Source: Siderastrea siderea
Lineage: Eukaryota > Cnidaria > Anthozoa > Scleractinia > Rhizangiidae
DNA: 64,000 nt
NCBI GenBank assembly: GCA_964030785.1
Contig: OZ034979.1
Coordinates: forward strand, 36,506,484 to 36,570,483
Direction: 5' to 3'
Shown here: piece by piece, positions 1-64,000 of the stretch
Layout: each line of letters begins with the position of its first letter
Position numbering within the stretch: position 1 is the stretch's first letter
Notes under the pieces: generated by a model
What the model was told of the DNA's origin: nothing
The model's database searches: none
The model's input: only the letters and a program-made list of their open reading frames with translations
Made by a program: the position numbers and the translations under genes

Positions 1-207
1 TTTATTTCAGATTCAAAAAATCTGGAGAGGTGCGTAAGTTAGTTAAGACATGAATTAAGATTTTGCAGACTGACCTACCGTATTAACTATTTATTGTGTT
101 TTAAGGATCAACAAACTATGAACTTTAATTTATTTTTCTGTAAACTGTGGTGTCAAGTTATGTTCAGACATAATGTGTGCTTGACAATTATTTATTTTTT
201 TCTCTAG
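1..207 (+). other. SPATA17 intron, 3' part
   Basis: This AT-rich stretch ends in a pyrimidine-rich acceptor (TTTTTTCTCTAG) at 207, directly before the first recognisable SPATA17 exon. No other coding feature is seen. The upstream exons with the start codon and the first IQ motifs should lie to the left of the window. Confidence 0.75.
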
Positions 208-3200
208 GCTATTATGTTCGTAAATATATTTACAATTACTACAGTCGTAAGCGATACTTACAAGGAGTTGTCACCAAGAATGAAATAGTGAGGTGAGAAA
301 TTTGCTTGACTGACATGCACAAGCTCATGTGTTTTACTTTCAGTTAAGCCAGATTTAGACAATAGTGAATCAGATAAATTACATATTGTATCTAATATTA
401 CATGCAGAAAAAATTTCCTGCAGATCAGCAATAATATTATTACTGACATGGCAATTACACTGTGCATGTACATTTTTTTAGGAAAGAGCTGGAGGAGTTT
501 GCTGTGAAATCACATCAGGAAAAACAAATGAAAAAAGAATTGGAAGATAAGGTAAATGTGCAAATTTCCAGGCAAGTGCAACTTCTGCAAGTGTTAAGAG
601 AACTTTCTGCCCCTTAAGGGCATGAATTTTAAGGATGTTTGCAGCAATTGTTTCTGTACATCCTTACTCTGCAAAAAAAAAAAAAAAATTCTGAACATGA
701 GAAGTTTTCGTTACCAGCTTTTTCTACTCAGATGAGATCAAATTCTTTTACGAATGGGGATGTGCGGAACTTGCAAGTATGCTTCAGTGAGGCTTATTCT
801 ATCTGAAGGAATGATATCAGCTGCAAAAATTTGCTAAATAAGCCTATTTCTGTTGAAATCAACACATGAACCTTATTTAGAGTTCTTCATTTTATGCTTT
901 ATTTCCAACACAAGTGCGGCGACTGCTCAATATTCTTTTGCGTTTCTGGTACGGTGTGAGTTGGTCATTACCTAACTGCAGCAGAAGTTTAAAAAAATCT
1001 GAACGTGGGGAGATCTTGGATGCATCCTTAGTCCTTAAGGACGTTCGCACCCAAAATCTTCTCACTTTCAGATTTTTTCCAAACTTTTGCCATAGTTAGA
1101 AAATGACCAATTCATGTCAGAAAAACAAAAAAAATGGGGGTCACCGTGCTCGTTTTGGAGATGAAGCGTATTGGAAACGTGTTTTTAGAAGCTTTGGTTA
1201 TGTGAGGCAAAATTGGCTTTCTTGCTACAGGGAATAAAATAAGTTACGTGGAGGACTCTGGATAATGCTGATTTATTGATTTCGTCGCAAATAGGGCTAT
1301 TTAGTACATTTTTGCAGGTAATATTGTTTCTTCAGGTAAAATTAGCCTCATAGAAGGATAATTGTGAGTGATGTATACCTGCATTCATAGAAAAATTCAA
1401 TTGTAATTGAGTGCAAAGAGCAATAAATTTAAAACTTTTCACATTCAGAATTTTTTTGTTTTTGGACAAAATGCAGAGAACCGGTAAAGGAAGTGATTTA
1501 TGGAAAAAGAGAATGGGGTCACTGTGCACTTAAGAGAGTTAAGCACGTTTATCGATACAAAAATACCCACCACCACTGCATTTGTCTATATTTCTTACTT
1601 AGCGTTCAATGCATGACGTGGCATGACATTGCGGCATGAATTACATGCACAGTAAGGATGCACACAAAAAAATATTAGTGCGAACATCCTTAAGCTAAAA
1701 ATACATGCATGTATGTGACAGGAACTAAAGAGCTTGTTAGAAAGAAAAGAATGGTTCTACTGAGGAAGGTTAATAAAGTATTAATCTGAGCTATGTCACT
1801 GAACAAGACTGTGCTGACATTTGGGGATCTCTGATGACCATACCATCACTTTTATGTGGGGTCCTTGAGCAAGATTTGAATAGTATAATAACCAGTAGGG
1901 TGAAGTTGAGGGGAGGAAGGAAGAGGAGTAATTGAGATGATGTGGTTTTGAACACATTGGGGTTTGTTTTGGTTTGATGTCACTGTGGTTGAACATGGAT
2001 TTGCTTCGCCTAATATATGAGTTAAAAACTGGCCATGGGCATGCAAATATTTTCAGTTGTAACATGCAATAAAATGCTAACCTGAAGCTTCCATTATCTT
2101 CTTGGTTTAGTTTGCTAAAGAGATGAAAGCCAGAAAAACGCATTACCTGGTCAGCACTCATCAAATTCCTGGAGTGTACAACTCTCCATTCTACCCACCA
2201 AATCCATCGGCAAAAGAAATTGAGCTCAGGAATGCAAGACCCCTCAGTCACAGAAGTCGGCAGCGGCTCAAAGCACAACTTCCTTCAGATGCTGTAGAGA
2301 TTCTAAACTGTTCAAGAAACATTCGAACATTATCCAGGGAGTCAAGAAGTGTTCCTCTGCCACCAATCTCTATGAAAAGTACAGAGAAAGTGCAGGTATT
2401 TTAGAAAAGGGGTAAATTAACAATTGCATTCTTTCCTGCCATTAGTCCTGTTAATCCTGTTAGTCCTGCTGTTAATGATTAAATTGACAACCAACGAACC
2501 ATGAAAAACAGAAGCTGACAATAGTGCATCAAAATCCACCAACCATAGTGCACAAACTTAAACTCTTGACCAAGTCGGGCTGAACTTTCTAAAGAGCTGC
2601 TACAATGATGATCGATGGCAGTGAAAAACGCAATCATTTCTGATAATTACGTCTTGAACTTCAGAGATTGTGTGTTATTAAAAGGAGTAGTAAAGGATGT
2701 TCTGATCTCAAGGGTGCAATATGATTTCAAACTTAAACTACCCCTGCACATTCCATCTGTGTAAATTGCGAGTTGGCAAACTGCTGTTGCCACATTTTCA
2801 CACGCCTATTCACCAACAAAGTTTGCAAACTTTATTTTGATGTGTTAAGGTGGCTTAATAGTTTTACTTTCAATTTTATCAGGGACCATTCCGCACCCCA
2901 GATGAAGTATGGAAGCAAAGACACAAACCTTTAAACCCATCATTAAGAGTGGCCACATCATACATTTCAGCAGAGGATGCAAGGTAGGGGAAGACTTGCT
3001 TTCTGTTTGGAATTTTCCCCTTATTGTTCCTATTCCCTCAGGCCTTAAAGTGGATTACGGAAGTGCAGGGAAGGTGCTTCTAAGAAAGAAACATGCATTG
3101 TTTTGTTGTTTTCTTGGCAAAAATGTAACGATCAACTTTTGGAAAAAAATGGGTCAGGGAACTGAGTTGAAATAAAATATAAATTATTAAAATGTTTCCC

Positions 3201-6200
3201 TCATAATGGTCCTTAGAAAACTTAAGGCACAACAGAAAAAAAAAACAGTCAACAAATAAAATTAATGCACCGACAAAACCCCAAAACACCATGCAGTGCA
3301 CAAAAATTGAAACAAATAACATTTTTCCTGTATCTGAGGACCACTCAGTGGTTATAATAATGTTTGAAACTCAGCGAACTTGTCACTGTTATGTTGATGT
3401 TTACATTTTTCTTCTTTTTCAGGGCTGACATGAAGGTTAATGAATGGGTAACAAGGCTAATAGATGATAAGTGAGTTGTTGACCCTTGCCATTATACAGT
3501 TGGTAACAAAATCGTTGAAAGAACATTGTCAACTGAAGTGACAGACTGAGAAGTGTTCAAGTTGGAACTTAATTTTTTTTATCCACCTGATCATTATCAA
3601 AACATTTTTGTTTTCACGATTTTCCTTCTTCTCTGGTGTGGTGCGGCTTAGCTGTTAAGGACGCAGTTTACTGGTTGACCTCATCTTTGTCTCTGTCCAC
3701 TGCTTCTTTGCTGGAGAACTGCCTAGCTTCTTAAGCTCCTGTATCTTTCTTTTGTAAAGTTATTTATCAAATAGTTTATAAGCTGTGCTTGTTGAAAGAA
3801 AACAAGTTTGGTGTGTAATCTGCATAATTTAGAACTGATGGATTTGTTTTTGAAGGAAGAGGATGAAAGCTGGTTGAGTGTTCACAAAGTTTCTTTTGTC
3901 ATTAATTCCACATTGACATATTTATTTGGTTCTTCCTTAAGTGACCTTGAATTCCTGTTGATGGTTGTTTCCCATAAAGCTGTTGTTCATCATTGTTCCC
4001 AAGACTCCTTTTTTTGCCTTCTAGTGCTATGTCTTTTTCCTTGTCGACCTGTTTTCCTTTAAAAAGATTATGTTATTGTTCATTATTGCCTGTTTGCCTT
4101 CCAGCGCTATGTCTGTCTGCCTTTTAGCCAACTAGTGCTATGTCTCTCTTTTTCTGTCAGCTGTAGAACTTTGTCTTTCTGTCTGTCTCTTAGTTTCGTA
4201 CAAAGAGCTTTGCATTCACCTGTCAAGGTGCACTGCTTGAAGCAATAAACTTACATTTGTTATATTTTCCTTCCAAGTCTCTTTTCTACATTCAGGCCAG
4301 CTATAAACTGGACTGCATCTTTTTCTTTCAATCATTCCTCGCACATACCACTCCGATAGGTTGTTTGATGCTTATCTTTTTTTCTTGGTAACATATCTTT
4401 CTGTTGTAGAAAGTTTTGCAACTAACACCTCAACAACCTTAATATTCTTTAGTCTGGTTCCTAAAGGCCGACACACACGGGGACACTAGTTCGCGTATAA
4501 CTCTGCTCTGCGACTACTCCTGGAGACCAAGGAGTTGGTCCCTGTGATTTGTCCCAAATAAACGTGACCCAAATTGACCTAAATAAGCTTCCATAGCGTG
4601 TTCAAGATCGTGACAATCCTTAGCTTGAATTCCTGATTTCCACATATGTGTGAGTTTTTGAATTGTACAGTGTGGAGCAGTGTTTTAATCTGCCATCATT
4701 GCCATCATCTTCATCGTCATCATCATCGTCTTTCCGTAATATTCTCAGTATTGTTTACATGGCTGATGCCACAGGAGACTTAACAGCTCCCTTTCCTCCT
4801 AACTTGGTGAACATCACTTTCGCACTTTCTACACAAGGAATGCTTGCCTATCTTGAAGTGAAGGGCGTGGTGTAGTGTCCAGCGGACACACGCAAAACAC
4901 ATCCGGGACACTTGAGTTAGCGCGCGAAGGAGTGTAGAGCGAGTGTGAAGTTGACTTCGTGTCGGGCGGATTGTCAAAAAAGTTTCTATGTATTTTATGG
5001 CCTTGGTGGCGGTTACTACACTACACGTGGGCTACTCTCTCATCATAAGATCTCCTTCAGTTTGTCTTCTACATCTACGTTTCTCCATGTAAGTTCTGTT
5101 TGTTTCGTAACCTGACTATGTGGTACCATCTTAATCAAACTGTTATGTATCTCCTTGACCCTTGACCCTTGACCCTTTCAGTCCTTTCACTTTTAATTAA
5201 ACTTTAGTTCATTTAATGTGGTGCTGTCTTCTGACATGTGGATAAACTCTAAATGTGTGACCATTCAAGTCAAAGCTATTGATGGAGGTACCTATTAATA
5301 CAGCATATATACCTAATTCAATAAAGGTTGCTTTGGGCGTTGGGCAATCGCGCGTTGGGAAGCTATTGTTTGGCGGTCACTCAAGCAAAGCATTCCATTG
5401 TGTTCCGTATGCCCAAATGCTCAATGCCCAATTGCCAATGACTAATTGCCAAAGCAAACTTTTTTGAATTAGGTATATAAACAGCACTACAGTTACCTAT
5501 AGAGGCATACTAGGCACTGAGCAGTATATTTCTGTGTGCTTTTTTGTTAATTTTTGACTGTCGACAAAACCCTTGAGAGTGACCATCGAAATGATAACTT
5601 TTGAGCAGTACCTTGAAGGTGAAAATGATATTCTTTGTATATCGTTTCAGATTTGTTCCGTTCACACATCGAGATCGCCCCTATGATCCTCTACTGCACA
5701 CCACTTCCCAATATGGAAGGTAAGTATGACGTCACGGTCAGAGCTGTCCTGGGGGACTGGGGAGACAATCTAGTGCTCTTGGGCCGCTCTTGGGCTCAAT
5801 GAACTTCTCTTTTGCACACGACAGCCCAGGCCAATATTGCGCACAGTTGTGTATTCTTTTCGCTGTATTATGTTACGTTGGAGGGAGTGTTCGTAGTCTG
5901 TTCTTTCCAAGAAGGTCTATTTGAGCGACAGAAGCCTGATTAATAACTGCGAGGATCTTCTTTACATTTATTAGAAGCCTGATTGTGTTGTGTTTCGAGT
6001 GCTCTTCAATAGAGTATGAATAACTTGAGCCATGGCAATTCCAATCTCACGAATTCGAGCCAAAAGCAGTTTCCCCTCCCTTGCTCGTGATTTTATTTAT
6101 TTATTTATTTTTTTGCCAACAGTGAACAGTAATGTGGGTAAATTCTCTTTCAGTCTGCCATACGGAACAAAGCATTTCAGAGAAGAAGACCAGGAAAGAC

Positions 6201-6933
6201 ACATAACAGCCTCGGTAAGAGTGGTTTGAACGGCTGGCATATCTAATTGATCTCGTTGTTGTTAAGTCGACGATTTGTCAATTTTGTCAGCAGTATCATC
6301 GCATTATCATCGTTTAAACCTATTACTTAGAAATCCGAGAAAAATCTTCCTCTAATTCAGATGACAGCGAGTGCCTGATCGGGACTTACATGCAAACCTT
6401 CAAGCCCCAATGGCTTCAAGCATCTAATTTCTCCTTACAATATGGCTACTTGAACAGGTCAGGTCATGAAAACGATCACCAAAGAAATTAGATAACATGC
6501 GTTGATGGTTAATCAAATTCTCTCAACCAGTGTAATAAGAAGCCTATGGAAAACAGTGAGGAGAACATACTTGTTCATGTTGAGGTTTAAAGGGTTAAGA
6601 GCGCGAACGAAACCGTTGAAAACTGTCGCCCTTTTTTGGCTGGAACTCTTATGCGCTATCGACGGCTCTCATTACGCTGTCGATGAGTGATTCTTTTCCA
6701 TTGTTCGTTGAAATCGATGGAAGTTCAAATTATCGCTCTCGGTTAGCCTCTGACTCTTGTGCACTCAAAAATAGTTTGATCTCGTTTTCCTCGTGAATCC
6801 CGTCCTCATTTTGCCCGGGTTTTAATTGTTTTTGCATCGCTTCGTGACGTGCCCTTTCTTTTCTTCCTTGCAGAGATTTCAAACCGTGGTATCTCCGATC
6901 CCCGTTTTCGAGCAGTTTGGGAAGACATACTAA
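208..6933 (+). CDS. SPATA17: SPATA17, spermatogenesis-associated protein 17 (5'-partial, 8 exons)
   Basis: Exons by splice consensus and phase are 208-292, 482-551, 2111-2395, 2883-2983, 3423-3470, 5651-5719, 6154-6214 and 6874-6933 (stop TAA). All junctions are in phase and give 258 residues. The protein begins inside an IQ-motif helix (YYVRKYIYNYYSRKRYL) and continues through KELEEF. It then carries the family blocks KARKTHYLVSTHQIPGVYNSPF, GPFRTPDEVWKQRHKPLNPSLRVA, FVPFTHRDRPYDPLL and SLPYGTKHF, and ends VFEQFGKTY. These match vertebrate SPATA17 (about 360 residues) in order and spacing, so about 100 N-terminal residues with the remaining IQ motifs are missing off the left edge. SPATA17 is an IQ-motif (calmodulin-binding type) protein linked to sperm and cilia. 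The introns carry several short transposons. No frameshift or stop was found. Identification is firm; exact exon ends are by eye. Confidence 0.93.
1039..1689. mobile_element. Non-autonomous DNA element with TTAA flanks (in SPATA17 intron)
   Basis: The inverted ends are GGACGTTCGCACC at 1039 and its near-complement GTGCGAACATCC ending at 1689. The element is flanked on both sides by TTAA (1035-1038 and 1690-1693), as expected of a piggyBac-type target duplication. A related fragment (TTAAGGATGTTTGCAG) lies near 631-646. No transposase reading frame is present, so it is a MITE-like passenger. The superfamily call rests only on the TTAA flanks. Confidence 0.5.
3471..5650 (+). other. Large SPATA17 intron with low-complexity and repeat sequence
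   Basis: No coding exon is apparent. The 4020-4200 stretch is pyrimidine-rich and contains a repeated GCTATGTCT motif. At 5150-5175 there are three tandem CTTGACC(C) units. At 5220-5290 there is a degenerate copy of the dispersed 'TGTGACCATTCAA' repeat that forms a tandem array at 36.5 kb. An open frame at 3808-4062 has no recognisable features and is treated as chance. Confidence 0.55.
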
Positions 6934-7239
6934 CGATGTACAAAAACAAATATTGTAAATATGTAATAGCTAGAATACGTTTATGACTGGCAAGAGTTTG
7001 CCGGGTGGTTAGACGTGTTTAGATACAACATGCTTTTATTTTACAAATACCTGCTCCATAGAAAACATTTGGCTTCTTTTTCCAAGTGTCGTATTTGTGG
7101 TTGTGTATAATTTCTGTTAATTTTTTAGTTCAAAATGAGAACTGGAAACTTGTAAAAGTTCTCAAAGCAATAGAAATCTTTCTATGTAAATATACAGAAA
7201 ACACTGCAACCAGATTGTAGCTAAAATGTGAATATCGTA

Positions 7240-7245
7240 AATAAA
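7240..7245 (+). terminator. SPATA17 poly(A) signal
   Basis: A canonical AATAAA lies 307 bases after the SPATA17 stop codon in an AT-rich 3' UTR-like stretch. It is the first perfect hexamer I noticed after the stop. Cleavage is expected 10-30 bases downstream, near 7260. Confidence 0.6.
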
Positions 7246-7299
7246 ATACTGTTGCTTATTTGGTTTTTATCTGCGTTCTTTTCGAAATATAAACATTTC

Positions 7300-8402
7300 C
7301 GTGTTTCTAGAGAAAACGAATAGGAGTTTGGGAGTTCTCCCAAACCCCTGTGAGTGTTGTTTACATGTACCAATGAAAGCGATTAGAAACTAGCCTGCGT
7401 GGAGGCGGCTTCTATTTTCTATAATAAACGAAAGGAGCTAAAATCTAAAGACCACAACAAAAGCCTTAGAACTCAGTGTATTTGTTCGCTTGGAAACAAC
7501 TTGTCACCACGGATTAAAAAAAATGACGTGAACACTTATCACTCTTTTTAATGCTAATATCTTCGAAATCGAGGAAGAGGATTTTGTTGTCCCCTTTGGT
7601 GAAATCTGATCGAATGGCGTGTTCGGTTTTTGCTGATTTCATTGCCTTTTCAAAGAAGGGCAATGATGGAATAAAAATGAAAACAAGTAGCCTTGGAACG
7701 AAATAATCTTAATGCAAATATTTTAGAGAACAAATTGTAAACGATTATTCTTGATCGCCGATTGTTTTCAGTACGAACATTGTTTTTATTGATAACTGCG
7801 GTTAAAATTCGATTAAAAAAATAAAACTGTTGTGCAAAATCATAGAAGTGATCTAAAGTCAAATCAAGCAGTTGAGGAAACGCAACTAGGAAACTACTTT
7901 GTCCTTGAGCCGAGTTGAAATTCCCCCGGAACGATGACATAGTTGACAGATTAATTTGATTTTTTGTGAAGAATTTCCATTGGCTGAGAAAAAAATTACA
8001 TAAAAGGAGCTATTGAGCATCGGTGACGTCTTGCTCAAATAACAACAAAGGCGTCGTGAGCAAACTTAATGCTTCGTTTCTCTACTTTTATTTCATTGCG
8101 ACATCAAAATCTTAAGCCTGATCCTCTGCGTCACAAATCTTAGCACCACAAAGGACAGTTTCCGTTGCACTGAAAAGACTCTTAAGACGTGTTGTGATAA
8201 ATGGGAATTCATTAAGTTACTCACTCAAGTTCGATTTATATTTCATGCTCACCATTTCGACAAACCTTTCCTCAATGCCACCTGCCAGCATATGAGAGGT
8301 TTAAACCAAGGCTCTTCGCAAATGAAAAAGTTATATCGTTAATACGCATCGCCGGCCTGATTACATCGTCTTCGAGTCCACCTTGAAAACTTCCAAGGGG
8401 CG
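7300..8402. other. Intergenic spacer
   Basis: No gene is recognisable. A fragment of the AGCCTGCGT-type repeat lies at 7392-7410. A TATA-like sequence (TACATAAAAGG) near 7998 precedes the small open frame at 8403 by about 400 bases and could mark its promoter; this is weak. Confidence 0.4.
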
Positions 8403-8705
8403 ATGTTCTTCCACAAGGCTCCTTTGGCGTTTATAATATTTTTCTTGGTTGCCGCTGTGCTGTTTTTCTGCTTCTTAGCCTATTTCTATTTGTGGATGTG
8501 TTGCCGAAAGAGATACCGATTGAAAGAGCAGCGAAAGAAGTCGTCAGAGAAGAAAACCAATGAAGAACGATTTCACGACTTAGCAAAACCGGACAACGAA
8601 GAATGCACTGAACAAACTGAACAAACCACGAAGGGCTCAAATAAATTTTATCCAATTGTATTCCACAACAAGGCACAGGAAACGGCAGAACTCAGACTTC
8701 TGTGA
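8403..8705 (+). CDS. Putative small single-pass membrane protein, 100 aa, unknown
   Basis: I do not recognise this protein. It is a single open exon. After a short N-terminus, residues about 8-32 form one long hydrophobic segment (LAFIIFFLVAAVLFFCFLAY and the following residues). A Cys-Cys pair and a strongly basic stretch (CCRKRYRLKEQRKK) come next. The remainder is a polar, charged tail rich in Glu, Lys and Thr. The basic residues immediately after the segment predict a cytoplasmic C-terminus. No cleavable signal is evident. An AATAAA at 9163-9168 could end its transcript. It may instead be a chance open frame or the last exon of a spliced gene. It lies between SPATA17 and the 3' end of the forkhead gene, with no functional hint from either. 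Confidence 0.35.
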   Translation: MFFHKAPLAFIIFFLVAAVLFFCFLAYFYLWMCCRKRYRLKEQRKKSSEKKTNEERFHDLAKPDNEECTEQTEQTTKGSNKFYPIVFHNKAQETAELRLL

Positions 8706-11219
8706 AAGCCAAGAACTGACAATAATTGAACTGCGCTGGTGACAATGAATTTGTTTGTATCAGAAGCCGGTTGATATTTTGCGTTCTTAGCGGTGAAAAA
8801 ATATTGACTCAAGCAAAGAAAGATAATTCCTGCCAAGATGACTGAAGCTTTGTCTTTCGAGAAAAACTGCTTGGATTTGCAAGGCCGGGTGTTTTTCATT
8901 TGTTATAGCGCAGGGATATTAAATCTTTCCGTTAGCTACCGATTGAGTCTTTTAAGCCTTTACAAACGGTTTTTACCACTACCTTGAGATGTGGCTGCCC
9001 ATTTTTGCTAGAAAGCGTTTTGATAAAAGTAAAACTCAACCGGTTTTGTTTCCTTTTCGATCATTTTCTTGTATCAGTCAAAAGTACCCTACAACGCTGG
9101 AAAGAAATTTTAGAATATATTTAATTATGATAATTATTTTACAAATATTATAAAGTAAACAGAATAAAAAGAGCAGAAGAAAAAGCATTCATTGAATGTT
9201 GTACTTTAGGTGTCATCCATCATGATGCCGATTAAAAAGTCAGAACCACCGACATAACATTTATTTTCGACTCGACAGGAAAATCTCGACCCAGCTGGAA
9301 AGCGCACCTTGCAACCAGGCAAAATCTGTGAACAGGCGTGTTTTGATCTTGGCTGAATGAAAGGTTTAAAGACGTTTAGCGTACTTTCTTATCATTGCTT
9401 TCTAGGCAAGACTAATATATCTACAAACGTTTATACTTTGAAGTTGATAAAGAACCTTGTCCGAGAAGCAGTAGCGGAGAAGAAGCAAGAAACACCAGAA
9501 GTCACGGAGATTCAATCTTTTGCAAATGCTCGCAGTTTAATGAACGAAAGTGGACATACAGAACAGGCACTGGCAGTGATATGTTGATTTGATAAAGACG
9601 AAGTGGATTACAAAGTAGGCAATTTAAAAAGCGTAGCACAACACTTATAATCACTGCTCTGACTGCTCCGCGTTTAACCACCGAGTTTTTCCCGTGTACA
9701 ACTTGAGACTTCTACACTTGGTACCGGGTTTCGGTTGCTTTTATCTGAAAACGAAGAATTGCTTGAAATGAGGCGTTTTCAAAAAGCTTTCCGCCCATCA
9801 CGTATGCGTTTTCATTCGTTTTTACTGTCCGCAGTTGCGTCATCTTTCTTCGAAAAGCTTCTTTTTTGTTCTTTTACAAGTGGGCGGATGCCTTAGGTTT
9901 TAGGTCTCGCTGATAAACGCTGTTTAACTGTTTAGTGGATGTAAAGAAAAGAAAGCTTTCGCCCACGAATGCACTTCTTCCGGCCAAAATATCTCCAGGA
10001 AAGAAAACAGTGTGAACAACTGAGACACTATTGTTTTCTTCCCACCTAATTCCCTTTTGTTGCGTGTCCTTTTTCTGTTTCTGATTAATTCCTTTACAAC
10101 AAACAATAGCCCCTCTTTGGAATGATCCAGTCAAAACACATGTACACAGGCCACCTACTCTTCTTTCACTGCAGCGCTTCCCCCAAGCAGAGCCCGCGAT
10201 CCTGTTCGTTAATACATATATCTGCTACATATTTACTTATCTCTGGCAAGAGAAATTTGAGGAAAGAGCTATTCCATAGGAAATATCTGGCAAATTGGAT
10301 CAACGCTCAGATTCAGAGATTCCAATGGGGTTTATAAGCAATCAGCTGAAGTAATAGCTAATCATATAGCGCGATTGTGTTCCGCGTGGATAACTCACGC
10401 GCAGAGCCACGCGTCTTTCGCGAAGTGACGCGAAACAAAATAGAGGAAGACGCGGAGAATAATTTTGCCATAACAAAGGCGAGCACGCGGAAGTTTCCGT
10501 AGTATTAGCAAAGCGAAAATTAATAGAGAATCGCCCTTCCTGGCTTTTGTTGGAACCTCGTTGCGAAATGCCATAAACGACATGCCGTTGATTTCCGAAT
10601 TTATTTCGGCCTCAACTGAGTAGAGCTAGCCTGCGTCGCACGCTAAGTAGAGCTCTCCCAACTGGAGAATTGTCGCTTAAGTGATCAAAATAGTTGTAAA
10701 GTTACGTCTTATGTTCGTAGATCTGCTTCCTCCGTAGGCCCTTCGCCTTTGAACGAGCAATGACATGGGCAACTGGAAACAAGCGCGAAGCGCGAAGCGC
10801 GAGGGAGGAATCATGGGAAGGAGAAAAACGAAAAAGCGAAGCCCCGTCTCTCCTTCTACCAAGTTCCCGCCCTCCTTTGCGCGCCCATTTTTTCAGAAGA
10901 TAAGAGAGACCGTCTGGGACGTACGAGGCAGTTTCGTAGAGGGTGTTGATCTTTTGATCTGTTACAAAGGGAACAAGTCTTCAGGGGGAGGAGTGGGAAC
11001 GTATACAACTTAAATGTGATCAATTGAAAGCTCAAGTGTAACACCTACAAAATCAAGGTGAAAATATAGGTTTTATGGGTTAATTGGGTGTCTTACAGTT
11101 AACAGTTACCCCAACATAAACCTGGCAAAATTTTGTGTAGAAGGTGCTTCTGTTCACTTCAAAAATGGTGACAAGTGTTATGGAAAAACTAAAAATGCTC
11201 TTGTCCGAAGTCAAGGCCT

Positions 11220-11570
11220 TATGATTCCCGTGGGGGTATACTCTGAATTTTTGGGTGGGACTTAAAACTCTTTCCCTGAAAAAGACTGTAAGCGAGACCA
11301 TGCTTAGCTGCATCTTGCAACCCTTTTCTAGACTGCATATCAAAACTCCTCTCCTTTGCCAGACTGGCCGAGAGTCAATTTCCTTGCTAGACTAAATTCT
11401 TCATACAACTGATCAGTTTCCCCGAAATTATACCCTATCCTTGAACTAAACTCCCTGATTTCTATGCCCTATCCTACATTAAACTGCTTAAAAACCATAC
11501 CCTTCACACAGGCACTTACCCGCGTAGCTTATTTATGGTAGCTCGAGTAACCCCCGGCCCTGGGTTACTA
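11220..11570. repeat. Dispersed repeat containing 'CCCTATCCT' / 'ATACCC' units
   Basis: The stretch carries spaced copies of ATACCCTATCC- and GCCCTATCC-like motifs. It ends with a CCGGCCCTGGG motif that resembles the CCCTGGGTGGTACTCCC motif at 39290-39306. It reads as the opposite-orientation relative of the GAAATAGGGTA repeat at 39.3-39.66 kb. No coding capacity is visible. Confidence 0.45.
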
Positions 11571-13847
11571 TTACTGTTATTATTACTACATATAAGAAAA
11601 AACAATTACTTTCATTTTCTTTCTTTATTTACATCTTTTTAATCAACATAACCTACTTATTGATTATTACTACAACTACTTTTTGGCTGCGTTTCAGCTA
11701 AATGATCATCTGTTCCGCTGCAACATTAACAATGATGTCTCATATTTTTGACTTTACTTCGTGATTACGTAATAAACTTTTCTCATATAAAATACGAATG
11801 ATTTACTGATTTAAAGTTCTCGAGTGACACCTTTACGTATGGGAAAACGACTGACACATCTACCAATGGCTCTAAAAGATATTTCTGATGCAATTACCAA
11901 AATAGATCCAAAAATAATTCTTCAACTAAGATTTAAGAAAGTGACTGAGTGGTCGAGAATTAAAAGCCCAAGCGTAAATGTGGTGATCTTTACAGCTTTA
12001 GGCATCATAAATATACATCAAGCCTGATAACACTCAGGAATTAAACCCATTAAAGATACCTCGTCTCGATTATAACAGGTCTAATTGGTCATCAGGTTCC
12101 GAATATCACCGAAGATGATCCGAACTTAATCGAGGTTAGGTGTTACGAACGAATCCACGAAATGAGGTGAGGTTTCCCCACTAAATCTGCGACTGTGATA
12201 TTGTATACATATTTTTTTAAAATCCACCTTTTGAGTGAAATCTGTGCTCGTTCAGTGAAATAAACGTGCTTAAAACAACTGCAGCCAAGAAGGACACCTT
12301 CTTCGACCCGTAACATCCTAAGATTGATCAACACGTGAATTCTCCTTATACAGCACTACAAATAAGGATAATAATAACGAAGCATACAAGTGATGATAAT
12401 AAAGAACAAATGGTTTGCGGGTCTTGACATGGTGCGTTTGCATGAAATGCCTCCTGGAACATCAAATAGTTCAATTGTGTTGATATACCACCAAACGCTT
12501 CTTACTAACGTACTAACGTACAAACGCATGCATTGGAATTGGCCAGGAGAATTCCTATTTTCATCTTGGCACCAAACAATTGCTTTGAGCACTTTCCTTA
12601 AAAAAGCGTAATTCCGAAAGCTGTACAGAGTCAGTTGCAAGATTTTAACCTTGGCACCTTTCTCTGAATAAAATTTTACATCAAGTATTTAAACCTCATA
12701 ATTAGCACAGAATTTCAAAGGATTAAAAAAATTCCCAGTCTACTAGCACCACGAAGCAATTAAACCTGTTTATCATTAAATAAGACCGTGAAATACCGAG
12801 AAAAATATTTACACGTCATTCCCTGCAAGGGGAAACTTGTCGATTCAACCTTGAGATCCAAATTACAAAACTGATATTATCATTATTCTTAAAAACAGAC
12901 ATAATATTTTCTGGATATTTTAGCAGCCATCCCCAGCTAGTCTTAGAAAACAGACAGTGTTTTGAATTAACACTACGCTCATTTCAAGATGAAACGCGAA
13001 AAATGGCGACAAAAATTCCACACTAATGTTACAGCACTACCTCAAAATGGATACTGCTCCAGCTCGGCTGCATAATACTACAAGTATGTGTAGATTTTCA
13101 GATTTTTCCAAACCATTTGCAGGCACTCTTTGATGTGTGTGTGTGTTACTGAACTATTACAAGCACGGAATTTTTGCCATTGTTCCGCAGACTTCACTTC
13201 TTGGGGAGCGCAGTACCACCAAACAATGACTGTTTTCTAAACATTTTCTGTCACAATAGAATGAGAACACTTGAAGCTATTGTAACATTATTTGGTTTCT
13301 CTCCCCAAAATGGAAATAAAAATTACCATCAGTCTGAGAGCAAAAATCTAAATCCTTAATGCAGAAAGTCAGACTGCTGAAAAATCTTACCTACTCCAAC
13401 TTTTACGTTACTTGGCACCCTTAAACCCAATAGCATTTAATTTTTTTTTCCTTATTATATTAGTAGCTCTTTTAATTCCCTTAACAGACTTAAAATGGAC
13501 TAGCTTCTAGCCAAAATATATTGATCAGATACAAAATGGAATATATAGATATATATAGATTTTAATTATTTCCCTCCCTAATGGTTTTATCATGTCACCC
13601 AACATTTCTAGATCAGGCAATTTTTGTTGCCATGGTCAACAACAAGCCTGCACAAATTCTAAGAAATTACTCATTACTCTATTACTTAACTCATTGGAAC
13701 ATCTGATTTTGAAACGCATGCAGTTGCCATAAACCAAAAGACGTGGCTCTTGCAAGATGGCATAAGCAACCATTTTTTTTAAATAGGTTAAAAAAAGCAT
13801 CATACAAATCCCAGCAAGGCATGACTTATCTTCTGTGCTACTGCTGC

Positions 13848-13924
<77 letters not shown>
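13848..13924 (+). repeat. (CAT)n trinucleotide microsatellite
   Basis: About 25 near-perfect CAT units occur in a row, immediately followed by a degenerate CACGACCACCACC tail. The stretch translates as poly-His in one frame, but nothing suggests it is coding. It lies 3' of the forkhead gene, possibly within its 3' UTR as (ATG)n on the minus strand. Confidence 0.95.
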
Positions 13925-14300
13925 CGACCACCACCATAACCTTTCTGGGAATGTAGTTACTTTAATCTCACACCTTATAAGCATGCTCCTCAAAACACAG
14001 GGTGCTAATGATTGCCAGCTACACTGACCATTAAAATGATGCTTTCAGCAAGTGACAATTTCAGGCTGGGCAAATAAAATGTGGTGCAACTGGCAGTTCC
14101 ATGATATCCAGAACTGGATCCTGGAACTGGAAAATGCATCTTTTTGCACGCGTACACGAGACAGTGCAATTATTCACCTAGTACAAATACCACAACAGAC
14201 CACAGGACATAAACCCACTGATAAAATCAAGTAACCTTTCAAAGACAGGCAACCAGTTAGCTGTTGTTAAGGTAACAACATTTCAAATTTTCAACTTCTG

Positions 14301-17300
14301 TTAGCTGACCATGGCAGTGGAGCATTGTGTGACAGGACTTGTAGTACCAGATTGGGTCCTTGGTGATGGTATAAATGCAGAGTTTGCAAGTTCTAGCAGT
14401 GCATCTGCACCGGCAATAGCGTTCAGTTTCTCCATAGTACTGTCTTTGTGCCCACGTTTATGGCGTGGTGTCGGCCTATCACCACTCTTCACCTGCTTTC
14501 TTTCAATTTCATCTTCACGCCCTTGTCCGTAGCCACTGTCACTCAATTCATCCTTGACAACTCTTTCCATGGTCTCTTCCATTTCGCTGTCTTCGTCATC
14601 GGAGTCACCATGGTGATCAAATTCAAACTCACCATCCAAAGAGGAATCAGGTGAGATGTCCTGTCGCAATTTCACGGAATCAATCTTACTGAGAGACGCA
14701 GACAGGGTGGGTTTCTTGTTGTTCCTGTGAATGACAAAAACAATTCTCAGATTTAAAAAGTGAATTCTGAAGTGAAAGCTTTTGACCAATACTTTTCTGT
14801 ATAAGGTATCTCCTGTAAGGAAAATGCATCTTCTCCTTACTGTACTCCATACAGTTGTTATGGAACTAGTAAGGAGAATTTGTCTAAATATCAAGACATC
14901 TTATCCTTGATGATCACTTTCTTTATTCTCATCACTTGAATGTCTGTGAACAAGTAGTGATGATGTAAAGAGGAATTTCATTTTCGTCACCGTTAGGGAT
15001 TAAAGGGTTAATTTTGCATCTGTGAATGAAATCCTAAGGTGACCATACAGATGAAAGCTATTTATACTAAAGTAGCACTTTACCGTGGTCATCGCACTTA
15101 CCTTCTGTCTGAACCTGCCAGGAGAGAAGTGTTTCTGTCTTTTGACATGGGAACAGGCCCAGAAAATGAGTTTCTGTGTCTGTACAAAAACTCTTTGGCT
15201 CTTTTAACCAAAAGATCTTCTTTGTCAGTCTCTGAAGGTGGACACGACTGGCACCGCACCACTAATGAAGAAACAGAAACAGAAACACAACCAAAATTTA
15301 AAATGCATATTCATGCTGGTACTACATGTATATAGGCACAGCAGTTTGAGTTGTTGCACTCTTGTTGTGTCCTCTACTCAATAGACTCCCCCCCCCCAAC
15401 CTTCCTGTCAAAGTACATGAACAGTTAAGGCTGGTTTCCTTATGATCACTGTGATCGCTGCAGCTGCTGGAAAAAACGTTCAGTAATCGTTGTGATCACA
15501 TGGAGACCACGCTTCAGCCATCATAGCGATCACAGCATTTCACAAGAGTGGTTTCCGTATGACTGCAACGATTGCTGAACATTTTTTCCAGCAATCACAG
15601 TGATTGTAGCGATCATATGGAGACCAGCGGTTACCTAAGAAATTGTTGGTGGAAAACCTATCGAAAGATAATGTCGGCCTGCAAGAGATTGTGATCTATT
15701 GGTCAAAGTCTTGGGTCACACACTGCAGCAAGAGAAGCAGCACCATTCTCTAGAGTTCTCAAATGCTACCATGCTTGGGAAAAGACTCTTGACTATTTCT
15801 TGATACTTTTCTCTTATGCTAACGCCACTTGTCTCAGTGTCAAATAACAATCTGCTTAGTTTCAACACTTGCTCAGCTACCTTACAAATTACCTCATCCA
15901 TTAAAAAAGGAAATTTAAACCACTTACTCTCAGCTACTCGTACTTCAGGAGGTGTACTAATCATACAGATTGTAGCCACTGCTTCTGCTTCAGCATCTGG
16001 ATCAACCTCTATTTTCCCTAAAATCACAAGATTGACACAGCTTACCATTTCTGTTTCAAGTTCAAATTGCTATTTTTTGGTTCCGGGATTTCCCACTTCA
16101 TTTTGATAATAACATCCTCTCACTAATGTTCTCTGTTCTGATTACTTGCAAATATTATAGAAAACTTTTAAAATGACTATTGCTATCTTAAAATATACTA
16201 TTTTTCTTTCCAGATTGCCCAGTCAGAAAAAATAAAAAAAAATGTGTGTCAGCAATTGATAGGCACATTTTTTCTAAGAGAGCATCGAGGAATTCAATAA
16301 GCAATTAATAAGGATCCAATTTTTCTTAAATAAAAGCACAAAAATTTCAATCAACGTGTTTTAAAAAAGGAAGTTCAAATATTATGTACAGTTATTTTTA
16401 CTTACCAGTGCCACTTCCAAGAGTACTATAAAGAGAAAAGAAAATGTTTTGTTACTAAAAAGTAATTTTACCAAGAAAAAGAAAGTCTCCCTGTACTTTT
16501 ATTCAATGTAATTGGAATTTTGTCTTTTCTACCATTGGCTTTTTAAGTTTTTCCTTAAGTGTTATGTTTGCAATTCAATCTTGTTGTTTAAGAATACCCT
16601 CAGATAAGTGGGTTAAATATTATTCTAATTTCCTTATCCAACTTAACATAATTACAAATTCAAGGTACACGTGTTACACTGGAAACACGTTAGATAAGTC
16701 GTCAGCATGTCAACCTTTCAACCTAAAGTCAGTAATCTGATGGTGGTCCCTGTTGTGTGGAATTTTCCTCTGTGTTGACTCTCTCCACCCATCCATCAAG
16801 GAGTAGTAATACTCCTAGTTTCATGGAATTGGCAGATGTACTAGGTACAGTACTACCCTTATGAAAACTAAACAAGTTGTGTACATAGCACAATACAAAC
16901 TGTACCTGTTAGATCCATTGTTCTTTGGTGATGGCGGAGGTGTAGTTAACAGATGGTGATAAGGATGAAATGCAGGCGTCTTTCTCAGGGCTTGTAGCAG
17001 GTTTGGCCTGTATTCAGGATCCACTGTCCACAATGATCCCTTACCAACATTCTGTGGATAAAACTACTCCTGAGTCAAAATGACGCTAACATGATAACTG
17101 CACCTTTTACGGTGTGTGCACACAAACTGAGGTCACCCAGACAAAATTTTGGGATAAATTTTTAATAAAATTAAAAAGTTGACATTAAAACCATGAAATG
17201 GCACACATTTCTTCTTGATCACCCTGAAATGTGCAAGGTGTTGGAAACCTTTGCTTTCCCAAAAAATGTTCCTCAAAATTGAGCCTGTATGGCCTCAGTT

Positions 17301-18640
17301 CCTGTCGCTATACTGTAATAACATCTGAGAACCAAAGTTAAAATCTCAAACAATGGTTGGGTTTTGTGCTGCTGTCAACTGTCTTAGAAGACTCATCCAG
17401 AAGTTACAAAGAAGTTTATTTCAACAGGTTCGAAAGCTCATTAATTAGTGGATTTCCATCCACTTTCTTCTTTGATTCCTGTTTTTTAGGGTTGACACTA
17501 TGAATGACGGCAGTCAAAACCCAATCATTAGTTTTCTTAATAGGTTTCAGCTTTTGGTTTTGTGACTTAAACCCTGAAGTGTGACCATTTAATACAGTGT
17601 ATGTACAGTTATGGAGCAGTACTTTTGCAAAGTGCTGTTTTACTGTGTTAAGATGTACGAGGTGGTATGGTGGTTCTGCCCTGTGAGACAATTCCAAATT
17701 CATAAAGTGTTAAGTTGGACTATGGCCTCTCTTAGGACTCAACAATATGTATTTTTTAATTTTTTATCTGTAAATCATGTTCTTAACCCTTTGACTCCCA
17801 AGAGTGCCCAACATCAAAATTCAAAATGATAAGCAAATTTCAATTTGTAAAATACTTAAATATTATTAATATTAAAAAAATAGTACCTTGTGAAAGTACT
17901 GCTGACAAGGTTTTATTTGAATGGTCACTCCATGGGATTTCATCCACAGACTCAGAAGTTAGAAACACCTAAATGTTGACATGACTGACTCTAGGAGTGA
18001 AAGGCTTAAGGTAACTCATCTTGTACTTTGTATCTAACATGGTCGGGTCTCAGGCGTATATATTGGGACTCACCTGTCCTTTATCTTTGTCCACTTTCTT
18101 AAAACACTTGTTCAGTGACAGGTTGTGGCGCACTGAGTTCTTCCAGCCGAGTCTCGCATCCCGGAAATATGGAAAATGCTCCATGATCCAGTTGTAAATG
18201 TCCTTTACTGGCAATTTCTTTCCAGGTGCTTCCTCAATAGCCATGAAAATCAGTGAGGAAAAAGAATAGGGAGGCTTTGATGGACTCTTCCGTTTGTTTA
18301 CTAAAGAGTCAGGGGAGAAAGGTCCTTTTGCCTGCCCTCCTCTGGGCGGGGTCTCAAAAAGGTCGCCATTTGCATCTCTTGAAGGAGACATAGGTGGCAC
18401 AGTTGCCGACACTTCAAAGCCTTTTAAAATGTCATTGTTTTGTAACCAGTTTAGGCTTGTTAAATCATCATCGGGGTCACCTTTCTCTGTTCTGATGGCA
18501 CCAAAACAGCTGGAACTCAAGTTAATTTTCGGACTTTCATCAAATGAGTTTCTAAAACTTGAACCACCCAAAGATGTACTGAGATAGGGCTTTGGATGCG
18601 CCTTTAGTTTGTCCATCTCTGGCTTGCGTATTGGTGGCAT
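14301..18640 (-). CDS. FOXN3: Forkhead transcription factor, FOXN3-like (complete, 6 coding exons)
   Basis: Coding exons on the minus strand are 18640-18074, 17051-16906, 16425-16406, 16017-15928, 15261-15102 and 14724-14301 (stop TAA). Phases agree and give 468 residues, against about 490 in human FOXN3. Family landmarks: the N-terminal MPP..KPE; the FOXN2/3 block [16 protein letters not shown] (60-75); and the forkhead domain at about 122-215, with recognition helix [12 protein letters not shown] (166-177) and [12 protein letters not shown] in the wing. Further on are TPPPSP, STPPEV, an acidic Ser-rich region, DSGYGQ and a C-terminal ADALLELAN that matches the AAGSLLHLAG of FOXN3. It binds DNA in the nucleus as a repressor-type factor in vertebrates. 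I prefer the ATG at 18640; the seven exon bases 5' of it lack another ATG. FOXN2 and FOXN3 are vertebrate paralogues, so the cnidarian gene probably represents both. Confidence 0.93.
14804..15010. mobile_element. Copy of a dispersed repeat ending in 'AAAGGGTTAA'
   Basis: This shares motifs with segments at 6490-6600, 38705-39183 and 40330-40741. The common features are a GTATTCTCCTTA-like start, a block resembling 'TGATCACTTTCTTTATTCTCATCACTTG', and an end in GGGATTAAAGGGTTAA. It lies in the forkhead gene's last intron. It has no coding capacity and is probably a short non-autonomous element. The class is unknown. Confidence 0.5.
15388..15398 (+). repeat. Poly(C) run
   Basis: A run of 11 C residues in a forkhead-gene intron. 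Runs like this also occur at 26666-26683 (C) and at 18772-18784 and 38728-38743 (G). Confidence 0.9.
15431..15627. mobile_element. Palindromic MITE made of two inverted ~80-bp units
   Basis: Unit one (CTGGTTTCCTTATGATC onward, 15431-15510) is repeated inverted as unit two (15548-15627, ending ATATGGAGACCAG). Their reverse complements agree through the central TGCTGGAAAAAA-GTTCAG block. A ~35-bp spacer separates the units. No reading frame is present. It sits in a forkhead-gene intron. Confidence 0.7.
17540..18000. repeat. Two degenerate copies of the 'GTGTGACCATT' repeat, opposite orientation
   Basis: At 17565-17645 the block reads ACCCTGAAGTGTGACCATT, then GGAGCAGTACTTTTGCA and GTGCTGTTTTACT. 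At 17884-17970 the same elements appear reversed (AAAGTACTGCTGACAAGG, GAATGGTCACTCCATGGGATTTCATCCACAGACTC). Both belong to the family arrayed at 36.5-36.9 kb. They are intronic. Confidence 0.65.
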
Positions 18641-20511
18641 TGTCAACCTGCGTATGAAAAAATATCTTTCTTAGTTAGGTGCATACTAATGAAAGAACAA
18701 TCCATGAGAGCCAAGACGTCTCTTAATGATCTAGGTACCACAGGGAACTGTAGAGCATGGGGGAAGGAGTGGGGGGGGGGGGGGAGCCAGCACACAACAT
18801 TTGTCAACATCCTAGCACCTAGCAAGGGGAACAGGATTCAAGAGCTCTGCTGAACTGCTTTCTCTCGTGTCCAAGAGGGATACTTAAAAACATATCACTG
18901 CAATGCGCTTGCCATATTAACATGATGATATAAAGTTCAGTCATGCAAAAGTGGATTTCTCTGACTTTCAATTGAAAAAATATATCCTTACACTGCAAAG
19001 ACATCTCTATTTGATATGTGGACATTCTCACATATGAAAGCACTGATGGCACCAAAATCACACCCTACCTACACTGTTATTTTGTAGATCTAAGAACAAA
19101 AATATTGCACTACAAAGACATTCAAAATATTAAAAAGTGGAACTTGAAAGCACTAAATTAGCCTAAGCTTTGAAACATTTCTTGACAATGATGGGAAAAA
19201 TCAGTGTAACCATTGGACAGTTTTTGGAAACCTTCAGAAATCTTCATAAAATACTTGTAAATTTTTGGAAAATCACCGCAATCTTCTTAATGAGTGTACA
19301 GATGCACTTACTCACACCAAGTTGAAAATTTGAACAGGATTATTTTTTACACTGGTCAGATATTATTCTACATCTTACATGTATGTACCAGAAGTTGCTG
19401 TGTCATCAGCCTATAATTTCCATGTGAAGCAGACATGAATTTAAATAATTTTATATTGAACAGCAACTGTTTAAATACAACAGGTAATTATATGAATTTC
19501 ACTTTAAATACATAATTCTTGTGAGATGAAAAACTCTCAAAACCTTGGTGGGTAACAATTTCAGTTTTCTTTGTTTTTCACATAAAATAACAAACAGTTC
19601 TATGATTGAACACAAAAAAATCACTAGGTTTAACAAAGAGCAAGTTCATCTACGACCACATAGTCTGCATTTTTTATTTAAATATTCATAACATGAAACC
19701 ATTTTAGATTTTAGTCACCACAGACAATGATTATAATAATTATCTGACAAGTGACTGCAGGATTTTGTTCCAGGAAAACAAACAAGAGCAATGAACAAGA
19801 TTAAGAAAAATAGTTTCTTCTCCTGTACCCTGTCCGGACAGTTTCTACATATATGTATATATTTTAAGTAAGCATTTTAAAAAGTGTAATTAATTTTAGA
19901 ACTTTTGATATTTAAGATCTTTATTTGATATTTAAGATGGCAGCTTTGGCTTATAAATTAGAGGCATGAAAATCACCTGGTCATTAATGTGGAGGGTCAA
20001 CAGTGTATCATGCAATAATAAAGCACATTTTTTCAGCCACACAAGTTGTTAAGCCATGTCGATTTTGACAACTTTTTGAAAACTTTTTAATGGCTTCCAT
20101 GTCAACAGTGGCCAATTCAATCACAATGTAAGAACTATGGGAGGTGGCGCTGTCGATTATTGGAAGGTGAACATGGAAATTGTCAACTCTGCCTCTCTGA
20201 CATTAACAGTTGTTGCACTTTGATTGGCCAGTGGAGATGGAGGCCATCAACAAGTTGCCATGGTTACCCACACTTCAACAAGGTCTTCAAACAGAACCTT
20301 CCTCAGTTTAATGTGAGGCCACCATGGGCATGCCCAAGAACATAAAAAAACAAACAAACAAACAAACAAAAAGAGAAACAGACACACAAACAAGAACTTA
20401 CAATAATCTGATTGAATCAGACATTTCAGCAACTTGGTTGGACGATGTCGGATGTTGGTTGACTAGTAACTCAAGCTCTGGTATCACGTATGTCAGTTTC
20501 TTAAGATATTA

Positions 20512-23500
20512 AACACTTGTCGAAGACATTGTATACTTGTCAATCTCAGTATGCACTAAAAATTGTTACCCGGTAAGGGTAAACGTTACCCAGTGTTAAC
20601 CAATCAGAGCGCGGCATTTCTAAAGCCGTCTCCGGCGAGTAAACTTTACTGTCACGGAGTAAACTTTACCGCCGTCAAAATACCAGATGTTTGTGAAATA
20701 GCGTTCATCTAGCGTCCAAACGCATAAATAACGTAGATAACCTTTTAATTCCGTTTGTCTAAAGCGCATTGGAGTGTTCTTGTGGAAATAAACTCTCAAA
20801 TCGAAATTTTCTATAGAGAGTATGGCGGGCTCTTTGCTGTAGTGAATGCCAGCGCCAGTAACAATTACCCCGTAAAGTAAACATTTCTCCCGCAAAAACA
20901 AGCCAGAGACGTTATGTTTTAGAAATAGCAGTTTCTTCACGGTTAAACGGATAAAACATTAGATGTTCTTGAAATTTCATCTCTCTTAGCGCAATCCACC
21001 TATTTTTCTTGCTAAATTAAACGTTTAAATCCATACATTCAAACAGAGCATGGCGGGCTTAGTACATCCGGTGAAGGTCACAGAAGTATATCAGCCAAAC
21101 AACCTACTGTGCACGGTAAACATTACCGCAACCAAAAACACGTCAGAGATCATTCAAGTCATTTTTTTAGCTGGCATTTTTAATGATCTATTAGTTTGCA
21201 ACAAATGTGTACTAAATAATGTTGACATGCTTTGTAATTCATTTGTAGGAGACACTCAGGAGTGTTTTATTAGAAAATTCTCTACATCTCACGGCGCGAT
21301 TCGTGACCTGTCCGGTTACAACTCCGTATCCCCCAAGGGACTTACACATGTAAGAAGTCGAGGAAATATTTTTGGGCAACATTTTGCGTCCGACAAAAGG
21401 AGGGGATAAAATCCATGAAATCTCTCAAGGCATTCAACCCATATTTCATAGACAGTATGCACATTATAACAAAATAATATAATTTTACGAACTGCACGGT
21501 CCCGCGATGATCGACAATTGTGACAGATTCAATGTTTACATTAACTACCGCAGCAACGATCAAGGTGAATAAACTGCTTCTACACCTTTGTATGTTTTCA
21601 CAACAATTGGTTATCTCGTTCGTTAACCTTTCTAGGCAAACTTTACCTCCCGTAATATATTAAATTTCTTAACTTCTGCTCCTTCGCCAGGCAAACAGAC
21701 GGATACAATTTACTTGAGACTGTTTTCACGTTGCTCTCGTATCTTCATTGATTCACTGCGTGCGGCTTTGCAAAGAGAGTCAATACACACGTGTACACAC
21801 AAAATTATTTCATTTTCCCATCGCGCTTGTGAGTTTTTTACTTCTTAATTGACTAATCCTTAAATTACTTTAGCCATTTCAGCGTTGACTGCCAGCGGCT
21901 GAAAAGCCTTAGCAGTGAAAATAAACAATCTTGGCAAGAAATGTGTGATTCGAAGTTGCTAGAGCAGGAAAAATCAGTTCTGAATATTTAGTCACACACT
22001 TTCCCAGCACTATATTCTATTGTGCATTGAGTGCGAAAACAGGAAGAGCTCGAAAACTAACATTACAACGACACGAGCAATAACAATATTTACAAACACA
22101 TTTGAAGTTTCATTATGCTAAGAAACCATTTCATAAATGTGATTAAAAATGTATGAAGTCACCAAAATGTCCGGCAAATAATTACTTGCTCCTTGCGTTA
22201 AACTCTCGCCAACACCAGCGATTTCGTATGATCGTAGCTTCCTAACATTCTTGAACGTTCTAAAACTCAAACCGTTTTCCTCGACTTCATTTGTCGACTT
22301 ATTTCTACGGTTCGTGAGTAGAACAGTCGCAATTGTATTGAAGAAGTGGCAGATCCTAGTGCATGTTTTTCCCACGAATGTTCTACACTCTCGTGGCTGG
22401 AATCCTAAACAAATTCGGCAAACGATGACCGTAAGAAATGACTTAAAAGAAAATGGCAAACACGAACATCTGATTACCGTCACATATCTCGGTTAAACGA
22501 AGAATAATTTTGTGTGTGTGTGTGTGTGTGACTCTCTTTGCAAAGCCACACGCAGTGAATCGATGAGGATACGAAAGCAACCTGTAAGAAAACAGTCTCA
22601 AGTAAATTGTATCCGTCTGTTTGCCTGGCGAAGGAGCAGAAGTTAAGAAATTTAATATAATACGGGAGGTAAAGTTTACCCAGAAAGGATAACAAACGAG
22701 ATAACCAAAGGTGTAGAAGCAGTTTATTCACCCTGATCGTTGCTGCGGTAAGTAATGTAAACATTGAATCTGTCACAATTGTCGATCAGCGCGGGACCGT
22801 GCAGTTCGTAAAATTATATTTCGGCCTCATCAACTATCAACTAGAAATCGAGCTCGCGAATAATCTAATTGTTAAATAGTAGTTTATGAAATATGCATAC
22901 TGTTTATGAAATATGGGTTGAACGCCTTGAGAGGTTTCATGGATTTTATCCCCTCCTTTTGTCGGACGCAAAATGTTGCTCAAAAATATTTCCTCGAAGC
23001 GGCTTACATGTGCAAGTCCCTTGGGGATACGGAGTTGTAACCAGACAGGTCACGAATCGCGCCGTGCTCTCATTAGAGAATTTTCTAATAAAATACTCCT
23101 GATTGTCTCCTACAAAATGAATTGCAAAGCATGTCAACACTATTTACTAATTTAGTACACATTTGTTGCAAACTAATAGATCATTAAAAATGCCAGCTAA
23201 AAAAATGACTTGAATGATATTTGACGTGTTTTTGGTTGCGGTAATGTTTACCGTGCACAGTAGGTTGTTTGGCTGATATACTTCTGTGACCTTCACCGGA
23301 TGTACTAAGCCCGCCACGCTCTGTTTGAATGTATACGTATGGATTTAAACGTTTAATTTAGCAAGAAAAATAGGTGGATTGCGCTAAGAGAGATGAAATT
23401 TCAAGAACATCTAATGTTTTATCCGTTTAACCATGAAGAAACTGCTATTTCTAAAACATTACGTCTCTGGCTTGTTTTTGCTGGAGAAATGGGTTTACTT

Positions 23501-23868
23501 TACGGGGTAATTGTTACTGGGGCTGGCATTCACTACAGCGAAGAGCCCGCCATACTCTCTATAGAAAATTTCGATTTGAGAGTTTATTTCCACAAGAACA
23601 CTCCAATGCGCTTTAGAAAAACGGAATTAAAAGGTTATCCACGTTATTTATACGTTTGGACGCTAGATGAACGCTATTTCACAAACATCTGGTATTTTGA
23701 CGGCGGTAAAGTTTACTCCGTGAGGGTAAAGTTTACTCTCCGGAGACGGCTTTAGAAATGCCGTGCTCTGATTGGTTAACACTGGGTAACTTTTACCCTT
23801 ACCGGGTAACAATTTTTAGTGCATATTGAGATTGACAAGTATACAATGTCTTTGACAAGTGTTATTAG
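20512..23868. mobile_element. ~3.4-kb foldback element with ~1.3-kb inverted arms
   Basis: The left arm (about 20512-21810) and right arm (about 22500-23868) are inverted copies with scattered substitutions and small indels. They surround a unique central ~690 bases. The termini are AACACTTGTCGAAGACATTG on the left and the complement of AACACTTGTCAAAGACATTG on the right. They are flanked by ATTA on the left and ATTA on the right, a possible 3-5 bp target duplication. The outer 200 bases of each arm carry several GTAAACTTTACC-type palindromic motifs. The two long open frames (20620-20940 minus and 23393-23755 plus) are the same arm sequence. They differ by amino-acid substitutions, so I do not regard them as genes. 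No transposase is visible. The element looks non-autonomous. Confidence 0.8.
22510..22530 (+). repeat. (GT)n microsatellite at the inner edge of the right foldback arm
   Basis: Ten GT units. The corresponding site in the left arm (21783-21802) is an imperfect ACACACGTGTACACAC, so the run has expanded in only one arm since duplication. Confidence 0.85.
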
Positions 23869-26800
23869 TAATCTAGGGGCTGGTCATTTACTCTAATGAC
23901 CCATTTATCTACATTATCAGTGACATTTTTTTTGTAGACAAGCATCTTCCATGTCAGCATCAGGATTTGCTAACAATGTTGCCGCAAGTTGCTTGTTGAA
24001 ATTTACCCTAAAAGGAATCCATTTCATTATGTCTGAAATAGGTCAAGATTCAAGAATGGTGCAAACACACGCCCAAATTCTGAGAAGCAAAGCAAGACTG
24101 CCTTAAAAAGATGCCATGACCTCAGTAAAGCCGACTCCTAAAAATTTTGAGCAAGTGTGCACCAACCCTTTCCCTACTGATGACAAGTACCGTATATGAT
24201 TTTTCACATCCTATTTCACATGTAACTCCTTAAATATTTCCCCTTTTTATGCAGAAGTGGCAAACATTTTTACCCTGCATCAGCTCGGTTTGCAAAAACC
24301 TACATAACCTATTACAGAGCAAACCAGTTAAGAAAACATTACAGGCTGTACATACCTATAAGGCTTTAAGTATAAGGTAGGAGGTCACAGATGTGGTCAT
24401 TATGTAATGACTACATCTGTGAACCAATGGAATGTCAACAACTTTATTACATAATCTTTAAAGCAGCTGTTCAACCAACCCCTGCGTGCATTTTAAATGT
24501 ACACTGAAAAATGTAAAAAAAATTTCTTTCAATTTCTGTGTAAATGTTTGATCACATTAAAGAATTAATTTTAACCTTTGTAAGCTGTAGACTGAATCAA
24601 TGAATCAATTTACATGTCTGATTAACAACGGTTAACTTTTACTTTTCTTCTTCGATGGTAACTAGACTGTCAATTTAATAAGACTACAAGCCACAAAACT
24701 ACAACCAACATTTAGAAATGAAAACTAAGATATCATGAACTCTTTTCACACATCTATTTAATTTTTAATTTACATGTATCTGGTTGTCACTGATAACAAA
24801 CAAATTATTCCATCCAAAACAAAAAAAAAGTTTTGACAAGGTACAGACATAAATCACATGACTTCATTTTGGGGAAAGAAATCTCAAAATAATGTCATTT
24901 AGCAAAATACAAGAAAACAAACTGCACCACAGGGATTTCACACTCAAAATGGTTCAGTTGAATGATCACAAGTTACTCTGTATATCTTTCACAGATTCAA
25001 AAGTTAGAAACCAAATTATATGCTTGTCTGGAGGTTCAACACTAAGCCTGGGTGATAAGTACCAGGCATATGGAAATACAATTAGGCAAAAGAACTTGTT
25101 TTTGTAATCAATACCCTGGATAGGTTTTTTAAACCACAGCTGATCTTGTTAACAAGATGAACTAGAATTTCTGTGGGAAAATGACCTGCAAGATGTGTTC
25201 AGCTAATGGAACCATGCTCTTAAGGAGAAAGCAGTGAACTATAAATTTCAATCTTATGATAAATGGAAAGACACATTTATCAGTGCAAATCACAGATGCT
25301 AATTTAAGATGCATCCCTTTTAAATTAGGTCAAATAATTCATATCCCAGCATGTTGCGACACATTAATTAGCTATTTCCCTCCCAAACTAAACTTTGAGT
25401 CATGCAATATCAGTATGGTTCCAACTTTTGCACCTGCAGATGAAATATTAAATGATCCTACTGGAACGGAACCTACATACACAAGAAGTCATCTCAAGTG
25501 GTACTTTGTAGTACTGCAAAATTGGGAATTATTAAATGGGCACAGAGAACATTTTCAGTATAGTTTGTGGCACTCTTACGATATAGTTTACATAAAATAA
25601 ACAAAAAAAATTCATGTTTGGACTCACATCATCTCCAGAGCCACTTTTGTGTTTCTGTGTCATTAACTTAAACGTCTTTTCCAAAATCTGACTACGGCTT
25701 AAATATTAGCCACTTAACCACCCTTAAACTACATCCAGGCAAATTGGCGATGCTTTTTACTACTAACAATTAATTGTCTGATGTGGACCCAACTGTTGCA
25801 ATTAATAGCCAAGAACAATGAACTTCAAGGCAATTGAAGAAAACAAGATCCTTCTAGAAAAATCTTGCTTTTGTTTGGTAAACGGAAACTAAAACATATC
25901 AGATGAGAAAAGCATAGTCTGTTAATCCTTCAAAATCTGTTGTAGTTTCTTCCACTGATATTATAAATCTTGCCTTTGGTGGTTGAAGAGGAGAGGTTAG
26001 GATTCTTTCTTTTTGATGTGCAGCATTACCAGCCTTGGAAACATTGAATCAAATAATTATATAAACACAAAGAATGACCTTAATAATATGCAAGACAAAC
26101 TGTTTACAATTAATACTTGACAAGCATCCTGGTATAGTAGATGTTAACCTTTTGGTATTAGCTGCAGTATTAAAATACCATTATTATTATTTAACAAAAC
26201 AAGCCCCAGCCATAATTTAACTGCAAAAAGAAATAATCACAATTTATGCTTGGATACAAAAAGCATCAAAACATAACTGAAAGGAAAAGACACACATCAT
26301 TGGGCCTACAAAGTTCAACAGACAAACAGCTAAAGGAACTGATATCACAGATGAACTATTTAATTAAAAATACAATCTTTAAATCTGTAGTTGACAAACA
26401 CCAGGTTTCCCATGCATTTAGATGATATCATGTTCTAAAATAGTAAAAATCCAAAAAATTTAATAAATGTTTTTCTAGTAGCATAAAAAATTTATTACAC
26501 AATCAGGAAACGCACTTCTGATCGCGTATTGATGAAAACACAAGAATTTGCTCCCCAACTATTTGCCAAAATGTTGTACAATGCTGGAAAATCACAGGGA
26601 AGGTACCCTACACCAACAGAATTACAACAAGAAAAGCCCCAGGGGCATTAGACCCCGCCGTTGTTCCCCCCCCCCCCCCCCCCGGGGAGTGTAAAATATG
26701 TTACGGTCACTCAAGATAAAAGCCCTTGGCGGTGTAGCGAAAGACATCAAATTTGTTACGTCAATTTTTGGCTCCAAGAAGCAGCATACAAGCAACAAGA

Positions 26801-29800
26801 CTGGTAGCAGGAAAACTATTATCTGGTTGAAACAAACTTGGTTGCTAAGATACACAATACAATTACTAACTAAAGGCTATGACAAATTTAAATTTCTAGC
26901 ATAGCACATGAAAATAAAAATTAAATCTATCTCTTCACTTTTGGTGAAGCCTTTCCTTTAGTGACCCTAACAATTAAGTTTAGAATTGTCACTTCTTCTA
27001 CCAAGCTTGGTATTTTAATAACAATTTCACTACCCTTTCAGGTCACTTGGTACCGCTGTCTACATGTGTTTCTAGAATGTTCAAGCCTGCAGTTCAATTC
27101 CATCAAAGCGTAATGAAAGCTGGTGAGCAGACAAAGTTGTTTTAATTAGTTTTCTGAACAAGCTTTTTCTCTGAGTCTGTGCCAGTTGAAGTCCTCAGTT
27201 CTGATTGCTCAACTGAATGCTACTGAGCAATACTTCCTGTAAATACTGTTTAATATGCCCTAAAAGAGAGTTACGACATTTGTCTTTGGACAAAATCCTT
27301 TAGTGTGACCAATCAAATTAAAACAAAAAAGGTTGTCATAGAGCATTAATTTTTCATGTGGTGTTTCTTGTCTTTCAGCATCTTGGAAAATGAAATTACT
27401 GGACATTTCTGCCTAATTTCAGACTTGGCCATTCTTTAAAGTAAAGGGACAAGATAAAATGTAAACACAGGTGAAGGGGTTTTGCACTTCATCCTGAACT
27501 ACTGATGTAAACTAAGATATTAGCTGTGAACTTGTATTAAGAGAGCTGTGCAAACTGGACACAGAGGATAATGCCTGACACAACAGAAAGTAACTAAGAA
27601 CAAACCATGAATCACACAAGCAGTCACAGAAGATAAGTTAACATTAACCATACTCAATCAATCATTCACACAGTTAATCTCCAAGATCGGAATCCTAATT
27701 CTCATCATTGATTGCGGTAGTTTTCCTTTTGTTTTAGTTATGTGAATCTGATGTTACATCAAAACATCAACCCATACATTTGATGTCATCCATGTTCTTC
27801 ACTCCTCAGTGCTAATATTATGAGGAGAACATAGATCTTCATCACTCTTGGGGACTAAAGAGCTATTTTAGACTTTTTTCCCTGATGGGCAAGTTAAACA
27901 AAAAAGAAAATAAAAGGCAATGAAAAAAAAACAAAAAAACAATAATAACAACAGCAGCAACAAAATTATAATCACAATGAATTTGCGCTGCATTATCTGA
28001 TGATTAGGAGAGGGGATTTTCCTAAAGCATGGAATTTTAAATGTTAGATCAGTGTATTTGAACAATACTAATCAAAAATTTATGTGAAACTATTTCAATT
28101 CTTGTTTAAAACCCTATGAATAAGTTTGACTCCTTTTTTGTTGTTTTGTTGTTTGTTTTTGTTTTTTTATTGCTCCAGTTATATAGCAACAAAACTGTTC
28201 TAAACCTAACAGAAATGACAATGAGTGGCTTCCAATACTCTCTTTTCCACTCTTTGGAAAAATTAATTTTGGAGATTTTTCTCAATTATTCAGTACTACA
28301 GGTCACTCATTAGGCAAATGGATAAAAACTATGTTTTAACTGACAAAAAAAAAGTCATTAGCTTTGTGAACGTTTTGGGTATAAAATTAAGGTGTTGTAG
28401 CCAGAGCTAAAAGGCATTAATTTGCCAGAAATCCAAGTCCCTCTAAATGCCATACAGTCATGTAGGTTTGATACCCACCAGGGATTGATCTGACTTGAAT
28501 GTTTTCAGAGCATATCATTTGTGTAACTAGCAGAAAAACACCTTCAAGGAAAACTTGCCCAGAGTTTATGCCTGATGATTTATCACCATGGTTACGGCAT
28601 CAAGGTAACTAAAAAAAAACCACGCCGATGAAAATGAAAACTCAATTTCGCCTCCTATCTCTATTCATGGGGCAAAAATTGTCAAAATTAGCATGAAATG
28701 TAGCCAATTACATAAATTTCAGAAGCCATTCTAAATTTTTACCAAAAATCTGTGACGTTACTAAAAATATGAATATTAAAATGAAATCAACCAAAAATTT
28801 TAACCACTTATAATAAATACATTCCTTTCATGAAAAAGTTGGTTACAATGATTCACAAGGAAAAAAGCTTGGAGGAACCGGACATTCATGATATTCAAGA
28901 TAAATTTACTGCGAAGAAACTAAGAATCAAGTCACTTTGTCATCTACAGTTTTCGTACACATTTCAGCTTTTTAAAGTAATTACTGGGCTATTTTCATTC
29001 GTGAATGTAAACAAAGCGAAAGCTGCGGTGGCAAAAACCTAATTCGATCTTACAACAAATATTTCTTGTTGAAAATAATTAGTACTTTGCTTTTAAACTA
29101 ATTTTGTAGCTTACGTTGGATTGGTTGTCTCATTACATTCAGATAAATTGGCTTGAATTCTTTCATGTTTTCTTACTAAGTGTGTTCTAGTTATTTTCCA
29201 AAACAGAAATCGCCACATGTTTTCTAAGCGTACCTCGAACAGTCATGATGTTGACTTTGTCAATAACATCGAAAGTAAAGTTGACACACCGCTTCAGAAA
29301 AAGAGATTTGTCAGAAAATACATTTCTAAAACTATTCATGAATGCAAAACTCGTTTCACAATATGGCATCGCTTAATTTTATCTCCTGAGCATATGGAAA
29401 TTGTCGTTTGCATGGCATCTTGGTGACTGAAAAAATAATAAACAATTAAAACTCTTCAGGAAAAATTCCTAGAGGCTTTTTAATTTTAAAGAAAGCTGTG
29501 ATGTAAATTTGTTTCCCAAAGAGCAATTTTTGTGTGTGTATCACCTGATCGCGAATTTAATCTCAATTTTCTCGGATTCCAAGAATAAATGAATGTGAAA
29601 ATAGAGAGATAGCAAGAGGGTTGTTCCGCAAAGCTTCAGCATGCTGATACAAGTTGTAAAACGGCGACCGCACGCGCAAGGCGTCATTTCGAGAAAACGG
29701 TTGCGTTCTCGAAGGGAAACAAATTCTGTAGTACGTGTTTTTGATCCAGAATGATTGATCGATATTGTTTCAGTGCTTTTTGAAATCTATTCAAAACAAT

Positions 29801-31118
29801 AGCTTTACCCACAAGCTACATGTATCGAGAAATTTAAAAACACACCATGGTAGATTAGATTACAAAAACATCACCGAAAGTGAAGGCTGCAGCATTTGCT
29901 ACAGCTGTGCAACAGGATGCAAAGGTAGATTTTTCCAAAGTTTTCTAATTGGTATTCGACACAACAACGCATTTTTGACATTTTGAAACGAGTCAGCTAC
30001 CTACACACTGGGTGAAAAACACGGTTCATGATTTATTTATCCATATTAAATATTCTTTTTATTTTCTGCGAAGGAACAAAACACGGAGCCATAAAACTCT
30101 AAAAGCTACAAGTCAAATCGACTGCACAATTTTTTCTCGAAAATTTCCGAAACGGGAGAAAACGTGTGAAAGTAATAAATCAAAATCTCCAAGCAAATAT
30201 CTTCCAAAGCGTTTGTACCTGTTGTTGCCAATAACACCCCACCGCCATGCGGTCGATTTAATAATATATTGAAATTTTACGATCTGCAGGACAAAGACTT
30301 CACAAAGAAATTGCTTCAAAATAGCGGAGGTCTTCTGAAATCTCTGCAAATTACTCTTTCGTCGAGTTCAAAAACAGAGCTATTCTCTAGTCTTCTAATA
30401 AATCCGCTCCAGTGACTCCTTTCATGATTCCACACCACAGAATCACTCTACAATAGAATGCACACAATTTGCAATTTCCGAAAAGAATAAAAGTGAGTCC
30501 CAAAGGACATCCAGTTAACCACTTTCCAACAGACACGACACGAGTGAAATAAAGCTACAATAATTGCCGTTTTGTCATACGAAAGAACGGGAAGAAACGC
30601 TATAGCGAAACTGAAACAGGAGTTTTCTCAACTCGAGCGAATTTTTTCGCATAACAATATTCTTTGAATTGAACGCTCACACAATGTGCTCGCAAAACAC
30701 ACGTGTTGAAGAGCGAGATATTTATTACAAATAGTACTCACATGTTGACATGACTTTCCAGTTAATCGGGATTTATCAACGTTTGGTGTTTGACTTTCCA
30801 AAGGTTGTGATTCTTTTCACCGATAACTCACAGTAAATCAGCAAGCCATTGAAACATGGATGGACGGCCACAAGCGGAGGAACAAACGCAATTTCAATCT
30901 TTGTGATAATTCTGCGACAGACGTTAATTTTACTCTGTCCTACAAACAATAAACGCTCAATAAAAACATTTAATGTAAGGAACTAAGCAGTGATTTTGAA
31001 TTGCGAGGTAAAGTGCCGGTGTTGAATCATAGAGATCTTTCGCACTCTCCAACGTGGCTTGCCTTTAGAGATACGTGAAACTAGAAAGATCATATGACAA
31101 TAATACAAAAATGCTCAC
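23869..31118. other. Non-coding stretch (intronic or intergenic)
   Basis: No gene is recognised. Open frames at 24892, 25256, 28830 and 29217 have no recognisable domains, lack splice or promoter support, and sit in very AT-rich sequence. A GGGG-flanked poly(C) run lies at 26666-26683. Fragments of dispersed repeats are at 24930-25000, 27230-27330 and 27780-27860. Confidence 0.45.
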
Positions 31119-31200
31119 CTCAGAATAGCTAGTTATCCTCTTCAGTTCATCGTTGAAGCCCTCTGTTATTTCGCCACCTTCGTAGTTTTGGAGAACAGGG
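31119..31200 (-). other. Candidate 5' untranslated exon of the FOXN3-like gene
   Basis: On the minus strand, a pyrimidine-rich acceptor (CTGCTTTTTAG) precedes 31200 and a good donor (GAG/GTGAGC) follows 31119, enclosing 82 bases. One frame is open (PVLQNYEGGEITEGFNDELKRITSYSE), so it might instead be a coding exon of an unrecognised gene. Only an ATG followed at once by a stop falls inside. Its orientation and position upstream of the forkhead gene make a 5' UTR exon plausible. Its assignment to that gene is inference. Confidence 0.3.
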
Positions 31201-34200
31201 CTAAAAAGCAGGCCACAGAAACAACAATCCGTTAATAAGTACAACAACACATGAGCAATAACCGTTCGTTCGAACACGACGTTCGGAGAATGACGACATC
31301 GCAAAAGCAACCGAGATTTTCGAAACTTTACCTCGTCAGTTGACCACGCTAAGAAATATTAAGACCCTTGCTTTAAAGCTGACACAAGACCTCTTCCGTA
31401 TCAGTTCCCACGGCCGCAGTCGATCCACCTAAGTATCTAACATTAGTAGGAAAAGGAAATGATATGACGAAGGACAGAGAAGGGACATTGGAGCGAGAGG
31501 GCTGGTAACCGAGGCAACGTCAAGCCATGAGACTTGTTTCTATAGTAACAAGCGTCCGAACCACTTCGCCGCCAAATTGGAGTTTCCATTTAGCCGATAT
31601 AACTCTTTTTGAGACCACTAATTTATACCGGCCAATGTTTTTGTCGAAGCTAATATTCTGTTTTCCCTCCTCATAAAGAAAATGCACATTTCAAATGGCT
31701 AACAAAGCTTTCTTGGAGTTACTACGCAAAAGCAGACGGTTGTATTTTTCAAACGTTCAACATCTTTTGAAAGGTGCGCTCCGGTGGTTTTTCAAGCGCG
31801 CTTTTTCGTGGAAACAAAACAAATTACTATAACTAGAAATACCACCTCTGGCGTTCAAAAACTAAATGACAATAAGCCGCACCGCCGAACTGTTTTAGTT
31901 TGTCGCTTAATATATTATTTTTTTCTAGCTCCCCCAGTGCTAGTTCAAAGTTGATCGCGCTGCATAAAATCCGTGAGGGCGATTATAAACTGCCAAACGG
32001 GTGAGATTTTTAGAGTTGGAAAATTCAAAAGGAGATCTTGATTCAGTCACGGGTTGACAAATACTTGAGACTAGGGCCAATATGCACTGCGTATATTTAA
32101 TTATTTTGCTCATAGAGGAAAAGTTTTACATTTTTCATGAGTCGTAACCAATTATGCTTGCAATTATTAGAAAGATCAGAATCAATTTCATCGCGAAAGA
32201 GAAAAACGTCATGGAAATTTATTTGGACTAAAAACAAAATACGAATCAAAAATGTTGATTGCGTTGTTTTAAGACGACTTTAGTACAGAGGTATGATTAG
32301 CTAAAGTTGTTTTCTAAACCATATGTAGATATAGCGTCAGTGTTTCTATGGCGTCGGTAAATTGGAACCAGAATCCACCGAACCTGGTTACGTTTCCAAG
32401 CGATATGGTGACGCCGTTAGAATCAATTGTGTTTCCGATGTTTCGACTCGATGTTTGTCGAAAGATTTAACTTAGTGTTTCACTCTTGGCAAACTAAATA
32501 AATAATTCAACATAAAAGTGGTTGAAGCAATGATAAATATTTGTCAAATAAAAAATCAGCCCTGCAGAAAATGCAATTTTAATTAAGGGCACGCCAGAGA
32601 GAGATTTCATTTGGGCCTCAACGCGGGGATCACACAAATCCTCGATAATGAAACGCTTTTAAAACTAGGAAAAGTGTCAGCTTTAAGGAAAGTGAGCTGA
32701 AAATTAAAAAAGCAAGAAGATCCTTCAGTCACAAGACAAAACAAGCCAATATCTTAACGCCAAAAATCCGCAATAAAGTATGACACCATAATCGGAACAA
32801 AACTGCATAACATCTCCTTTGGTTGACTGTTTATAAAAATAAGTTTCAAAATAGAACAAGAAAATAGAGATTTAAAAAATTTGAACATACACCATTTTTT
32901 GTAGAAGCTTCTTTTCTCGCTTAACTTTGCGTGATTTTTTCGCTGGCTTTTTATATATCGTGATACTACAAGCATTTCTTCGGCTTAAATAGGCCACGGA
33001 AGATAAACCGGCTTGATTATAGTATAAAGCTCTCCACCGAAGCAAGCCATTAGCGAACGAAGTTTTGAATCACTCAGTCAGACAAATACCCTACCCTGAG
33101 GGGAAATATAGGAAACACAAATTTGATTCCCAAAAACTGAGAAACGTTTTGACAATTTTCAAGAGATTTATAATATTCTCTGGCGCGTGATAGGTCGTAT
33201 TAGAACCACCTTGGAAATACCACTTAAAATATTGCCTGTAGTACGTCATCTAAACGGAAAATAACTGCGCAACACGCTAAGGCGACGCTCTCGAGAAATG
33301 CAAAAACTCTTCCCATGAAATTCAAAATAAAATTTGTGCATATCTTGATTACTGAAATTAAAACTGAAGTTTTTGTCCATTAAAATTATACAACTAGTTT
33401 CGATTTAAAGTGCGTTGATACGCTTTAGTAGTCAATCTTACATGAATAGATTCTTGTTCAATTCGCTTGGCTTCCTGAAGACTGCTTACCGATACACCAT
33501 ACGGCACAGACATTCTGTTTCTGCAATTCTAATGCAAAACTCTTTAGCATAATTTAATCTTAGCTTTTTTCATAGTCATTTAGAGTGCGTTATCTGCATC
33601 TTAGTTGACAGCCAACGTAAAGTTGTCATGGGTGAACATTTAAAGTCATAATTGAATCGTAACTTTAGACTGTGACAAAAATGTTGACGCACCAATTGAA
33701 GAAGACACACTTCTACTTTTCTTTATCACACAATGAAGTTGTATTTTTCACAAATTTGGAGAATTATCCAGCGCAGTTTGAACATTTCGGGTGCCGGATG
33801 CGAATAAGAAAACTTAAATTAGTTTAGAAAAAGCGACCACGTTATTCAAAGACATAAACAATAGGCTCGCCACCTGCTCAATGTGGTAGGCGAGGGGGAA
33901 TTGTCAGTCCTTTTTCTTTCATTAAAAGCACATTCGCTCTGTGTGTTCTTTTTAGCTCAAATAATGCAACAGAACATAGAATTTAATCATAAATTGGCCG
34001 TCTTTGTCGAAACATTTCGCTTTTGTATAGCTGCCTTCGATCGTAACCAAGACGCCACGTTTGGGCGTTTATACCAGCTAGTAAGCGTTTCGGTCGCTTA
34101 GCAATCATCTGTACACTATCTTTCAAAACAAGCCGTTTTTTAAGGTAGCGACGAATTTCAACAGAATTAAATAATTAGCCCTGTTTTCTGGAATAACCTG

Positions 34201-35878
34201 TTCAAGTTATACAAATATTCTTAGAGGCATCAATAATTGTTAAAGCCTAAAAGCTTACCTAGTCTTCAATACTGATGCATCAATAGGAAAAACACACTCG
34301 AGAAGAATTCCTGAATGGTAATTAAAAATGGTTCGTAGCAATCGTGGGTTTTATTTATAAAGTTTCTGAGAATATCTGAGCCACTTAAGTGGCTATCTTT
34401 TATTATAACATCATCTCAGTACCAATATGAAAGATAAGGCCAGTTTCCTTGGCAACTAAAATAAGCAATGTGATATTACATCAGTGTGCAGAAACTTATA
34501 AATAGCTGCGACTGGGAAAAAACATGAAACATCACTAAAATACCCCCTAAATTTGCTACCATACCTTGTTCTTTTCACAATGTGTTATTTTAACAACGAC
34601 CTATTTTAGCTTGAAACTCGCTGCTCAGAAGTTAAATTTTTGTTTTTTGATTTTATAATGAAATATTTATACCTGAACGTGCGCTATTTGACTACAGAAA
34701 GTTTGAGTGCGTTTCGCGTGTTACCCCGTTTTATTTTGCACGCCTGTTAAGCTGTTAAACCTACCCGACACACTTGTTAATGTCATTCAGATTTAATGAA
34801 GGTTTGATTAGTAAAGTGCTTGAGGGGAACCCTAAAAAGTCATGCTGAAAACCTCAAGCCGCAAATAGGTATATTCAGCTGAAACACTCCTGTTTCTTCA
34901 CCAGGTGAAAAAGTGGAACTACTTTTGTTTATTTCCTTAATGAGTGATAACGTAAGCTAGAAAGCAAAGATTTTATAGTTCGGTTCAAGAATTGCTATTC
35001 CCTAGTGTAGAAGAGTCTGGAATCAAATATTGCAAATTCACAGTTTACGTAAGGCAATCTCATTGAAGACCGCGGAGTCATTACTGAGTAGTTAAAAACC
35101 GCACGTTCAACGGTAGTTACAACTACAGGAAAAGCTTTTTAATTATCTCGACGTACATATATGTACATACCGTCAGTTGATTGGTCAATCCCCGAGTTTA
35201 TTATATGGGAAGGAGTGATAAACACTGTTATTTTTACTCATAAATAACTATGAAAATGTTGCAAAACAATTTTCAAGGAATGCACTCTTTCTCGCCTCAA
35301 GATCGAACAAGATGCGGAACACGCGCGTATGCGTGTGGTCAGGCTTTAAACCGCGTGTTTCCGCGCGGACTTTGTTCCCTCCCTCTGAACGATTACATGT
35401 CCCGTTTCTCGCTCTATCGGTTCGCAGGTGAAAATAATGGCTGCTTATCGTCCACTGGGTGTAAAGTTATTTACTTACAGTTTTTGGACAATGCTATTGT
35501 TTTTCCATTGTTTGACCAATCAAAGACGAAGATGGTCTGCATGGGAAGTCCCAGGAGGCGGAGAAGTGAAAATAGCCACGTGCTCGTAAATTGCACGTGT
35601 TTTGTTTTTCTTTGATTGGCTAAGGCGATTATAGAACCAAAACGAAGAAGTCAAAGCCAGATTAATTTAATTCGGGATTAGTAACAACTTAAGAATTAGG
35701 CCGATTAAGAATAATCTCGAATTCAAAGTTAAACAAAATTTTATTTATGAAATTATTTGTGAAACTGTGTTTCACGTTTGTATATAACTCCATTTAAAAG
35801 AGTTCTGAAACTAAATTTAGGCAAAGTAAACTCTTTAAAACAATTGGCACTGTTTGTTAAGTTAACATGGAGAATATT
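31201..35878. other. Region without recognisable genes
   Basis: Moderately AT-rich sequence. The 31.3-31.6 kb part is less AT-rich and could contain the forkhead promoter. I see no coding exon, RNA gene or clear transposon ends. The 121-codon frame at 35250 shows no domain or conserved pattern I recognise. Confidence 0.4.
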
Positions 35879-36074
35879 TAGAATTATATGTAGATCATCG
35901 CAGTGAAGGTGTTTCAACCTAAGCGGGTTGAAAAGAAGAAACCTGAAAAAATTCAGGCTTGAACGGGAATCGAATCGGGTTCGATTCCCGTTCAAGCCTG
36001 AATTTTTTCAGGTTTCTTCTTTTCAACCGCTTAGGTTGAAACACCTTCACTGCGATGATCTACATATAATTCTA
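35879..36074. mobile_element. 196-bp nearly perfect palindrome (hairpin MITE)
   Basis: From TAGAATTATATGTAGATC to its complement GATCTACATATAATTCTA, the two ~95-base arms match throughout except for one extra G in the left arm (AAGCGGGTT against AACCGCTT). There is essentially no spacer: the centre is CGAATCGGGTTCG. The central GGGTTCGATTCCC matches the tRNA T-arm / Pol III B-box consensus. The near-perfect arms imply recent formation or gene conversion. The open frames here are artefacts of the palindrome. Confidence 0.85.
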
Positions 36075-36469
36075 TCTTTATCCGCAGTTCAAGTATATGA
36101 TTTTTATATATTAATGTTCATTTATGGAGAATATTTGTTGCATTTCAGTTGTGTCATCTTGTTTTGACTCACCTCCGAAAGTCTTACTTGAAATTAGGAG
36201 TGAAATCACGATTAAATAAGGCTTTCGGTTAGTTTTAATCTGGATTAGAGGTAGGCTAATCGGCTTTCGAATAATCAGATCGTGGGAGCGAGCTGTAACG
36301 ATCACGTAATGAAAAAAACTATTTTCTGTTTTTAGGGGATCCGGAAGAAGAATTGAAGACGTGCTTTCAGAAGGACTGTAGTTAACTTCAACCCTCAGGC
36401 ACATCAGTAACGTGTTTTTCCCGTTGGAGTTGCGAAATGAAATTTTTAAAGTTATCACTCAAATGCAAG

Positions 36470-36885
36470 ATATCAAGATGTACTTTCCTGTGGTGCTGTT
36501 TATCGATACTATACAAGACGGCTCCAACTCCAAATTGTGACTCTGTGTATGGAGTCCTTAAGTGTGACCATTTAAATTAAAGCAAGTGAGCAGTACTTTC
36601 CTGTGGTGCTGTTTATTTAAAAGCTGTATAAGGTGGTTCTAACTTTTAAGTCCATGGATGAAATCCTAAAGTGTGACCATTCAAATGAAAGCTATTGAGC
36701 AGTACTTTCCTGTGGTGCTGTTTATTATGCTGTACAAGGTGGTTCTAACTTTTGAGTCTGTGGATGAAATCCTAAAGTGTGACCATTCAAATAGAAGCTA
36801 CTGAGCAGTACTTTCCTGTGGTGCTATTTATTAAGCTGTACAATGTGGTTCTAACTTTTTAGTCTGTAAATAAAACCCTAATTGG
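36470..36885 (+). repeat. ~110-bp tandem array (about 3.7 units)
   Basis: The phrase TACTTTCCTGTGGTGCT recurs at 36481, 36594, 36704 and 36809, giving spacings of 113, 110 and 105. Each unit also contains GGTTCTAACTTTTNAGTC, GGATGAAATCCTAAAGTGTG and ACCATTCAAATGAAAGCTA. Solitary degenerate copies occur at about 5220, 15015, 17565, 17885, 27230, 47490 and 62500, so this is a dispersed family that is locally amplified here. Confidence 0.9.
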
Positions 36886-38704
36886 GATTATTTTTTGTGG
36901 TGCTATTTGTTTGCTTGCTTGTTTCCAAGTGGTTGTCAGGTATTTGTCGGTCTCAGAAGGTACCTACTTTAGTCACTTCAAATCAGACAGGACAGCGAGG
37001 TATTTTTTCTTCACGGCATAACACTATTCTCAGCCATGACATATCTAGCGAAAACGTATGGCGCAAATACAAGGTGGACTGATATGGATCTATGCCAAGA
37101 ACTATTGGCAAAAAAAGCTATTAGTTTAAATTTTTTACGTGATCTCACAGCCAAGGAATTTATATTTCGCGTTGTGTTTTGCAAAATATTCCGATAAAAA
37201 AATACTCTTCACAATTTTCGCTGTTATTCTTCTAGGAGGTTGGCTCATACTAGAGGCAGCCAGGGACAAATTGAAGCAACATTTACCGCAAGCAAGTCCT
37301 TGCTATCTTCGCTTGTCATCGTGTAACTTGGGCGTGCTAATGTTGGGGCCTGGGACCGACTCATTTGTGGTAAACTCATACACTTGGTGCATTCTGTATT
37401 CGGCGGTCTTTTAAATTAAAACGCCGCTTCTTTATCAAACCATCCCACTTTGCAGCTCGTTCAGTTTTAAAAAAGCTCCCTTTGGCTTCTCTTTAGTTTC
37501 GTTTGTTTTGATGGACCGTATTTCTAACTTAGTGATCAAGTTGGAAACACTAAAGAGCGTAGCTTAATCCTCAATTAAATTCTACGTGGAATAACACAGA
37601 AAACATCTTGTTTAAAACTTGAATCGAAGAAGTCTACATCAAACAGAAGTGATTCGTTCTAGAGGTAACCAAAAACCGGATGGTTTTCTCTACGACGTAC
37701 GTTCGAAACCTTTTTTAGCATTACGTGCGCATATAACACTTGAAAATGGATCGCCTGCTCGCACGGATTAAAAGCCACAAAATTAACCTTGGTAAATAAG
37801 GACGTGAAATTACGTGTCAGTAGATTAGGCTTTGAAACTATATCCTATTTGTTATCTTTGAACTAAAAAAAGAAAAATTTAATGGAGGGGAGAAAATTTT
37901 AATAGACGGTCCAAAAGACTGCATTTCGCAATTTGATGATCACGAGCCAGTTATGTTTAATGGCAACTTGACGCATTAATTACCTTCTTTGACAGTGAAC
38001 ACTGAAAATGCTTTCATTAATATGTCTATAAAACATGAACTGTCTGCGCACTTGCACGCAACGGCATGGCGAAACTATTCAGCGATTCCAAGTAAAGACA
38101 GTAAACGAGAGTCACAACTTGGTTACGTGATTGACACGAAGAGATACAAATCTGCCAGGATGCTACACGCTAGGTTGATTTCAACTGGATGACATTAGAG
38201 TTCGGAAAATTCTACAGCAAATGGTGCCTTTTTACTTAGCCGAATGGCTATTTTCTCAATTACCCACAGGCAAATGTCCAATTGCTTAATTACTCTTTCG
38301 GCTTACGTCTCCGTTTTTCTGTTATTACGTAGCTCCCTCAGTTACGATGCACGCAATGTTTCTTTTGCAGCTTCTCGTTCTTTGTTTTTCTGTTAAAAGC
38401 TTTCGAGCTCCTCAAACGGGAGCGAAATATGAGCGAGCGAGAAGACTAGCGAGAGTTGAAAAGAGTGCAAACTTATTAAAACTCTGAAAGTGCACGAGAG
38501 TCAAAGAGAGTACATGAGATTTGCCGCGTTTTAGATGTCGTACCAGTTGAAAATCTTTGATGATCTTTGATCTTGGATGGTGCAACGCGTGGGGAGCCCG
38601 GGTGGGGTTTACTCCTTGTAGTTGGTTATACGGGGAGGTTCCGCCCGAAAGGGGTGCCTTTTTCGCTTCCAGCATACGAAAGAGTAGAAACTGTTGTTTT
38701 AGTA

Positions 38705-39183
38705 TTTAACCCTTTAAGCCGCAACATGGGGGGGGGGGGGGGGACAGGGGGGTTTAAACCTCCCGATTCTCGTACCCTTTAATCCCGGTTCCCGCCCTGT
38801 ATTTTTTGGCTCCCGCCCCTTTGCATTTTTTCGATTGCGAAATATTGCGCAATGTTGCGTAATTTTTCCCTTTTCCTCCCGCTTCCCGCCACCTTGGGAA
38901 TCCTGCTTCCCGCCCCCTCTTCTCCCGCCTCCCGTACACCTCCCGCCCCCTTTTTTCCCGGTCTCCCGCCCCCCTGTCCCCCCCCACCAGCATCATCATA
39001 CAAATTCTCCTCACTGGTCTCCACAGATTTTCTTGATTACTACTTGAGAGAACGTTTTTAAACATCAAGACAATTCATCTTTGGTGATCATTTGCTAAAT
39101 TCTCATGACCTGTATGTGTCATAATAGACTGACATGATGAGCAGAAATTTGATGCTAATCACTCTTGGGCTTAAATGGTTAAA
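38705..39183. mobile_element. Copy of the 'TTTAACCCTTTAA' element with an internal CCCGCC-rich expansion
   Basis: It begins TTTAACCCTTTAAGCCGCAACATG, enters a 16-G run (38728-38743), and then a degenerate CTCCCGCCTCCCG pyrimidine-rich tract (about 38770-38990). It continues with the family sequence (CAAATTCTCCTCACTGGTCTCC, TTGGTGATCATTTGCTAAATTCTCATGACC) and ends CTTGGGCTTAAATGGTTAAA. It shares both ends with the element at 40330-40741. Confidence 0.6.
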
Positions 39184-39279
39184 TGGCCGCCAAAATACAC
39201 CTTAGACTGAAGGGGATAGCAGATATATCTGAGTACTTAAAAGGGTTGCAAAATGTTGGCAGAAATCACAACGCACAAA

Positions 39280-39660
39280 GTATTCGAAAGCCCTGGGTGG
39301 TACTCCCTTATATAAGTTGTATAGGTATGTGCGGCGCCAAAGGGTATGGTTTTTGAGCCTTTTTTGTCTGAAATAGGGTATAGATTTTGACCATTTTGGT
39401 CTGAAATAGGGTGAGGTTTGTGCACTCTGATAGGGGATCTGGTATGGTTCTTACAAGAAGCTATCTTTTTATTAATTTTCTTCTCCAAAGAACTGAGGTT
39501 TGATTAACATTGGGAATTTGAAGCCCTTCTCAAATGTTTACGCAAACGAGATGAGGTTAGGGTCTGGTCTGAAATAGGGTATCAAATTTTGGGTCAGGTC
39601 TGAAATAGGCTAGGGAAAATCACATATTTTGGTCTGAAATAGGGTAAGGGTTCCCAGAAG
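39280..39660 (+). repeat. 'GGTCTGAAATAGGGTA' repeat
   Basis: At least five copies of (T)CTGAAATAGGGTA lie at about 39369, 39401, 39570, 39600 and 39634. They follow a CCCTGGGTGGTACTCCC motif. The spacing is irregular. It is related in inverted form to the sequence at 11220-11570. Confidence 0.7.
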
Positions 39661-39727
39661 CACAAAATTTTGGATTTATCAACTGAGTTGATAAGGTAAA
39701 TTGGCCACCGTAAAGAGATTGAAAGGT

Positions 39728-39755
39728 GACGTTTCGAGCGTTAGCCCTTCGTCAG
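39728..39755 (-). other. Hammerhead-ribozyme-like motif
   Basis: On the minus strand the sequence reads CTGACGA, then an extra A, GGGC, loop TAAC, GCTC, then GAAAC and GTC. This is the CUGANGA...GAAAC catalytic-core arrangement with a short stem II. One unpaired A separates the core from the stem, unlike classical hammerheads. It sits in a repeat fragment. Two further motifs of the same form occur at 47969-47998 and 62314-62348. Confidence 0.3.
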
Positions 39756-40329
39756 AGCGAATCAGAAGCGCGCGGCACACCCCAACCCAAAGTATTCCCC
39801 ATCGGGGATTGAAAGCTTGGTGCATTCGAGCGGCAAAGAGCCCATGATAGTCTAACGTTTTTGGCTTATTTTGGAGTATAAAAAGGTTCAATTGTTGTTC
39901 TAGGTATAAGAAAGGGGTACAGTTTTCATTAAAATTAGTATATTCAGTTAAAGAGTTGAAGGGTTGAACAGTCGGGGCGGAGCTTCCCCGCTCGAAACAT
40001 TACTGATCCCCCGTCTCCGTGGGGAGAGCCAAATTACGGCGTAGCTCGTCGATTCTCTACAATTATGTCAAGTCTCGTAGGGAACTCTTGCTCGTTTGAA
40101 GCAAACTATGAAGTACTTAAAATAGGGCAATCACAACAATGGAAAACAACAAAATGAAACAATGAGAACACGAAGCAAAAACTAGTCGTACCAAGCGCGG
40201 GAAAGCCCGCGTAGGTCAGGTACACGTATGGGTGATGTTTTTGTTCTGAATGGTTGCTAGGAAACCATGTTAACTCTGATTGTCTAGAGACGTTTTAAGT
40301 TACATAGCTTGTCATGAACAAACCCAAAG

Positions 40330-40741
40330 TTTAATCCTTTAAACTCCAATATCAACTTGCGTATTCTCCTCAATAGTCTCCATTTATTTCAGTGGTACAA
40401 CTGACTACACTGACTGACTGACTGACTGACTGACTGACTACACTGACTGACTGACTGACTGACTACACTGACTGACTGACTGACTGACTACACTGACTGA
40501 CTGACTGACTGACTGACTACACTGACTGACTGACTACACTGACTGACTGACTGACTGACTGACTACACTGACTGACTGACTGACTGACTACACTGACTGA
40601 CTGACTGATGTGACAGACTACACATCATCTTCATTATTGGTGATCATTTCCTTTATTCTCATGACTTGCATGTTTGATCATTTAGTGATATTGGAAGGAG
40701 AAATTAGACACTGGTCACTATCAGGGCTTAAAAGGGTTAAA
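40330..40741. mobile_element. Copy of the 'TTTAAYCCTTTAA' element containing a microsatellite
   Basis: The ends are TTTAATCCTTTAAACTCC on the left and GGCTTAAAAGGGTTAAA on the right, an imperfect inverted pair. Family sequence (GTATTCTCCTCAATAGTCTCC and TGGTGATCATTTCC) brackets the (CTGA)n array at 40406-40612. No reading frame is present. Confidence 0.6.
40406..40612 (+). repeat. (CTGA)n array interrupted by periodic CTACA
   Basis: Blocks of three to six CTGA/GACT units are separated by CTACA, giving a higher-order period of about 27-35 bases over roughly 200 bases. It arose inside a transposon copy. Confidence 0.9.
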
Positions 40742-41608
40742 TCTCATTACTACCCAAAGAAAATGAACAACGTCTGTTAGTTTACTACTGACCCCACTTT
40801 ATAGTGGTAGAGTGAATCCAATTCACTTATCAGTTCGCTTGTCTGTTTTGTCAGTTCCATGCCCTTCCAAAATTTTGTTCCAGTGTCATTAAGTGAGGAT
40901 TAATACAGCCACTTCCAGTATTATCACTTAACTGCGTGTTATTCATCCTTTAAATTCCACCTAAATCGGAAAAATCACTGTTTTGGAACACTGTTTGGCA
41001 TAACTAAAAAGGTACAAATCTTCTTTTAAGCCTGATCCTCTTTGCAGAAGTTCGTTTAACCACTTTAGTTTAGAATCAGTGTGATAATGCTTATTTGAAC
41101 TACCGTTTAGCATTTATTAAGACAACTAAAAAGTTGCAAATCTAACCGAAATGTTTACGATGTCAGCTGTGTCAGTTACTTAGTCAAATGACCCTCGTTT
41201 CCCAACTGACGACTAAAATTTTGACCAGTTCTATTAAAGCTATAACAATTGATCTCAATCCTGCTCAGAGATCACTTTTGCAAAATTCTTTTCATCGTCA
41301 TGTTTTAATAGTTAGATGTGATTATTTGATAAAAATGACGTATCATTTTGATACATTCTCTCTCGCAGTCATTCGTGCTCACTCGTGGTCACTCGTGCGT
41401 ACTTGCTGTTCTCTTAGACACGATCCCATTCAGAGTCTCCTTGTATTGTACTGATTGTAACACGCACCTTCATTTCGTCAGTAAGTGTGGTTTATAATGT
41501 CTATCGTAGGAAGTTGTCCACCGCTGTGAAGCGGGAAGGGCTTCATGCAGTCGCAGCAGGCAACAAATTTGTCTATAAAAACCCCGCAATTTTCGGTCAG
41601 AATCTTAA

Positions 41609-41992
41609 AGGGGCATAGTCACGCTATTTTAGTTCACTTTAAAAATAAAAAAATATGTCCTCACATCAATGAACGCCCACAAATAATGGTCTAGTTTTGT
41701 TCCAAATACTATATTACTTCACTGAAACTATTTTCCGTCGTCTGTTGCTACGGATGGCACGGATGGAAATGGATTGAAATTTGAAAAAATTAGGCTAAAC
41801 TTTTCAAATTCTTTCAGCGTCTTGACATTAAATCGATATTAAATGGTCATGGTTTGTTTTCTCGTGATGAAATTAAGTTAATATGGTTCCTTCAATGTTC
41901 AAACACAATGTTGGTCATGGACAAAGTTAGGTACCGATAATTGTAGCACAGTTTTGACCAAATATCTGCGAAATCCTCATGACTATGCCCCT
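41609..41992. mobile_element. TTAA-flanked MITE, 384 bp
   Basis: The ends AGGGGCATAGTCACG and its near-complement CATGACTATGCCCCT are flanked by TTAA at 41605-41608 and 41993-41996. The interior is AT-rich without a coding frame. The TTAA duplication suggests mobilisation by a piggyBac-type transposase. Confidence 0.7.
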
Positions 41993-42717
41993 TTAAATTG
42001 TACTGTTCATTCCACTGGAAAGGTTCCAGAAAAGATGTATTCCTCTTTTTCCATTCCAACCGAAATGACGGAAAATTCCTGTGGCATTTGTCAAAGTTAT
42101 GCTTGTCCCGGTCCGTTTTCGCGCTCTTTGATGAGAAAAACCAAACGATTGGGAACTTTCAATACCGACCGAAAAAAATTTCCATCCCGTTTTTCATCCC
42201 GGAATTTTTTCCAGGATTTTTTCATCCCAGAATTTTTTTTCCGTCCCCGAATCTCCATTCTTTTCCATCCCGACCGAAAGAAAAGAAACACCATTTTGCA
42301 ATCATATCTTGAACTAACTCAAAACCATCGACGGCGCTCAGCGTCATGTTGGCTATCGACTCAATTTCGTAGAATAATTGTTTCATAATATAACTCTACG
42401 TTTGGATTATAAGAGGGTCTGAATGGGGTTTAGTGTTTAGTGTTATTTGCCCACAATTTTTAGTGTTTGCTGTTAAATTGGCCAATATTTTAATGTTCAC
42501 TGTTTTCGGAGAAAATACTGTTTAGTGTTTAGAAGGTTTTTCGTAAAAAAATCATAGTCATTTAGCATTGTAAATACTTATCTGCTTTGCTGAAGTCGCT
42601 AATAAAATCACTTAATCGCCATGCTGCCCTAACTTTGAGCCTCTGCTCAAAGGAGCAGTTTAAAGGGGCAGTAGTCTCTTTTTTCTACCCATGCGCATCA
42701 GTATTTTGGGGAAACCT

Positions 42718-42785
42718 GGGGTGCTTACCATTTACACATTTCCAACCGGAATTTACGGTTTCGCCGTGTAAATGGTAAGCACCCC
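42718..42785. mobile_element. 68-bp palindromic insertion
   Basis: GGGGTGCTTACCATTTACAC and its exact complement flank a 28-base centre. The insertion is nested in the larger element at 42407-43657. Confidence 0.7.
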
Positions 42786-43389
42786 TGGAGACCAATAGCG
42801 TACCAAGAGCCCGCGATCCTTTGGTCTGAGTCGCGTACGAACTGGGGTGGAAAGGGTCGACGAAGTTGGAACTCGAAGTCAAATCGGTCAAAAGCCAAAA
42901 AACAACATGACGGCATCCGGTGTTGTCAGGTGTTGCTAAAGTTCTAGTGAGCTTCTATAGAAGCGGAGAGGATTCTGCTTTCGAAAGGCACAGAAGCAGG
43001 GTCACGTTTGACCTTGCAAAGCAATCCAGCGTGGCAGCCGTCAAGAAACATCTGACGGAATTTCTTGGGCTTTCGGAGCTTGCATTGAAATGTGGCATGA
43101 AAAGAGTTTCATATTCGAGGGCATAACGGAAACTGGCGCTTAAAAGTTCGTGGTTCATATACGTCATAAACATGTAAATTTAGCAAGGAAGGAATTACAT
43201 CTGTCATTTTTCGGTTGAGCATTTAATGGTAAATAATATCCCATGTTATGATATAAAGTAGTGAGTTACAAGGATTTCCACTTTACACTGTAAAAGATAT
43301 ATCTTTCACATGAGAATGTATCGATTACATCACGTTTGCTGACGTTTTTCCCTTGTTTAAGTGATGATTGAACTGTTTGTCCTTGTTAT

Positions 43390-43500
43390 ATAGTCGAAAA
43401 AGTTTCGGAATTCTCCTCGGAAATCTTCGGTAGTCTTCGGAAACCTTCGGAAATGATCGGAAACGTTCGAATGATCTTCGGACTGCTTTCCGACAATTTG
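43390..43500 (+). repeat. Degenerate 'CTTCGGAAA' short tandem repeat
   Basis: Imperfect 9-13-base units such as TCTTCGGAAACC, CTTCGGAAATGA and TCGGAAACGT occupy about 110 bases inside the right half of the 1.25-kb element. Confidence 0.7.
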
Positions 43501-43739
43501 GAGCCGATTTTGTTTCTGTCTGGATGAAATTTACTGTTACAGTGATTTTTTTTACTGTTAGTGTTAAAATGCCTAAAATTTAACTGTTTTATGTTACAGA
43601 GGCCAAAAATTAAGTGTTAAGTGTTATCGAGGTACCCCCATTCAGACCCTCTTATAACAAATTTAACTTACTTAACGATGCTTTCCTGTTAAAAGAAGCA
43701 TTTATTGGCCATCTATTTGCCCTACTTTTATTCTCGCAG

Positions 43740-44120
43740 GATAGGAGCTGATTGCCTTTTACTCGGCAGCCAATCAGAGTGCGTGCTTGCTCATATCCAG
43801 GGACTGTCTATATAATAACAGCTGATAGCCTGTTAGTGGGGACCCAATCAGAGCGCACTCTTGCTCATATCTAGGGGCTGTCTATATAATAACAGCTGAT
43901 AGCCTGTTAGTGGGGAGCCAATCCAAGCGCGTGCTTGCTCATATCCAGGGGTTGTCTAGATAATAACAGCTGACAGCCTGTTAGTGGGGAGCCAATGAGA
44001 GCGCACGCTTGCTCATACCCAAGGTCTGTCTATAGAATAACAGCTGATAGCCTATTAGTAGGCAGCCAAAGAATAGGCAGAGTGCATGCTTGCCCATATC
44101 AAGGGGCTGTCTAGTATATA
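43740..44120 (+). repeat. 74-bp tandem array, about five units
   Basis: Units contain CCAATCAGAGCGC, TTGCTCATATCCAGGG, CTGTCTATATAATAACAGCTGATAG and CCTGTTAGTGGGGAG. The spacing is 74 bases between the first copies. Each unit carries a CCAATCA box and a TATAATAA, which is notable but could be chance. Confidence 0.9.
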
Positions 44121-44301
44121 ATAAGGTTCTGCAATGAGTGTTCATTTTAATTTTATATCAGATATGAAGTGGTTATGGAAAATCAAAACTTTGCCCTGAA
44201 ATAGAAGGAATTCACCATCTCTGCCTTCCCAATTGCGCATTTCCATGCAGGGTACCGTTATGTCGTTTATTTGACGCTGCTCTGCTTTTGCTCCGTTTTA
44301 G

Positions 44302-44455
44302 CTACGAAACATCCAGAGACTAGAATCATACGAACAGGCCATCAGGACCAGTGAGGCTGCGAAACAAGGTCGCCAAACGACAGCGCCCACGACAACTGGT
44401 GGAAGCAAGAACTCACTCCAGGACTCAAAGACAGGAAGCCATTACGCAGACTCAA
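44302..44455 (+). CDS. Unassigned candidate coding exon (51 codons)
   Basis: A strong polypyrimidine tract and acceptor (CTTTTGCTCCGTTTTAG) end at 44301, and a donor GTAATC begins at 44456. The phase-0 frame is open and has an ordinary, hydrophilic composition: it begins LRNIQRLESYEQAIRTSEAA, followed by a Thr/Ser/Gln-rich part. No start codon is present, so it would be an internal exon. I do not recognise the protein and found no partner exon nearby. It could be a remnant exon, part of a gene with very long introns, or chance. Confidence 0.25.
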
Positions 44456-44642
44456 GTAATCACAATTCTGCACGCGCATGCAGTTTTAGGAGTGGGTGAT
44501 TTTGTCCAAGGCGTGCTCCGTGGCTGAAAGTATCTTGGCGGCTTACAAAGCAGAGACGCGCGCATTTCCTAAGCTTTGAATAGGACTGCGGGATTATTGT
44601 CATATATGGGAGTGAGATTCATTGCTGAAATTAACAACACGG

Positions 44643-45227
44643 CAGGGACGGCGGAGCCGGGGGGGCTGGGGGGGCTTTAGCCCCCCCACTTTTGAGGAGG
44701 ATGACATTTTATTTTGTTTTAGTATATGGTACGTATACAGAAATAAAAAAAAGGAGAACAAGAAAACGAAAGAATTCCCTTCAGGTTATTCTCCCAAAGA
44801 ATAAGAGTATTTGCCAGATGAAACTAGTGTTTAAATTGTTATTGCTTGATTAAGTCACAAGAATTTACAAAGCTACAACTTTGTACAAACCTCGTCGGAA
44901 ACGTATTTTTAACATTTTCCCAGCGTGTGGTTCCTTCCCACAGACGGGAAGCTTGTGTCAAAAAACCGCAGGTTAGCGTAGGAGACCTGAAGGCTGAGAA
45001 ATAACCTCCAAAATATTGCTGTAAGCACTAAAAGTACCTTTCATTTTACGCTTTATCCAGGCTAATTATTTCAAGAAGTATCTCGCGGAGAATGCTGTAA
45101 ATACGATTTCCGAGACTCTAGATTTCAAAATTTTCTGGAGGAGGATACCCCCAGACCCCCCTACCAACTCGCGCCTCCGGCGCTCGTTTTCAGCCCCCCC
45201 ACTTCAAAATACGCTCCGCCGTCCCTG
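44643..45227. mobile_element. hAT-like non-autonomous element, CAGGGACGGCGGAGC ends
   Basis: The 15-base terminal inverted repeat CAGGGACGGCGGAGC is perfect at both ends. GCCCCCCCACTT follows each terminus internally. CAGGG starts and short TIRs are typical of hAT elements. An 8-bp target duplication is not evident (CAACACGG against CGCGGTTA), so the class is tentative. The internal sequence is non-coding. Confidence 0.65.
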
Positions 45228-45954
45228 CGCGGTTAATGTTGCCCTCGAAACACTGGTTAGAACTAAGTACAAAGTTACTTACACTTAAAAGACATGGTAA
45301 GCACATGTTAGAAATAAAGCCTGCTCATTAAAAGTTTGTCGTTTGTAATCCGTCCTCATCAGTTCTCCAGTGTTAACTAGCTTTGCTCCTTTTTACTTAG
45401 CTCCTCTTTTGGTGTCATTTACATGGCTCAGCGTTTCTTTTACTAGGGAGTAAGCATAAACCCACTCACAAAGAGAGCCGACATGTTGTGTGTTCCTATG
45501 TTGTCCTCACTAGCAATTAACGCGATATAATCGTAAGCATAAGCACAAAGAAAACAAAGTCGTTCGTTTTTTGCTAATGCATTTTGCTTACGTTTACGCT
45601 GCTTTTATTTTAGTGAGGACAGCATAAGAATAAAGTCTTTTCTAACTCCTTATGCTTGTGCATATGTCCTCCCCTCGCTTTTGAGGTTATGCTTATAATT
45701 TTCTCGCTGGTGAAAATTAGCCTTTACATATCTCGGGCACCATAACTTTGAAGTTTCCTTCTGTTTCTAATTTTTTTTTCAACTGAAGAATGATTTCAAG
45801 GTTTTGTTCTCATAATTAGTATTTCTACTAAAAGTACTGTTCAGAGTTAGTATCACAATAGAATGCTTTCAACCATTTCTGTTTGAAAATGTTGTTAACC
45901 ATTCGACATGTGTTCAAACGTTTAAAGGTCTTACAAAGTTTTGCGCATTATTAA

Positions 45955-46113
45955 CCTGCAGAGCAGGCGTATTTTGCTGGGCGACCGATGAATAATCCGA
46001 TATGCCGCCATCTTGGCGAGGCAAAAAATTATTCCTACTTGCTATCAAAATGGCGGCCTAAGCGATCGAATTTTAAACAAGCGTTCATTTCGTAAAAAAG
46101 CCTGCTCTGCAGG
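45955..46113. mobile_element. Short MITE with CCTGCAGAGCAGGC ends
   Basis: A 14-base terminal repeat (itself nearly palindromic) lies at 45955-45968, with its complement at 46100-46113. The interior includes a second inverted pair, CGCCATCTTGGCG-like against AAAATGGCGGCC. Confidence 0.65.
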
Positions 46114-46719
46114 CTAGCCCATTATCGTTGCCACTTGCTCAAAGTTTTCAGTGGTTTTTGACAACTTTTTGACATCGGTGCAGTGCATGGCATCGTGAAG
46201 CCGAAAAAACAAGTCAAATTTGAGCTGAACATAGGCAGCTCACACAGCCCGGAGCTCAGAATCTGGTTTCTGTAGCACACATGAAGCAACAACGAGCAGG
46301 AGTTCTCCTGGATAGTATGTTCGACTACAGCTTCGCCAGTACTTGATTATACATTTGTGTGGAAAGACCATCTTGAACAGTCTTCTGTCCAAGGACCGAA
46401 CAGCACGGCAACAGACTAGGTTTTAAACCACCGGCCTTATGTGGAAACTCCGATACTCTGGTCACTTGATCCATCCTGCGCTACACAAACCGTGCCAGGA
46501 ATCCAAAGTTGTGGGTTATGGACTCCTGAAGGTGTATTACAAATGAACGATTGAGAGCATCAAGTGGGAGGGGAGGGGAGGGAGGGATCGAGTGGCTTGC
46601 TTTTTTCATATGTCGCAGAGAAATGAGCCCTTGCTTCTTTCGGCATTCAGTTATTTTATTCGTCGTTGAAGTTGACATGTCAGGGTAGGAAAACGCCCAA
46701 ACTGTTATTAAAAAAAAAA

Positions 46720-46720
<1 letters not shown>

Positions 46721-46771
<51 letters not shown>
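46721..46771 (+). repeat. (CA)n microsatellite
   Basis: About 25 perfect CA units after an A-rich run (AAAAAAAAACC). The long frames on both strands here translate only the repeat. Confidence 0.97.
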
Positions 46772-46773
<2 letters not shown>

Positions 46774-46894
46774 AAATTTCCCAGTTCGGGAAATTTGAGA
46801 AAAATTGGGAAATTTGGGACGGATAACAAATGTTGGACATGGAAATTTAGAAAAGTTTCAAGATGCACTAAATTTAATAATACAACTGTTGGAG

Positions 46895-47050
46895 TGATTT
46901 TCAATTGAGTGTCGAAAATTAAATTTATTTGCGTTTGCTTTGGTTTGCTTTCATACGCGCTGTGATTGGTTAACAACAGCTTAGTACCCAGGCGTTCTCT
47001 TCCCTTCTCACTCGACTTGGCGCGAAATTTTATGACGTCACTTGCAGGAA
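46895..47050 (-). mobile_element. Truncated copy of the 'TTTCAATTGAGTGTCG' MITE
   Basis: It begins ATTTTCAATTGAGTGTCG and continues with TTTGCGTTTGCTTTGGTTTGC, which matches the inverted right end of the copy at 61893-62165. The other end is not recognisable. Confidence 0.6.
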
Positions 47051-47587
47051 GAAGAAAGCTTGGACCAGTCTTAGCAAGCTTCTTTTTATTATAGTCATTT
47101 AAATCCAACAAAAAGTCTGTTGTTTTTCAGAGAAAGGGAAACTTTCGCCAGGCGATTTTATGTAATTTCAATTGACGCGCGTAAAGTTGGGTCGGTAAAT
47201 TGGCCTGGCCTGCGATCTTTATCAAAACATGAATATTAAAGTATGCCCAGCTGGCAATGCTAATGATACTATGTTGATCATTAACACAAAGTCTGCCGGT
47301 TGCGTCGAAGAGGAACGTAACAGATTTGAAGGTGAGTATGTTCTTCAGCTTGAGAGACACTTCTTTTACTTTGCAACAACTTGTAAAGTAAAACAATCTT
47401 TACTATGAATTGTGGATCAACTGTGCCAGTGGACAAATTTCCCAAATTTTGCTTCGAAACATTTAAGAGAACCAACACACCCATAACGTCTTAATGAGGA
47501 GTTTTCTTTTCAAGTTGGAGCCACCTTCTATAGCTTAATATGCAGCACCACTCACAGGAAAGTGTTACTGAGTACTTTGTTATCTAA

Positions 47588-48173
47588 GGGCCGATATGGA
47601 CGGTACGATTTTTCCTTACGACCGTAGTATGCGACTTGCTCACGTCATGTCTACAACACGAATCGTGTCATCTAAATCAGACGTACAACATCTTCAGATC
47701 ACCACAGTAGTACGCCATGTTTTAAAACCCTACGACAGTTGTATAGTCCCAATCAAAATAGGTTTGAATGACGAGTTGGACAACGATGGTGCGACGCAGC
47801 ATGGAAGCAAGATTGATCTTCCGTCACAAGACCTTACAACCAAATGGAATGAACATTGACTTTGCATTTCTCTGATTGTTACTTTTTAGCGCGCGTGCGT
47901 GTCGTAGATACATTTTTGACTTTCAAAATTAACCGACGCGCGTTACTGCTTAACGGCATTATTTCTCACTGAAGAAGAGACAGCAGTCTCGAAACGTCTG
48001 AGGATTTTCCCCCATTTTCTATTTCAAGCGCAGAGACACTGATTTTAATTTACCTCAAGAATATCCTTGAATGACGAGTTGTTTACGATCTTTGCCTGAC
48101 GCGAGCAGCGCGCGCTACAAAAGTTGCATACGACAGTAGTCGTAAGAAAAAATCGTCCTATCCAAATAGACCC
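47588..48173. mobile_element. Harbinger-like non-autonomous element, 586 bp
   Basis: Imperfect ~50-base terminal inverted repeats start GGGCCGATATGGACGGTACG on the left and the complement of GGGTCTATTTGGATAGGACG on the right. The flanking TAA trinucleotides (47585-47587 and 48174-48176) match the TWA target duplication of PIF/Harbinger elements. The interior contains a hammerhead-like motif at 47969-47998. The 87-codon frame at 47596 begins in the terminal repeat and is not a gene. Confidence 0.7.
47969..47998 (+). other. Hammerhead-ribozyme-like motif
   Basis: CTGAAGA, an extra A, stem GAGAC, loop AGCA, stem GTCTC, then GAAACGTC. Stem II has five perfect pairs. The form is the same as the motifs at 39728-39755 and 62314-62348. 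It lies within the Harbinger-like element. Confidence 0.3.
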
Positions 48174-49646
48174 TAAAAGGCCACACGTTTTACAATCTCA
48201 TCCACAGACTTGAGAGCTATACAATTAAATCAACTGATTTCAGGTTTAACACTTGCATTAACAGAGTTAATCTGCTACTTTGTGCAACTGGTCTTTTCAT
48301 GGAAAATTAACAGAGAATTTGTAAAAGGAATATTTGGGAGACGCTGCCTATGAAATTCGAGAATACTGCATCTGGAGGGTCTTCAAACGGCCATTTTCTT
48401 TTTGCTAAATAGATGTTGTCTTGAATAGGTGTAGAACACAAACAGCAGAGTCAAACACAAGAAAACAATGCATTGTGCTGAGAACTTGACGTTTCGTATG
48501 CTGCAAAACATCTTCAAAAGTGACAAAACAATCAAATTACATACGACACGTCATGTTCTTAGCAGAATATGCCGTTTTACTACGCTTGGCGCTGCTTTTT
48601 GTGTTCTATGGCAACCGTATGATTGGATGGCCGAAGAAGAAGAGAGGAAGTGTTGTCTGTTTTACCCATGTAAATAATCTAATCTGTCCAACTTCTTCGG
48701 GCCGTCTCCTTAAATTATAAACCTATGTTTTAGAAACTTCCTAAAAAAGGGTGAAGTGTTTTAAATATAAGGAGTTTTTTTTGACAAAACGACATATAAA
48801 TCTGAGCATTTAGTTCTACCGCGAGGTTGAATTTAGTCGCTTTCTGGTCTTACAATTGCCTTACGTCGCCCTGTCCTGGATGCTAATTCAGCTCCTTGGC
48901 ACGAACTCAAGAAGCGTAAAAATGGTAAATCGATACCAAGAATGATTTTCCTTTTCTCCAAGTCCTTCAATCCGTTCTACTTGCCGACTTTAATGAAATG
49001 CGACTAAGTCAATATAGCAAACTTAGCTTGTATAAGTCCGAGCTCGTGAGCTTCCTGTAGGGAAGGCAAAAATTGTGTCACTATTCCACTTTGGAGTTTT
49101 CGTAAGTTATATTAACAAAGGACGTTTCTGAACGTTCATTTCTTCACGTTACTGAATTGCATAAGTATTTGGCCCGTGAACGGTTCTTTTGTCTTAAATG
49201 TCTAAATCCATACATTAGCATTTCTTACACTTGTTCTTCCCTTAATTCTGCTTGGGAGACATCTTCACATAGTTATTTTTCTAAGCAAAATTTATCATCT
49301 CTAATTAAGAGTGTAGTGTAAAGGCAAGCAAGTTAGTTCTTAAAAACCTGAAGCAGCTTTTTATTTAACGGGCCTTGTTTTCATTCTGTTACAGTTTTTC
49401 AGACAAAATTCAAACGCTCCTTAGCAATATCACTGAGTTAACAATGGTCGACTCATGGAACGTTACCAGGAATATTTTGCTTGGTAACGGCAGCTCTTTT
49501 AAGTCTTGGTTTCTATGCTATATTCTAAACCAAATAGAAGATGGTGTTTTTGAACCAAAAATGCACTATTGGGATCTATAGAACCTGAGATCTAGAGAAC
49601 TAAACCTCGCGTTCTGCTCGCGCGTCCACCAGCAGTTTTTCTAGAC

Positions 49647-49784
49647 GCTGACTCGTCCCCAGTCGTCTCCATGTCGCTCACTACCCATCACACCTCGCGC
49701 TCCCGTGCCGCGCGCGTCGCACGACATGAAGATGACTGGGGAACACACCTCGCGCGTTATTAAGACGACTGGGGACGAGTCAGC
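49647..49784. mobile_element. 138-bp inverted-repeat element with GCTGACTCGTCCCCAGTC ends
   Basis: Perfect 22-base terminal inverted repeats at 49647-49668 and 49763-49784. The GC-rich interior carries GCGCG motifs. It abuts the next element with only four bases between. Confidence 0.75.
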
Positions 49785-49788
49785 CTTA

Positions 49789-50191
49789 AGGTTGATTTAC
49801 ACGCTGCGATTTGTCGGCCCGACTTGTCGGCCTCGATAAATCGAAGCGAATCGGTTTATGTACAGTGCAAGCACTGCACATGCATTTTTTAGAGTCAAAA
49901 CTCTTTTTTATAAAAAACAAATGGTAGGTGATAGTTAGATAGTTTGTTTTCAGCTCAAATACCGCAGATGTAATTTGTTTTGCGCCAATTCTTTGGCAGG
50001 TTGCGTTTTCCTTCTCAAAATCGGGCCCGACACGTGAAAATCTGTGAAGCGGTCACAGATTTTTCTGAATCGGCCGACTTGTCGGATTGGAGTCGCGCGG
50101 GCTTCGGTTCGCCATTCACACACGCCGATTCGCTCCCCGATTTGTCGTGGCCGATAAATCGGCCGACAAATTGCAGCGTGTAAATTAGCCT
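49789..50191. mobile_element. Harbinger-like MITE, 403 bp
   Basis: The terminal repeats AGGTTGATTTACACGCTGCG and the complement of AGGCTAATTTACACGCTGCA are flanked by TTA on both sides (49786-49788 and 50192-50194), a TWA-type duplication. ATTTGTCGGCC motifs recur in both subterminal regions. Confidence 0.75.
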
Positions 50192-52292
50192 TTAGACGAC
50201 CTAGACGTCAAGCGCGCATTAGTTTCTTAGAGAAAATGGAACATAATCTTCTGTTTGATAATTTAGTACGATTAAAAATCGATAAAGAGATTTAGAGAAT
50301 TGAGGTTTTTTTTTAAATTTTAAGAGAGCGTTCGCGTTTTAAATCACCTGGTGGCGAATTCCAAATTTTCGCTCAAGTGAAGGCGAAGTTTTTTAAATTT
50401 GAATAATTATCCGTTCTAGCTCTCGGTAATGAGAAATTTTCCCCCTGATGTTCTAAAGCTACTTACCTCCGATGTTTCTTGACTGGACTTGAAATGGACT
50501 GGTATCATAATTGTTTTGAACATCGTTAACGAGTCTTGCCCAGCCTAGAATGCACAACGCATTTTTGGTTGGTGCCATGTGTTCTGCACCAGAAATGATA
50601 CGCGCAGCGCGATTTTATCTTTTGAAGATTATCGGATAGGATGTTGGTTTATCAGTGCCACCCCAAACAATACTACAGCGATAAAAATATGGATCAACAG
50701 TTGACTCCTATATGTTAATTAAACTGTTTTTTGGTGGGGAGGAGAGGGAGGCAAAATCTATCCCTATCCCCCTCCCCTTAAAACTTTGCGTAAGGAAAAT
50801 GTCTTCCTCGGAATCACTCATTTCTAACCTCGTTGTAGTAAAGTGGTGAAAAAAGTGGTTGCAAATTTGTCAAAGTTGTCACTATTAGGCAATTACAAAA
50901 TCCCAGTGCGTATTTTCGGAATCTTTAATCTATTGTAAAGCTTGTTAAATGGCACGCACATTGGTTGTTTTGGTCGGCGAATCAAAAACGAAAAAAACAA
51001 CCTGTTTATTATAAATTTTTACAATGTGGAAACCCCAGTGCGTCTTTCGGAACCTTTTTGCTATTGTTTAGTGTGAGTCCGGAAAAATATTTGTTTTCCT
51101 TCAGCGTACCGACATCAAAACAACGAAGAAAAGCGTGTTTCCTATTGTTTTACGCCACAGTTGATACCTCGCCCATAAATCACATATCCCTGAGGTGCCT
51201 AAAAATAACCCTTACAGAATTTTATTGCTCAGCTTTTAAAACCAACAAAATTTGAGTCTTTAATGTAAACATCGCGCACATTAAATAGCTTTCCGGGCCC
51301 GAAAAGTTGTCGGGACTTTCGAGAAACGGGCCCCTGGTTATAAATACACGGTTTCCAGCCAATCAGAGTTTAACAAAAGTTGTTTTCCTAAATATTTTTA
51401 GGCGACAAAGTAACAAGAAAATGGATAAAACAGGTGGGAATTGGTTAATTACTAAACCTACATTCAAATTATTTGGCAAATAAGTGGATTGAAGAATCAC
51501 ATGTTTGATATTGCATCTACAAACTTTGCAGGTCTTGAGATAAATTAAAAACAAAGCTCAGACAATTCTCGTTTAGCTATAATGGCATTGACATAGCTCA
51601 AGGCTATTGACCTTCATAAATGATTTACTCCTTCCAAAACTTTTACCCTCAGACTAAATTAGATTTAAATCGCACTCATTGTTAAGTTACTGATTTGTTC
51701 CTCGTGAGATGTAGAAATGTGAATTTTGTCTCAACTTAACAATGATGTTTTTTCGATAGGTAACACCTTGCAATTAGCCGGATGGTAAATAAACGTTATT
51801 TCCATCTCAGCTGAACAATGAAATTCCGTTACACACTGTGGACGCCGCTTTTTGTGTAATTGAAGTTCCTAGAGATTTGTTTCTCAGCGGTGGAATATTT
51901 GAAAGCTCAGTGAAACAGGAGTGGCAAAGAAACTCGGGCTACCTTTAAACAATCATTTTAATTTTGGGAGGTCATACTTTTTGTCTTTGGTGCAAGAAGA
52001 TACCTTGGTCACCCGTAAAAACTTGCTAGTGCTTGAAAGTGAAATCTCAACTCCATTAACAGAGAGCAGAAAATTTTAAAATAACATAAATATGTAATTG
52101 AAAACTGTTGGAAGGTTGACTTTTTATAAGGTCGAAGAAGTTGTTGCAAGTAAGTTGATCCAAACAAATTAGTGGCTTAAAGTATGTTACAGACACAAAA
52201 GAAACTTCTTCGAGAGTTTGCGCTTTCACTATGGTGAAATTGGAAAAATAATTCTTATTATAACAAGCCCAAAGACGTTGTTTCAGTCAAAT

Positions 52293-54858
52293 ATGTTTAG
52301 ACTGCTTTTTGTAGTGTTGTTGACGACTTGTCAACTGTTTCACCTTGGCCATTTTCGTCGTTCAACTGTCATGTACAAGAAAGAACTCAGCAACAAGGAT
52401 GCTTTGTGTAATGACGGCTCTAACGCTGTGTATTATTTGGGAGTCCAAGACCGTTCCAAATGGATTATATTCTTGGAAAGTGGGTCGTACTGCTTGACGA
52501 AAGCTCAATGTAATACAAGATATAGGAGCAAGACAACTAACGTTTTGATGACATCGAAACGCATGCCAAACGCGATCACCGGTAGAGACCTGTTATCGAC
52601 GAATGTGAACGAAAATCAATTGTACTACGATTTTTCTCGCGTGTTGATTCCTTATTGCAGCAGCGATTCGTGGCTGGGTACACAAACAAAATCAAACATA
52701 TCTAGTCTGCAAAATAGCAGCCCTGTGGAACAGTTTGTTTTCAGTGGAAAAATCATTTTTCAAAGCGTCATTTTGGAGTTGTTGAACCGGGATTTGAGCG
52801 AAGTGCAAGAAATTGTGTTTGTTGGAAGTAGTGCTGGAGCCATTGGCGTTTTGAATCATGTTAAATGGCTAAAAACTGTTCTGGTCTCAAGGAATATAAT
52901 CGCAAAGCTATCTGCGATCATCGACGGTGGATGGTTTATAAATTTCCAGGAAAGCATTGCATCAAAAATAACAAAGGAATTCTTTGAAATTTCAAAGCCG
53001 TTAACTGGCGCATGCGCAGACTTCACTTACGGATTCCCATGTTGTTTTTCAGCTCCTTGTATGATTACACGGGGATACTACCCTGCCGACGTGACCACCA
53101 TGTTTGTGTTCAGTATGTTTGATATTTATATAGTTGGAGATGCTATTCAGCGCCTTGCGGAGAGAGTAACGGTGGCAGAAAATGGAGCTAGTGATTTATT
53201 AACAATGATTGATTTATATGGAGGAGCAATGAATCAATCACTGCTTGTCATTAACTCATCAAATGTCAGTGTTTTCGTCCCTGCGTGTTTTCAACATACC
53301 TTCTTCAGTATGTCGAGTTTAAGAGAGGAAGGTGGCGTACTATACTACGACAGAGTGTTCACTCAAGGAAATGTTTTATTCAGGTATGTAGAACCTTTGA
53401 GGGCCGTTTGTTTTTACACGCAATTTTTCATGTGATTTTTAAGCCGATTTCTATTATCGTGTGCATTCAAATCGCCTTTGGAAACTACAGGCAATTTTTG
53501 GTGCGATTTTCAGTGATTTTGATGCGACGGGAGTATGGCCGGGGTGACACATCCCATATGCTATATTCCCTTCGCTATACAACACTTCAATTGGCAATAA
53601 AAAACCTCTTGAAACTGCTCTAAAATCGCAGCGCAAATCGACTTTAGAATTGCTGCTTTGTAAACAGCGCTATTACTTGTCTTACCCTGACACACTGCTA
53701 GCAAATCGTTTGAACGCCAAATGTTTGAACTTCGTTTGTGGACTATCATAGCGTCAATATATCTCACCACGGCCTCGTTGGTAGGCGGCCAGACTTCATA
53801 TCAGTCGGGGGGTCATAAGCTCGTACGCCAGGTGTTAAAATAACAGACAAGATCATGCCAGCCGTCTCGTTTCAGTTCAGATTGTCCCGTTATTGGGAGG
53901 TGACGATCAGTCGGCCAATGTCTTTTGAATGTTTCCGTGCTAAACTGTACTTAGAAATGGACACGAAGGCGGTTTTCAATTGAGTGTCCGCCAAAGCAAT
54001 TACTTTGGCCAATCGCAAGAGTCGTATAGAACACAACGAACCAATCAGAAGTCAAAGCAAATACATATCAATGGTTCCCAGCTCACTCATAGTCTGAAAT
54101 GTCATCTCTCTAGCGCAACTGATCTAAGATGCAACTCGTATTGATTGTATTTCTTATTGGTTGAGAAAGTACCGCGACCTGTTTTTAAACCAATGAAACA
54201 GCGAACTAAAACAAAACCAAAGCAGACTCGAATTACTATTGACCGCTCTATGCGCCCACATCACCCATCGAAAAAGAAAGGTAAACGATTCCTTGTGTTT
54301 TGTCCTGTTCCAAGTTATTGTGCTTTAGGTGGGTGGAGTCAGATCATGATTGGACAGTTGTTGGCTGCTATAGGCATCTCAGCATGCTGAATTGTAATGT
54401 GCATTTAAATGGGATTTTCAAGTACAATTGCGCTACCTTTACCAGTTTATAGTATGTTTAGAACTCACGCTACATTCTTATAAACTTCTGAAAATAACTT
54501 ATTCAAAAAATTTTCCCACAGTACATCTAAAGAGTCCGGCACATGGGTAACTACAGTGATTCGACGTGGCAACAAAACCATAAGCTTACAATCCACTATC
54601 CTAAAATGGGCAAAGGCACGTGATCAGCCTGTGAGAGTAATTGACAGCTGTCTTGGAGCCATGTGCAATCCCACGTGCCCAGACAAGCTCGTTTTTGTGG
54701 ACACCGCCATGCACTGGGGCGAGGTACTCAATGGAGTGGTCGTATTTTTGTCCCTGGTACTCACACTGGTATCTGTTGTGTTAAAGATCTCTTTCGTGTT
54801 TCAGTCTGTTATTCTACAGCGAGCTCTAATGCAGCATCTTGATGAGAGAAAATCTCAG
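52293..54858 (+). other. Notum/pectinacetylesterase module of the fusion gene
   Basis: Two exons encode residues 1-476. Matches to Notum in order: CNDGSNAVYYL (39-49), KWIIFLESGSYC (56-67), the SRVLIPYCSSDSWLG block (115-129), FVGSSAGAIGVL (176-187) with the GxSxG nucleophile Ser180, DGGWF (211-215), SMFDIY with probable catalytic Asp277, and PACFQH with probable catalytic His335. The many cysteines fit a secreted, disulfide-bonded domain. In known Notum the oxyanion region reads EGGWYC; here it is ESGSYC, so a glycine and the pocket tryptophan are replaced. A hydrophobic segment (LNGVVVFLSLVLTLVSVVLKISF, about 433-457) follows the domain and would anchor it with the esterase outside the cell. 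Confidence 0.85.
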
Positions 54859-57800
54859 GTAGAACACTTGTTAAAAATGCATTTAGACTTTATATTAGCC
54901 TGCGTAGCAAGCGTTTCCGTAAGGCTTTCCGCACGTTCAAGGCATTTTTTGCTTTTTGGCCGCGCGAAAATTAGGGCAAGCCCAAAAAAGGGCGTGAAGG
55001 GGGAGGGGAAGGGAGAGAAGGAAACCTTCCTTCACTCGTCTTCCCTCCCCCCTCCCCCTCCTTCAATTTTGTTTCGCCCTTGACCCAATTTTCGCACGGC
55101 CAAAAAGCGAAAAATGCCTCTCAAACGGGCAGAAAAAGCCTACGGAAACGCTTGCTGCGCAGGCTAACTTTATATCCAATGTCATTTAAGTTAGCAATGA
55201 AAGATGGATATAAATTTAAACACACCAAAGACAGTCCACTCGCTCATGAGAGCACTAAAGGTTGATACCTGACTGTTTTGGAGTCTATCTGTACTTTTGA
55301 ATTCAAACATTGTTAAATCATGAAAAAATTTAGAAATATTTATAACACTTTGCTCTACAAGACGATGATGACATTTTTGCGTGAAAACTCAAAACGATAG
55401 TAAAGGGGAAAAGATGAAACTAAACAGCAACAACAACAACATAGGTTTCGGATGAATCCTCTACTTTTAAACAGTAAAAGCTAACAACTGGCTTAAAAAT
55501 CATGGCCAGTGTACTTATGCGATTCAGGAAAAACACACTGTTAAAAAAACAATCAAAAGCAAAACTAAACCACCACGTTTCCGCCGTTTTTGTGTGTGTG
55601 GCCCCCAACCCCGCTACGCAGCTGCAGGCAACTTTGATTAAAAGAAAAGGACTTGAAGAGTGCCCCCGGATTGAGGGGCGCTGAAAAGAGAATGACCCGG
55701 AAAACGGGTGGAGATATTAAAAAAGACGCCTCATCCATCCTCTTCCCAGGTCTCTTTCAACCTTTTAGAATCTTCCTAAAGCCCAATTCTCCTCCAGTCT
55801 TCAGTTCAAGAGTTCCTTTTGAGTGCCTGCGGTGGAGACTCCTTCGGTGGAGACTGGGTATGGGTCACATGTTTATCCGGGCTTACCACAGGTTTAATCT
55901 TCTCCCGCGATCACTTCATATTTCATATTTTCCTCCGCTTGACACAGGTTTCTTCTCTTCTCGCGATTGCTACGTATCTCGTGTTTTCCTGCGCTTGGCA
56001 CAGGTCACGTGAATTCCGACGCTTAGCATGAGTTGCATAATTTTTTTTAACAGTGTGGTCCGATGCCAATTTTTCAAATCGATCCGATACGATATATATA
56101 TTGGTATATAGATTGATATATATCGATATCGGCCCACAGCTGGTCCACTGCGTTATCCGCGTTTGTTATTACTGGACGGATGCGATCACTTTGGTTTGAT
56201 TTTATTGTAGCAGGAGCGGGCTCCTGATTGTAGTCATTAGCGAACGGCTACATTTTCTAACTTCTTTCGTTCTTCCCTTCAGTTCTATGTTTGTGAACCT
56301 ATTGAGCCAATAAACATCCTGTACTCGTCACCAGACATTGCTAAACATTTGCGCCCCCTCGGTGATTTCGCAACGATGCCACGAAACAACACCAACGGAC
56401 GAAAAAAAATAAACGGAGAACACACAACTCATGGATACACAGCTAAAGGATACAACGCAATATTTTATAGAACTGTACACTATTTACACATGGCTTTCCG
56501 AGCCAATAATCAAGGTGATAACAGATCACCCAAACAAAATAAGGACGACTTCTATGCAAACCGAGGCGATTCCCAGACAAGTGCAGAAAAGTTAAATGCT
56601 TTTCATCTGGAACACGGCTTGAAAGGCTCCTCAGGGGATTGCTGTGCCTCTAATAGAAGTAAAGATTTTTGCACGTATGGTATTCATAACGCAAAGCTGA
56701 AGTTTAAACAGGGAGAACTGGTTGCCATAGCTGGAAAGTACAGAGCAGGAAAAACCACATTACTACAGCTCCTGAGCGGACGAATGATGTGTGGATGCAG
56801 GCAGGTAAGGGGGCACTGAAATGCTATGAGATGCCATGGTGATCTGGCCTGGGGTGTGCAGTCGACATAAAAGCTTTTAACTAGGGCTCAAGTTCAAACG
56901 TAAACAAAAAAGGCCGAGTTTATTATATAATTTGAGCGGGTGACGTGAGTAAGTCATATCAGCGTGTGAGTTTCGTTGACCGTGAATGTTTGCATGTATG
57001 ATGAGAAACAATGTTGAAGAGCTAGCTAAGAGGACAAGGTCACGGGAACTCCGAAAACTACATTTCTTTTGCACGAATTACTTGCCTACCTGGTCTTTCT
57101 CTCAAAACAAAGACAAGCTAAATGATGAAATGTTTCTAAAATTTACGAGTTGCTTATTCCTTCTTTTCTGATTCCCAAGGGACACTTGTTTTTCGACGGT
57201 TTGAGGCAAGAGAAAGTCCAAGAGAGATACGTCAGCAAAATTGTCTACCTCTCTCAGTTCACGCTGCCTTATTATGGAGAACTCACCTTGAGAGAGTATC
57301 TGACACTTGCTTCCTTGATGAGAATACCAAGGAATGCAAGTTACAAGGTTGAACGAGTCGAGCAAGTGATTTGTGAGGTATGTTTGAGAAAGGGGGAGAG
57401 ATGACGGGAAATCCCAAGAAAAAGGCCGAAGGAACAGGATTAATGGGGGCGGAAATCGGGGAAATTTGTAAGACGAAAGTGGGTGGAGCCGCCAACCAGG
57501 GGAACAGAAGTCGGAAGGGCACGGAAAAGGAGAAGTTAGACCCCCGCCCACACCTCTATCAAAGTTATCTAAAGTTTAGCGAGATGTTGTAAAAATAACT
57601 AATAAGGCCGACAGTGGACTTCTTTGGCAATCGTAGCCAGAGACAATGATAAATGATGTTAAGTGTTTACGATTTTTTAGTGACGGAGCAGTGGGTGCTA
57701 CTTAAGTCCCATTGCTACAGTCTTAACCAGAAGTGGTACTGCCTAAATCGGCCGTTTGAAAATCCTAAGAGATTTTTTATGTTGTGTGCGATAATCGTGA

Positions 57801-60800
57801 GCAAGTTGTAGCTCTGAGTCACCCGAGAAAAATGGCGTCGTAGGCTATTCGCAGAAGCTATGCCGTCTAAATCGGTCCCAAGCTCCAAAGAAACCCTTAC
57901 GACCACCTCCCCCACCGTACTGCCCCCATCTCTTCCTGGACGGAATATGGTCTTTCGTAGGATTTGCCTCCGCTTTTGCTTGTTGGTCTATCCATCAGTT
58001 CGTCAGTACAAATTAATTCACCAGATTGGAGGAAAGTAATTCGAAAAGTGTTTTGCGTTTTGTTTCAGATGAACCTAACCTCTATAGCAGACACGACGTC
58101 CGGTGGATCAAACAACACGAATCTCACTGAGTTACAGGTTTGACATCGATCAGGATCAGCAAACAGGCCAGTATCTGTTTGCATAGAACACCCGTAAATG
58201 AGATGGAGGTTAAATGCAGTCATATCCTAGGTATCACAGGTTTTGATGGAGGGCTCAGTCCGATTAGCAAGTGTTAGAGATACTAAAAGAGCGCCCGAGA
58301 ATCCTCTGAAATGCAGTGAATGCACAAAGCCCCTTCTAAATTGTGGGTGTGTTTTGCAATCGGATCCAAGCTCATTTGTATACTACGAGGCTACTGATTT
58401 CCTTTCTAGTTTTGGCATTAATTAGAAATCGAAGTTTTGCCTTCTAAGAATCGAACTATTTGATTTTCAGAAACGTCTTGCCTGCTTAGCACTGCAGTTC
58501 GTTACCAGACCTCTCGCTATTGTTTTGGACGAACCAATCACAGGTAAGAAAAGTAGGTTAGTGGGAAGGACCTGGGAAAATTCCTTTCGTAGAAAAACAA
58601 ACCTTCATTTTAGAAACTCAAATTTTGGAACAAAGAAGAGATTTTTTCAATTTGAAGAAGAAATTACAACTTGAGTCTAATCCTGAAGAGGGCCTATTAT
58701 AGGGGGTTGCACATTCCCCAATCCGCCTTACTTTTCTCCTTCCTAGACCACAAACAGCTTTCATTTTCTCCTAAAAATCGAAACCGCCTTTATAAGCGTA
58801 GAACATCACGGCCGCCATCTTTCTAGCCTATTATCAAATTACCTCCCTGCAGGGGGGGATAGCAGGAAAACTCCACATTTTCATTTCCTGCACCTTTTCG
58901 GCCCCTAAAAGGTACTCTCTTGTCCAGGGAGAAGCTTCAAGGAAAATAAAGCGACCGCACAAATGGTTTGAAGAACCGCCACCAAACACGGAAAGACCGA
59001 AAACCGCATGATAAAGTTATAGGTTTCCGCAACCGCGCAATAATTTTTTAACTGTAAACCGCCACATTATTACGAATGTAACCGCAAACCGACACTCAAA
59101 ATTGACTTAAACAGCCAAACCGCCAGAGTATAGGAGACCCTTATCGAATGTTCAAACGGGAGAGAAATCCTCAAACTCCTGCAGCGAATGCCGATTAAAC
59201 TACAGCCTAGAACAAAAACTATTAAGGCATGTCGTTTTTGGACTTCATAACCCTGTTAATACTACTACGTTTTATGGCTCCTTTGTGGTCTGCATTAACG
59301 CGGGTCTTGACTTCTATGGCCAGAGCTATTACACTACCGAAGTGTTGCCCAGTTTTAACATCGTTTTGCCATTAGGAACTAAGGCATAATTGTAGTTTTA
59401 ATTTTTTTTTGCAGTGAAAATGACAGTGAATAATTCCTTGATTCATTTCAGGTTTGAGCCCGGTTTCGTCCATAGAAATGTTGAAAATTCTAAGACGATT
59501 TTGCGATAATGGACATTTAGTGATTATAGCCACGCAGTCTTTGCCCCAGCAGACAGCTCAACTCTTTGATCAATTAGTTCTACTTGCTGATAAAGAGGTA
59601 GGCGAAGAATATGGCAATTTATCCGAAATAGCTTAGTTAAAAGTTCAATATAAGAAAGAGGAAGGTGCAGCTTTGTTTGGTTTTGTTGTAAGTAAGAAAA
59701 GGTAAAATAGTACTCAAACCACAGGAAATTCACGAGGCCAGAGCTAGAGTCACAGACAGCCCACAGTACCATAGCTTTACCCAACTGCTATAGCATGAAA
59801 CAACCAGGAGTATTACTACCCCCTCCCCCTTGGGTAGGATGCTAATCCATCGCAGGGCTACCTCCAGAAATTTGTGGATACACTCTGAAAACATGAGTGG
59901 TGCTTACCTTTCTCACGGAAAATTCCAATTACAGAAATTTTTAACCAAATGTTGCAAAACCAAACGCAAAGTTAGCGCCTTAGCCTATCTCGACAAGCGT
60001 AAAGAACCCTATGGACCACAAAGAACTCTAGACGATTATATGCAACAGGCGCGAAGTGCGGGAAAACGCGTGCAATTAACATGAGGAATGTGAACGAAAA
60101 TGAGCCCAATAACCACCTTCAACTTCTATTAGGTAATTTACAACGGCAATCCTGAAAGACTTTCAGAACATTACAGCAGAGTTGCGGGGAATGACCATGA
60201 AGAAAAGAAGGGTTTAGAAGGTATGTTATTATGACAACTTTCTGCATTTTATCTTTGCCTGTACAAAAATACGTGCGGCCTCAAGCTCAGTTTCTGAAAT
60301 AATTTAATTCCCCTTATTTAAAATCACCATATTTCGACCTATGTCCAGGTTGCGAACCAGCTACTACACTAAGAAAATAACCCTAACTAGCCAACTTTAT
60401 TATTCATATCATTCTCCTGATCTTTCTGTTTGAAATATTTTTAACTCGGCAAAATTTCCTCACACTCTGAATGTTTTTCCTACGATTTTGAATTCTACAT
60501 CGTTCATTGACACTTATGGACTCTTTCGATTTCTTAAGATATTGTTTCAGATGTTCTTCAAAGGAAAAAGATAATAGAGGCCGTGATGGCAGAAAAGCCT
60601 TTCGAAGCAGTTGCAGAAATAGATGCTACCCATCCGAACAAAACAAAGAGAAATATTATGTCAACCCCGCAAAATAGGTACAGTACGAGGCAATGCTACG
60701 CGTGTGGAAACAAATTTAATGCTTATATTTAATTTGTTCATACTCAATCGTAGTTTATGCTTCATATAATCCTAACAGGGTGTCTTGTTTTTCAGGAAGG

Positions 60801-63297
60801 AAAGCGGTGGAATCTTTACCAGGCTTTTTGTAATAGACTACAGGGCCTCGTTAACATGCAACTTAGGACAAAGCTTATACCTGCCAATCGTGTTCTCTCT
60901 ATGTGGATTAACTGCGGGCATTGTTTATTGGCAATCAGATACGCCAGTTCTTGTAATGACGGCTTACTGCGGTTCGTCTATCCCCAGTCTTCTCTTTCTC
61001 GGCTCAGTTCTTCTGAACCGAATCAATAGGAGCCTGGAGGTGAGTTTGAAAAACTGCCTTCTGCTTTCCCAAAGCACCGAATAACACAGTTCAAAACACA
61101 AGAAAACAAAGTAAAACACTATCAGTATTTTCTAGTATGATATCATTGGTTGAAATTTCTGAGGCATCGTCTTCAGAAAGGCTCTATTGATAACCCATAC
61201 AAACGCATTTTTTGTAAAGTCCGTGACAACCCATTCAAATGATTTATAGTACACCAAACGTCACAGAACAAATTGTTCTTCTGTCAGGTGCCACTGCTTT
61301 GTTCTGTGATAGAAAATCTGAAAAACAACTAAAAAATTCCTTCGCTTAAGTCTAAGCTATCCACAGTGACAGTGCTAGCTTCTGCTTCCTGTTTCATCAT
61401 GATTTATTTTAACCGATTGTTGAACAATTTTTTGTAGCCAGGAGTCAAACTTGCATAATCAAAAGCCTAAACCATAAAGAACCATGTAATTAATAATAGT
61501 TATTTACACGGAAATTTTCTGTTTTGTCTCCCAGATCCGTCAACTGGATTCTCCAGAAAATGTCGGTTATGCTCACGAACACGTGATTCACACGTTTATG
61601 AGTGCAACCACTGCTTGTGTTTTACCAGTGCTCGCGTGTTCAGCTCTGACGTATTTTATGGTAATGACTTCATATAACTGGTGGCAATTATTCCTGGTGA
61701 CTGTAATTTCCTTGGTGTTGAATCAGACCTGGATTGCAGTGTATATGATGGTCATTTACGCTAATCCCAGTAACGCGGGTCATTGTTCTCTCTTGGTGGC
61801 AATAGCAGCTGGATTTGCCAGCGGATTTATTGTGACGAAACAACAGATGCCTATAGGGTGAGTAGTAATTCTACACTTCACTAATACAGCGAATTTCAAT
61901 TGGGTGTCGCTAATCCAAAACCAAAAACATTACTCTGACCAATAGAAAGACGCAAGTAACACAATAAGCCAATCATAACTCGTAGCAGAAACATGTAACT
62001 GGCGTCAAGCGCGGGAAAACGCGTGCGACCAAAGCACGATTGGTGTTTTCTTTTTTAATTTCTGATTGGTTGAGAAAATGCCGCGAGTTTTTCAACCAAT
62101 TACATCGCTTAGCAACGCAAAACCAAAGCAAACGCAAATTACTTTCGACACTCAATTGGAAATCACTCCACAAAGGAAAAAGAAATCAAGTATTTCGTTT
62201 TTCAAGAGCAATACTGGGAAAGCAAAGAGCCCTTCGTGAAATTAATACTCTGTAGGTAAGATGAACGTTTATTCGTTTGTCTCCCGATGGAATCGCTTTG
62301 AGTTGTTGATCGCGACGTTTCGACTGCAATACTGCTAGTCTTCATCAGGCGATGAGGTCGATTGTTTACGTGTCGCTATTTGTAGCATGATGATGGTTCG
62401 CTGCTATTGGTGCACATTCACAATAATTGTGACACAGTGTGACACATTGTGTAACATCTTTAATGACATTAATACTCTGTAGTTTCCTTAAGAGTTCTTT
62501 ATTGCTGTGAATGCCCTTCTTTGAGGATGTCATCCACAGACTTAACGGTTAGAAACACTTTCTCCGGCAAAATAAACCGCACCACTGAAAAGTATTGTTT
62601 ACTAGCTTTCATTTGAATTGTAACACCTTACGATTTTGTCCAGAGACTCGAAGGGTCATTAAACAGTACAGCCAACATATCCAGCATGATTTAGGTGGTC
62701 ACACTTTACAATTTCTTCCACATATTAGAAATTAGGACCAACTTGTGCAACAAATGCCTCGAGTTCCGATTGGTTCAGTTGAAACAAAATTTGCTGGACA
62801 GGTGCATCTCACGTGATGTGTTCCTGTTCGGTTGAATTACATGAAGTAAGGCTCCGGCCTAAAGGGTCCAACATTTTCAATCAATACCGTTTAACATTGT
62901 TAAATTCTGCAAATTAAACTCTTTTTAATGATGTCGAATGGTGTTGAATGAAGTTTCATTCCGAACAAATATTCGTACAACAAAGTTGTACCCCACAATG
63001 TTCAACGATGTTGAATGCGTTTGCCAAGGGGCCTAACGGCAAAATAAGCACTTTCTTTGTGAACATACCATTTAGACTTAGAATATATTCAATTCACTGT
63101 TTTTTCTTTGTAGGTATAATTTGTTGTTCTATATCAACCCCCAGCTGTACGGCTATTCAGCGATCGCTAAAGTCTTGTTACAAAATGCTCGTATGAAATG
63201 TGAATTCGAGTCTCCTTTGAACTGTATCAGTAAAGATGGGAATGCTGTGTTGGCCAGATTTGATTTTGATTCAATCAATCCTTATGAGCATTTGATG
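52293..63297 (+). CDS. Notum-type carboxylesterase fused to an ABCG-type ABC transporter (3'-partial, 12 exons)
   Basis: Exons are 52293-53383, 54522-54858, 56283-56804, 57180-57377, 58069-58137, 58471-58543, 59452-59597, 60133-60220, 60551-60677, 60796-61039, 61535-61857 and 63114-63297. Every junction keeps the frame, giving 1134 codons with no stop; the last donor (ATG/GTAAGT) leads off the window. Order of parts: signal-anchor-like N-terminus (1-20), Notum/pectinacetylesterase domain (about 30-420), membrane segment (433-457), linker (460-610), ABCG nucleotide-binding domain (about 610-815) and ABC2-type membrane domain (from about 885). I chose the Met at 52293 because it starts a hydrophobic leader; an in-frame Met at 52218 is also possible. 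Function is inferred: lipid/acyl-ester chemistry coupled to a membrane transporter fold. The alternative, two adjacent genes, is disfavoured because no stop ends the esterase part and no good start opens the ABC part until after its first in-frame exon codons. Confidence 0.82.
53971..54243. mobile_element. Copy of the 'TTTCAATTGAGTGTC' MITE (intron 1 of the fusion gene)
   Basis: The left end TTTTCAATTGAGTGTCCG and the internal block AAAACCAAAGCAGACTCGAATTACT match the copy at 61893-62165. The right terminus is eroded. Confidence 0.65.
54895..55167. mobile_element. MITE with TTAGCCTGCGTAGCAAGCG ends
   Basis: The terminal inverted repeats TTAGCCTGCGTAGCAAGCG and CGCTTGCTGCGCAGGCTAA continue inwards with GTTTCCGTAGGC-like and GCATTTTTCGCTTTTTGGCCG-like arms. 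A purine/pyrimidine-rich centre contains GGGAGGGGAAGGG. It begins 37 bases after the exon-2 donor. Related fragments lie at 7392 and 10629. Confidence 0.8.
55850..56010 (+). repeat. ~63-bp imperfect tandem repeat
   Basis: Two to three units share CACAGGTTT, TTCTCTTCTCGCGAT, TTCATATTTC and TTTTCCTCCGCTTG. They lie in intron 2 of the fusion gene. Confidence 0.55.
56283..59597 (+). other. Linker and ABCG-type nucleotide-binding domain of the fusion gene
   Basis: Five exons (residues 477-812). After a polar, Asn/Lys-rich linker comes LKFKQGELVAIAGKYRAGKTTLL, with Walker A GKYRAGKT at 627-634. The Q-loop region is KIVYLSQFTLPYYGELTLREYL, matching the 'QDD.L...LTVREtL' of ABCG proteins. The signature position reads TNLTELQKRLA instead of VSGGERKR. 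Walker B is LAIVLDEP with Asp759 and Glu760. GLSPVSS replaces the D-loop GLDSxSA. IIATQSLPQQTAQLFDQLVLL aligns with the ABCG 'TIHQPs..iFelFD.lLLL' but lacks the switch histidine. The family assignment is firm. Full ATPase competence is doubtful because the signature and H-loop are altered. Confidence 0.85.
58850..59110 (+). repeat. 'AAACCGC' repeat-rich intronic stretch
   Basis: Irregular copies of AACCGC/AAACCG(A/C) (AGAACCGCC, GAAAACCGC, GTAAACCGCC, CAAACCGACA, CAAACCGCC) occupy about 180 bases in the intron between the Walker B and D-loop exons. It is probably part of a transposon. No ends were identified. Confidence 0.5.
61893..62165. mobile_element. Complete 'TTTCAATTGGGTGTCG' MITE, ~273 bp
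   Basis: ATTTCAATTGGGTGTCG on the left pairs with CGACACTCAATTGGAAAT on the right. The interior holds a second inverted pair (GACCAATAGAAAG, and AACCAATTACATCG with GATTGGTTGAG). Relatives are at 46895 and 53971. It lies in the last visible intron. Confidence 0.75.
62314..62348 (-). other. Hammerhead-ribozyme-like motif
   Basis: On the minus strand: CTGATGA, an extra A, GACT, an 11-base loop, AGTC, then GAAACGTC. CTGATGA is the consensus hammerhead core. It occurs in intronic repeat sequence with the same arrangement as the motifs at 39.7 and 47.97 kb. Confidence 0.35.
62500..62760 (-). repeat. Degenerate copies of the ~110-bp dispersed repeat
   Basis: In reverse orientation: GATGTCATCCACAGACTTAACGG, GCACCACTGAAAAGTATTG, TAGCTTTCATTTGAATTG and TTACGATTTTGTCCAGAGACTC. 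A second partial unit continues to about 62730. Confidence 0.65.
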
Positions 63298-64000
63298 GTA
63301 AGTGTAACTTCAGTTGCTCACCTAAGGGGTGTTCGCGTTTTTGCATTTAAATGCTTTAAGGCAAACTTAAAGATACAGAAAATGATTCTTTACTGAATAA
63401 ACAGCGCGCAGTTTATCTATCTCTGATTCATTGCGTTCTACAGTGTATGGTCCCTTGCATTCAAACGTTCCAGATATGGCATGCTCAGTTTTAAGAGTTT
63501 GGCGGCCTTGTTGCCTTCAAACTGATTTTCAATCGAATTTATTTGAAAATTCTAAATAATGAATAATGCGTGATTGAGAAATGAAAACGTAGTGAGTAAC
63601 CACGATTCCGTTTAGTTACCTGGTTACCATTCTATCTGGGAATTTTGGGCAAATTAGTCACAGCAGGTTAGTCTCGTATATATGCCTGTTCAGCCACAGG
63701 GAGGGTGAGAGGGAGGGTTGGAAGGGGGGGTGGGGGTGGGGGGCATATGCGGGTGAGTTACTAGTTTGAAAAATGAAAATTTCCACTTTGAGGCCCACGA
63801 AATATGGCTCAAACCGAGTCAAATTTTGGTTCGTTTGTGTCCTTTTCCGGGATCACAATAAAAAAGTCCTACCTCGAGGCGCAGAAGTATGGGTCAAACC
63901 AGGTCAAATTTTGGTTTGTTTGTATCGGCCCTTAGGTAGGCAATGTTCATTTATAGACAGTCGAATATCCGTCAAAAGCCCGAGATCTGCATGGCCTCCT
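63298..64000 (+). other. Intron of the fusion gene, running off the window
   Basis: Sequence after the donor at 63298. It contains a G-rich stretch (63705-63745) and a direct repeat around 63815-63835 and 63890-63925 (CAAACC.GGTCAAATTTTGGTTTGTTTGT). No further exon is recognised. Confidence 0.55.

Follow-up and report, generated by a model that had tools for sequence, protein, structure and literature searches.

A Notum-type esterase and an ABCG half-transporter predicted in one gene of the coral Siderastrea siderea, and a probable old animal family of such fusions

The question raised by this locus is whether a single polypeptide of Siderastrea siderea joins a Notum-type esterase to an ABCG transporter, or whether two adjacent genes happen to lie in one continuous frame. 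The locus occupies positions 52293..63297 of the window, by which is meant the whole stretch of 64,000 nucleotides that was analysed, on contig 14, in a genome of 831 Mb. A covalent fusion of an acyl-esterase and an ABC exporter connects two activities so far treated apart; its age bears on the origin of Notum-type enzymes and perhaps on Wnt control, and the gene predicts a common substrate for a surface esterase and a transporter. Taken together, the observations are probably best explained by an old animal family in which a Notum-type carboxylesterase is fused to an ABCG half-transporter, with the mechanism proposed below.

Gene model and domain order

The twelve exons described in a first-pass annotation of the window were confirmed on splicing (Table 1): they comprise 3402 nt, or 1134 codons with zero stops, all internal exon borders have GT donors and AG acceptors, and the phases agree throughout. 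The gene was found to extend by one more exon, being incomplete at 63297; a thirteenth exon, about 150 bases beyond the window and located in the flanking DNA (L025) through homology to the Montipora orthologue P0008, contributes the final membrane segment and the stop codon, which ends at window-equivalent 64222, and completes a protein of 1157 residues.

Table 1. Exons of the fused gene, with the part of the predicted protein that each encodes (window coordinates)
Feature	Position	Strand	Encoded part and basis	Paralogue equivalent
Exon 1	52293..53383	+	Signal peptide and most of the Notum-type PAE domain (PF03283); 66% identity to Montipora P0008	
Exon 2	54522..54858	+	End of PAE domain (CNPTCP) and single membrane helix; hydropathy, homology to P0008	
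Exon 3	56283..56804	+	Start of ABC part, linker, Walker A (GKYRAGKTT)	E3+E4
Exon 4	57180..57377	+	Nucleotide-binding domain, Q-loop region	
Exon 5	58069..58137	+	Nucleotide-binding domain, degenerate signature NLTELQ	
Exon 6	58471..58543	+	Nucleotide-binding domain, Walker B (VLDEP)	
Exon 7	59452..59597	+	D-loop and H-loop region, Gln replacing His	
Exon 8	60133..60220	+	End of nucleotide-binding domain	
Exon 9	60551..60677	+	Connector	
Exon 10	60796..61039	+	Membrane domain, first part	E10+E11
Exon 11	61535..61857	+	Membrane domain, middle	E12+E13
Exon 12	63114..63297	+	Membrane domain and loop	E14
Exon 13 (last)	64151-64222 (window-equivalent)	+	Outside the window; homology to P0008	

Hydropathy analysis of the 1157-residue product gave a hydrophobic start (residues 1-19), a hydrophobic helix (432-450) and six more hydrophobic regions between 910 and 1151, after the nucleotide-binding domain; a stretch within the esterase domain (267-285) was also narrowly over the threshold. 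When the spliced protein was searched against Pfam, the PAE domain (PF03283) was found at 31-340 (E 2.4e-40, 139 bits against a curated cut-off of 26.6) and ABC_tran at 611-762 (E 2.2e-13), and ABC2_membrane (PF01061) was matched at 920-1094 at 22 bits (E 1.3e-4), under its 26.9-bit cut-off. The orthologue P0008 was above all three Pfam cut-offs, with 36.4 bits for ABC2_membrane, and its predicted structure has a membrane helix at 429-470. The order first suggested, from esterase through a membrane segment into an ABCG nucleotide-binding domain and membrane domain, was thus borne out by Pfam and hydropathy.

By the structural criterion applied, the esterase part has the NOTUM fold, and it is rich in conserved cysteines. 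In comparisons with the PDB the matches were taken up by NOTUM, that is, by the esterase part only, and a viral library returned mostly ABC matches. Separately from this fold comparison, the best solved matches to the ABC part were ABCG8, ABCG16 and ABCG5, with ABCG5 chains matched across both domains. The residues of GSSAGA, FSMFDIYI and PACFQH, which we take to be the catalytic Ser-Asp-His of NOTUM, are intact in the window copy when it is aligned with two arthropod NOTUM rows; one fused protein, P0087, is without the nucleophile serine. Walker A and Walker B are likewise intact in the window copy, and its signature motif is not of the LSGGQ type.

Paralogues and the junction between the halves

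A search of the genome gave eleven PAE matches, which correspond to six window-type loci on contig 14 (one split in two) and four distant PAE genes, three of them about 25% identical and the fourth represented by a piece on contig 1. At the five paralogues, as at the window gene, a membrane-helix exon is followed by a Walker A exon on the same strand, so that all six loci share the order; in a genome-wide search with 102 of 193 candidates scored, the membrane-helix exon was found only at window-type loci, at least six in number. In each paralogue the esterase is joined by a linking exon of 349 or 352 nt, in the same phases, to a short exon of 97 or 100 nt. This small exon opens the ABC fold, has no initial methionine, and goes from phase 0 at its start to phase 1 at its end. 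In the window copy the small exon and the next are apparently merged as one exon of 522 nt, the first residues of which align with those of the orthologues.

Complete open models were obtained for the window copy and for paralogue P4 (a full open model of 1204 codons without the C-terminal exon), and P2, P3, P5 and P6 were modelled by exon-by-exon matching. P2, P3 and P5 correspond to P4 exon for exon, from the esterase through the last membrane exon. P6 (G000:C14, about 20.65-20.66 Mb) has a frame shift in esterase exon 1 and a shortened E5, carries E9 twice in tandem, and was left out of the trees. From the window gene it is 0.64 Mb to the nearest member of a four-gene cluster and 0.72 Mb to P4, and the window-type and P4-type genes are thus linked; Oculina and Stylophora each apparently carry both types on one contig, to judge from contigs of equal length.

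Values of dN/dS were low in every part. The pair P2 and P3 gave 0.19 over the esterase with its helix, 0.22 over the nucleotide-binding exons and 0.18 over the membrane exons, and the pair P3 and P4 gave 0.22, 0.12 and 0.19, respectively. Purifying selection acts on both halves in P2, P3 and P4; the estimates rest on paralogue pairs, the window copy having no close enough relative.

Because five paralogues keep the order and the junction, and the coral orthologues are collinear with the window gene, the fusion is more than chance, and the locus is almost certainly one gene, predicted to encode a single polypeptide. It is highly improbable that two neighbouring genes, one for a Notum-like esterase anchored in the membrane and one for an ABCG transporter, share their phase by accident: an internal ATG at 56376 in exon 3 would permit a separate ABC-only transcript and intron 2, between the halves, is about 1.4 kb long, but the junction is conserved in paralogues and coral orthologues alike, the paralogues' linking exon opens the ABC fold without a methionine at its start, homologues from other sources hold both domains in one open frame, and an apparent assembled transcript of another species (P0027) carries the entire fusion. 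Two adjacent genes had been named beforehand as the pattern that speaks against a fusion, and it is contradicted by the homologues whose esterase and Walker A share a single open frame.

The PAE match on contig 1 (L024) was considered as a further window-type gene and rejected, being distant (33% identity or less to proteins of the window type) and showing no ABC exon in the 10 kb examined; it consists of scattered pieces of a distant PAE gene. The other PAE genes (L001-L003) have YCDG in place of YCSSD, and L002 has a long His-rich stretch ahead of the domain.

Fused proteins in other species and their known relatives

Proteins carrying PF03283 together with ABC domains, for which the first-pass annotation had proposed a search, were found in cnidarians and sponges and also in a ctenophore. 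Residues 1-500 of P4, used as a query with the 8000 best-sharing candidates scored, matched at least 70 proteins, 44 of which had PF03283 plus PF00005 or PF01061; a second protein search, with P0027 as the query, gave 9 matches. P0027 is labelled a complete ORF, and the format of its name is presumably that of a transcript assembly. The nearest relatives of the window protein were proteins of stony corals (Montipora, Oculina, Stylophora and Porites), the main membrane exons being 62-69% identical to Montipora. Among these models, Stylophora P0010 is unrelated at its C terminus and begins exon 2 incompletely, the first part of that exon being absent, and Oculina P0007 is without the connector. 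Montipora has two isoforms, of which the shorter (P0009, isoform X2) skips the Walker A exon with the frame kept, which may yield a version of the fused protein deficient in ATP binding.

The named holders of the fusion were Porites, Oculina, Stylophora, Montipora and Clytia among cnidarians, Corticium, Oscarella, Oopsacas, Geodia and Ephydatia among sponges, and the ctenophore Bolinopsis; the lineages of five of these were looked up, and the phylum placement of the others, like the reading of 'scpid' names as Sycon, is our assumption. No bilaterian was found among the named fused proteins in the matches listed, where insect and crustacean NOTUM appeared unfused. Scans of prokaryote and viral contigs gave matches to the ABC domain only, the esterase being uncovered in the best 80 of 278 prokaryote loci and in 11 of 11 viral loci among the matches listed.

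Twenty-three proteins of 662-742 residues listing both domains were examined. All 23 have CxQH and 22 have a strict Walker A, with the variant GPSGAGKTS in the other; 20 of 22 stop 80 residues or fewer past Walker A, and most of the tails resemble intron reading at the coral E4/E5 border. Judging from their sources and tails, esterase, helix and Walker A would lie in one apparently unspliced exon in all 23. One protein of 772 residues (P0070) has a divergent esterase, a hydrophobic stretch and an ABC domain in the same order at 28% identity, and might be a non-animal relative, which would make the fusion older. It was also observed that P0062 (Cyprideis torosa) is a gene model fusing isocitrate dehydrogenase and PAE; predicted fusions can be annotation errors.

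When the transporter half was used as the query, 34 of the best 120 of 1836 matches ranked above the first fungal protein, and 30 of these 34 had PF03283, compared with 0 of the remaining 86. The four without PAE were P0076, which duplicates part of Clytia P0075, two proteins within the coral clade, and Sycon P0085, which is basal on a long branch. The nearest ABC relatives after the fused clade, within the same best 120, were fungal PDR (ABCG-type) transporters, at about 26% identity and with no esterase. Fungal PDR transporters usually have two nucleotide-binding and two membrane domains.

Four rows (Schistosoma NOTUM, badly cut; Oculina_b; P0070; P0041) were dropped before a tree was made of 36 PAE domains, in which a weakly supported branch (57/38) had all the fused domains to one side. 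The window protein grouped with members from Oculina, Montipora and Stylophora (100/100), and the remaining coral copies formed the sister group of this window subfamily (95/99 for all ten coral rows). For the ABC parts, a quick tree of 44 sequences, made after eight fused rows were dropped (P0001, P0005, P0011, P0012, P0013, P0028, P0070 and P5) and with 9 of the 86 non-PAE proteins as outgroup, set 16 fungal and slime-mould halves apart from the fused family (SH-aLRT 100); three proteins that lack PAE were placed among or beside the fused ones. For 21 chosen fused proteins, the esterase and transporter trees had 15 of 18 splits in common, compared with a mean of 0.31 and a maximum of 3 over 2000 runs with shuffled labels; the two halves share one history of inheritance. 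As the tree grouping also matches sponges, corals and hydrozoans, the fusion probably predates the split of sponges, the ctenophore and cnidarians and would be as old as their common ancestor.

Several known systems resemble parts of the fused protein. Compared with NOTUM (PF03283; PDB 4uyu, 4uzk), it adds a membrane helix and an ABC transporter and is missing the tryptophan of the GGW motif; NOTUM proper is secreted and has no membrane anchor, whereas the window protein continues into the hydrophobic helix and the ABC part. Like the ABCG half-transporters (ABCG5/ABCG8, ABCG1) it has one nucleotide-binding domain ahead of one membrane domain, and unlike them it has a predicted extracellular esterase at the N terminus and an extra helix, and in the window subfamily the signature is degenerate. 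The database entries 'Protein notum-like' and 'ABC transporter G family member 2' (Stylophora) belong to the same family by sequence, order and trees, as does 'ABC transporter G family member 8' (Geodia); these automatic names reflect one half only.

The literature searched, by titles and the starts of abstracts and with most subscription journals outside its scope, held no description of an esterase-ABCG fusion. PMC4169000, which deals with Clytia Notum, has no occurrence of 'ABC transporter', and PMC3091767 contains both Pfam accessions. The view that no protein of this architecture had been described therefore holds for the papers found, but fused proteins were already in the databases under their automatic names. 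Each domain is known, and the combination appears to be a newly recognised architecture that is itself old and conserved.

Predicted topology, degenerate ATPase motifs and proposed mechanism

Because the protein has a signal peptide, many conserved cysteines and one helix after the esterase, topology rules make it very likely that the esterase stands outside the cell and the nucleotide-binding domain inside. The signal peptide would direct the esterase to the cell surface, and the single helix would bring the chain back to the cytosol for the ABC domain, followed by six membrane segments. ABCG half-transporters function as dimers, so a pair of esterases would sit above a single translocation path: two half-transporters would pair, with the esterase domains above the outer mouth of one transporter, and the esterase would strip an acyl group from a substrate during its export or presentation. 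Such a coupling of deacylation to transport is put forward tentatively. The earlier suggestion of an extracellular acyl-esterase tethered to a lipid-transporter fold stands as regards the single polypeptide and the predicted outside position of the esterase, and is weakened by the absent GGW tryptophan and the degenerate ATPase signature.

The degenerate signature is a property of the window subfamily (n=4), in which N[LF]T[EK]LQ replaces LSGGQ in all four members and the H-loop histidine is kept in one, with Walker A and B intact in all four; outside it, all 21 fused rows that have data show [LI]SGGQ. The stem of the subfamily is 1.14 changes per column long in the ABC tree compared with 0.59 in the PAE tree. 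The ABCG5/ABCG8 pair is a heterodimer with one good and one poor ATP site. By analogy, the window copy, with LTELQ for LSGGQ, would probably pair with an LSGGQ paralogue such as P4 to give one good and one poor ATP site; that it is the ATPase-impaired half of a heterodimer is a reading to which we would give slightly less than even weight.

The same changed motifs and the long ABC stem would also fit a window copy with a working esterase and a non-transporting ABC part, acting as a membrane anchor or as an ATP-dependent regulator of the esterase. This is a possibility of some substance, although Walker A and B are retained in every member of the subfamily and the conservation of the main membrane exons with Montipora goes beyond the needs of a mere anchor.

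It is rather unlikely that the fused protein acts as a Wnt deacylase at the cell surface, with a transporter half that merely holds the enzyme and sets its membrane domain. In NOTUM the tryptophan of the GGW motif sits near the oxyanion hole; it is present in 2 of 2 NOTUM rows and in 0 of 28 fused rows with data, the window copy having Ser at the position, and Wnt is therefore not assumed as the substrate. The retention of [LI]SGGQ outside the window subfamily would also be unexpected for an anchor.

Decay of the window copy to a pseudogene is very improbable: its ATPase motifs are degenerate, decayed duplicate pieces lie about 20-26 kb downstream and the paralogue P6 has a frame shift in exon 1, but its open frame is complete over 1157 codons and the same degenerate signature type occurs in three other coral genera, a sharing among four genera that argues against recent decay.

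To return to the preferred reading of a coupled esterase and transporter, it can be extended, more speculatively, to an early-animal family, absent from or lost in bilaterians, in which esterase and transporter would form one machine that removes the acyl group of a lipidated substrate at the outer mouth of the transporter, and which in corals may have split into pairing catalytic and ATPase-degenerate subunits.

Some further features were observed in and beside the window. The decayed duplicate of the window gene, with in-frame stops, lies at window-equivalent 83713-84921 (minus strand, L026) and 90046-90189 (plus strand, L029), and part of it was also matched as G000:C14:36590301 in the membrane-helix exon search. 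Within the window, a Forkhead domain (PF00250, E 2e-30) was found in an open frame at 18053-18670 on the minus strand, and long simple repeats at 13639-14024 and 46484-46771 are read as Asp or His runs and Val-Cys runs.
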